Part shown: piece by piece, positions 1-41,807 of the stretch
Position numbering within the stretch: the first letter of the stretch is position 1
How the letters are laid out: each line of letters begins with the position of its first letter
Source: Parabacteroides sp.
GTDB lineage: Bacteria; Bacteroidota; Bacteroidia; Bacteroidales; Tannerellaceae
Reading direction: 5' to 3'
NCBI GenBank assembly: GCA_022775005.1
Contig: JALFJR010000038.1
Location: 1 to 41,807, forward strand
DNA: 41,807 nucleotides
The notes under the pieces: model-generated
The model's input: only the letters and a program-made list of their open reading frames with translations
Databases searched by the model: none
What the model was told of the DNA's origin: nothing
Translations under genes and position numbers: made by a program

Positions 1-1
1 A

Positions 2-1426
2 GCAGATTGTGCCGTTTGCTATACCATCGACCCGCACTTCACGACGATGGAGCGTCTCAAAGCCTTCCTAAAGGGAAAACCACTACCGAAAGCGGTCTTT
101 ACGGATGCTTATTTCCTCGACAAGGCGAAGCAGATGGAGGCACTTGGGGCGGACATGATCACCATCAAGGATATGAGCGGCTTGATCCCGCCGAAACGGG
201 TGGCCAGCTTGATCCGTCTCTTCAAGAAGCATCTGCATGTACCCATTGATTTCCATACCCATTGTACACCGGGTTATGGCTTGGCTTCGGTCTTGTCGGC
301 CATCGTGAACGGGGTGGATATTGTCGATACGAACATCTGGTATTTCGCCGGAGGTCCGGCAGCTCCCGCTATCGAGTTGATCTATCTCTTCTGCCAAAAG
401 ATGCAGATCGACTGCGGTGTCAATATGGAGGCTGTGGCGAAGATCCGGGAAGAGTTGAAAGGAATCCGCAAGGAGCTGGAGGCATTCGATGCCGTGAAGC
501 AGTTCCCGAACGCTTTCGATCCGTTGAAAGACAAGCTGCCGGCTGAGATCGACCAGGCCCTCGACCGGGCGATCGCTTTGGCGAAATCGGAGCAAGAGGA
601 GGAGTTGCTGGCCGTTTGTCATCAGATCGAGCAATACTTCAACTTCCCGAAACCGAATGAGCTGGTGAAGAACGCGGAGATTCCGGGTGGTATGTACACC
701 AACATGGTGGCGCAGCTCAAGCAACTCAAGGCGGAAGACATCCTGGAGAAAGCGATGACGTTGATTCCTACGGTTCGCTTGGCAGCCGGTTTGCCGCCGT
801 TGGTTACGCCGACCAGCCAGATCGTGGGCGCGCAAGCTGTCAACTGCGCGTTGGATCAACGTGCGGGTAAATCGATGTACACCAACGTCTCCAATCAATT
901 CGTGAACTTGGTGAAGGGTGAGTATGGCAAGACCCCTGTCCCCGTGGATCCAGAGTTCCGTCTGAAGATCGCCGGTGTGCGTGAGGAGACGCCCTACGAT
1001 ACCTCTCGCTATCAGATGCAACCCAACCCCGTTTTGGAGGATTGCGGTGGCGTGAAGTTGGCCGAGAACGAGAAGGAGCTACTCTTGTTAGAGCTCTTCC
1101 CCTTGGTGGCGAAAACCTTCCTGACCAACTTGAAGAAGGAGCGTTATCAAGCTACGCAAGCGGTTAAACAGCCGGAAGAGGCCGCTCCAGTGGCGAAAAA
1201 GCAACCCATCACTGGTCATGTGATCGCCGCTCCGATGCCGGGACGTGTCTTGAGCGTCAAGGTGAAACCGGGCGACACCGTGAAACGCAACCAAGAGCTC
1301 TTGGTTTTGGAGGCGATGAAGATGGAGAATAGCATTATGGCGGATAAGCCGGGTGTGATCAAGCAGGTGCTTGTTGGCGATGGTGAGAGCGTAGGTGCGG
1401 ATGCTCCCTTGGTGGAATTTGAATAA
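2..1426 (+). CDS. oadA: Biotin-dependent carboxyltransferase, OadA/PycB-like, 3' part
   Basis: C-terminal ~475 residues of an oxaloacetate decarboxylase alpha/pyruvate carboxylase subunit B type protein. The reading frame is open to the left edge (it reads YTIDPHFTT before the first internal Met at 47), so the true start is outside the window. The TIM-barrel carboxyltransferase domain shows the metal-binding His-x-His in DFHTHCTPGYG and the conserved GGPAAPAIE stretch. A PYC_OADA conserved region follows, then a linker rich in Ala, Pro and Glu, and a biotinyl domain with EAMKMEN, whose Lys is the biotin site. Family knowledge: transfers carboxyl between biotin and pyruvate/oxaloacetate. Whether it works in a Na+-pumping decarboxylase or a carboxylase cannot be told, because the neighbouring subunits are not in view. 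Closely followed by a terminator. Confidence 0.9.
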   Translation, partial: ADCAVCYTIDPHFTTMERLKAFLKGKPLPKAVFTDAYFLDKAKQMEALGADMITIKDMSGLIPPKRVASLIRLFKKHLHVPIDFHTHCTPGYGLASVLSAIVNGVDIVDTNIWYFAGGPAAPAIELIYLFCQKMQIDCGVNMEAVAKIREELKGIRKELEAFDAVKQFPNAFDPLKDKLPAEIDQALDRAIALAKSEQEEELLAVCHQIEQYFNFPKPNELVKNAEIPGGMYTNMVAQLKQLKAEDILEKAMTLIPTVRLAAGLPPLVTPTSQIVGAQAVNCALDQRAGKSMYTNVSNQFVNLVKGEYGKTPVPVDPEFRLKIAGVREETPYDTSRYQMQPNPVLEDCGGVKLAENEKELLLLELFPLVAKTFLTNLKKERYQATQAVKQPEEAAPVAKKQPITGHVIAAPMPGRVLSVKVKPGDTVKRNQELLVLEAMKMENSIMADKPGVIKQVLVGDGESVGADAPLVEFE

Positions 1427-1446
1427 GTGATCGCTGTCACATGTTG

Positions 1447-1503
1447 ACCCTAAGGAGGCGGACTTCCCTGTGCAAAGGTTCGCACCCTTAGGGTTGTTTT
1501 TTT
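1447..1503 (+). terminator. Rho-independent terminator after oadA
   Basis: The arm ACCCTAAGG (1447-1455) pairs with CCTTAGGGT (1486-1494), with a ~30-nt intervening region, followed by a run of T at 1496-1503. It lies 20 nt after the oadA stop and its T run touches the end of the convergent gene. Confidence 0.85.
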
Positions 1504-1996
1504 ATGAACTGTACCCCTCTTGTAGAGCGGCCAAGAGTGCAAGTATTGCTATTCCTGCAGCCAACCCTTGGAATAAAGCAGTCTCTATAACATAGATACT
1601 AATAAACAGCAGCAAACCGGTTAAACGATTGAGAAAGGTATGCTGGAATATATTTGTGCTCTTTCTCAAATAAGTACAAAGCATGTTACCGATTCGGATG
1701 CACACGATGCAGACAAGGAGCCCCCACAGCCAAGCCGGGAAATGGAGGATCGGCCAAATTTTCCACCCAATCACTCCGAAAGCGATCAAATCAGCAGCTC
1801 CATCCAATTGAGCACCGAAGGGAGTTGTACAGTGCCAACGCCTTGCCAACCACCCGTCAAGTATATCGCTGATGCCGATCAGCGTATAAAGCAAGTAAAA
1901 CAGGGGGGAGAGCGTCTCAGTCATACCTAACGGAATGCAGAGCAACATTCGTGCAAATGTGAGCAAATTTGGGATGCAATGTCTCTTATCTTTCAT
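1502..1996 (-). CDS. CDP-alcohol phosphatidyltransferase family membrane protein
   Basis: 164-residue integral membrane protein with the complete CDP-alcohol phosphotransferase motif D-x2-D-G-x2-A-R-x8-G-x3-D-x3-D: Asp44, Asp47, Gly48, Ala51, Arg52, Gly61, Asp65 and Asp69. Several hydrophobic helices surround it. Family knowledge: such enzymes move a phosphoalcohol from a CDP-alcohol, or a CDP-activated lipid, to an acceptor in phospholipid synthesis. The acceptor alcohol cannot be told from sequence. It is short for PgsA/PssA (usually ~180-240 aa). It is the last gene of a minus-strand operon and its start overlaps the end of the HXXEE gene by 11 nt, suggesting translational coupling. Confidence 0.85.
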   Translation of the reverse strand: MKDKRHCIPNLLTFARMLLCIPLGMTETLSPLFYLLYTLIGISDILDGWLARRWHCTTPFGAQLDGAADLIAFGVIGWKIWPILHFPAWLWGLLVCIVCIRIGNMLCTYLRKSTNIFQHTFLNRLTGLLLFISIYVIETALFQGLAAGIAILALLAALQEGYSS

Positions 1997-2495
1997 TGCT
2001 GAATCGAGGAATCAAGGATTGAGCAAAACGGAGATTTAGGGCGGTAAGGAGGATTCCTAACGGCACCGCTACGATGGATTGAGCGGGAGATACCATCAGG
2101 ATGGGCCAGCAGGAGTAGATGATCCACAAGCTGATGGGTAAGCAGATGAGACTGGTTGCTAAAGCCGGGATATACCCACGGAACAGGATCGCTTGAACGA
2201 CATGCACCACCAAATGTAATGTATAAGCCATGAATGCACCCACCCATAATAACTTGAAAAACATCCAAGGTAGAGAGGCCAACAGACAGAAGAGGATGCA
2301 GATACACAACTCCTCAAACACCGCCACAGCGAACCCTTCGGTGGTAAAGTTCGTATAAACCTGTGCGATCTTCGGAAATCGTTTGGCAAGGATCGACTCG
2401 TTTCTGATGAGCCAGCTTCGCAACCCGATAATCTCTTCCATGTCGTGAAACATGAAAAGTGTCGGGAACAGCCAGATGTAGGTATCTATTGTCAT
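1986..2495 (-). CDS. HXXEE-domain membrane protein
   Basis: 169-residue hydrophobic protein carrying the signature His-x2-Glu-Glu near the N-terminus (HDMEE, residues 17-21), which defines the HXXEE family of unknown function. Hydrophobic stretches predict about five membrane segments. The start at 2495 (MTIDTYIW) is preferred over an upstream in-frame Met, because the upstream extension lies inside the AraC gene and reads as low-complexity Ser/Arg. It sits 10 nt after the AraC gene and overlaps the phosphatidyltransferase gene, so the three are very likely co-transcribed. The paired Glu/His residues within the membrane could bind metal; this is speculation from the motif only. Confidence 0.8.
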   Translation of the reverse strand: MTIDTYIWLFPTLFMFHDMEEIIGLRSWLIRNESILAKRFPKIAQVYTNFTTEGFAVAVFEELCICILFCLLASLPWMFFKLLWVGAFMAYTLHLVVHVVQAILFRGYIPALATSLICLPISLWIIYSCWPILMVSPAQSIVAVPLGILLTALNLRFAQSLIPRFSNER

Positions 2496-2505
2496 GATCA
2501 ATCTG

Positions 2506-3303
2506 TTATTTCTGTGCCCGATAATCCTTAGGAGAGAGGCCGACATGGAGCTTGAAGAACTTGCGGAAGGTGAATTGCTCCGGGAAGTGAAGCTCAGTGG
2601 CAATCTCCTTGATGCTCTTGTTGGTTTGCCGCAAGAGGAGTTGCGCATTAAAAATGGTGATGGTCGCAATCCATTCGGAAGGAGTCTTGCCGGTGTTCTT
2701 CTTCACGATGCGGGTAAAGTGGCTGGGGGAGAGGTTCGCTTGCGAGGCATAGTAACCGACGCTTCGCTCCGTTTGGTAATGCTGATTCAAAAGAAAGAGA
2801 AACTGGAAAGCGATCATCGTGTGCGGATTCCCCTGCTCGGGATTGACCATATTCTGACTGCGGGTATAGAGGAACACAAACTCCACAAAAGTTTCCTGTA
2901 TCAACAGCTGAATCATTAACTTGACCATGCTTAACGCATACTCGTCGCTCAACGTCTGCAACAATGATTGTTTGGAGGCAATCCACTTCGCTCTTTCAAG
3001 GAATAGGGTAGTTTGTGCCTCGTCGAGTTGCAGGCAGGGATAACTCCGCATGCGGGTACCCAAGGTTTGATTGGCAATCTGGCGGATGATGCGATAAATC
3101 ACCTCCATCTCATCCAAAATAGTGGCCTCCTGGTAGTCGGCTTCCCTCGACAGCTCGTAGAAGGAGAGAACAGGAGAGGAGAAACAGAGCATTCCCGGCT
3201 TGATGTGATACAATTGACCATTATACAACACCTTCCGGCTGCCGGCTACGCAGAGAATCATACCGGCTTTGTCTCTTAGAAAATCAAACGTTATTTTCTC
3301 CAT
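2506..3303 (-). CDS. AraC-family transcriptional regulator
   Basis: 265 residues. The C-terminal ~100 residues form the AraC double helix-turn-helix: first helix pair around LSPSHFTRIVKKNTGKTP, second around IKEIATELHFPEQFTFRKFF, ending in the family-typical GLSPKDYR. The N-terminal ~165 residues are a sensor-like region without a sequence-recognisable ligand. It is first in a minus-strand operon with the HXXEE protein and CDP-alcohol phosphatidyltransferase, and divergent from the HlyD/ABC exporter, so it may control either or both (inference from position). A -7-like element lies only 6 nt upstream of the ATG, so the message may be leaderless or the real start may be Met15. Confidence 0.9.
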   Translation of the reverse strand: MEKITFDFLRDKAGMILCVAGSRKVLYNGQLYHIKPGMLCFSSPVLSFYELSREADYQEATILDEMEVIYRIIRQIANQTLGTRMRSYPCLQLDEAQTTLFLERAKWIASKQSLLQTLSDEYALSMVKLMIQLLIQETFVEFVFLYTRSQNMVNPEQGNPHTMIAFQFLFLLNQHYQTERSVGYYASQANLSPSHFTRIVKKNTGKTPSEWIATITIFNAQLLLRQTNKSIKEIATELHFPEQFTFRKFFKLHVGLSPKDYRAQK

Positions 3304-3308
3304 GTGCG

Positions 3309-3316
3309 CAAAGATA
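3309..3316 (-). promoter_or_regulatory. Possible -7 element for the AraC operon
   Basis: The minus strand reads TATCTTTG, a perfect match to the Bacteroidetes -7 consensus TAnnTTTG. No convincing -33 TTTG stands at normal spacing. The annotated start is 6 nt downstream. Confidence 0.4.
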
Positions 3317-3379
3317 GGAAAGATCGTCTACAAAAACGGAGAAATAGTCGAATTTGCTCAATCCACGTCAGATATTACC

Positions 3380-3411
3380 CTTGTCGGCATTGGGGAGAAT
3401 AGCTACTTTTG
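3380..3411 (+). promoter_or_regulatory. Bacteroidetes-type promoter for the exporter operon
   Basis: CTTG (3380-3383), 20 nt, then TACTTTTG (3404-3411) matches the -33/-7 pattern TTTG-N19-21-TAnnTTTG. The first gene starts at 3468, leaving a leader of about 50 nt. Confidence 0.6.
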
Positions 3412-3467
3412 CAATTGATATCGAAAGAATTAAAGTGTCATTTTGTGGAATCCATTAAAGTAAACGC

Positions 3468-4376
3468 ATGATGAAAATACATCAATACATCTGCAGCGTA
3501 GCCATCGGGTTGGTGCTGGGCGCATGTACGTCGCAGGAGGAGCAGTATGATGCCTCCGGGATATTCGAGACCACTGAGGTAATCGTGTCAGCCAAAGGGA
3601 CGGGTGAGTTGCAATCGTTCCAAGTGGAGGAGGGGCAAGCGGTGCGACAAGGGGAGGTGTTGGGATGGATCGACACCCTGCAACTCTCGCTGAAAGATCG
3701 GCAGCTGGCGGCCTCCCTGTTGGCTACCGAGAGCAAGCGGCTCGATGAGAAGCGCCAAGTGGCGCACCTGCGTCAGCAAATCGAGAACCTGCAACGGGAG
3801 AAAGAGCGCTTCACCGCCTTGCTGAACGCTAAAGCGACGACCGCCAAGCAGGTAGATGACATTGACTACCAGATCAAGGTGCTACAGAATCAATTAGTGG
3901 CGACACAAGAGCAGATCAACAGTTCCAACAGCAGTCTTTCCCGCCAAAGCGAGAGCATCCAAGCGCAACGGGCGCAGATGGAGGATCAAATACGCAATGC
4001 CATGATCTCCAGTCCTATCACGGGAACGGTCTTGACCAAGTATGCGGAGCAAGGGGAGTTCGCGGTTCCGGGCAAGGCGCTGTTCAGAGTGGCCGACGTG
4101 AGCCAGATGAAACTCCGTGCCTATATCACCGCCGATCAATTAACGCAGTTGCAGATCGGTCAAGCAGTAGCGGTTTATGCGGATCGTGGCACAACCGATC
4201 GAAAGCGTTATGCGGGACGGGTGGTTTGGATTGCCGACAAGGCGGAGTTTACCCCGAAAACCATTCAGACACGCAACGAGCGAGCCAATTTGGTGTATGC
4301 CGTGAAGATCGCCGTCGAGAACGATGGCTTCATCAAGCGAGGCATGTATGGGGAAGTGCGGTTTAATGAGGAGTGA
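3468..4376 (+). CDS. HlyD-family membrane-fusion lipoprotein of an ABC exporter
   Basis: 302 residues. The N-terminal signal ends in a lipobox LGAC with Cys20 as the lipidated residue. Split biotinyl-lipoyl-like halves flank a long charged, Gln/Glu-rich coiled coil (roughly residues 80-165), followed by a beta-barrel part (SSPITGTVLTKY, then RVADVSQMKLRAY). This is the periplasmic adaptor arrangement of YbhG/HlyD/MacA proteins. It is first in a four-gene plus-strand operon with a fused ATPase and two ABC-2 permeases, like Escherichia coli ybhG-F-S-R (family knowledge). No outer-membrane TolC partner is encoded here. The substrate is unknown; a role in efflux or export of hydrophobic molecules is inference. 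Confidence 0.9.
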   Translation: MMKIHQYICSVAIGLVLGACTSQEEQYDASGIFETTEVIVSAKGTGELQSFQVEEGQAVRQGEVLGWIDTLQLSLKDRQLAASLLATESKRLDEKRQVAHLRQQIENLQREKERFTALLNAKATTAKQVDDIDYQIKVLQNQLVATQEQINSSNSSLSRQSESIQAQRAQMEDQIRNAMISSPITGTVLTKYAEQGEFAVPGKALFRVADVSQMKLRAYITADQLTQLQIGQAVAVYADRGTTDRKRYAGRVVWIADKAEFTPKTIQTRNERANLVYAVKIAVENDGFIKRGMYGEVRFNEE

Positions 4377-4436
4377 GGAGTTAGGAATGAGGAATTGATT
4401 GACTGAGGAATTAGGAGTGGGAAGTGAGGAGTTATG
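4368..4436 (+). repeat. Imperfect GAGGAATTAGGAGT-type short repeats
   Basis: About 65 nt made of degenerate copies of GAGGAGT/GAGGAATTAGGAGTG. They cover the stop codon of the HlyD gene, the whole gap and the region upstream of the ATPase start. Purine-rich on the plus strand. Confidence 0.7.
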
Positions 4437-5891
4437 ATTCTTGAAGTGAATGAGTTGAAGAAACGTTACGGCAAGGTAGAAGCGTTGCGGGGGATCTCTT
4501 TCGAGGTGGAAGAGGGAGAGATCTACGGGTTGATCGGACCGGATGGAGCGGGCAAGACCACGCTGTTTCGGATCCTGACCACGCTGCTGTTGGCCGATGG
4601 AGGCACAGCAACCGTGGATGGCTTGGATGTCGTAACGCAATACAAGGAGATTCGCCAACGGATCGGCTACATGCCCGGTCGTTTCTCGCTCTATCAAGAC
4701 CTATCGGTAGAGGAGAACCTCCAGTTTTTCGCGACCATCTTCGGCACGACTATTCAAGAGAACTATGCTTTGGTGGCTGACATCTATCGGCAGATCGAGC
4801 CTTTCAAGGATCGTAAGGCGGGCAAGCTCTCGGGAGGTATGAAGCAGAAGTTGGCTTTGTCTTGCGCTTTGATCCATGCGCCACGAGTGCTGTTTCTTGA
4901 TGAACCTACGACCGGGGTTGATCCCGTTTCCCGCAAGGAGTTTTGGGCGATGTTGAAGAAGCTGCAGCGGGAGCAGGGGATCACGATCGTGGTCTCTACG
5001 CCCTATTTGGACGAGGTGCGGCAATGCGACCGCATCGCTTTCCTGCATGAGGGAGAGATCCGTGGGATCGGCACACCGGAGGAGATCCTGCAACGCTTCG
5101 CAGAGATCTTCTGTCCCGCGTCGTTGAACCATACCACGACGCAAGCGGAGTCGGAGACGGCGATCGAGGTCAGCCATTTGGTCAAGACCTTCGGCGATTT
5201 TCGGGCGGTGAACGACATCTCTTTCAGCGTGAGGCGAGGGGAGATTTTCGGCTTTTTGGGGGCGAACGGAGCGGGCAAGACCACGGCCATGCGGATGCTC
5301 TGTGGGTTAAGCCGGCCGTCGGCGGGCGAGGCCACGGTAGCCGGCTTTGATGTCTATCGGCAGACGGATCAGATTAAGCGGCACATCGGCTACATGAGCC
5401 AGCGCTTCTCGCTCTACGACGATCTGACCGTCTATGAGAACCTGCGACTGTTTGGAGGCATCTACGGGTTAAGCGGTAAAGTGATCCGGGAGAAAGCCCG
5501 GCTGCTGTTGGAGGAGTTGGGATTGGCGGCTGAACGGGATACGTTGGTGCGCTCTTTACCGTTGGGATGGAAACAGCGGCTCGCTTTCTCACAAAGCATC
5601 TTCCACGATCCCCAGATTGTCTTCCTCGATGAGCCAACCGGGGGTGTGGATCCGGCCACTCGTCGCCAATTCTGGGAGTTGATCTATCGGGCGGCCGATC
5701 GGGGTATCACGGTGTTCGTCACGACTCACTATATGGACGAGGCGGAGTATTGCGACCGCATCAGCATCATGGTGGATGGCGAGATCAAAGCACTCGACAC
5801 ACCCGCCGCCTTGAAGCAACAGTTTAATGCACCGACGCTCTATGAGGTCTTCCTGCAATTGGCACGAGCGGCGAAGAGGAGCGAGGGTTAG
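4434..5891 (+). CDS. Fused double ABC ATPase (YbhF-like)
   Basis: 485 residues with two nucleotide-binding domains. NBD1 has Walker A GPDGAGKT (35-42), signature LSGGMKQ (132-138) and Walker B LDEPTTGVDP (155-164). In NBD1 the Q-loop reads MPGRF (Gly82 in place of Gln) and the H-loop reads STPYLDE (Pro190 in place of His). NBD2 has Walker A GANGAGKT (276-283), intact Q-loop MSQRF and H-loop TTHYMDE, and Walker B LDEPTGGVDP (398-407), but a degenerate signature LPLGWKQ (375-381). In a dimer of NBDs this gives one canonical and one degenerate ATP site. It energises the two permeases that follow; 15-nt gap to the first. Confidence 0.93.
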   Translation: MILEVNELKKRYGKVEALRGISFEVEEGEIYGLIGPDGAGKTTLFRILTTLLLADGGTATVDGLDVVTQYKEIRQRIGYMPGRFSLYQDLSVEENLQFFATIFGTTIQENYALVADIYRQIEPFKDRKAGKLSGGMKQKLALSCALIHAPRVLFLDEPTTGVDPVSRKEFWAMLKKLQREQGITIVVSTPYLDEVRQCDRIAFLHEGEIRGIGTPEEILQRFAEIFCPASLNHTTTQAESETAIEVSHLVKTFGDFRAVNDISFSVRRGEIFGFLGANGAGKTTAMRMLCGLSRPSAGEATVAGFDVYRQTDQIKRHIGYMSQRFSLYDDLTVYENLRLFGGIYGLSGKVIREKARLLLEELGLAAERDTLVRSLPLGWKQRLAFSQSIFHDPQIVFLDEPTGGVDPATRRQFWELIYRAADRGITVFVTTHYMDEAEYCDRISIMVDGEIKALDTPAALKQQFNAPTLYEVFLQLARAAKRSEG

Positions 5892-5906
5892 TTAATTAAA
5901 AATACG

Positions 5907-7013
5907 ATGAAGCGATTTTTTTCATTTGTCAGAAAAGAGTTCTATCATATCTTCCGCGATAAGCGCACGATGCTGATCCTGTTGGTGATGCCGATCGTGA
6001 TGATCGTGCTTTTCGGTTTTGCAATCACAACGGAGGTAAAGAATGCCCGGTTGGCCATTCTCGACTATTCACAAGATGCCGTGACTACCCGCATTCGGGA
6101 ACACTTCGCACAGAATCGCTACTTCACGTTGGAGGCTGAGTTGTTCGACGATGCAGCTATTGATCGCCTTTTCCGAGAGAATAAGATTGATGTGGTGTTG
6201 GTCTTCAATGATCATTTTGAGGGAGAGTTACGCCACTCCGGACAAGCCTCCGTACAGTTGCTGACCGATGGCTCCGAACCCAATCAAGCGGCAATGCGCA
6301 TGGGGTATGCCAGCCAGATCTTAGCCACCTTTGCGCAACGCTATGCGGAGGAGATGGGTATGGAACCGACCTTCCAGATTGTACCGATCACCCGTATGCT
6401 CTATAATCCACAGAGCAAGAGCGAATACAACTTCGTGCCCGGCGTTATTGGCTTGATCTTGATGCTGATTTGCGCCATGATGACCAGTATTTCCATTGTG
6501 CGAGAAAAGGAGATGGGTACGATGGAGGTGCTCTTGGCCTCCCCATTGCCACCTATCGTCATTGTGTTGGCGAAGTTAGTACCCTATTTCGTGATCTCCT
6601 GTCTCAACCTCACGACCATCTTGCTGCTTTCCACCTTCCTGCTTCATATCCCCATTGCGGGAAGTCTGATCGGGTTGGTGGCGATCACGCTGCTCTATAT
6701 CATGGTGGCTTTGTTGCTTGGACTGTTCATCTCTACCTTGGCGAACAGCCAGCTGGCGGCCATGTTGCTCTCGCTGTTGCTCATCGTGCCGACGGTTTAT
6801 CTCTCCGGGTTGGCCTTCCCGATCGAGAGTATGCCGGAGGTGTTACAACGCATCTCAAACATTGTCCCTGCTCGTTGGTATATTGCCGTCGTGCGAAAGT
6901 TGATGATCCAAGGGGTGGAGATGCGTTATGTCTTGCATGAGACCGCCGTGTTGGCGTTGATGGCGGTAGTGCTGTTGTTGGTTTCCTGGAAATTGTTTAA
7001 AACTCGCTTATAA
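5907..7013 (+). CDS. ABC-2 type permease (YbhS-like), first of a pair
   Basis: 368 residues: one N-terminal membrane helix (about 22-42), a ~130-residue extracytoplasmic domain, then five or six helices in the C-terminal half. Typical ABC-2 features are FVRKEFYHIFRDKRT at the N-terminus, the YNPQSKSEYNFVPG segment before the helices, and VREKEMGTMEVLL between helices. Paired with the next permease and presumably forms a heterodimer with it, driven by the fused ATPase. Start chosen at the ATG 15 nt after the ATPase stop. Confidence 0.9.
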   Translation: MKRFFSFVRKEFYHIFRDKRTMLILLVMPIVMIVLFGFAITTEVKNARLAILDYSQDAVTTRIREHFAQNRYFTLEAELFDDAAIDRLFRENKIDVVLVFNDHFEGELRHSGQASVQLLTDGSEPNQAAMRMGYASQILATFAQRYAEEMGMEPTFQIVPITRMLYNPQSKSEYNFVPGVIGLILMLICAMMTSISIVREKEMGTMEVLLASPLPPIVIVLAKLVPYFVISCLNLTTILLLSTFLLHIPIAGSLIGLVAITLLYIMVALLLGLFISTLANSQLAAMLLSLLLIVPTVYLSGLAFPIESMPEVLQRISNIVPARWYIAVVRKLMIQGVEMRYVLHETAVLALMAVVLLLVSWKLFKTRL

Positions 7014-7024
7014 TCTCTCCGAAT

Positions 7025-8140
7025 ATGATCCTTCCTTATCTCATCGAAAAAGAGTTCAAACAGATGATGCGAAACATCATCCTGCCGATCGTCTTTATCG
7101 TCCTGCCGATTGGTATGATCAATTTGATGCCTCGGGCGGCTACGCAGGAGGTAAAGAATTTGACCATCAGCGTGATCGACAACGACCACAGCACCTGGTC
7201 ACAACGTTTGATCCAAAAGCTGTCGGCCTCCACCTCTTTTTCATTGACGGATGTCTCATCGACTTACGACGCTGCCTTGCATCGGGTGGAGGCTGGCGAA
7301 GCCGATTTCATCGTGGAGATTGAGCCCGATTTCGAACGGAACTTGGTGCGAGAGGGAGTGAGTCGTGTGCTGATCTCCGCCAATGCGGTCAATGGCGTGA
7401 AGGCGGGGTTAGGATCTTCTTATCTCTCGCAGATTATCACCGACTATGCGACGGAGTTGAGGGAGGAGCAGGGCGCGGTGGCTTCGGCTGTCAGCCAGCC
7501 GGGGTTGACCGTAGCTCCCCGTTATCTCTACAACCCCACATTAGATTATAAATGTTTCATGATTCCCGGGCTGATCGCCATGCTTTTGGTGCTCATCGTC
7601 GGATTCCTACCTGCGCTCAACATCGTAGGCGAGAAGGAGAGGGGCACCATTGAGCAAATCAACGCGACTCCCATTGGTCGTTTTGCGTTTATCTTCTCGA
7701 AGCTGATTCCTTACTGGGCGGTGGGTCTCTTCATTTTGTCCTATTCCATGCTGTTGACTCGGTTGATCTACGGCTATGTGCCTGCGGGCAATATCGGGTT
7801 GATCTATCTGTTCGCCACGCTCTTTATTCTTATCGTGTCGAGTCTGGGGTTGATTGTCTCCAACTATTCCGATACGGCTCAGCAAGCCGCCTTGGTAATG
7901 TTCTTCTTTCTGGTCATCTTCATCTTATTGAGTGGTTTGCTGACTCCCATCGCCAGTATGCCGAGGTGGGCACAAACCATCACCTTTCTGAATCCCCTCC
8001 GCTATTTCATTGAGGTGATGCGCTCCCTCTACCTCAAGGGTAGTACCTTCCAAGACCTCCTGCCCAACTTCCACGCGCTCTCCCTCTACGCTATTCTCGC
8101 TTGGATTTGGGCCATCTGGAGTTATCGGAAGGTGGAATAA
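7025..8140 (+). CDS. ABC-2 type permease (YbhR-like), second of a pair
   Basis: 371 residues with the same architecture as its upstream neighbour: LIEKEFKQMMRN start, one helix, a large soluble domain, the YNPTLDYKCFMIPG stretch, VGEKERGTIEQI, and a C-terminal helical bundle. It begins 11 nt after the first permease and is the last gene of the exporter operon. Distinct sequence from its partner supports a heterodimeric channel. No clear terminator follows; the next element is a separate small transcription unit. Confidence 0.9.
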   Translation: MILPYLIEKEFKQMMRNIILPIVFIVLPIGMINLMPRAATQEVKNLTISVIDNDHSTWSQRLIQKLSASTSFSLTDVSSTYDAALHRVEAGEADFIVEIEPDFERNLVREGVSRVLISANAVNGVKAGLGSSYLSQIITDYATELREEQGAVASAVSQPGLTVAPRYLYNPTLDYKCFMIPGLIAMLLVLIVGFLPALNIVGEKERGTIEQINATPIGRFAFIFSKLIPYWAVGLFILSYSMLLTRLIYGYVPAGNIGLIYLFATLFILIVSSLGLIVSNYSDTAQQAALVMFFFLVIFILLSGLLTPIASMPRWAQTITFLNPLRYFIEVMRSLYLKGSTFQDLLPNFHALSLYAILAWIWAIWSYRKVE

Positions 8141-8215
8141 GCCCCATATCCCCTAAAAAACATTAAAACGATGAAGATTTATGCTGCGAAAGCATGTTGT
8201 ATAACATAAAGTCTC

Positions 8216-8223
8216 TATATTTG
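8216..8223 (+). promoter_or_regulatory. -7 element of a small transcription unit
   Basis: TATATTTG matches TAnnTTTG exactly. A TTG at 8197-8199 is the nearest -33-like triplet, but its spacing (16 nt) is short. No protein gene follows in this direction. Confidence 0.5.
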
Positions 8224-8228
8224 CAACG

Positions 8229-8297
8229 TGTTTTTCATGGTATTAGATTTAAGGTTAACAATTGAAATTGGCTGTCCGTGATGGATGGCCTTTTTTA
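8229..8297 (+). ncRNA. Small RNA candidate between exporter and glycosidase genes
   Basis: Downstream of a consensus -7 element lies a ~70-nt stretch with no start codon giving a useful ORF. It ends in a hairpin (GGCTGTCC 8270-8277 with GGATGGCC 8283-8290, including two G-U pairs, loop of 5) and six T residues (8291-8296). The body contains TATTAGATTTAAGGTTAAC, which looks like a conserved single-stranded segment. Promoter, short body and intrinsic terminator together suit a small RNA. I recall multicopy short sRNAs of this layout in Bacteroides but cannot assign a family. Confidence 0.5.
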
Positions 8298-8325
8298 TTG
8301 GTATCTATGCCATTTTACCTGATCG

Positions 8326-9453
8326 CTATTTCCCCTTGGCCACATACTCTTTGATTGCTTTGGAGAGCGCTATCCAATGCTCTTCGGTCATGCCGTTGCC
8401 CGTGAACAGACAGATGCCGGCTGCACCGCCTTCGAGTGAGGTCACCGTGGCCTCCGCGATCTCAGAGGGAAGCAATCCTGAACCTTCCGGATCGGTGATC
8501 TTATCCTTGTTTCTCCAGTCGTGGCAGATGAAGAGACCGCTATAAACGGGAGTGCCCTTAGCGGATACACGCTTTGCCTCCTCAGCGGCCATTTCGCCGA
8601 CCCAAGCGGGTGAGGCCAGATAGAAGTCGTTGTAGTTCATCGGGAAAACGGCATCGACATTCCACTCGTTCCATTGCTGGCGCACCATCCAAACGGCATG
8701 GCTGTCAGGGCCGGGGAACACGTCAGCGCTCACCTTTTTACCCATGGCGTGCACAGCGTCACAGATGTGGTTGACTAACCGGGTGACATTGTCACAACGC
8801 CACTTCGCCCACGCCTTGACCGTATCGGGCTCCGCTGTCGCACGGATGTCGATGCCTGTCTCCGCCTTGAAATCCGCTACGCACTGGTCGCAATAACAGA
8901 AATCGGCCTTCGGATATTCCTTGTCCATCACCAAGCCATACTTGTCCCATAAGCCGCGGCTCAGAATCACATCGGCATAGCGGATGTAGTCGAGCTGCAC
9001 ATAATCCACCTCCGGAATGGCGGCAATCTTTTTCACCTTTTCCGTGAGAAACTCCGCCACCTTGGGATTGCGAGGATCTAATGTGGTGTAGTAAGAGACA
9101 TAGGGAGGTTTGTCGTAGGCCGATTCACCCAAGCGATTCACGGTGTACATCGTAGAATCCACCCCCTCTTGTTTGGGATTCTGCACCATCATAGGGCACC
9201 AAGCGTGAAACTCAAGGCCATACTCCTTGGCCAAGTGGGCAGCCGTGTCCGCATTCGCCACGTTGAATCCCACATTGATACAAACGCCCTTCAAACCATA
9301 TTCCTTGTATTGGGCGAAATGTTCACGCAGTTGGGCAGCACCTGCATAACCTTCCCATGCGTACACGGGTACATCCTTCACGTCAATGGCTTGCTGGCAC
9401 GATACACAGGCGATCAGTGCCAACACACCTAACCATAATTTCTTCATGTTCAA
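8326..9453 (-). CDS. GHL10-like putative glycoside hydrolase lipoprotein
   Basis: 375 residues. A signal peptide with lipobox LIAC predicts lipidation at Cys16. The body resembles glycosyl-hydrolase-like TIM-barrel proteins of the GHL10 type: LKGVCINVGFNVAN early, VDYVQLDYIRYAD in the middle (acidic residues at a strand end, as in a catalytic site), CDQCVADFKAETG, VSADVFPGPD and VDAVFPMNYNDFY later. Substrate and catalysis are not proven by sequence. It lies 48 nt downstream of the CBM9-like gene on the same strand and is probably co-expressed with it. A function in surface or periplasmic glycan handling is inference. The alternative is a non-catalytic TIM-barrel protein. Confidence 0.75.
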   Translation of the reverse strand: MNMKKLWLGVLALIACVSCQQAIDVKDVPVYAWEGYAGAAQLREHFAQYKEYGLKGVCINVGFNVANADTAAHLAKEYGLEFHAWCPMMVQNPKQEGVDSTMYTVNRLGESAYDKPPYVSYYTTLDPRNPKVAEFLTEKVKKIAAIPEVDYVQLDYIRYADVILSRGLWDKYGLVMDKEYPKADFCYCDQCVADFKAETGIDIRATAEPDTVKAWAKWRCDNVTRLVNHICDAVHAMGKKVSADVFPGPDSHAVWMVRQQWNEWNVDAVFPMNYNDFYLASPAWVGEMAAEEAKRVSAKGTPVYSGLFICHDWRNKDKITDPEGSGLLPSEIAEATVTSLEGGAAGICLFTGNGMTEEHWIALSKAIKEYVAKGK

Positions 9454-9501
9454 TAATGTCTTTAGTGATAGTTATTTGTGATTAGTCGTTAATGCTCTCG
9501 G

Positions 9502-10605
9502 TTATCGCCTACGCAGGTAACCCTCCGCATCGATATAGATCTGTTTACCATCGGCTTTCGTCACGGTGATCTCGTAGTTGCGGCTGATGGCCTCTACGCT
9601 CAGCTTAGCACCCTCCGGCAGCATCGCCCACTCCTTGTCGGTCAATCCGAATTGCCAAACGGTGGAGTAGTAGCGACCCGTCTTTTGGAACTGCTCCTCT
9701 TGCGCATAGAACATCGCCCAAAGCAGGCGCTCAATCTCGAAGTCAGCCGGATAAGCAAACGGCACCTGGGCTTCGCTCGCACCTACGGTCTTGTCGCTCA
9801 GATAGACAAATCCCCAACGCTCCGGCATGTGCATGGCGATCTGCCCCGTAGAGCCCCATGTCCAGTTATCCTCGGGCAGGTATTTGCCTTCGGCATCCTT
9901 CTTGCGTTGATACTTGCCGTTCTCCAACTCAAATTGCCACTCTACCCGCGAGAAGCCCACACGCAGGTAGTTACCGGCTTGCAGATAGTTCTCAAAACTC
10001 TGCGCGATGGCCTTGCGAGGGATGGCGAACTCCACTGTCCAACCCTGGTCCTCGTCCTTGGGATTGTTGAGCGTGCCGTGCACTTTGGTGGCTACCTTAA
10101 TGCCTGGGCAATCCCATTGGAACTGCACGAAAGTAGGCGAGGGGGCACGATAGGGCTTCTCGATAGCCAAATCGAAAAGGGTGCCAATGGCATTCACCTC
10201 AATCTCAAAATAGTTGTGCGCATCGCCGTCGGGGTCGATAAAGATCTCAAAATCGTTGTTGTAATAGACCACCTCGTCATGCCGCTTGATGTCTGCCCAC
10301 ACGTGTGGCTCGGAAAGCTCCGCACCCACATACAGGTATTCCTCATCCCAAAGCATCTTCACTTGGGTCTGGTGGCGTGGCGCGGGAAAGCCCTCACCGC
10401 TAATATCGACAAAAGCGTTAGAGGTCTCGGCGTTCTTCCACGACGACTCGTTGAGCTTGCCATCCACCTTGATAGGATCGGTCGCCCGGTAACAGACGTA
10501 ATGGTTGGGCATCGTCAGAAAACGTGCGTATTTCTCGGTAATAGGTTGGGCCTTAGCTGCTATGGCCATGGCGCACAAAGTCAAGACTGAAAGGATACGT
10601 TTCAT
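9502..10605 (-). CDS. Secreted carbohydrate-binding family 9-like protein
   Basis: 367 residues. A type I signal peptide probably ends at AKA (17-19). The N-terminal ~230 residues look like the CBM9-like sandwich of Bacteroidetes proteins: IKVDGKLNESSWKNAE, VKMLWDEEYLYVGAEL, NNDFEIFIDPDGDAHNYFE, WTVEFAIPRKAI and LRVGFSRVEW, in order. The ~100-residue C-terminal part is less recognisable. CBM9-like domains bind sugar ends, but many of these proteins are not characterised. First gene of a two-gene minus-strand unit with a glycosidase-like lipoprotein. A -7 element lies about 63 nt upstream. Confidence 0.8.
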   Translation of the reverse strand: MKRILSVLTLCAMAIAAKAQPITEKYARFLTMPNHYVCYRATDPIKVDGKLNESSWKNAETSNAFVDISGEGFPAPRHQTQVKMLWDEEYLYVGAELSEPHVWADIKRHDEVVYYNNDFEIFIDPDGDAHNYFEIEVNAIGTLFDLAIEKPYRAPSPTFVQFQWDCPGIKVATKVHGTLNNPKDEDQGWTVEFAIPRKAIAQSFENYLQAGNYLRVGFSRVEWQFELENGKYQRKKDAEGKYLPEDNWTWGSTGQIAMHMPERWGFVYLSDKTVGASEAQVPFAYPADFEIERLLWAMFYAQEEQFQKTGRYYSTVWQFGLTDKEWAMLPEGAKLSVEAISRNYEITVTKADGKQIYIDAEGYLRRR

Positions 10606-10667
10606 GAGCTATATTTTGATTGGTTTATGTTTTGACACTGTTTCTCAGCACTTTTCCGAATGCTGCA

Positions 10668-10675
10668 CAAACATA
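10668..10675 (-). promoter_or_regulatory. -7 element for the CBM9/glycosidase pair
   Basis: The minus strand reads TATGTTTG, a full match to TAnnTTTG. It directly abuts the 22-bp repeat array (10679-10810), so its -33 region lies inside repeat unit 1. Confidence 0.5.
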
Positions 10676-10678
10676 CAA

Positions 10679-10810
10679 AAAATATGGCTCATTGTCTCAC
10701 AAAACATTGCCCATAATTTCACAAAACGTTGCCCGTAGAAATAAAAAACGTTGCCCGTGGTTTTAGAAAACATTGCCCATGGTTTTTTCGGCGGTTGCCC
10801 GTCATTTTTC
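10679..10810. repeat. Six tandem 22-bp units with TTGCCC core
   Basis: Units start at 10679, 10701, 10723, 10745, 10767 and 10789, each exactly 22 bp. The best-conserved part is AAAACRTTGCCCRT (units 2-5). Unit 1 (ATGGCTCAT) and unit 6 (GGTTGCCCGT) are diverged. The array fills most of the gap between the divergent CBM9-like and CAT-like genes, so it sits on or next to the promoters of both. Confidence 0.85.
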
Positions 10811-10825
10811 AAAACCATGGGCAAT
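10772..10825. repeat. Perfect 15-bp inverted repeat closing the 22-bp array
   Basis: ATTGCCCATGGTTTT (10772-10786, inside unit 5) recurs as its exact reverse complement AAAACCATGGGCAAT at 10811-10825, 24 bp apart. It could form a cruciform or RNA stem, or be a palindromic protein site. Confidence 0.85.
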
Positions 10826-10924
10826 AAAAATTGAGCAGGATATTTATACTGGTTGCACAGCCAATCGGGTAGCTGATTATGGGAAAAAGCCGTATCTTCG
10901 CCACACGAAAAAGGAGTGATGCTT

Positions 10925-11548
10925 ATGAAAACAGAAATGGATCCCGCAAAGACTTCACGAGGAGTGGCGTTCGCGCTGTGGATGAAGTCGCCCATGCCCA
11001 TGGTGACCTTGACCAAAACGATGGATGCGAGTCGCTTGGTGCGTTTTGCCAAACGTAATAACTATAAGTTTAACATGTTGCTCTGCTGGTGTGTTGGCAG
11101 GGCAGCCAGCCGTATCGAGGAGTTTTACCTATTGCCCGAGGGCGGTAAGCTGATGCGTTATGACCGACTGGCGATCAACGTCATCGTACCGAACCGGCAA
11201 GGGGGCATCAACTCTTGCGACATCCTGTTCAACGAGGATCTGCGGCAATTCAATGCCGACTATCTGCGACTGACGGCACAGGTGGCAGCGGCCTGCAAGA
11301 GCGAGTTCCGGGAGGAGGCGATGGTGGTAGGCACCTCGGCCATGATCCAGACGGAGCTGGACAGCATCGTGAATCAATACACCGATCTATTTTGTAATCC
11401 GATGGTGATGTGGGGAAAGTATCGGTCAGGCTTTTGGCGCACGACTCTGCCGATCTCCTTCCAATTCCATCATGTGCAGATGGATGGCTCCCATGCCGCC
11501 CGCTTCCTGGAAGCGTTGCAGGGGGAGATTCGCGATGTTTCTCGTTAA
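10925..11548 (+). CDS. CatA-like (chloramphenicol acetyltransferase-fold) O-acetyltransferase
   Basis: 207 residues with the CAT-family active-site motif HxxxDG (HHVQMDG near the C-terminus), preceded by the family-typical FCNPMVMWGKY and LPISFQFHH stretches. Family knowledge: type A CATs are trimers moving acetyl from acetyl-CoA to a hydroxyl through this His. The N-terminal region is divergent from classical resistance enzymes, so the acceptor is unknown and resistance should not be assumed. The start at 10925 is chosen because AAGGAG (10911-10916) is 8 nt away, unlike the GTG/ATG at 10916/10919. Its upstream region is the 22-bp repeat array. Confidence 0.8.
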   Translation: MKTEMDPAKTSRGVAFALWMKSPMPMVTLTKTMDASRLVRFAKRNNYKFNMLLCWCVGRAASRIEEFYLLPEGGKLMRYDRLAINVIVPNRQGGINSCDILFNEDLRQFNADYLRLTAQVAAACKSEFREEAMVVGTSAMIQTELDSIVNQYTDLFCNPMVMWGKYRSGFWRTTLPISFQFHHVQMDGSHAARFLEALQGEIRDVSR

Positions 11549-11550
11549 AA

Positions 11551-11590
11551 AGCTTTCCTCTCTCTTGGAAGCTAACTGGAGAGTCTTTTT
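11551..11590 (+). terminator. Possible terminator after the CAT-like gene
   Basis: AGCTTTCC (11551-11558) can pair with GGAAGCT (11567-11573) with one bulge, and a CTCTC/GAGAG alternative reaches 11583 just before TCTTTTT. The remaining sequence to the next promoter (11591-11694) shows nothing I can identify. Confidence 0.4.
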
Positions 11591-11694
11591 ACATAAATCC
11601 ACCAACTAACAGGAACGCAGAACAGATTACCAATGAGATAAATTTCTCTAAGCAAATGTTTTTAATTCTCTTATGTGAGTTTATGATTCTTTTA

Positions 11695-11702
11695 TAACTT
11701 TG
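11695..11702 (+). promoter_or_regulatory. -7 element for the BACON lipoprotein gene
   Basis: TAACTTTG matches TAnnTTTG. It lies 61 nt before the ATG at 11764. No clear -33 TTTG. Confidence 0.5.
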
Positions 11703-11763
11703 TCCCTGTCTTACATAAAGGACTGGATGCGTTGTTATATGTAATATTTAAAATGATTAGATT

Positions 11764-13689
11764 ATGAAAACACTTAGATTTATTGGAATGGCTTTATTCG
11801 CTATTCTTATGTGCACAAGTTTCATAGCTTGTAGCGAGGAAGGTGACGATCCTATTGGACCAACCCCAACGCCGGAAGTGCCTAAGTCTGAAATAATCAT
11901 TGATGCTAATCTTATCACAAATGGTTTGTCATTTTCCAGTGTGCAGGGAGAACAATCCATCTCTTTTTCAACGAATGAAGATTGGACTGTAAACGTGGCA
12001 AACACAACGAGTGGTGCAACTTGGTGTACTGCTTCTGCAACAAGCGGAACAAAAGGGAGTGCATCAGTCAAGTTTGCCGTTACGGAAAATACGGATTATG
12101 AAGACCGTAGTGTATCAGTTACAATCAAAGCAGGAACCGCCAGTAAGACCTTTACCATTGCTCAGAAAAGTGCAGATGCTCTGCTTGTTACTACAGATAA
12201 ATATGAAGTGAGTCAAGAGGGTGGTACTATCGAAATTGAAGTGAAAGCTAACATAGATTACAAAATGGAGATTTCGGAAAAGGCAAAGGATTGGATTAAG
12301 GAATCTTCGCTTCGTGCGATGACGACCTATAAGCATACGCTGGAGATTGCCGTGAATCAAGATGCCGAAAAACGGGAAGGTGAAATTACGTTCAAAAGTG
12401 ATGATTTAGTCGAAACCGTAAAAGTTTATCAGGCCGGTGGTGCCATTATTCTACTTTCGCAAAATGAATATAATGTAAGCGATAAAGGTGAGACCATTTC
12501 GGTAGAAGTTAAAAGCAATGTTGACTTTGACGTACAAATGCCTGATGTCGATTGGATTATTGATGACGCATCTCTTCGTGGTTTGTCAAGTCATACCTTG
12601 AAATACATCATTGCCCGTAATGAAACCAACAAACCACGTGAAGCGGAAATCATATTCTTTGACAAGAATAGTGATCTTAAAGATACATTATCCATTAAAC
12701 AAAATGGTGGTTTTTTGGTAATCGGAAAGAATCTGTCTATGCATCCGGAAGGATTTGCATTGCAATATACGGGCGTAGCAGATTTACAAGATTTCTTGTA
12801 TGGTAACTACGAACAAAAGATCTGTAAGGATATTTATTCAAAATTCGAAGATGCTTTTGATTTCATCTTTTTCCTTTATAATACTTCAGGAGAAGACTTT
12901 ACTCTGGGTGGTACTGCTTATCCAGTCAAAATGGATATTGAAGGTATTGGAATGAATAAAATAAACAGTTCGGCTCTTTACGGAAGCAAAGGATATCTTA
13001 AAAGTGTAAACCATTTAACTTTACGGACAAGTCTGTTTTCCGCTGGGCCTTTCTTGCATGAACTGGCTCATTATTGGGGTGCCGTTGATATCGGTCAAGA
13101 ATATGCGTTGGTTGATGGTTCTTATAGAGAGAGTATTCATTGGGGTACATCGGATATTGATGGAATATTAGGAGGTTTCAATTATCAGACTCTTAAACGG
13201 AATGTTGACGGAAATCCACAAAAATATTGGGCAACTTCTACCAGGGCTCAAGAATGGGGCTTTGATGGGTTTAGTCAGGAACTTAGCAATGGATATTTTG
13301 CTCCAATAGAGCTTTATTTGATGGGGTTGTTGCCAGCAGAAAGTGTTCCTGATATGCATGTCTTTCATGATGTTACGCTCGAACAGGAAACATGGGGTGA
13401 TGGTACATTCTATGCAAAATCAGAAAGTACGATTACTATGGATGATTTCATCAAAAAATATGGGAAAAGAAAACCTGATTACAAGGATTCTCAAAAGGAT
13501 TTTAGGGCTCTTGTTGTCGTTGTAACGGATCAACCTGTGTCAGATGAACATTGGGCATTAATCAAAGAAGACATGTTAAAACAGGAAAAACAAGGCGCTG
13601 TCAACGATAAGAGACAGACGAATTTCTGGGAAGCAACAGGAGGTAGGGCAACCTTAAGTCTTTCAGGCATTGATAAGTTCTTAAAATAA
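11764..13689 (+). CDS. BACON-domain surface lipoprotein with a putative zinc-metallopeptidase domain
   Basis: 641 residues. The signal ends at FIAC, Cys23 probably lipidated. Three BACON-like beta-sandwich repeats follow (about 40-130, 135-225, 228-317): each carries a strand such as ISFSTNEDWTV, a W-x-x-A/I motif and an end like FTIAQKSA or VKVYQAGG. The C-terminal ~320 residues hold HELAH (432-436) in FLHELAHYWG, then SIHWGTSD and the ELYLMGLLPAESVPD stretch. HExxH is the zinc-peptidase motif; the third ligand is not obvious, so activity is inferred. BACON domains are thought to bind carbohydrate or mucin. The gene is visibly A+T-richer than its leftward neighbours, suggesting transfer. Confidence 0.8.
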   Translation: MKTLRFIGMALFAILMCTSFIACSEEGDDPIGPTPTPEVPKSEIIIDANLITNGLSFSSVQGEQSISFSTNEDWTVNVANTTSGATWCTASATSGTKGSASVKFAVTENTDYEDRSVSVTIKAGTASKTFTIAQKSADALLVTTDKYEVSQEGGTIEIEVKANIDYKMEISEKAKDWIKESSLRAMTTYKHTLEIAVNQDAEKREGEITFKSDDLVETVKVYQAGGAIILLSQNEYNVSDKGETISVEVKSNVDFDVQMPDVDWIIDDASLRGLSSHTLKYIIARNETNKPREAEIIFFDKNSDLKDTLSIKQNGGFLVIGKNLSMHPEGFALQYTGVADLQDFLYGNYEQKICKDIYSKFEDAFDFIFFLYNTSGEDFTLGGTAYPVKMDIEGIGMNKINSSALYGSKGYLKSVNHLTLRTSLFSAGPFLHELAHYWGAVDIGQEYALVDGSYRESIHWGTSDIDGILGGFNYQTLKRNVDGNPQKYWATSTRAQEWGFDGFSQELSNGYFAPIELYLMGLLPAESVPDMHVFHDVTLEQETWGDGTFYAKSESTITMDDFIKKYGKRKPDYKDSQKDFRALVVVVTDQPVSDEHWALIKEDMLKQEKQGAVNDKRQTNFWEATGGRATLSLSGIDKFLK

Positions 13690-13700
13690 TAGAAGTTAGT

Positions 13701-13734
13701 AGATAGGCCATTATCAGACCGATAATGGCCTATT
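13701..13734. terminator. Perfect 13-bp hairpin after the metallopeptidase-like gene
   Basis: ATAGGCCATTATC (13703-13715) and GATAATGGCCTAT (13721-13733) with a 5-nt loop. No T run follows in either direction (TCTAAATC). Position 14 nt after the stop codon suggests a terminator or an RNA 3'-end stabiliser. Confidence 0.65.
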
Positions 13735-13766
13735 CTAAATCAGCTAAAATGTGCACATATAGTTTG

Positions 13767-13774
13767 TAACTTTG
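13767..13774 (+). promoter_or_regulatory. -7 element for the type I R-M operon
   Basis: TAACTTTG matches TAnnTTTG, 28 nt before the hsdM ATG, and is the only clear promoter found in front of the four-gene operon. Confidence 0.5.
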
Positions 13775-13801
13775 CAGCAGAAATTGATAATATAACGAAA
13801 T

Positions 13802-15808
13802 ATGACAGAACAAAATAATATACAGTCTCAGCCTCGGGACATCATGCACTACGAGAGCGATATATGGGCGATAGCAGACTTGCTGCTGGCTGCCAGCGTG
13901 AAGCAGAGTGACTTCCCTGCCTACATGATGCCGTTCTTCGCATTGATGATGCTCGAAGGTCGTATGCTCAATGCAATGAAGCGTGTGGAAGTAGTGGAGG
14001 GGCTGACCGTGAAGGATGACCCTGAGGACTTTAAGGAGGCCTTCATCGACATGGATTGCGGATATAATGACTACATTGTCATGCAGGGCAAGACGCTGAG
14101 TAGCATCTGTAGTAATGATACGACCTTTGAACAGGACTTTAACAGTTACCTGAAAGCCTTTGACGATGTGCTGAAGAAACTGTTGGGCATAGAGCGTGGA
14201 AAGGACGAAAAGAAATTCCTGAACATGGACTACTATGTGGCTGAACTGCGTAGCAAGAAGATACTGTTGTCTGTTATCACGGCTTGGTCGAAGATAGACC
14301 TTTCGCCCTACGACAACTCTGCCATCACCACTTTGGAGGAACACATCAAACGCAAGTGGGCTGACATCAGTGCTTCTACTGCTGGAGAGCAGTATACGCC
14401 TGATGATATTATCTCACTGATTGCGGATATTGTCGCTACAAAGGTGACAAAGCCGAAAGATCAGAATATCCATATTTATGACCCAACCTGTGGTGGTGCG
14501 AACCTGTTGTTTGGTGTGGCAGATCGCTTGCATACACAGACTGGCTATCAGAATATCCACACATGGGGCAGTGAATACAATGATGCACTCTATGCTTTAG
14601 CAGCTATCGAGAGTCGCTTTCGTAGCCATTCTCATATTTACTATGGTAACACACTTACCACCGCTCCTTGTATGGGACGCGATATAGATGTGATTGTGGC
14701 TAATCCGCCATACGGCACGAAATGGAGTGGCTACGAGAGGGAAATCAAGAACGACCAAAAGGGGCAATTCCCTGGTGGTCTGCCATCGGTAAGCGACGGG
14801 CAACTGCTGTTCATGCAGCATATCCTTTGGCAACTTGCCCAAAATGGTATTGCCGTAGAGGTACATAATGGTTCTACGTTGTTCAGTGGCGATGCCGGTA
14901 GTGGAGAGAGCAATATCCGTAAATATATATTTGACCATGACTGGGTTGAAGCCATCATTCAGATGCCGCAGAATGAGTTCTTTAACACAGGTATTTACAC
15001 CTACCTGTGGATTATGAACAAGCAGAAGCCTTTTGAAAGAAAGGATAAAGTGGCACTCATCGATGGTAGTAAGTTGTGGCGTTTGCTAAAGAAAGCCAAG
15101 GGTGATAAGCGTCGTGAAATGACAGAGGAACATCGTTCCGAGATTGTTAAAACTCTGACAGAATTCAAGCCGAGTGACATCTGCAAGATATTCGACCGTG
15201 AACACTTCTACTATAACAAACAGAGTTTAACGCTGACGGAGGTGGATGTGAATGGTGAGTATCTTAAAGAGCCTTTCGCCCTGAAAAAGATTAAGTCAGT
15301 CGTGTTGAACGATGAGACATTGACAGATTTGAAAGGTCTTGACACAAATGCTGGTAATGCGCTGAAAAACAAATTGAAGGCTGCCAACATAGATGAAGAC
15401 AAAATCGTGATTACACTCGAAGATGGCACCTCTTATTGTTACGACCAAGAGCAGGAAACGATTATTTGTGAAAGCAAAGAAGGACGTAAGGTTTTGGGCT
15501 GCGGAGTCTTTAAGTTTGACTTGAGCACCTCAAAGGGGAAGAAGTCGCTGAAGGTGGAGCTTATACCTCGCACCACAGCTGACTATGAGATTATTCCTCA
15601 TCATTTTGACGAGCATGAGAACCAACGTGAGGTAGATGCATTCATGAAGAAGTATGTATTCAAGCCATACGTACTTGGCAAGAATGTGGTTGGCGTGGAG
15701 CTGAATTTCAACAAGGAGTTTTATGTCCCGGAGAAGATTGATAAGGTGAAGGATGTGCTGGAAGAGATTCGCTCACTGAATAATGAATTAATGGGGATTG
15801 ATTTATGA
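13802..15808 (+). CDS. hsdM: Type I restriction-modification DNA methyltransferase (HsdM)
   Basis: 668 residues. An N-terminal helical part is followed by the SAM-dependent adenine methyltransferase core: AGEQYTPDDII before motif I, YDPTCGGANLLFG as motif I, and NPPYG at 301-305 as motif IV, which marks N6-adenine methylation. LFSGDAGSGESNIRKYI and MPQNEFFNTGI are typical of HsdM further on. The C-terminal ~200 residues are less conserved. Longer than classical HsdM (~500-530 aa). Works with HsdS as methylase and with HsdR as restriction complex. Its stop overlaps the hsdS start (ATGA), so the two are translationally coupled. Confidence 0.95.
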   Translation: MTEQNNIQSQPRDIMHYESDIWAIADLLLAASVKQSDFPAYMMPFFALMMLEGRMLNAMKRVEVVEGLTVKDDPEDFKEAFIDMDCGYNDYIVMQGKTLSSICSNDTTFEQDFNSYLKAFDDVLKKLLGIERGKDEKKFLNMDYYVAELRSKKILLSVITAWSKIDLSPYDNSAITTLEEHIKRKWADISASTAGEQYTPDDIISLIADIVATKVTKPKDQNIHIYDPTCGGANLLFGVADRLHTQTGYQNIHTWGSEYNDALYALAAIESRFRSHSHIYYGNTLTTAPCMGRDIDVIVANPPYGTKWSGYEREIKNDQKGQFPGGLPSVSDGQLLFMQHILWQLAQNGIAVEVHNGSTLFSGDAGSGESNIRKYIFDHDWVEAIIQMPQNEFFNTGIYTYLWIMNKQKPFERKDKVALIDGSKLWRLLKKAKGDKRREMTEEHRSEIVKTLTEFKPSDICKIFDREHFYYNKQSLTLTEVDVNGEYLKEPFALKKIKSVVLNDETLTDLKGLDTNAGNALKNKLKAANIDEDKIVITLEDGTSYCYDQEQETIICESKEGRKVLGCGVFKFDLSTSKGKKSLKVELIPRTTADYEIIPHHFDEHENQREVDAFMKKYVFKPYVLGKNVVGVELNFNKEFYVPEKIDKVKDVLEEIRSLNNELMGIDL

Positions 15809-17055
15809 GGTTAAAAGATTTCTCTGTTTTAAATCCTCAGTATAAAGGGGAGAGTCTTGATTGCGAAGTTTCTTTTGTTCCTATGGAGAGTCTTCGTAAC
15901 GGAGCTATAGATTATCAAGATATTCCATTTGCAGAAGGGAAAGGGAAATATACATATTTCCAAGACGGTGACCTACTGGTTGCTAAAGTGACTCCATGCT
16001 TTGAAAATGGCAATATAGCTATCGCCAATAATATGAAGCAAGGGGTTGGTTTTGGTAGTTCGGAAATATTTGTATTGCGCATGAACGATAAAGTTCTTAA
16101 CACCTATATGTTTTACATCACTCAAACTGCCAAATTTCAGGAAGGAGCATGTGCAACAATGTGTGGTGTCGGTGGCCTAAAAAGGATTTCACCATTGTTC
16201 ATGCGAACATACGAGCTTGACATCCCATCACTTTCCAAACAGCAGCGCATAGTGAATTATCTGGATGTGAAACTTGGAAAAATTGACGCGCGTATTGCAA
16301 TCCTAGAGAAACAGCAGGATGCGTATGCTCGACTGAAGAAGAGTGTCGTTCATCATGCCGTTACCCGTGGACTTAACCCAAATGTCTCTCTCAAAGATTC
16401 TGGCGTAGAATGGATTGGCTTGATCCCAGAGCATTGGGAACGTTTCCGTCTTAAAGACCTTGGATACACGTATAGTGGATTAACTGGGAAATCTGGAGAT
16501 GATTTCCGCTGCGATGATGAGACCAAGACGAAACCTTATGTACCTTTTACTAATGTACTTAATAACACTGTTGTTGACAATGACAGTTTCAATTATGTTG
16601 CGATGGGAGATAATGAGCAACAGAACCAGGTAAAAACAGGGGATTTGCTTTTTTTAATGAGTTCTGAAGACTATGAGAGCATAGCAAAACCAGCAGTAGT
16701 GTTAGGCAATCCTGGTGAGGTCTATTTGAATAGTTTCTGTAGAGGACTCAGAATAACTAATCATAATTGTTACGCTCCGTTTTTAAACTATCAGTTAAAC
16801 TCTGAAATGTATAGGGATGCTTTACGTTTCGAAGCAAGAGGCTTTACTCGTATTAACATAAAGATAGATAGAGTGGCCAGTCATTTTGTTTCATTACCTC
16901 CATTTTTGGAACAGCAAGCCATTGCTGCGTACCTTGATGAGAAATGCTCAAGGATAGATGCAGCCACTGAAAACATTGGTAAACAGATAGACGCTCTGAA
17001 ACGACTAAAACGAGCTTTAATAAATGAAGTTGTAACGGGCCAGCGTGCCGTATAA
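15805..17055 (+). CDS. hsdS: Type I restriction-modification specificity subunit (HsdS)
   Basis: 416 residues with the standard two-half architecture: a target-recognition domain (~1-140), a central conserved helix region (LSKQQRIVNYLDVKLGKID followed by ILEKQQDAYARLKKSVV), a second recognition domain (starting near GVEWIGLIPEHWERFRL) and a C-terminal conserved helix (FLEQQAIAAYLDEKCSRID, KQIDALKRLKRALINEVV). Family knowledge: each half reads one part of a bipartite site and the helices set the spacer. A single copy, with no spare half-genes or recombinase nearby, so no sign of shuffling. It overlaps hsdM by 4 nt. Confidence 0.95.
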   Translation: MRLKDFSVLNPQYKGESLDCEVSFVPMESLRNGAIDYQDIPFAEGKGKYTYFQDGDLLVAKVTPCFENGNIAIANNMKQGVGFGSSEIFVLRMNDKVLNTYMFYITQTAKFQEGACATMCGVGGLKRISPLFMRTYELDIPSLSKQQRIVNYLDVKLGKIDARIAILEKQQDAYARLKKSVVHHAVTRGLNPNVSLKDSGVEWIGLIPEHWERFRLKDLGYTYSGLTGKSGDDFRCDDETKTKPYVPFTNVLNNTVVDNDSFNYVAMGDNEQQNQVKTGDLLFLMSSEDYESIAKPAVVLGNPGEVYLNSFCRGLRITNHNCYAPFLNYQLNSEMYRDALRFEARGFTRINIKIDRVASHFVSLPPFLEQQAIAAYLDEKCSRIDAATENIGKQIDALKRLKRALINEVVTGQRAV

Positions 17056-17059
17056 AACA

Positions 17060-17076
17060 CATCTGCGTATGAACGA
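17060..17076 (+). repeat. 17-bp direct repeat over the fic start codon (second copy 18227-18243)
   Basis: CATCTGCGTATGAACGA surrounds the ATG of fic and is found again, identical, around the ATG of hsdR (18227-18243). In both copies the ATG occupies the same place. Confidence 0.9.
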
Positions 17077-18223
17077 GAAAGAGCAATATATCAACTTCGA
17101 CGAGTATATACGTCAAGGTGAGCCCCAAAAGAAAGAGAGGGCCGAGGCTTGGCGTGTGGCGATTGGACTGCAGGCTGTAGATGGACTGAAAACTTCAGAA
17201 TATCTGCAGGATACCGCACGTAGGAATATTGAGGGTGAAATCACCATCGATGAAGCACGCGAACTGGTGAAGGAATACTACATCAAGAAAACAACCCACG
17301 ACGAAGATGACGCAGACAAGGAAGAGGCAGACCGAGTTTCGAGTAACATATCTAAACTCCTTCAGACAGATGCTTTTACCTACAGTGTTGCTGGACTTGC
17401 GGCTATTCATCGTGCCATCTTCGAGGGAGTGTTCAAACATGCTGGACGATTCCGCGACTATGACATCTCTAAAAAGGAGTGGGTGCTGCGAGGTGATTCT
17501 GTGCTTTATGGACGTTGGCAGGATTTGCGTATGGCCATAGAGTACGACTTAGGCCAGGAACATCAGTTTGACTATACAGGATTGAACAAGGACCAAATGG
17601 TGGAGCATCTGGCAAAATTCGTTTCAGGTTTATGGCAGATACATCCATTTGGCGAAGGTAATACACGTACCACAGCAATTTTCACCATCAAGTACCTGTG
17701 CTCACAAGGTTTTAGTGTAAACAACGATATGTTCGAACGCCACTCTTGGTATTTCCGCAATGCGCTGGTAAGAGCCAACTATCGGAATTTGGAGAAAGGC
17801 ATCGGTTATGAACCAATATTTCTGGTACGTTTCTTCCGAAATCTGTTACTGGGCGAGAATCATACATTGAAAAACAGATATATGATGATCGATGCACCAG
17901 AGGAATGGAAGATACCTGACAGCGAACAATCACCCGACAAGTTACCCGACAAGTTACCCGGCAAGTTACCCGACAAGTTCAGTACAAACAATGAGTATGT
18001 CAAGAGGTTAGTTGAAGTTGTCGGGCATGATGAGGTGACGATAAAAGATACGTTAAAAGTATTGGGGCTTAAAGATAGGGAAAGTTTTATGAAGGTATAT
18101 CTTAACCCTGCATTGAAGGAGCGGTTTGTGCGTATGAAATATCCTGATAAGCCCAACCATCCCCGCCAAAGGTATATGCTGACGGCAAAAGGGCTGGCAC
18201 TCTATAATGAAATTAAAAAGTAA
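17069..18223 (+). CDS. Fic-family protein embedded in the type I R-M operon
   Basis: 384 residues from the ATG at 17069. This start is preferred over a GTG at 17045, inside the hsdS end, because the upstream context is identical to that of hsdR. Residues ~22-71 resemble a VbhA-type antitoxin segment (ARRNIEGEITIDEA), but the inhibitory motif reads LQAVDG (34-39) instead of S/T-x3-E-G/N. The Fic core has HPFGEGNTR at 192-200, matching HPFxEGNGR except Thr for the second Gly; the catalytic His192 and Arg200 are kept. Four-residue repeats PDKL/PGKL/PDKF at 289-304 lead to a winged-helix-like C-terminal region. Family knowledge: Fic enzymes mostly AMPylate proteins. Target unknown; position between hsdS and hsdR implies a function tied to restriction. 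Confidence 0.88.
   Translation: MNEKEQYINFDEYIRQGEPQKKERAEAWRVAIGLQAVDGLKTSEYLQDTARRNIEGEITIDEARELVKEYYIKKTTHDEDDADKEEADRVSSNISKLLQTDAFTYSVAGLAAIHRAIFEGVFKHAGRFRDYDISKKEWVLRGDSVLYGRWQDLRMAIEYDLGQEHQFDYTGLNKDQMVEHLAKFVSGLWQIHPFGEGNTRTTAIFTIKYLCSQGFSVNNDMFERHSWYFRNALVRANYRNLEKGIGYEPIFLVRFFRNLLLGENHTLKNRYMMIDAPEEWKIPDSEQSPDKLPDKLPGKLPDKFSTNNEYVKRLVEVVGHDEVTIKDTLKVLGLKDRESFMKVYLNPALKERFVRMKYPDKPNHPRQRYMLTAKGLALYNEIKK
17933..17980 (+). repeat. Four 12-bp tandem repeats inside fic
   Basis: CCCGACAAGTTA twice, then CCCGGCAAGTTA and CCCGACAAGTTC, with no spacers, at 17933, 17945, 17957 and 17969. Each unit codes four residues, so changes in copy number keep the frame. Confidence 0.95.
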
Positions 18224-18235
18224 AATCATCTGCGT

Positions 18236-21200
18236 ATGAACGAACTGAAGATACAGCATGAATATGTGATGGAATTCCTATGCCGCCTTGAAGAACAAGG
18301 AGGCTTGGGTTATCGCAACGTGAGCAACATTGTTGTAAGCAATGATTTGTTCATTCCTTCCATTATGGGCGAGTTCGTCAAGAATAGCCAGCCTGAGACA
18401 TGGGCACGTTTGCTAAGGAAGTTCAGCAACGATGAACAGACTTTGCAAAACGCCTTGAAGGACAAGGTGAAGGAAACCCTTTTAGATGCTCAGAATGTGG
18501 CTACCTACATCAATGGGCACAAGTCCATCACCTTCGAGGGTGAAAAGGTCTGGCTATTCTATGTCTCAGGAACAGAATTAAAAGGTGATGAAGAGTTCAA
18601 ACAGAATATCTTCTGTGCTGTTGAAGAGTCGAGTCATACGCTCAAAGTTGACGAGGTAAAGCTTTATACTATCCGTCCTGACATCATGTTCTTTGTCAAT
18701 GGTATCTACATTGGCTACATGGAACTGAAATCTTCCACAAAAGGACAGACGGCACGTGTAAATGGACGTCAGAAGGTAGCCAAAGACTATCTTGCTACTT
18801 TGAAAGCATTGACAGAGCTGGAGAAGTGTGACGCAAAGGCGATGAAGCAGCGCAAAGAGGTAATGGCAATCTACGAGAAAGCCATACACTTGACAGCAAG
18901 CGACTGCAACGAGACATACGTGATGCGAGGCATTAGCCAGTTCTTCGACGTTGCTCATCAGGGATTCACAAGTGAGCCAGCAAAGACAGTGGATGAACTG
19001 ACACCTATTGTGTTGGAACCATTCAAGATTTATCCTGTTACAGCTTCAGCACAAACAGAGAAGCAACGCTTTGAAGAGGTGATGCGGGCACTGTACGATA
19101 AGAAGATGATAGAGAAAGAGATTCTCTACTACAACTTTATTGAGTACAAGTATGTAAAGAAGGAGGGGGCAAAAGAAAAAGAACGCACCTCGAACACTGG
19201 TCGCTTGATTGCACCGCGCCCCAAGCAAAAGTTCGGTTGCGACAAAATTATGGGGCGCATTACGGAAATGCTTGACCACGAGAAGGAACCTGGTTACTAT
19301 ATCAACAAGCTTCGTTCTTATTTGCAGTCTCAGGGGATAACGCCTCAAAAGATAGAGGAAATCATATTGCTGCGCGAACGTTATTTTAACAATAAGTTCG
19401 TGTATTCCCTTTTATTGCAGTATGCAGCCGGATTCGGTAAGAGTAATATTATCGGATGGACAGCCTTGCAACTGAAGGACTATCGTTATGAAGGAGTGCA
19501 TGCCTACGACAAGGTGATGATTGTGGTGGACCGCTTGCAGTTGCGTGACCAGTTAGATACTATGATGATGAACATGAACATTGACAAGTCGATGTTTGTA
19601 GAGGCAACAGATCGAGACACATTTATTAATGCCTTGGACGGCAAACTGCGCATCATCGTGGTGAATATTCAGAAGTTTCTGGATTTGCAAGATGCCCTGT
19701 CGGCAGCGGGTAAGAAACTGAAGAAGATGCGTGTGGCATTCCTCATTGACGAGATTCATCGTAGCAATTCTGGAGAGAACAATCAGGAAATGATAGACCT
19801 CTTCGCCCGATTGCAAGAGACATTCAATGTGGGTGGTCAAACAGTAGTGAAAAAGAATCTGCTGATAGGTTTTACTGCTACACCAAGCGAGGAAACACTG
19901 GCGAAGTTTGGCGAGTTTCGTAGTGCTTTGACGAAACCGATGTGGATTCCCTTCGATTGTTATACCATGCGCGAAGCGATTGAAGACGGCTATATTCTTG
20001 ACCCCACAAAGGCTATCATACCATACGCAGTACCTGTTGATTTCCAACTGCCTGAGGAGTTACAAGACAGCGATGAAGATAATATAAACATTGTCCTACG
20101 CAAAGATCGTGTTTATTCTTATGAACCACGTATGCGTAAGATTGCAGAATTCATTGTGCATCGTCTTGTGAGTCTGGTCTATAAGAAAATTCGCGGAGAA
20201 GGAAAAGCTATGCTGGCAGTGAGAAGTATTCCCAATGCCATCAAGTATTTCAACATCATACGGTCACTGTACGCTCAAAAATGCCAGGAACCAGCGTTTG
20301 AGAAATACAAGGATGCTCCTATTGTTATCATCTATAGTGATGATCAAAAGAACGAATCATGCGCTACACTGAATGGTGGTGTGAGCGAAGAGAAAGTGAT
20401 TCAAAACTTCCGTCAGGCAAAAAATGGTTTGATTATCGTAGTTGATAAGTTGCAGACAGGATTCGACGAGCCTAAGTTGCATACGCTTTTCCTCGATAAG
20501 GAAATCAGCGACATCAATGCCATTCAGACTATCAGCCGTGTGAACCGTACCTGTAAATATAAGGACGATTGCCACATTATTGACTGTTCTTGGCATAATG
20601 TAAACGTAGGAAACATCAGACTGGCTTTCAATAAGTTCTGCGATATGGCTATCTCTGACTTCAATCCAGAGTTTGAAACCCAAAGTGTGGCTCATACATA
20701 CAGGCTGCTTCAATCCAGTGACCCATATTTGCAGTGGTTTTCACGTTATCAGCATGAGCGTGAAGATACGCACTTCGTGCTGGAGATGGAAGATGGAATA
20801 CGGCAGTGGATTGAACAATGCTTTTATCAAGAAGCTCTTGCCAAGAAATACAATGAGGACAATAACTTGAAGCCCTCAGATGCAGATTATCATCCTGTTA
20901 CGAATCCTGCTTGTGACCTTCGGGGCTTTGTTGGTCATTACTTCTCTGGCATCCGTCTCTTAGATGGTGTCTTTGTCATAGACCAAAAATACTATGATGA
21001 GGTATTCCTCATGTTCTGGCAAATCTATTGCCATATCTACCGTGAGGTTAACCAACAAACAGAGGATGAACCATACGAGTATGAAGTCATCGACAGTGAT
21101 GAAGAGCCAGGCATCACATTAGTAGATGACGATGGAAGCGGTAATAGGGGAGGTGGACATAGAGGGCCACGTGGTGGGTCAGGTCCCCAGCCCCCCAAAG

Positions 21201-22696
21201 GAAAAAGCATGGACGAGGTGCTGGCAATTCTGCAAAGGCTGCATGAAACAGAACAGTTGACAGCAGAACAAGCTCAAATCTGGTTGCGTGAGATCGGTTT
21301 GATGTTTGATTATATCAAGAGCGATAGCGAGTTCTGCGCTTTTGCGAAGGATGACAACTACTCCGAAGATGAGAAGTTGGCGGAATACAAGAAGATTCAA
21401 GGCAGGTATCGCCGCAGTCTTAAGAATCGTCCCGATTTTGCACAGGTTGAGCGGTTCAAGCAGATGATTGCTGATAATGTTGAGCAATTGTTTGCCATTT
21501 TCATGGCAGATTTGCGCAATGTTGAAAACGGTGATTCAGACTTTGACTATGATACCACAAATCAGACACCTCGGCAGGGCGGATTCTCCATGGAGGATTT
21601 GATGGAGATGGCACGTAAGAAAATACGCCCCGAATATGATGAACGCAAGCTCCAAGAAAGAATTATTGAGACTTATAGTGACCATTTTAGGGGATTATCC
21701 CGATATATGCGCAGTTTCAATGAAACCACAAGATACCTGTTTATGGTTTTGAATACGCCATCACTGCCTATTCTCGATGGAATGGATAGCGTTGTCAAGG
21801 AATCGTTGAACATGGTATGCATGGCTGAAGGTCTTAGTTTGTCAGACAAGCGAATGCATCTTGACATGCTTCTGATGAGATATGAAGTATATCTTAAGAA
21901 ACTTTATTATCTCATTCACAAAGAAGAGATTCCCGCAAGAGAAGAGGGCCAAGGCGCAACACTATCAAATGCCGTCTTTGCTTTTCCCGCTTTGCGTGGT
22001 TTGAAAAACAACCCGATGCCAGCCTATCAAGAATTCTCACAGAGGCTGACAATGCTTCGACAATTGAGAAACGATGAATCGCATGGAAGTATGAATTTGA
22101 CTGAACAAGAAGTGGATGCTGCTTTACGTATTGTAATAGACATGTATTTATTTGTGACAGGCATGAATATCACAGAGTTGGAAGCTGCTGGATATGATGC
22201 TGACGAAATGCAACGAGAGTCCACTGTCATACCAGTCCATTCGTATAGTTATAATGATGAAGGCTCTCCTGAATATAGTATGGCTGCAGAGTCTTTCATT
22301 CCAGCAAATGAATTGACAGAAGAACAGAGAATAGACGTACTTTGTAAGAGTCTTGTTCAGATGATGAATCATGGAGGCTATCGTGCTTCTGATAAAACTT
22401 TCTGCAAGCAACGTCATTGGGTTGCTGTTTACCGTATTGCTGCTGATGAAGGTTTTACTATTGATGGCGACTACAGATATTTCAAACATATTGTAGATGG
22501 AATGAACTTGCAAAGCTGTAAAGTTGCTCTTAACATCGATACACTTGAAAAGAATTTAAAGGGCATTTATGGCATATCTTTTGTAGATTGGAGCGACAAC
22601 GGATTGTCAGGGAAAAATCTGGATGAATACAACGACATCCATCATTGTGCCGGAGTGTTCTTGAAGATATTGTCAGAAAATAGGCCTAAAAGATGA
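18236..22696 (+). CDS. hsdR: Extended type I restriction subunit (HsdR) with C-terminal HEPN-like region
   Basis: 1486 residues, compared with ~1000-1100 for usual HsdR. The N-terminal nuclease has a PD-(D/E)xK pattern: Pro148-Asp149 and Glu163-Leu-Lys165. The SF2 translocase follows with AAGFGKS (397-403, Walker A), DEIH (505-508) and TATP (547-550), then the ISRVNR motif. After ~960 comes a Gly/Arg/Pro-rich linker (~963-985, including GGGHRGPRGGSG), then ~500 residues not expected in HsdR. Mostly helical, these contain RNDESH (Arg1278 to His1283), the RxxxxH spacing of HEPN ribonucleases, and an uncharacterised last ~180 residues. The first ~960 residues make the restriction function secure; the meaning of the extension is inference. 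Last gene of the operon. Confidence 0.92.
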   Translation: MNELKIQHEYVMEFLCRLEEQGGLGYRNVSNIVVSNDLFIPSIMGEFVKNSQPETWARLLRKFSNDEQTLQNALKDKVKETLLDAQNVATYINGHKSITFEGEKVWLFYVSGTELKGDEEFKQNIFCAVEESSHTLKVDEVKLYTIRPDIMFFVNGIYIGYMELKSSTKGQTARVNGRQKVAKDYLATLKALTELEKCDAKAMKQRKEVMAIYEKAIHLTASDCNETYVMRGISQFFDVAHQGFTSEPAKTVDELTPIVLEPFKIYPVTASAQTEKQRFEEVMRALYDKKMIEKEILYYNFIEYKYVKKEGAKEKERTSNTGRLIAPRPKQKFGCDKIMGRITEMLDHEKEPGYYINKLRSYLQSQGITPQKIEEIILLRERYFNNKFVYSLLLQYAAGFGKSNIIGWTALQLKDYRYEGVHAYDKVMIVVDRLQLRDQLDTMMMNMNIDKSMFVEATDRDTFINALDGKLRIIVVNIQKFLDLQDALSAAGKKLKKMRVAFLIDEIHRSNSGENNQEMIDLFARLQETFNVGGQTVVKKNLLIGFTATPSEETLAKFGEFRSALTKPMWIPFDCYTMREAIEDGYILDPTKAIIPYAVPVDFQLPEELQDSDEDNINIVLRKDRVYSYEPRMRKIAEFIVHRLVSLVYKKIRGEGKAMLAVRSIPNAIKYFNIIRSLYAQKCQEPAFEKYKDAPIVIIYSDDQKNESCATLNGGVSEEKVIQNFRQAKNGLIIVVDKLQTGFDEPKLHTLFLDKEISDINAIQTISRVNRTCKYKDDCHIIDCSWHNVNVGNIRLAFNKFCDMAISDFNPEFETQSVAHTYRLLQSSDPYLQWFSRYQHEREDTHFVLEMEDGIRQWIEQCFYQEALAKKYNEDNNLKPSDADYHPVTNPACDLRGFVGHYFSGIRLLDGVFVIDQKYYDEVFLMFWQIYCHIYREVNQQTEDEPYEYEVIDSDEEPGITLVDDDGSGNRGGGHRGPRGGSGPQPPKGKSMDEVLAILQRLHETEQLTAEQAQIWLREIGLMFDYIKSDSEFCAFAKDDNYSEDEKLAEYKKIQGRYRRSLKNRPDFAQVERFKQMIADNVEQLFAIFMADLRNVENGDSDFDYDTTNQTPRQGGFSMEDLMEMARKKIRPEYDERKLQERIIETYSDHFRGLSRYMRSFNETTRYLFMVLNTPSLPILDGMDSVVKESLNMVCMAEGLSLSDKRMHLDMLLMRYEVYLKKLYYLIHKEEIPAREEGQGATLSNAVFAFPALRGLKNNPMPAYQEFSQRLTMLRQLRNDESHGSMNLTEQEVDAALRIVIDMYLFVTGMNITELEAAGYDADEMQRESTVIPVHSYSYNDEGSPEYSMAAESFIPANELTEEQRIDVLCKSLVQMMNHGGYRASDKTFCKQRHWVAVYRIAADEGFTIDGDYRYFKHIVDGMNLQSCKVALNIDTLEKNLKGIYGISFVDWSDNGLSGKNLDEYNDIHHCAGVFLKILSENRPKR

Positions 22697-22735
22697 CTAT
22701 TTTGCTGTTCTGTATGGCATGATTAAGTATAATGG

Positions 22736-22763
22736 AGGGCAGAATGAAAAATTTTGCCCTTTA
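22736..22763 (+). terminator. Terminator after hsdR
   Basis: AGGGCA (22736-22741) pairs with TGCCCT (22755-22760), A/T-rich inner part, followed by TTATAA. It lies 40 nt after the stop and separates the operon from the convergent pseudogene. Confidence 0.6.
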
Positions 22764-22781
22764 TAAGTGAAAAATTGTCAG

Positions 22782-23339
22782 CTATGCAGATAGACTGCAC
22801 AGTAGCGTATGGCCACCGGGAAAATGAAAGGAGTGATTGTAATGTTGCAAGAAGAGCGGCTCGTAGTGGGCGAGGGTGTCCTGCTCACCAAATAATCCCC
22901 AAATCTTGTCTCTGCAAGCGGGTTGGCAAGGGGCGAACTGGTTTGATTCCAATGCGCCGAATGCCTCGATGAGCGATTGGTCAATGACGAAATCCTGTTT
23001 GCCATCCCTGCGTGGGGATTTATATCGGTGAGCGCCCATCCGCACTTGTAGGAACTAGGTCATCTCGAAGTGTGGATTGCCCAAAAGAGCCGGAATCGCC
23101 ATAGTTAGCGCAAAGAGTTATGCCAAGAAGGCTCCACAACTATTTCCCACCAATAAATCGGGATTTGTATGCTCGCAAAGTGTTTGGATGAAAGCTAATG
23201 AGGCATTGGGGTGCATGGGGAGATCAGGTGTCAAGACCTCCACGTTGTCAGCCAATGCCTCCTTAAGCGCTAACGCTGGCACGCATTGCCCAGAAGCGAA
23301 AAAGCCATGCAAGAAAATAATTTTCTTCATCTTGAACAC
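22782..23339 (-). pseudogene. Decayed YqiA-type alpha/beta hydrolase gene
   Basis: The minus strand in one frame reads an esterase-like protein: start MKKIIFLHGFFASGQ (23330; an alternative Met is at 23339), nucleophile elbow GNSCGAFLA, GNPHFEM, then GLFGEQDTLAHYEP and FHFPGGHT with the expected Asp and His. Two in-frame stops interrupt it, TAA (23118-23120) directly after FLA and TAG (23055-23057) after NPHFEMT, with no frameshift between them. The end (LLCSLSA then stop) does not look like the family C-terminus, which normally goes on ~15-20 residues past GGH. It ends 40 nt from the hsdR terminator stem. It lies just downstream of kdsB (8-nt gap), so it was probably part of the kdsB operon. 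Sequencing errors could mimic two stops but are unlikely. Confidence 0.8.
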
Positions 23340-23346
23340 AAGCTAA

Positions 23347-24108
23347 TTAGCAGCCCTTCTGCTCTCTCAAGAACGCCAAAGCCTTCTCCATGTCTTCGGG
23401 CGTGTCGATGCCAATGGTCTCTTGGTCGGTGATGCCGACTTTGATTTTGTAGCCATTCTCCAACCAGCGGAGTTGCTCGAGGCTCTCGGCCAACTCCAAG
23501 GGGGATTGGGGCAACTGCGTAATCTCTTTCAGTATCTCTGCCCGATACGCGTAAAGACCGATGTGCTTGTAGAAGGTATGGGTCTTCAGCCACTCGGTGT
23601 ATTTCTCTCCCCGGATATAGGGGATGATGGAGCGGCTGAAATAGAGCGCCTCATGTTGTTGGTTGAAGACGACCTTGGGCGAATTGGGGTTGAAGAGCGT
23701 GCGCTCGAAATCACCATCTGCCCGAAAGGCTTTCACCAACGTGGCGATCTGCGTGGTAGGATCGGCGAAGCAGGCTTTCAGGGTCTCGATCTGCTCTGGA
23801 TGGATGAAGGGCTCATCCCCTTGGATATTGATGACCACGTCATAACCTGCGCCACAACGTTGGTAGGCTTCGTAGCAACGATCCGTGCCACTGCGATGAC
23901 GGTCGGAGGTCATCACCACGTTTCCTCCAAAACGTTTGACAGCTTCCTCGATGCGTGTGTCGTCGGTAGCTACACAGACGGCATCCAACACACCTTGCAC
24001 ACGTTCATACACCCGTTGGATCATCGGTTTGCCTAACATATCGGCCAACGGCTTACCGGGAAAACGGGTGGAGGCGAATCTCGCCGGGATAATTCCAATG
24101 TATTTCAT
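23347..24108 (-). CDS. kdsB: 3-deoxy-manno-octulosonate cytidylyltransferase (CMP-Kdo synthetase)
   Basis: 253 residues, the normal KdsB length. It starts with [16 protein letters not shown], the nucleotide-binding loop of the family, and carries [45 protein letters not shown] and [13 protein letters not shown] in the expected order. Reaction: CTP plus Kdo gives CMP-Kdo and pyrophosphate, the activated sugar for the lipopolysaccharide inner core. It acts in the cytoplasm. Follows the antiporter gene by 23 nt on the minus strand. Confidence 0.97.
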
Positions 24109-24131
24109 GTTTATTCCTATTTTGTTACTGA

Positions 24132-26396
24132 TTATACGATTGTCTTTCCTTCGCTCAACCGAACGAGTTTGCTGCGTTCACCTACTAACCAAACGATGTC
24201 GCCCTGCTCAAAGACGGTGGTAGGAGGTGGGTTCTGGATGGAGCGGTTGCCTCGTTCGATACCGATCACCAAGCAGGCGGCCTTGTCGCGAATACCCGAC
24301 TCGATGATGGAGCGACCCACCAGTCGGGAGTCGGAGGAGATCAAGATCTGTTCCATGCGCATCTCCTCTCGTTTCGTGGATTGCTCTTCGGAGGATTGCT
24401 TGTAACGCTCCTCGATGTAACGCCGGAAATGGGTGAGGTCGTCATCCGCGCCAACCACTACCAGCTTGTCGAACGGATAGAGCCGCTCTTCGCCACCTGG
24501 AATATTGATGCGTTGCTCACCACGGATAATGGTAACGATATTGACATTGCATTTCTGACGGAAATTCAACTCCTTCAAACTCTTGCCCATACTGGGGGAG
24601 TTTTGTTTCACCTCGAAATCGGCCAAGTGAAGATCCCGCTCCAACAGGTGATTGGCGAAACGTTGGTTGATGGGCGCATGGCGTTCCTCTTCCAATTCAC
24701 GGGCACTCAAATTGCTGAAGAAGCGGCGCTCCATGAGGATGGAGTGCTTTTTCAAACGCTTGGAGGTGATGATCAGCAGGATCAGCACACAGCAGAGGGC
24801 CAGCAACAATCCGGCAGCCGCATTGATCAGCCGAGCGATCGGGAGCATCAAGATACCCGCACAGAGCACGATACGCAATATGATCAACGAGATCAAAGGC
24901 CCACGGTTGAATTTGCTATCATGCCACAACTGTTGGAACTCAGCAGAATGGTTCTTTTTCATCATGATGGCACGCAGCATGGGCGAGATCATAGCCAAGA
25001 TCAAAGCCAACGCAATCAAGTTGCCTTGGATGCCGGGCAGATAGGTCTGTATCAGTGGTGCTACGAAACGGAGCATCAAGAAGATCAAGACCAACGTAAC
25101 CGCCGTGTAGGTGCCTACGATGCGAGCCAAGGCCTTCAACAACTTATGCCAGGTGCTCTTTTGACGGATGGTGGTCGAACCAGCCGTGAATTTCATCAGC
25201 CACTCTTTCCAACGTTCAGGAATCCAACGATCAGCTAAGCGATAGGCCGGTTCAGCCAGTCGGATCATGTAGGGGGTGAAGAAGGTGGTCACTACAGAAA
25301 CCGCCACCACAATGGGGTAGAGAAAGGAGTCGGTCACCTTCAATGTCAGACCTAAGCTGGCGATGATGAAGGCGAACTCACCGATCTGTGCCAAGGAGAA
25401 ACCGGATTGGATGGCGATCTTGATCGGTTGCCCAGAGAGCAATACGCCTAACGAGGCAAAACAGATTTGTCCTACCATCACGACAAGGGTGATGATCAAG
25501 ATAGGCACCTTGTATTCCCAAAGCATAGCCGGGTCGATCAACATGCCTACAGAGACGAAGAAGATCGCACCAAACAGATCTTTCACCGGTTTGATCAGTC
25601 GCTCAATGCGTTCAGCCTCTACGGTCTCTGCCAAAATGGAACCCATCACAAAGGCTCCCAACGCGGAAGAGAATCCGGCTTGGGTAGCAATGATTACCAT
25701 ACCTAAACAGAGGCCGATAGCGACGATCAACATCGTCTCCTCATTGAGGAAACGCTTGGTTTGCTTGAGGAAAGAGGGGATCAAGTAGATGCCTACCACG
25801 AAACAGAAGAGGAGGAAGACGCCTAACTTGATCACGCTGTTCAGCAACTCCATGCCTTCTACATGCTTGCTGACCGCCACCGTGGAAAGGAGCACCATGA
25901 GCAAGACAGCAAATAGATCCTCCACCACCAAGATGCCAAAGACAACGCCCGCAAATCGTTGGTTGCGTAACCCCATGTCGTCGAACGCTTTGAATATGAT
26001 TGTTGTAGAAGACATGGAAAGCATCCCGCCCAGGAAGAGGCTGTTCATGTGCCCCCAGCCTAACGCCAAACCGGTAGTATAACCAGCCGTCATCATGCCA
26101 ATGACGATGGTGATCGCCCCAATGACCGCCGTGCCACCCACCTTCATCAATTTCTTGAAACTGAAATCGAGTCCCAAGGCAAACAGCAGGAAGATCACGC
26201 CTATATCCGCCCAAATACGAATACTCTCCACATCGGAGACCGTGGGAATCTCTTCAATGGAGGGACCTGCCAATATACCGGCTACGACATAACCCAAGAC
26301 AACAGGCTGTTTTAACTTCTTGAACAACAAGGTGACTAAGCCAGCTGAGACCAAGATGACCGCTAAGTCGGATATAAGGGAAGGAACCTCTGACAT
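24132..26396 (-). CDS. CPA2-family monovalent cation:proton antiporter with RCK_C domains
   Basis: 754 residues. The N-terminal ~390 residues are a KefB/CPA2-type transporter of about 12 helices ([19 protein letters not shown] near the start, [64 protein letters not shown]). A middle section has further helices, and two TrkA_C/RCK_C-like domains close the protein (about 605-680 and 685-754). There is no TrkA_N nucleotide-binding domain, unlike KefB/KefC. Predicted to exchange Na+ or K+ for H+ across the inner membrane; the cation cannot be told from sequence. It has its own overlapping divergent promoter and is followed by kdsB. Confidence 0.92.
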
Positions 26397-26419
26397 CTGT
26401 TTAATGTTTTTTAGATGGA

Positions 26420-26427
26420 CAAAAGTA
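26420..26427 (-). promoter_or_regulatory. -7 element for the antiporter gene
   Basis: The minus strand reads TACTTTTG (TAnnTTTG), 23 nt before the ATG at 26396. TTTG on the minus strand at 26452-26455 could be the -33, with rather long spacing (24 nt). Confidence 0.5.
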
Positions 26428-26438
26428 GGTATTTATTT

Positions 26439-26446
26439 TAACTTTG
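26439..26446 (+). promoter_or_regulatory. -7 element for the AlbA_2 gene
   Basis: TAACTTTG on the plus strand, 21 nt before the ATG at 26468. It overlaps the region needed by the divergent antiporter promoter, so both cannot be occupied at once. Confidence 0.5.
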
Positions 26447-26467
26447 CCGATCAAATTAAGACCCAAA

Positions 26468-27106
26468 ATGAAGAGGAGACATCCAATAGAGGAGTTGATC
26501 GCACAAGGAGAGCACCAACAGCTCGACTTCAAGTTTGAGGTAAGCGACAGTAAGAAGATTGCCCGCACACTGAGTGCCTTTGCCAACACCGATGGTGGCA
26601 GATTGCTGATTGGTGTGAAAGATAACGGAGCCATTGCGGGAGTTCGAAGTGACGAGGAGTATTACATGATCGAGGCTGCCTCGAAGATGTACACTCGTCC
26701 GGAGGTGCCCTTTGAGGCGAAGCGATGGGATATGAATGGCAAGACTGTCTTGGAGGTCTATATCGCCCCCAGTGCCGATCGTCCGCATACGGCTCCTGAT
26801 AAAGATGACCAATACAAAGCCTATATCCGTGTGGCGGATGAGAATATCTTGGCCAATGAGGTATTGGTCATGGCTTGGAAGAAGCGCAAACGGTCGGAGG
26901 GTACGCTTCTGCAAATCAATGAGCCTGTTGAACTCCTGTTTGCTTGGTTGGAGGAGCACCCTTCTATCAGCATCAAACAGTTTTGCCGGTTGGCGCATAT
27001 CAACTACTTCATGGCTCGCAACATCTTGAGTGACCTATTGGCAATGGGTACCTTGGAGTATGTGGTAGTCGATAAGAAGATCGCTTACCGCCGTTTCACG
27101 GCTTAG
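26468..27106 (+). CDS. AlbA_2/Schlafen-type putative DNA- or ATP-binding protein
   Basis: 212 residues. The N-terminal ~130 residues match the AlbA_2 (formerly AAA_4) domain: LIAQGEHQQLDFKFEVSD, then TLSAFANTDGGRLLIGVKDNG with the GG-x-L-x-I-G-x-x-D pattern, and KAYIRVADENILA. A C-terminal helix-turn-helix-like segment (SIKQFCRLAHINYFMARNIL) suggests a regulator. The ATG at 26468 is used because an earlier in-frame start would overlap the -7 element. The gene ends 4 nt into the convergent NfeD gene. No effector or target is known. Confidence 0.8.
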   Translation: MKRRHPIEELIAQGEHQQLDFKFEVSDSKKIARTLSAFANTDGGRLLIGVKDNGAIAGVRSDEEYYMIEAASKMYTRPEVPFEAKRWDMNGKTVLEVYIAPSADRPHTAPDKDDQYKAYIRVADENILANEVLVMAWKKRKRSEGTLLQINEPVELLFAWLEEHPSISIKQFCRLAHINYFMARNILSDLLAMGTLEYVVVDKKIAYRRFTA

Positions 27107-28491
27107 TCGCAGTTTTTCGTCACCACATAGACCTGTGCGTTCTCGCTTTTGATCACCACGATCGGCTCTCCCTTCTCCACGAAGCCCGACTCGGAAATGC
27201 CGTCATAAATCTGCCCTTCAATTTGGACTTTGCCGGAAGGACGTAACACTGTCTGAGCAATACCCTCTTTACCTATCAGCTCTTGATGCGTAGGGGAGGA
27301 GATCGCTTCGCCCAAATCAGCATTCAAGGCTACCCGACGCAACGGTCCTTTGCTACCTATCTTATGCGAGAGCCACAGGATCAAGGCAAAACCGATTCCC
27401 AAACCAACCAAGACCGTTAAGGCAGCCCGACCGCTATCAGCCGCTGACACCTGCTGGAAGTCAAAATCACGATTTCCTAACAGACTCAATGTCAATCCAC
27501 CAACAATCAACACGATACCGCTGATACCTGCGATACCGAAACCGGGTATCACGAAAATCTCCACCAACAACAAGAGCAGGCCAAGGAGGAATGCCAAGAT
27601 CTCCATGCTTTGAGCCAGTCCATCTATATAAAGCGGCGCAAAGTAGAGCACAGCGGCCACCACGGAGGTGGCTAACGGGAAACCAATGCCCGGTGTCTGC
27701 ATCTCGAAATAGATGCCACCAATAATCAGCATGATCAATAGGCTTTGCAGCATAGGACTGAGCAGGAAGCCTTTCACCCGGTCGTACCAGGAGGGCTGAT
27801 AAGCCACCAATTCATAGCTTGAATAGCCCATGTATTCGGTGATTACTTGATCCACACTTTCTGCCAAGCCATCGCAATAGTTCCATTTCATGGCCTCTTC
27901 GGCTGTGAACGTGAGCACCTTGCCACTGTCTATCAAATTAGGCACGATTACTCGATCATCCACCATTGCCTCCGCGATCAATGGATCTCTTTGCCAACGA
28001 TAGGTGGTATCCTGCTGCGTGATAAGTGTATCTTTGCCATGCGCCTCCGCCGTCGAGCGAATCATGGAGCGCATGTAGGATTGGTACTTGTCGGGCATCG
28101 CTTTCCCGGTTTGATCCACCACGGTAGCCGCTCCGATATTCGCACCCTTGCGCATATAGATCCGTTGGCAGGCAATCGAAATCAAGGCTCCCGCTGATGC
28201 GGCATTGTTGTCGATAAACACGGAAACAGGGATAGGGCTGTAAAGAATCGCCGTGCGCATCGAATCCGCCGCCTCCAACAAACCACCGTAAGTGTTCATG
28301 TGAATCAACACTGCTTGCGCATGTAAATACTCTGCCTCTGCCAATCCATTTTTCAGGTAAATCCAAGAGGTCTTGTCGATCTCTTGTTGAATATCAATCT
28401 GGTAAACCAGGGGCTTGGTTGTTGCCGTAAGCCACTGAACATGAAATGTTAAACTAACAATAATCAAGAATGTATTAAAAATACCTTTCAT
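27103..28491 (-). CDS. NfeD-family membrane-bound ClpP-class serine protease
   Basis: 462 residues. An N-terminal signal or anchor helix, then the ClpP-like 1510-N domain: IHMNTYGG for the oxyanion Gly region, NNAASAGA with the likely nucleophile Ser99, and a candidate catalytic Lys at 135 in DKYQSYMRS, equivalent in order to the Ser-Lys dyad known in archaeal PH1510. About five membrane helices follow (~230-385), then the NfeD C-terminal OB-fold domain (GKEGIAQTVLRPSGKVQIEG). The family works with stomatin/flotillin proteins in membrane quality control; no stomatin gene is adjacent here. The gene overlaps the AlbA_2 gene tail-to-tail by 4 nt and is divergent from the ECF gene. Confidence 0.9.
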   Translation of the reverse strand: MKGIFNTFLIIVSLTFHVQWLTATTKPLVYQIDIQQEIDKTSWIYLKNGLAEAEYLHAQAVLIHMNTYGGLLEAADSMRTAILYSPIPVSVFIDNNAASAGALISIACQRIYMRKGANIGAATVVDQTGKAMPDKYQSYMRSMIRSTAEAHGKDTLITQQDTTYRWQRDPLIAEAMVDDRVIVPNLIDSGKVLTFTAEEAMKWNYCDGLAESVDQVITEYMGYSSYELVAYQPSWYDRVKGFLLSPMLQSLLIMLIIGGIYFEMQTPGIGFPLATSVVAAVLYFAPLYIDGLAQSMEILAFLLGLLLLLVEIFVIPGFGIAGISGIVLIVGGLTLSLLGNRDFDFQQVSAADSGRAALTVLVGLGIGFALILWLSHKIGSKGPLRRVALNADLGEAISSPTHQELIGKEGIAQTVLRPSGKVQIEGQIYDGISESGFVEKGEPIVVIKSENAQVYVVTKNCD

Positions 28492-28521
28492 TGTGAATAA
28501 ATTAAATCTATTAACTACTCG

Positions 28522-28555
28522 CTTGATTCAAGATCCGTTTAAATGCTTACATTTG
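28522..28555 (+). promoter_or_regulatory. Promoter of the ECF sigma gene
   Basis: CTTG (28522-28525), 22 nt, TACATTTG (28548-28555): a fair -33 and a perfect -7. Opposite it, TAGATTTA on the minus strand (28503-28510) could serve the NfeD gene. Confidence 0.55.
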
Positions 28556-28562
28556 TCGTGTC

Positions 28563-28606
28563 CTCCAATAGTTGGAGAGCGCCTACCATGCAGGTATGGC
28601 ATACCT
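28563..28606 (+). promoter_or_regulatory. Two perfect stem-loops in the ECF sigma leader
   Basis: CTCCAA-TAG-TTGGAG (28563-28577) and AGGTAT-GGC-ATACCT (28592-28606), each 6 bp with a 3-nt loop, lie between the promoter and the ATG at 28623. Their position in the 5' leader suggests control of RNA stability, translation or protein binding. Confidence 0.6.
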
Positions 28607-28622
28607 ATAAAACAGGACAATT

Positions 28623-29126
28623 ATGAATGCGCTGCAATTTCAGAAAAAATTATTGAGCATGCAAGAAAACATGATGAATTTTGCGCTCTCGCTGACCGCA
28701 AATCGCGAAGATGCCCAAGATCTGATGCAGGACACAACGCTGAAGGTATTGGACAATAGAGACAAATTCGTTGATAATGTTAATTTCAAAGGATGGGTGT
28801 TAACGGTGATGCGTAACATCTTTATTAATAATTATCATCGGATTGTACGTCAGCAAACCATCGTAGATCCAACTGCTGATCTATATAATATTGACTTGGT
28901 CAATGAACCGGGCTTTGGATCACCCGAAAGCAACTATCAGGCGCAAGAAATCGGTGCGGCAATCAAAAGTTTGAATGATGAAATGCGGATTCCTTTCACG
29001 ATGTACATAGGTGGATATAAATATACGGAGATCGCTGAGAAGTTGGGTATTCCACTGGGAACAGTTAAGAGTCGTATCTTTTTTGCCCGGCAGGAGTTGC
29101 AGAAAAAATTGAAAGAGTACAGGTGA
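28623..29126 (+). CDS. ECF-type RNA polymerase sigma factor
   Basis: 167 residues. Region 2: LTANREDAQDLMQDTTLKVLDN and FKGWVLTVMRNIFINNYHR, the sigma2 helices that bind the -10 element. Region 4: DEMRIPFTMYIGGYKYTEIA, then IPLGTVKSRIFFARQELQKKL, the sigma4 helix-turn-helix. Length is normal for the family. No anti-sigma gene lies downstream or upstream; the next gene is on the other strand, so it is an orphan. This matches the large set of small ECF factors in Bacteroidales, some of which control stress and not only polysaccharide loci (family knowledge). Its target promoters cannot be told. Confidence 0.93.
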   Translation: MNALQFQKKLLSMQENMMNFALSLTANREDAQDLMQDTTLKVLDNRDKFVDNVNFKGWVLTVMRNIFINNYHRIVRQQTIVDPTADLYNIDLVNEPGFGSPESNYQAQEIGAAIKSLNDEMRIPFTMYIGGYKYTEIAEKLGIPLGTVKSRIFFARQELQKKLKEYR

Positions 29127-29424
29127 TGTTGAAGCGATATGGGATAGACATTGCCTATCCCTAAGCTCGGTCATTAGTAATGGCCGGGTCGAAAGATAGG
29201 TAATGTGTGCGTGTACACCTGCGTGTACGTGCGAACGTGCAAATACGTGCACACGAGAAACTGTATCCATAGCGTCTGAACGACGCAGCTCCTCGGTCTC
29301 TTCATGTGTGAATCCTACGTTCGGGTGCTTCGAACACTTGATTAAGCGCAATCGCACCCTTCCCCTTGGTGTTTTACGGATTATTAATAGTAAAAAGAAT
29401 GCGATCTTTTGTAACTTTATATCA
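29127..29424. other. Structured, protein-free gap after the ECF gene
   Basis: Contains GGGATAG/CTATCCC (29141-29161) as a likely ECF 3' hairpin without T run, a second stem GGTCATT/AATGGCC (29169-29185), a ~50-nt segment (29205-29254) of alternating purine and pyrimidine rich in GTGTGC/GTGTAC/ACGTGC, and GCGTC/GACGC nearby. No ORF that resembles a protein was seen. Confidence 0.5.
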
Positions 29425-30057
29425 TTAAGCCATCTCTCCCAACATGATGGTCAGTACTGCACCCCAATGGGAGAGAGCACCCAGGAGGACAAAGATGTGC
29501 CACACGGTATGATAGTGGCGACGTGAGTCGTGCGCATAGAAATAGGTTCCTGACGTATAGAGCAGTCCCTCGGCCAGGAGGAGCAACAGCGAGAGGGGCG
29601 AGAGACGCTCATAGACGGGCTTGGCGATAAACACCACACACCATCCCATCAGGAGGTAAAGGGCGAGCGACAGACGGGGATAGCGCCCTAAGGCGACCAC
29701 CTTATAGATGGAGCCACCAAGGGCTACTGCCCACAGGATGGCAAAGACGGTCCACCCGGCTATGCCGCCCACGACAGCGACACAAACGGGTGTGTAGGAA
29801 CAGGCAATCATGACATAGATGCTGATGTGGTCACACCGACGCATGATGTCACGAGCACGTCCAGCGGGAAGATAATGGTAAATCGTGCTACTGAGAAACA
29901 TCAGGAACATGCCGACAATGAAAAATAGGACACCCATTGCCCAACGCCAGCCTAAAGAGGCAGCAGGCCATACCATCCAGATGGATGACAGGGCGAAAAG
30001 GACGCCGATGAGATGGGTGACACTGTTGCCTCGCTCTTCCTGATAATGCTCTTCCAT
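29425..30057 (-). CDS. trhA: Hemolysin III family membrane protein (TrhA/YqfA-like)
   Basis: 210 residues, about seven predicted membrane helices. It has the family motifs: NSVTHLIG near the N-terminus, SSTIYH (56-61), CDHISIYVMIACSYTP and the C-terminal YHTVWHIFVLLGALSHW, in which His and Asp residues are those proposed for metal binding in PAQR/hemolysin III proteins. Known roles in bacteria include membrane lipid homeostasis; the name haemolysin is historical. It starts 11 nt after the ligase gene on the minus strand, so the two are co-transcribed, which fits a lipid-related task. Confidence 0.93.
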   Translation of the reverse strand: MEEHYQEERGNSVTHLIGVLFALSSIWMVWPAASLGWRWAMGVLFFIVGMFLMFLSSTIYHYLPAGRARDIMRRCDHISIYVMIACSYTPVCVAVVGGIAGWTVFAILWAVALGGSIYKVVALGRYPRLSLALYLLMGWCVVFIAKPVYERLSPLSLLLLLAEGLLYTSGTYFYAHDSRRHYHTVWHIFVLLGALSHWGAVLTIMLGEMA

Positions 30058-30068
30058 AGATGCAGGGT

Positions 30069-31736
30069 TTAATCCTCTTCTGCCGGCTGGTAGAGATAGC
30101 GCTTAATACTCCGCTTGGGGGTCTTCTCAAACTCCTCTTGGTAGAGCTTAATCGCACTGATGCGGCAATGGCCGGGAATCTCCTTGTTCAGCTGGTCGAT
30201 ATTCGCCTGCATGATCTTCTCCATGTCAGAGTGGGGCAGGTTTGCCTTATCCACCTCTTCCCAATTCGGATGAATCAGGGCGTTCAACTTATGCCCCTGC
30301 ATTACGATCAACGACTCGCCCACGTAAGGCATTTGGTTCAGTCGATCCTCAATCTCTTCCGGATAGATGTTCTGCCCGTTAGAACCCAAGATCATCGTCT
30401 TGCAACGTCCACGGATATAGAGGAAACCATCCTGATCAATGGTACCTAAATCGCCGGTGCGCATCCAGCCGTTATCCATCATGACAGCAGCGGTTGCCTC
30501 CGGATTCTTGTAATAACCTAACATCACGTTCGTGCCTTTCACCAGGATCTCGCCCACTTGACGCTCAGGATCGGCCGAGTCGATACGAATCTCCATGCGA
30601 TCCACCGCCTGGCCTACGGATCCCATCTTGAAGACGTCCCACTGCGCATACGAAATGAGCGGACCGCATTCCGTCATGCCGTAGCCTACAGTATAACGGA
30701 AACGGAGTCGATGCATTAATTGTTCCACCTCCTTGCTGAATGCGGCACCTCCAATAATGATCTCGGCGAAGTTACCACCAAAAGCAGCCTCCATCTTCTC
30801 GGAGACAATCCGTAAGATCCGATTGTTTACGATGGGTACTTTCAAGAGGATACGCATCATCGGTTTCTCCAACTCCGGCATGATCTTGCCCCGAATAATC
30901 TTCTCGATAATCAACGGTACGGCCAAGATCAACTTAGGTTTGATGGTGGTGAAAGCCTCGCTGATGATCTTAGGTACCGGGGTACGGGTGATGAAATGGA
31001 TATGGCAACCCTTATTGACGGAGTTCAGCACCTCGAAGGCCAAACCATACATGTGCGCCATGGGCAACATGCAGACGATATTATCTCCTGCTTTGATAAA
31101 CGGCAGGTGATCAGCGGCGAATTGCGTGTTGCTCCAGAGGCTTCGATAGGGAATCATGACCCCTTTGGAAAGGCTGGTCGTTCCGGAGGTGTAGTTGAGC
31201 ACAGCTAACTCGTCCGGTTGCTCTCTGTGATAATGCAGATCCTTCGGGGTCAATCCAAGGGGATACTTTTGCGCATAAAGTGTGTCAATCCGTTCTTTAG
31301 CCAAATTTTCCTTATCAGCTTTGCTGTAAATCAAGGAGAAATCCTCCAAGCGTACGATCAGTCGAACGGCTGGCATCTTTTGCTCATCCAAGCTTTCCCA
31401 ATTGGAAGAGGAGACCATGATGGCCGTAGCCTCTGAATGGTTCACGATATGATGGATAATATCAGACTTGAAATCATGCAAAATCGGTACAGCTACAGCA
31501 CCATACGTCAATATACCAAAGAAACAAATCGCCCAATTAGACGAGTTACGCCCAATCAATGCGACTTTATCCTCCGGTTTTATGCCAGCTTCCGCTAATA
31601 GGATATGAAATTTCTCCATGTGGCAAGCGACGTCCTTAAATAAGAAAGTCGTCCCCTTAAAGTCGCTAAAAGCCGGTAATTTCCAATGAGATTGAACACT
31701 TTGCTCGATCAATCCTAAAAAACGATGATTATCCAT
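30069..31736 (-). CDS. AMP-binding long-chain acyl ligase (FadD/AasC-like)
   Basis: 555 residues of the ANL superfamily. Motifs in order: YTSGTTSLSKG (P-loop-like, with Ser for the usual Gly-Pro part), PMAHMYGLAFE, IIGGAAFSKEV, GYGMTECGPL, MRTGDLG, RGRCKTMILGSNGQNIYPEEIE (adenylation hinge) and the catalytic Lys region TPKRSIKRY at the C-terminus. It activates a fatty or carboxylic acid with ATP and forms a thioester with CoA or ACP. The upstream in-frame start codons are rejected because MDNHRF (31736) is where family-like sequence begins. Operon with trhA. A -7 element lies 25 nt upstream. Confidence 0.92.
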   Translation of the reverse strand: MDNHRFLGLIEQSVQSHWKLPAFSDFKGTTFLFKDVACHMEKFHILLAEAGIKPEDKVALIGRNSSNWAICFFGILTYGAVAVPILHDFKSDIIHHIVNHSEATAIMVSSSNWESLDEQKMPAVRLIVRLEDFSLIYSKADKENLAKERIDTLYAQKYPLGLTPKDLHYHREQPDELAVLNYTSGTTSLSKGVMIPYRSLWSNTQFAADHLPFIKAGDNIVCMLPMAHMYGLAFEVLNSVNKGCHIHFITRTPVPKIISEAFTTIKPKLILAVPLIIEKIIRGKIMPELEKPMMRILLKVPIVNNRILRIVSEKMEAAFGGNFAEIIIGGAAFSKEVEQLMHRLRFRYTVGYGMTECGPLISYAQWDVFKMGSVGQAVDRMEIRIDSADPERQVGEILVKGTNVMLGYYKNPEATAAVMMDNGWMRTGDLGTIDQDGFLYIRGRCKTMILGSNGQNIYPEEIEDRLNQMPYVGESLIVMQGHKLNALIHPNWEEVDKANLPHSDMEKIMQANIDQLNKEIPGHCRISAIKLYQEEFEKTPKRSIKRYLYQPAEED

Positions 31737-31760
31737 AACTCTATCTTTTATTATCCGGGA

Positions 31761-31768
31761 CAAAGATA
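31761..31768 (-). promoter_or_regulatory. -7 element for the ligase/trhA operon
   Basis: Minus strand TATCTTTG, 25 nt before the ATG. TTTG at 31783-31786 (minus) is too close for standard spacing. Confidence 0.5.
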
Positions 31769-31803
31769 GTGCAAATCGAACGCAAAAGGATACGAAGCCA
31801 TAC

Positions 31804-31957
31804 AAAAAATCCGCATCCAGCTTCCCAGCTACATGCGGACCAAACAAATAACAAACTCTACTTATATGAAAAAACAAATACTACTAACAAAAAACTACAA
31901 ATGATAATCGCTCCTTTTTGCTTTCTGTACTTGAATAACAGCCGTGCTACAAAAAGG
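31804..31957 (-). ncRNA. Small RNA candidate upstream of the ligase gene
   Basis: On the minus strand a -7 element (31964-31971) is followed by ~150 nt with no useful ORF, ending in a strong hairpin (TCCGCAT/ATGCGGA, arms 31833-31839 and 31810-31816, with inner AGCT/AGCT) and TTTTTT. An upstream stem is also possible: CCTTTTTG with CAAAAAGG, and CTTGAA with TTCAAG. It ends about 35 nt before the ligase promoter, so it may be a separate RNA or a leader attenuator. Family unknown. Confidence 0.5.
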
Positions 31958-31963
31958 TTCAAG

Positions 31964-31971
31964 CAAAAATA
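31964..31971 (-). promoter_or_regulatory. -7 element of the small RNA candidate
   Basis: Minus strand TATTTTTG matches TAnnTTTG. A good -33 was not found. Confidence 0.4.
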
Positions 31972-32104
31972 ATATTTATGCCAAATTTTCGCTTTAGCGG
32001 GGGTAAAGGTAGCTGTTTTTGTTGGATTGCAGTTTACTGAATGACCTGTTTTTTATCGTTTCTGTTTTTAAACACAAGTTACTTCTTTTTTGAGCGAATG
32101 TTCG

Positions 32105-32136
32105 TTTGGTAGTTAGCGGATTTTAGGCTTACTTTG
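32105..32136 (+). promoter_or_regulatory. Promoter of fhs
   Basis: TTTG (32105-32108), 20 nt, TTACTTTG (32129-32136): perfect -33 and spacing with one mismatch in the -7. Start codon is 36 nt further. In the rest of the gap (31972-32104) I see only AT-rich sequence without a gene. Confidence 0.7.
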
Positions 32137-32172
32137 TTCTATATTTTAAAATCACGAATAGCATATAAGGAG

Positions 32173-33840
32173 ATGAAAACAGATATTCAGATAGCACGGG
32201 AGACACCGCTTAGAAAAATCAAAGGTTTAGCGGAAGAATGGGGTGTTCCACGAGAGGAGGTGCAGAACTATGGGAAATATATTGCTAAACTCCCTTTGCA
32301 TCTCATCGATGAGGAGCGCATTATGCAACATCATTTGATCTTGGTGACAGCTATTACCCCTACGAAAGCGGGTATTGGAAAGACAACGGTTTCTATCGGT
32401 TTAGCATTGGGATTGAATCGCTTGGGTAAAAAAGCTATTGTTGCTTTGCGTGAACCTTCATTAGGGCCATGCTTTGGCATGAAGGGTGGAGCTGCTGGTG
32501 GTGGTTACTCACAAGTGCTGCCGATGGAACAGATCAACCTACATTTCACGGGGGATTTTCATGCGATCACCTCAGCGCACAATATGATCACGGCGCTGTT
32601 GGATAACTATTTGTACCAACATCGAGCAGATGCTGTTGGATTGAAAGAGATCAAATGGAAACGGGTACTCGATGTGAATGATCGTAGTTTGCGACGCATC
32701 GTGACCGGTTTAGGTGGCTCGGTGAATGGCATTCCAACAGAGACAGGATTTGATATCACTCCGGCTTCAGAGATCATGGCTATCTTATGCCTGGCCTCCG
32801 ATTTAGATGACTTGAAACGACGGATAGGCAATATCCTATTGGGTTATACCTACGAGGATAAACCTTTTACCGTGAATGATTTGGGCGTTACTGGTGCAAT
32901 CACGGTTTTGCTGAAGGACGCTTTATTGCCAAACTTAGTGCAAACGACGGAGCACACCCCTGCTTTCGTGCATGGTGGCCCGTTCGCAAATATTGCACAT
33001 GGTTGTAACTCGGTGTTAGCAACCCGCATGGCTTTGACCTATGGAGAGTATGCCATTACGGAGGCTGGATTTGGTGCGGACTTAGGTGCGGAGAAATTTT
33101 TCGACATCAAATGCCGTAAGGCTGGTTTACGTCCAGAACTGACTGTGATAGTGGCGACTGCACAGAGTTTGAAGTTGCATGGTGGCGTAGAAGAGAAACT
33201 GATTAAGGATCCGAATCTTGAGGGTATTCGCCGAGGACTGGCCAATCTGGATAAGCATGTGGAGAATATGAGACGGTTCGGTCAATCAGTAATTGTGACG
33301 TTTAATCGTTACGCACAAGACACAGACGAGGAGATCGCTTTGGTAGCGGATCATTGCCGGAGTTTGGGTGTTGGCTTCGCATTGAATACGGTCTTTGCGG
33401 AGGGTGGCCAAGGTGGTGAAGAGTTAGCTCGTTTAGTGGTTGATATCATTGAAAAGAATCCTTCTCTTCCGTTGGCTTTATGCTATGCGGATGCGGATCC
33501 TGTTCGGGTGAAAATAGAGAAGGTTAGCAAAACAATTTATGGAGCCTCTTCGATCATTTATACATCGTTGGCCGACAAGAAGATTAAACAGATCGAGAGC
33601 TTGGGTATCTCACATTATCCTATTTGTATCGCAAAAACTCAATATTCCTTCTCTTCTGATCCAAAAGCGTATGGTGTCGCAAAAGATTTTGAATTGAAGG
33701 TGCAAGATGTCATTATCAATAATGGAGCGGAAATGATTGTAGTCGTAATGGGTGAGATCATGCGTATGCCGGGATTGCCCAAACAACCGCAGGCGTTGCA
33801 GATAGATATTGTGAATGGTCAAGTAGAAGGTTTGAGCTAA
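32173..33840 (+). CDS. fhs: Formate-tetrahydrofolate ligase
   Basis: 555 residues, the normal family length, starting [10 protein letters not shown]. An in-frame TTG at 32134 is rejected because it lies in the promoter. The nucleotide-binding loop reads [18 protein letters not shown], with [19 protein letters not shown] and [16 protein letters not shown] next. It makes 10-formyl-THF from formate, THF and ATP in one-carbon metabolism. AAGGAG directly abuts the ATG, too close for a classical ribosome-binding site. Followed after 42 nt by an unrecognised gene on the same strand. Confidence 0.97.
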
Positions 33841-33882
33841 TCAGAAGTTGGTTGGAGAAGAAACAGACAAAAAAGAGGATAA

Positions 33883-34851
33883 ATGAGTGATACAAGTTTA
33901 AAATTCGCAAACAAACTGGAGTTACGCTATGTGTTCAATGATCGGTCATGCTACATAGACGCATGGATCTTACAGCGTTGCGAGAAGGAGGTCTTGACAT
34001 TGGTGCGTGCTTTGGCTGATATGCTGGATGTCAAGTTGCGAGTGTATAATGAGCCGCATGACAAGATGAATGGTTTCCGAGAGAAATTAGCTGTGGCAGG
34101 TGAAGATAGCCGTGCGATCTCAGTTGTTATCAATATGTTTATGCGGATCATGAGTTGCCCATCGCTATCGGTAGGAGGACAACTGTTGGTTGATCGTTCG
34201 GAGGAGGATGAAGCTCAAATGCAAAAAGAGATCGCTTTGTTGCGTAGAGGTTTGCGACTGAAAGATCCCAGTGTGACTCCATCCAAGCGATTACTGGAGC
34301 TATTGAACAGTTCTCCTCGTTTCTGCAAATGTAAGTCTAATTTCTTTGAGGCGTTGAAGGGCTATCCAAAGGTGGTGAAGCTTACCATGCGCGAATTGAA
34401 TGAAAAAGATCGAAGTCGTTCTGGTTCATTGGAAGTGAAACGGGAACAGTTTGATTATTTCATTCTGCGCACCGACGAGCTACCGACAATCAAAGATAAC
34501 CGAGCGAGCATTGAGATCATCTCTCCGGTCTTGAAAGACAGCAAATATCGCTGGAAAGGTATTTATAACAAGGGTGGAGAAACAATCGACTTTTATATGC
34601 AAGACGAGGAATTCAAGAAACAGATGTTCGATGATAAGGTCTCTTTCACAAGCGGTATGTGTATAGACTGTGTGTTAGAGATCAATCGGCGACTCTCCGA
34701 ATTAGGTGAGGTAATAAATATTAGCTATGTGGTAACTACCGTTATCCGTACCCGATTCGACAAGCTGGAGGTGGTTACTCCTCAAGGAAAACGCCACCTA
34801 CGTAAGTTGGAGGCAGAAAGGAAACAGCTCACGCTTGATCTCTTTGATTAG
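33883..34851 (+). CDS. Conserved-looking protein of unknown function
   Basis: 322 residues, not recognised. No signal peptide and no membrane segment; charged, mixed alpha/beta. It has two Cys pairs, C-x-C at 148/150 (RFCKCKSNF) and C-x2-C at 260/263 (MCIDCVLE), which together could bind a metal or form disulfides. The C-terminal ~140 residues hold a pattern like SKYRWKGIYNKGGETIDFYM then SFTSGMCIDC and a hydrophobic strand ISYVVTTVI, which looks like a compact domain, and the tail is Lys/Arg-rich with a final DLFD. Codon use resembles fhs. It is probably co-transcribed with fhs, and its function may be unrelated. It is convergent with the NhaC gene. Confidence 0.75.
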   Translation: MSDTSLKFANKLELRYVFNDRSCYIDAWILQRCEKEVLTLVRALADMLDVKLRVYNEPHDKMNGFREKLAVAGEDSRAISVVINMFMRIMSCPSLSVGGQLLVDRSEEDEAQMQKEIALLRRGLRLKDPSVTPSKRLLELLNSSPRFCKCKSNFFEALKGYPKVVKLTMRELNEKDRSRSGSLEVKREQFDYFILRTDELPTIKDNRASIEIISPVLKDSKYRWKGIYNKGGETIDFYMQDEEFKKQMFDDKVSFTSGMCIDCVLEINRRLSELGEVINISYVVTTVIRTRFDKLEVVTPQGKRHLRKLEAERKQLTLDLFD

Positions 34852-34872
34852 TATAGATCTGTATTTCGTTGT

Positions 34873-36189
34873 TTAGTGAATGGCATACTTCCTCGGATAG
34901 GTGAATAGGATGGCCAATAATGCGCCGATGCCTAAGAGGTAGGGATAATAGAGATACTGCATGATCTCGATGGGAGAGACTTGGCCCAATCCGGAGGCCA
35001 TCAATAACTGTGCGCCATAAGGGATGATGCCCTGCACGAAACAGCTGAAGATGTCTAACAGACTGGCACTACGGCGGGGATCCACATGGAAACGTTCGGC
35101 AATGTCATGGGCGATCGGACCAGCCATGATGAGGGCGATCGTGTTGTTCGCTGTACAGAGATTGGCGAAACCGACCAGCGAAGCGATACTGCATTCCGCA
35201 CCTTTCGTAGAGTGGATATGCTGGGTTAGCTTTAGGATCAACCAGTCGATGCCGCCGTTGTAGCGAATCATCTCCAACATACCGCCTGCTAAAAGCGTGA
35301 CGATGATCAACTCGCCCATGCCTGTGATGCCAGTGCCCATGGAAGAGGTCCACCCCCAGATGTCGAAACCGTTCAAGAGTAATCCCACGAGGCCGGACAG
35401 CCCGATACCGATCAGCAATACCAACATGACGTTGATGCCACAGATCGCTGCGATCAAGACCACCAAATAGGGAATTACCTTGAGCCACTCAATGGAGGCT
35501 GGTTGATAATTGTTGTCTATACCATTGCCTTGCACGACGTAGATCAATCCGGTCAAGAGTGCGATAGGCAAGGCGATACGGATGTTTACTTTGAATTTAT
35601 CGGCCATTTGACAGCCTTGCGTGCGGGTCGCTACGATCGTCGTATCTGAAATGAACGAAAGGTTGTCTCCGAACATCGCTCCACTCACCACTACACCCAA
35701 CATCATAGCCACAGGTATGCCTGTCTTTTCGGCGATACCGACTGCTACGGGCGACAGGGCCACGATCGTACCTACCGAAGTACCCACAGAGAGCGAGATG
35801 AAACAGGCAGCCAAGAAAATTCCAGCTGCCAATAGGTTCTGCGGAAGGATGGACATTGCCAGATTGACAGTGGCATCCACGGCTCCCATCGCTTTTGCGG
35901 TCTGAGCGAAGGCACCCGCCATGATGAAGATCAAGACCATCAGCATGATGTTGCTGTTAGCTGCTCCTCGACAAAATTGCTCGATGCGTTGATTCAGCTT
36001 CCCTCCTTTAGAGCCTGCGATGGCCACGATTGAGGCTAACACGAAGGCAACCGTGATCGGCATCTTATAGAAATCGCCAGCGATCAAAGAAACCACTAAA
36101 TAGGCCAACAAGAAAACGACCAAAGGTGTCAGTGCCCACACGTTGGGTGCATGTTGCAAGGTGATGCCTTTTGTTTTTGCTGTATTCAT
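34873..36189 (-). CDS. NhaC-family Na+/H+ antiporter
   Basis: 438 residues with about 11-12 membrane helices. Family features: a membrane-embedded SVGTSVGTIVALSPVAVG, MLGVVVSGAMFGDNLSFISDTTIVA and FANLCTANNTIALIM, which hold conserved Asp/Asn/Thr residues expected at the ion path. Exchanges Na+ for H+ at the inner membrane, alone or with other ions; the exact specificity (Na+, malate/lactate as in MleN) is not clear. It is the last gene of a minus-strand group with DUF5686 and mfd, 39 nt after DUF5686. Confidence 0.9.
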   Translation of the reverse strand: MNTAKTKGITLQHAPNVWALTPLVVFLLAYLVVSLIAGDFYKMPITVAFVLASIVAIAGSKGGKLNQRIEQFCRGAANSNIMLMVLIFIMAGAFAQTAKAMGAVDATVNLAMSILPQNLLAAGIFLAACFISLSVGTSVGTIVALSPVAVGIAEKTGIPVAMMLGVVVSGAMFGDNLSFISDTTIVATRTQGCQMADKFKVNIRIALPIALLTGLIYVVQGNGIDNNYQPASIEWLKVIPYLVVLIAAICGINVMLVLLIGIGLSGLVGLLLNGFDIWGWTSSMGTGITGMGELIIVTLLAGGMLEMIRYNGGIDWLILKLTQHIHSTKGAECSIASLVGFANLCTANNTIALIMAGPIAHDIAERFHVDPRRSASLLDIFSCFVQGIIPYGAQLLMASGLGQVSPIEIMQYLYYPYLLGIGALLAILFTYPRKYAIH

Positions 36190-36228
36190 TTGCTTGATAT
36201 ATTTGAAAACTAAAATGTTTTGTACAAT

Positions 36229-38811
36229 TCAGAACGAGAATCGTAATGCGATACGTATGCCTCCTTTCTTGATGTTGGAATGATCCAAGTAGGTTAATCG
36301 ACGGTAATAATCGACCCGCAGAATCTTGAAAATGTTCTCCACACCGAAACTGCACTCTAAATAAGGTGTCTTTCCCATGGGCGTAGTGCCTTCGGGGAAA
36401 CGATACAATCCGATCGGATTCAAATCCGGGTTGTTCTTATCTGTCAAGTCACCCCAGACACCACTGAAGGAGACAACTTCTCGAAGTTGCAGCCACTTGA
36501 TTACGGGAATACGGTTCAGGATTAATCCCTTCATATAATAAGTCAGGTAGAAAGAGGCGTATTGATCGTTAACAAACTCCAATGCCCGCATTAAGTGGAA
36601 GGCCTGTGGCTGAATCGTCACAGACTGGTTGGTGTTCGGCAGGATCAACAGCGGGAAGGGTACCTTGCTCCATACTTTCCCAGCACTAATCAATGCGTCG
36701 ATATGGCCGAAAGAGGAGAGCCAGATTCGTTTCTCGGCGCTCAATTCCGTGTGATGGTAATTGAAATTACCACCCATGAACTTCAGCCCGACTTGGTGAG
36801 ACAGTTTCATCACCGGTGCGTCTTTCGAGATGTTGAAGAGTGAGTTCTTTCCCTCACGGCTGTTGAAGGCCCGTTCGCCCGGAGCAAAACGGAATTGGAG
36901 ACCTAACTCAGTCTTTTTGAAATAATCTTGTGCGGCGATTGTGCCGTTGGATTGGAATTGGTCGTAGTGCAGTGAGCCGGCAGCCTCGTTCTTCTCACTA
37001 CGAATCCAAGAGGTGAGTGTCAAGCCGTTCAGCCACTCTTTTTGATACTGCAACATGCTTTTCCGAATATACTGCATCATCGTGACGGGCTCACCCACCT
37101 TCCAAGCCACGAACATGTTATCCTTACTGGTGAAGAGGAAGTCCTGGCCAGGTGTGTAGAGGTCATACTCTTGGATGAAAGAGAGGTTGTTTACCGGACT
37201 TTCTCCCTCATGGTATTTCTTCTTGTCGAAGCTATAGGTCAACTGGGCATTGTATTTGATCCGGCGGTCGTTGATACCATACGCCATATAGCCACTGGCG
37301 AACCAGTGCGGGTTCAGGTTGGCGGTGGTCATACCACCCACACGCATACGGAATCCCTCAACCTCGTTGACCGAGAAGGTGGTATTCATCGGGCCGAAAT
37401 CAAATTTGCTGTAATCCTTGTCTTGCTGCGTAGGGACATAGCCCGTGATCAGGATCTCCGCTGTCTTGATCACAGCATTAAACACAGGCACCTTCCGCAG
37501 CTGTGCCAATAGGTCATCTAAAGCCGACTCCTTTTCTTTCAGGGGAACATGACGATTCTCTATCCAGAACTCATCGGTGCGTCTCTCTGCCTCAGGTAAG
37601 ATATGGGTCGCCCCCAACAGGCCAAACACAGAATCCCGATTCTGGATATTGAATTGATAATTGTCGTAGTTGCGCAGCTGATGAGCATAGAATTGCTGTG
37701 AACCCTTCGTGATAGACATGTTGGCGTAGGTGTTCTCGTTTTGAATCACCCAAATACTATCCGGGGTTAGCGTAAACTCCTGCTCAATACGCATCTTATT
37801 GACAAAGTTGAGGTTGATGTCCGCTGGCGTGTCAAGCTGCAATTTTTTGATGGCGTATTTCCCGTCTAATGTGATGTATAGCCGTCCCGTGAAGCCGTAG
37901 CTCTCGCTGTTGACCGGTACGAAGCCCAAATCGACACAGCTGTCGCCTGCGATCACCAGCGTATCCATAATATAATACTTATAATAGCTTGTAGCCAAAG
38001 CAGAGGAGAGAGGACTGACAAACCGGTTCAACATGATGTTGATGTTGTTGTCGAAAATGTTTACCCGCTGGAAAATCTCCTCGAAGTTGGCGGTCAATGA
38101 ACCACCGTCGTCAATCGCTTTATCCACTCCCTGCTGCCGTTTGGCCTTGGTGATGGTCTTCTCTGTCTTGGGATGTTTCCGGTAATAATAGTCGGAAAGT
38201 GTCTCACGTACGGAGAGGGTCAGGATCGGTTTGCCATTGAACTCAGAGGTGTCCAAGTAGTTTTTGATGAAGCTAAACTTCTTGCCGAATTTGCTATCCA
38301 ACTTGGGATTAAAATCGTCGAGCGAGATGCTCAGTTTCTCATACACCTCCGTCTGATACTCCTCTTTGACCTCGATACGGTTGTCGCTCTTGTGTGCGAT
38401 GACCTGCTTGATCAGCTCCACCGCCGGATTATTTTTGCGGGAATAGCGCTCTCGTTTAGGCTTTACCACCACTTCAGCGATCTCAAAAGCTGTAGGTTTG
38501 AGGTCAATCTCCAGCAGATCGTTTTTGGTATTGACTTTCAGGTTGACCGTCTTGGTGTCATAGCCTAACGAGGAAATCACCAATTTGGTCAGCCCTTTAT
38601 CATTTTGGAGGGTGAAGGCACCATTGTCATCGGTCATGGCTCCAATCGTGGAGTTGTCGAACATCACGGATACATAGGAGAGGGGCTCTCCACTGACGGA
38701 GTCCCTCACAATACCGGAGGCCGAGGTAAGTCGCTGTGCGTAAAGCATGGAAATGCTGGCTAAGCATTGCCATACGATGAGCCATGCAAGTATGCGTAAT
38801 CGTTTAGTCAT
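36229..38811 (-). CDS. DUF5686 outer-membrane protein with a carboxypeptidase-regulatory domain
   Basis: 860 residues. Type I signal peptide, probable cleavage after LYA (23-25). Then a CarboxypepD_reg-like beta-sandwich (SGIVRDSVSGEPLSYVSVMFD, MTDDNGAFTLQN, ISSLGYDTKTV; ~30-110), as in SusC/TonB-type proteins. The rest matches DUF5686, a large beta-rich region ending in a beta-barrel-like C-terminus with terminal Phe (IALRFSF), typical of outer-membrane barrels. There is no TonB plug. Cellular function is unknown in the literature I know. It lies 19 nt after mfd on the minus strand. Confidence 0.88.
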   Translation of the reverse strand: MTKRLRILAWLIVWQCLASISMLYAQRLTSASGIVRDSVSGEPLSYVSVMFDNSTIGAMTDDNGAFTLQNDKGLTKLVISSLGYDTKTVNLKVNTKNDLLEIDLKPTAFEIAEVVVKPKRERYSRKNNPAVELIKQVIAHKSDNRIEVKEEYQTEVYEKLSISLDDFNPKLDSKFGKKFSFIKNYLDTSEFNGKPILTLSVRETLSDYYYRKHPKTEKTITKAKRQQGVDKAIDDGGSLTANFEEIFQRVNIFDNNINIMLNRFVSPLSSALATSYYKYYIMDTLVIAGDSCVDLGFVPVNSESYGFTGRLYITLDGKYAIKKLQLDTPADINLNFVNKMRIEQEFTLTPDSIWVIQNENTYANMSITKGSQQFYAHQLRNYDNYQFNIQNRDSVFGLLGATHILPEAERRTDEFWIENRHVPLKEKESALDDLLAQLRKVPVFNAVIKTAEILITGYVPTQQDKDYSKFDFGPMNTTFSVNEVEGFRMRVGGMTTANLNPHWFASGYMAYGINDRRIKYNAQLTYSFDKKKYHEGESPVNNLSFIQEYDLYTPGQDFLFTSKDNMFVAWKVGEPVTMMQYIRKSMLQYQKEWLNGLTLTSWIRSEKNEAAGSLHYDQFQSNGTIAAQDYFKKTELGLQFRFAPGERAFNSREGKNSLFNISKDAPVMKLSHQVGLKFMGGNFNYHHTELSAEKRIWLSSFGHIDALISAGKVWSKVPFPLLILPNTNQSVTIQPQAFHLMRALEFVNDQYASFYLTYYMKGLILNRIPVIKWLQLREVVSFSGVWGDLTDKNNPDLNPIGLYRFPEGTTPMGKTPYLECSFGVENIFKILRVDYYRRLTYLDHSNIKKGGIRIALRFSF

Positions 38812-38830
38812 CTTCTTATTCGTAACGTTA

Positions 38831-41807
38831 TTAAGGTTTGTTCATCATTTCTTGCAGTATCAGGCAAGCCTTCTCCACGGTTGGTACTGCTTTGATCACG
38901 ATGCTTCGTTTGCCATTTTGATCGCGCAAGTTACATTCTCTGGGATGGCTTTGTAAGAAGGCAATCAGCTTGTCGAATGCTTCGCTTTGGTAGTAAGGGC
39001 TATCGGGATTGCTGACTAAGAAGAGGCTCATCTGTCCCTTCTTCAAGATTACCTTTTCCATACCCAGTAGCTTAGCCATACGGCGTAGACGAACAATACG
39101 GATTAGCTCTTTTCCCTCTTGTGGGATCTTGCCGAAACGATCTTTCAACCGTGCGGTAAAAGCAAGGATGTCTCGTTCCTCCTCCATATTATCTAACTCC
39201 CGATAGAGCGAGATGCGCTCGGAATCGTTCGGGATATAGGTGGGCGGGAAGAGCAACTCCAGATCACTCTCGATATAGGTTTCGCGAACATAATCGCTTC
39301 CGCTGTTTTGCTGCCCCGCCTTTTCTGCATTGTAGAGATCGGCAAACTCCTCCGTCTTCAATTCATCAACGGCCTCCTCCAAGATCTTTTGGTAGGTCTC
39401 ATAGCCTAAATCTGCGATGAAACCGCTCTGTTCGGCACCTAACATGTTGCCGGCACCACGAATATCAAGGTCCTGCATGGCGATATGAATACCGCTGCCC
39501 AACTCGGCAAAGTTCTCGATGGCTTGCAAGCGGCGGCGAGCTTCCTGTGTCAAGGTGGAGAGGGGCGGCGAGAGGAGGTAGCAGAAGGCTTTCCGGTTGC
39601 TTCGTCCCACGCGGCCGCGCAGCTGATGCAGGTCGCTCAGTCCGAACTGCTGGGCGTTGTTGATGATGATCGTGTTGGCATTGGGCACATCGATGCCGCT
39701 TTCCACAATGCTGGTTGCGATCAAAACGTCATATTCGTAATTTACGAAGTCCAGAACGGTCTTCTCCAACTTCTCCGGCTCCATCTGTCCATGTCCCACG
39801 GCGATACGAGCATCGGGTACTTCCCGACGCACCAACGCCTCCATCTCGTAGATGTTTTGGATGCGGTTGTTGATGAAGAACACCTGTCCGTTACGGCTCA
39901 TCTCGAAGTTGATGGCTTCCCGAATGATGTCTGGGTTGAACCGTTCCACCTCTGTCTGCACCGGATAGCGGTTGGGTGGGGGAGTCGTGATGCTCGACAG
40001 GTCTCTTGCACCCATCAACGAGAATTGTAGGGTACGAGGGATTGGAGTGGCGGTCATGGTGAGCGTATCAACGTTCGACTTCAATTGACGCAGTTTCTCC
40101 TTCGTGGAAACGCCAAACTTCTGCTCCTCGTCGATAATTAAGAGTCCCAAGTCTTTAAACTTAACATCCTTACCCACGATGCGGTGGGTGCCAATCAAGA
40201 TGTTCACCTCTCCTGCAGCCAAGTCTTTCAGTGTCTTGCGGATCTGTGCGGAGGTACGGGCCCGACTGATGTAATCGATCCGGCAGGGGAAGTCTTTCAG
40301 TCGTTCCCTGAAGGTCTGGAAATGCTGATATGCCAACACGGTAGTGGGTACCAACACAGCTACCTGCTTATTGTCGGCTACTGCCTTGAAGGCCGCTCGA
40401 ATAGCCACCTCGGTCTTGCCGAAGCCTACATCACCACAAATCAGCCTATCCATTGGGCGATCGCTCTCCATATCTTGCTTCACCTCGTTGGTCGCTTTCA
40501 TCTGGTCGGGCGTATCTTCGTAGATAAAGCTGGCCTCTAACTCCTGCTGCATGAAGCTGTCGGGGCTGAACGCAAATCCCTTCTCTTGCCGACGTTTGGA
40601 GTAGAGGAGGATCAGGTCTCGGGCGATGTCTTTCACCTTCGCCTTGGTGCGTCCTTTCATTTTCTCCCAAGCCCCTGTGCCCAAGCGGCTCAGCTTTGGT
40701 GGTTCACCACTCTCTTTCCCTTTGTATTTAGAGAGTTTATGCAGTGAGTGGATACTGACAAAGATGATGTCGTTATGCTGATAGATCAGTTTGATCGCTT
40801 CTTGGATCTTGCCGTTCACCTCCGTGCGCACCAAGCCACCGAATTGGCCGATGCCATGATCAATATGCACGATGTAATCGCCCTGCGAGAATTGGTTTAG
40901 CTCTTTCAACGAGAGGGATATCTTGCCGCCCCGGGCTTGGTCGCTCTTGAGGCTGTATTTATGGAAACGATCAAACAGCTGGTGATCGGTGAAAAGGCAG
41001 ATTCTTAACGCTTCGTCAGAGAAGCCCTCATGCAACGTGCGGTTCACCGCCGTAAAAGGGATGTCGTCTTGTCGGTCTGCGAAGATTGCCCGGATGCGTT
41101 CAGCCTGCTTCGCTTGGTCGCTCAGTACGTAAAGGGTATATTCCTTCGACAGGAATGTTTTGAAGGTATCACTGACGAGATCAAAGTTTTTGTGGAAAAT
41201 CGGTTGCGCTTGGGTCTGAAATGCCAAGGATGCGTCAGCTGTGCCCATCGGACGAGTACCGATATGAAGGCGACGGAAATCGAGCACCTCTCGCAAAAAC
41301 TCAGCATCCATTACCAATTTCTTCCGCATAGCGGCTTGGTCGGCAAACGATTCCTCATCGCCTACGACTGGCTCCTCATTCCAGATACTCCCAATCCGCT
41401 CTTTGCACCAAGCCAAATCCTTGGCGGCGATCAGGGTCTGTGGGGAGAGGGAGTGTAGCAGTGAGGCACTACCTTTTGAACCTTTCGACAGTTCCGGTAC
41501 GATGTAGATGCTCTCTAACTTCTCCTTGCTCAATTGCGTCTCCACATCGAATGAACGAATGGTCTCCACCTCATCACCAAAGAAGTCAATACGATAGGGG
41601 AATTCGTAAGAAAAGGAAAAAACGTCTAAGATACTACCACGTAGGGCGTATTGCCCCGGTTCATAGACGTAATCCACCGCTTCAAACCCGTATGAATCCA
41701 ACACGTCTGAGACGAACATGTTATCCACCTTCTCGCCAACGCTCAATTTGAGTGTGTTCTCTTTCAGCACGTCTCGCTCCACTACACGTTCAGCCAAGGC
41801 ATCCGGA
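38831..41807 (-). CDS. mfd: Transcription-repair coupling factor Mfd, 5' end outside window
   Basis: About 990 residues of Mfd, open to the right edge, so the N-terminus is missing (~130-150 residues, judged from the usual ~1100-1150). It includes the UvrB-like damage-recognition part (YALRGSILDVFSF), the RNA polymerase-interacting CarD-like domain (FSQGDYIVHIDHGIGQF), the SF2 translocase with CGDVGFGKTEVA (Walker A), LLIIDEEQKFGV, TMTATPIPRTL and QLRGRVGRSNRKAF, then the C-terminal TRCF domain. It removes stalled polymerase at DNA lesions and recruits UvrA. First gene visible of the minus-strand group with DUF5686 and NhaC. Confidence 0.97.
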   Translation of the reverse strand, partial: PDALAERVVERDVLKENTLKLSVGEKVDNMFVSDVLDSYGFEAVDYVYEPGQYALRGSILDVFSFSYEFPYRIDFFGDEVETIRSFDVETQLSKEKLESIYIVPELSKGSKGSASLLHSLSPQTLIAAKDLAWCKERIGSIWNEEPVVGDEESFADQAAMRKKLVMDAEFLREVLDFRRLHIGTRPMGTADASLAFQTQAQPIFHKNFDLVSDTFKTFLSKEYTLYVLSDQAKQAERIRAIFADRQDDIPFTAVNRTLHEGFSDEALRICLFTDHQLFDRFHKYSLKSDQARGGKISLSLKELNQFSQGDYIVHIDHGIGQFGGLVRTEVNGKIQEAIKLIYQHNDIIFVSIHSLHKLSKYKGKESGEPPKLSRLGTGAWEKMKGRTKAKVKDIARDLILLYSKRRQEKGFAFSPDSFMQQELEASFIYEDTPDQMKATNEVKQDMESDRPMDRLICGDVGFGKTEVAIRAAFKAVADNKQVAVLVPTTVLAYQHFQTFRERLKDFPCRIDYISRARTSAQIRKTLKDLAAGEVNILIGTHRIVGKDVKFKDLGLLIIDEEQKFGVSTKEKLRQLKSNVDTLTMTATPIPRTLQFSLMGARDLSSITTPPPNRYPVQTEVERFNPDIIREAINFEMSRNGQVFFINNRIQNIYEMEALVRREVPDARIAVGHGQMEPEKLEKTVLDFVNYEYDVLIATSIVESGIDVPNANTIIINNAQQFGLSDLHQLRGRVGRSNRKAFCYLLSPPLSTLTQEARRRLQAIENFAELGSGIHIAMQDLDIRGAGNMLGAEQSGFIADLGYETYQKILEEAVDELKTEEFADLYNAEKAGQQNSGSDYVRETYIESDLELLFPPTYIPNDSERISLYRELDNMEEERDILAFTARLKDRFGKIPQEGKELIRIVRLRRMAKLLGMEKVILKKGQMSLFLVSNPDSPYYQSEAFDKLIAFLQSHPRECNLRDQNGKRSIVIKAVPTVEKACLILQEMMNKP

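Follow-up and report, generated by a model that had tools for sequence, protein, structure and literature searches.

Accessory toxins in restriction operons are already known. How such genes enter their slots and whether the partner enzyme is relevant to them are questions raised by the window analyzed here, a 41,807-nucleotide stretch of Parabacteroides sp. DNA, in which a fic gene separates the specificity and restriction genes of a type I restriction-modification operon. Is this Fic protein one component of a system built around the adjoining HsdR, or is it an effector with a distribution of its own?

Organization of the operon

The operon contains the following features:

13767-13774, plus strand: Bacteroidota-type -7 promoter element TAACTTTG, starting 35 nt 5' of the hsdM ATG
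13802-15808, plus strand: hsdM, type I DNA methyltransferase subunit, 668 aa (PF02384 N6_Mtase, 7e-50; PADLOC MTase_I, 7e-115)
15805-17055, plus strand: hsdS, specificity subunit, 416 aa (PF01420 Methylase_S, 3e-16, two stretches; PADLOC Specificity_I, 6e-91)
17069-18223, plus strand: fic, 384 aa (Fic, 7e-12; Fic-like_C, PF21247, 9e-21)
18236-22696, plus strand: hsdR, type I restriction/translocase subunit, 1486 aa (PF04313 HSDR_N, PF18766 SWI2_SNF2, PF22679 T1R_D3)

The M, S and R subunits of a type I restriction-modification system are encoded together in the window, and HsdR matches the HsdR of EcoR124I (1e-8). All four frames are open on one strand; hsdM and hsdS overlap by 4 nt, the fic ATG follows hsdS after 13 nt (a GTG frame begins already at 17045) and hsdR follows fic after 12 nt. 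Coordinates, spacing and profile matches all agree with the tight plus-strand operon described in the first-pass annotation. NPPY, PD..ELK and Walker-type motifs can be read in the translated operon products, for which methylation and ATP-dependent cleavage are predicted activities.

Promoters were scored with TAnnTTTG, the Bacteroidota -7 consensus. In the window scan this element was present before hsdM and absent from the 150 nt 5' of fic or hsdR, in accordance with the earlier claim of one visible promoter. Among loci of the Fic family (79 of 81 scored), it was found upstream of 0/8 embedded fic copies, 3/14 copies lying tight behind another same-strand gene and 36/57 free copies, the chance rate being 17/448 coding stretches. 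The four genes form one unit by position, and fic would be transcribed from the hsdM promoter. As part of the overall reading that is moderately favored here, the operon represents an ordinary type I restriction-modification system joined by a single-gene accessory Fic.

Sequence features of the Fic protein

The protein comprises a weakly VbhA-like N-terminus, a Fic core, a repeat-rich linker and a C-terminal PF21247 winged helix; the linker repeat is as follows:

17923-17970, plus strand: in-frame tandem repeat of 12 nt in the Fic linker, PDKL units (family D1)

By profile, Fic falls into the same protein family as PADLOC PDC-S72 (6e-123; residues 9-292 against profile positions 5-287 of 377), which is a candidate model covering Fic alone, without operon settings, and is named in no paper found by literature search. 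His192 falls within the motif HPFGEGNTRTTA, and the pattern H[PA]FxEGNTR[TA]TA (HxFxEGNTRxTA) is kept in 81/81 family members, the relatives being the best 80 of at least 586 listed, mostly from metagenome assemblies. This conserved pattern sets apart a Fic group with a non-canonical motif. The canonical AMPylase motif is given in the cited text as HxFx[D/E]GNGRxxR (PMC5033356), and Doc kinases, by the rule given in the cited source, have Lys as residue 8 of the nine in the motif (PMC4177925). Because the canonical Gly and second Arg are Thr and Ala in all 81 members, the chemistry of Fic is probably other than plain AMPylation; position 8 is occupied by Thr instead of the Doc Lys, again in 81/81.

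The Pfam match of the N-terminus to VbhA is weak (0.004, below cut-off). Residues I54, E55 and G56 are invariant in 32/32 aligned Fic sequences, and A-x-x-x-IEG is present in 77/81 members. The inhibitory Fic motif usually carries S/T, which is missing from the expected place in this IEG-type element. Fic is probably self-inhibited and silent on its own, because its N-terminal element resembles an inhibitory helix. Purifying selection acts on fic (dN 0.14-0.18 in seven pairs, with dS at least 4.5 or not computable).

It has also been considered that the winged helix makes Fic chiefly a transcription or stress regulator of its host operon. The PF21247 match would be consistent with such a role, as would the same domain joined to a Schlafen-type protein that adjoins fic in a BREX-like locus (L101); however, none of the 81 members varies at the catalytic His, Glu and Asn or at the first Arg, which favors enzymatic activity, and members of the wider family have different C-terminal ends, making a mainly regulatory function very unlikely.

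Genomic settings of the Fic family

At 13/81 loci, fic lies inside or directly adjoining type I genes, a placement well above chance expectation (an estimate rather than a test). Four further settings are represented by one locus each: BREX-like (L101, with BrxC, PglZ and BrxL surrounding fic and a PglX label based on an MTase profile and position, without a PADLOC scan), DISARM-like (L079, DrmA two genes 5' of fic), Druantia-like (L085, DruE four genes 5' of fic and a Vsr gene immediately before it) and type III-like (L124, the enzyme lying 33 nt 5' of fic). The occurrence of one Fic family independently in type I and these other loci suggests that what the effector responds to is a general signal, of infection or of restriction having failed, instead of one particular partner. 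Solo or unknown rows, with no recognised defence gene seen alongside, account for 62/81 loci, a count that includes L130 despite an hsdM-like stretch upstream, L139 despite an M gene four genes and an S gene three genes upstream, L066 with hsdR three frames upstream, and L063, L062 and L138 with type I-operon gene remains nearby (a 28-aa hsdR piece in L063 and RhuM pieces in L062 and L138). Some annotated neighbours are housekeeping or unrelated genes, such as transketolase, acyltransferase and CinA, and 16 relatives are located on contigs classed as viral.

Other Fic families were also detected in type I operons, between S and R in L143 and between M and S in L171, and in L172 a second Fic of a different family adjoins a PDC-S72-type Fic. 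Immediately upstream of the L143 Fic, which belongs to another family, lies a TATATTTG element, so a gene in this slot need not depend on the operon promoter. The S24/LexA-type label in L151 was assigned by eye.

The abundance of solo or unknown copies and the viral contigs would suit a selfish passenger, that is, a toxin-like addiction or mobile gene residing in expressed operons and hard to lose, with no gain to restriction; the operon remains at L063, L062 and L138 look as if fic had outlasted the operon, and direct repeats at the ends of fic (see below) point in the same direction. Nevertheless, repeated independent entry into DNA-targeting defence operons, which make up a small share of the genome, is unlikely by chance alone, and the nearest HsdR relative with an insert carries a different Fic family in the same slot, so that a purely selfish origin appears rather unlikely.

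Relationship between fic and HsdR

In the first-pass annotation, fic and the long HsdR were suggested to belong to one composite defence system, with their co-evolution as a check. When the type I-linked label given to 13/81 loci was mapped on the Fic tree, the 13 rows (L128 being scored as other defence although M and S precede fic) required 13 changes, and 500/500 shuffles were as low. Most type I-linked copies adjoin HsdRs that are only 22-30% identical in the motor to the HsdR of the window (nine compared). Among 295 genomes, one of the three nearest relatives of the window HsdR is without an insert, one has an unrelated Fic, and the third stops at a contig end, leaving two relatives for the insert comparison. 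From the scattered tree placement and the HsdR comparison, co-evolution was rejected. The refuting observation named in the first-pass annotation, close relatives that have the same hsdR but no fic, was made for the single-system form of the proposal, on the basis of two relatives only. What survives of the original proposal is the link to defence, as fic recurs in type I operons; a single system bound to this HsdR is not supported.

In L107, a Fic of the same family comes directly after an hsdR end that resembles that of the window (23% identity, 197 residues), one observation pointing the other way, toward an HsdR link. Together with the adjacency and positional co-transcription of fic and hsdR, it would fit a dedicated partner that modifies the window HsdR or its complex to control restriction, as suggested in the first-pass annotation. 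Such a partnership is scarcely probable: the neighbours comprise several divergent HsdR types and non-type-I systems, both assessable nearest HsdRs are without this fic, the type I-linked Fics are unclustered on the tree, and no result here points to Fic modification of HsdR. As judged from the loci compared, Fic is independent of this particular HsdR, because related Fics are found both on their own and in the company of various DNA-targeting systems that are unrelated to one another.

The oversized HsdR noted previously was confirmed (1486 aa versus 1103-1117 aa in the three HsdRs with the most similar core and 1038 aa in EcoR124I). Its excess consists of two separate parts, a point absent from that description:

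21623-22258, plus strand: HEPN-like C-terminal HsdR stretch with the Rx4H motif RNDESH
22279-22696, plus strand: HsdR end, 139 residues, DNA 86% identical to the end of the L111 HsdR

The Rx4H motif occurs in 5/5 HsdR-tail sequences compared. Pfam matches of the HEPN-like stretch are weak (HEPN_Swt1, 0.15 for the L111 copy; DUF2087, 0.07 for the window copy), and among the Pfam profiles the tail reaches the cut-off of no HEPN model; in an AlphaFold model of the HsdR end (three sequences), this part is helical at low confidence (blocks pLDDT 52-75, overall 45). Despite the common 139-residue end, the L111 HsdR is otherwise distant from that of the window. Distant relatives of this end occur in one phage record, on one plasmid and within a fused protein. 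A tail scan of viral contigs returned no relative, and a profile search of the HsdR end against solved structures gave nothing up to E = 5. The HEPN-like stretch occurs with fic (L111, L082) and without it (L146). The extension as part of a Fic system was rejected, as it is present in L146, where M, S and R make up a complete operon that lacks fic; it was also found in L145, whose upstream side lies past the contig end, and is absent from the fic-adjoining HsdRs of L080, L092, L117, L069 and L093. Across these sequences, the HsdR extension does not track fic.

Junction repeats and proposed mobility of fic

An unexpected feature, absent from the first-pass annotation, is an exact 17-nt direct repeat flanking fic:

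17060-17076, plus strand: 5' copy, CATCTGCGTATGAACGA, containing the fic start codon
18227-18243, plus strand: 3' copy, containing the hsdR start codon

At a score of at least 17, a threshold picked after data inspection, junction repeats were present at 10/76 fic versus 10/701 other genes, and within operons at 3/13 versus 0/132. Two of the ten fic matches (L087 and L118) resemble dispersed promoter repeats; without them and two matching controls, the counts were 8/74 and 8/699. Another 37 fic copies, drawn from order, viral and neighbour loci and with some copies represented twice, added little and mostly gave background scores, so the repeats are a minority feature. In this set L003/L148 scored 15.5, and those above 17, L164 and L165, represent one 270-aa frame in two contigs with long AT-rich repeats. 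In L062, L148/L003 and L093, gene ends that read KGE account for part of the similarity, for which other causes are possible. A second insert in L093 (YhcG/DUF1016-like, by eye) is bordered by 53 nt that exactly repeat the hsdR start.

The inner ends of 10 fic units had no common sequence by eye that could serve as transposable-element termini. As the source of the repeats, both a classical transposon and a fixed attachment site were rejected, because the repeats differ among loci and the inner ends are unshared by eye. No empty version of the window's own locus was found among the loci retrieved. The 17-nt repeat would most simply represent a duplication of the hsdS/hsdR junction upon insertion. 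It is possible, although this is put forward tentatively, that fic travels as a bare unit of ~1.2 kb that has no transposon ends, its insertion proceeding by copying or template switching and leaving the junction between two host genes duplicated, and that the same process fills many defence-operon slots; the 53-nt copy in L093 could be read likewise. If this is true, a newcomer to an operon would receive through the duplication the upstream gene's stop codon and the downstream gene's start codon, and would therefore be translationally coupled from birth. Flanking junction repeats, if confirmed, would provide a footprint for spotting recent insertions into defence operons.

Proposed role of Fic

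Since near operon relatives lack fic, and other bacteria have the gene either by itself or within different anti-phage operons, it has the look of a mobile second defence line and not of a part made specifically for this restriction enzyme. It is reasonable to assign fic a back-up role linked to defence, because it is intact, conserved, co-transcribed by position and recurrent in type I operons. The somewhat favored interpretation is that Fic is an autonomous effector, co-expressed with restriction as a back-up. A PDC-S72-family gene would have been inserted as a mobile unit between hsdS and hsdR and would now be read from the hsdM promoter. The C-terminal winged helix may detect the trigger. 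If the cell were disturbed by infection or by an anti-restriction factor, or if restriction failed, Fic could be released from inhibition to modify an essential protein of host or phage, which would halt the infected cell. The mode of action of such a back-up might resemble that of PrrC in EcoprrI, or that of DarTG2, which occupies the same slot.

Comparison with known systems

Fusions of DUF4145 HEPN domains to restriction and helicase modules have been described, and the portion of that work considered here also states that PrrC/RloC genes often occur in restriction-modification operons and with RhuM-like or Fic/Doc-like toxins (PMC3710099). The window HsdR tail differs from these fusions in falling below the cut-off of every HEPN model. 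As presented in the cited text, SoFic is a class II Fic defence protein that acts singly, has an inhibitory helix at its N-terminus, AMPylates and mediates abortive infection (PMC12249575). The window Fic is likewise a single protein with a putative inhibitory helix of this kind; however, the two match weakly (3e-5), and AMPylation is stated for SoFic whereas the window motif departs from the canonical one.

DarTG2 of the E. coli RRDM island is a toxin-type effector beside a type I system, in a slot regarded in the cited account as a potential recombination hotspot (PMC12255303). As far as that account goes, it occupies the same slot as the window fic within one defence island, but it is a two-gene toxin-antitoxin in an island with a known repressor, whereas fic is one self-contained gene.

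The prrC gene is positioned exactly between hsdS and hsdR. In the excerpts cited, the gene for the anticodon nuclease PrrC lies within the type I operon of EcoprrI, at the E. coli prr locus, and its product is an effector that is latent and potentially suicidal (PMC3874165, PMC2610378); the window Fic is likewise encoded within a type I operon. The effectors themselves differ, PrrC being an ABC-ATPase/HEPN tRNase and the window protein a Fic enzyme. Furthermore, PrrC is described, in the text consulted, as invariably linked to a type Ic system (PMC2610378), whereas this Fic family also occurs elsewhere.

Organization of the operon

The four genes of the operon are all open frames with family matches:

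13802-15808, plus strand, hsdM
15805-17055, plus strand, hsdS
17069-18223, plus strand, fic
18236-22696, plus strand, hsdR

With spacings of -4, 13 and 12 nt, they form the tight plus-strand operon described in the first-pass annotation, whose single visible promoter was also borne out: an TAACTTTG element, which we take to be a Bacteroidota -7 type promoter element, begins 35 nt 5' of hsdM, and the 150 nt preceding each of the fic and hsdR starts contain none. A scan of the window for E. coli-type promoters was uninformative here (27 sites versus 19.9 expected). The annotated flanking genes, encoding a BACON-domain protein, a cytidylyltransferase and a Na/H exchanger, are unrelated. A perfect 12-bp inverted repeat with a 5-nt loop (13704-13732), probably a terminator, lies between hsdM and the gene upstream, and a frame at 10916-11548 matches the chloramphenicol acetyltransferase family (PF00302, 4e-15).

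The Fic family

The window Fic comprises a weak VbhA-like N-terminus, a Fic core, a linker encoded with a 12-nt tandem repeat and a PF21247 winged helix, and is matched by PDC-S72 (6e-123), a PADLOC candidate defence profile covering Fic only. Of the 295 genomes of the order, 45 gave protein matches, and several of these matches were partial or confined to the C-terminus; a scan of species genomes detected at least 586 relatives, the best 80 of which were fetched (L-numbers) and analyzed with the window copy. Active-site residues are conserved in all 81 copies, which carry the motif H[PA]FxEGNTR[TA]TA; a viral-contig copy ends it in TVA. The available text of PMC5033356 gives HxFx[D/E]GNGRxxR as the motif canonical for AMPylation, and Doc, described as a kinase in that of PMC4177925, departs from the canonical Fic motif at the same Gly. 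In seven pairs, fic dN was 0.14-0.18 and dS was at least 4.5 or not computable, which shows strong purifying selection on the gene.

In the BREX-like operon of L101, a Schlafen/AlbA_2 protein encoded directly 5' of fic (8723-10219) has a repeat-rich linker and ends in a PF21247 winged helix, as in Fic. Its module shares 24-30% identity with the compared Fic copies, and the same C-terminal module is thus carried by two effectors at this locus.

Genomic settings of fic

Genes were called at the fic loci, local HsdM, HsdS and HsdR profiles were built for labelling, and type I-linked labels were assigned before tree inspection. Thirteen of the 81 loci were type I-linked, six were labelled other defence, and the remaining 62 were solo or unknown, their neighbours being partly annotated.

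Defence settings of fic (M, S and R, hsdM, hsdS and hsdR)
M-S-fic-R: window, L080, L082, L111, L117, L092 (with a RhuM-Fic gene between M and S), L098 (EcoEI-type R)
fic-R: L069, L091
M-fic: L073, L133
S-DUF4062-fic-YhcG-R: L093
hsdR end, then fic: L107
Other defence, L101: between the BREX genes BrxC, PglZ and BrxL
Other defence, L079: DrmA two genes upstream
Other defence, L085: DruE four genes upstream, Vsr gene immediately 5'
Other defence, L124: after a type III enzyme
Other defence, L081: after MTase-like and HD-CE genes
Other defence, L128: so labelled though HsdM and HsdS lie upstream

An hsdM-like gene was detected in 106 of the 295 genomes, each of which has roughly one to a few such genes; on this basis we estimate, rather than test, that 13 of 81 greatly exceeds the expectation from random placement. 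Beyond the 81, further type I settings were found (L172, L174, L156, L168). Free fic copies at L062, L063 and L138 adjoin RhuM or HsdR gene fragments, as though they had survived a former type I locus.

Independent placement beside different HsdRs

The first-pass annotation suggested a composite defence system and proposed, as a check, looking for further hsdM-hsdS-fic-hsdR neighbourhoods and for co-evolution of fic with the long HsdR. The order does recur, at seven loci; the co-evolution was not upheld. On a quick Fic tree, placing the 13 type I-linked rows takes 13 changes (nine or more by starred branches), compared with a mean of 12.2 for shuffled labels, and 500 of 500 shuffles are as low; therefore, the type I association was repeatedly gained, or repeatedly lost. 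In the motor, nine HsdRs encoded next to these Fics share only 22-30% identity with the window HsdR, the exception being L107, where an hsdR end like that of the window (23%, 197 residues) is followed after 3 nt by this Fic. This fic is absent beside the two assessable ones among the three nearest relatives of the window HsdR, all of 1103-1117 aa: L142 (65%) has hsdS immediately 5' of hsdR, L143 (58%) has a different Fic (SSKIEG, HPFLDGNGRIGR) between them, closely preceded by an TATATTTG element, and L144 (58%) ends at a contig edge.

Other Fic genes were also detected in type I operons. L171 has another Fic type between M and S, and in two genomes with this Fic at a type I locus, another Fic gene, with HPFMEGNGRSTR, lies directly 3' of it (L172 3690-5687, 3-nt gap; L174 390-2407, 4-nt overlap), possibly forming a two-gene Fic module. 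Among the matches listed in 149 genomes, judged by eye, Fic and HsdS share a strand and lie about 1 kb or less apart at three genome:contig positions (G059:C10, G079:C3, G002:C23). A RhuM-Fic fusion with the motif HSFSDGNKRIAA occurs in two type I operons also holding this Fic (L092 7817-8785, L093 4874-5938).

Direct repeats around fic

An CATCTGCGTATGAACGA direct repeat at 17060 and 18227 includes the fic and hsdR start codons and, with one mismatch and one indel, reaches back to the hsdS and fic stop codons; L117 has the same arrangement (18 nt). Exact flanking repeats of at least 17 nt were found for 7 of 81 fic genes versus 2 of 310 other genes, local alignment of flanks (threshold fixed after data inspection) gave 10 of 76 versus 10 of 701, and repeats of at least 12 nt flanked fic in 3 of 13 operon gene triples versus 0 of 132. 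At L093, exact 53-nt copies of the hsdR start (11238-11290 and 11873-11925) flank a YhcG/DUF1016-like gene, named by eye, between fic and hsdR. As the repeats vary by locus and, judged by eye, no sequence is common to the inner ends of the units, they resemble a target duplication made by insertion rather than a transposon or attachment site. Against this reading, the majority of fic copies have no repeats, and little was gained from a second set of 37 copies.

The long HsdR

Beyond about 1100 residues, the excess of HsdR falls into two parts. Residues ~1130-1345 are common to L111 and L082 (fic-linked), L146, which lacks fic, and L145, whose contig does not extend upstream; this stretch, with an Rx4H motif in all five sequences, looks like a HEPN domain, but HEPN models give a sole match of 0.15, in L111, and the predicted structure is poor. 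Residues 1348-1486 recur, within the set compared, only in L111, a Prevotella HsdR: the ends (window 22279-22696, L111 14864-15274; 139 residues) share 86% DNA identity versus 25% for the motors. Since dN and dS are 0.07 and 0.78 for the ends versus 0.34 and non-computable for fic of the same pair, this is a recent exchange of HsdR ends. Distant relatives of this end were found in 1 of 50,697 phage records, 1 of 72,556 plasmids and one other of the 295 order genomes, the last as the C-terminus of a 312-aa protein that by eye looks like an S24/LexA-type repressor.

A proposed role and comparison with known systems

The Fic is best read as a mobile effector, probably self-inhibited, which the operon would express as a second line of defence. 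Its family, position, promoter pattern, repeated independent placement and conserved active-site residues are observed, whereas we infer silence at rest, together with the trigger, target, chemistry and benefit that such an effector would have. Neither one Fic family across several defence systems nor fic junction repeats were found in our literature search, which did not cover one embedded-defence preprint. The kind of arrangement is already known, given the precedents in the available text of each source: EcoprrI/PrrC (PMC3874165, PMC2610378), DarTG2 between hsdS and hsdR (PMC12255303), BREX back-up effectors, in an account whose available text does not mention Fic (PMC12839542), SoFic (PMC12249575), and a HEPN survey table placing Fic/Doc-like toxins alongside PrrC/RloC in R-M operons (PMC3710099).
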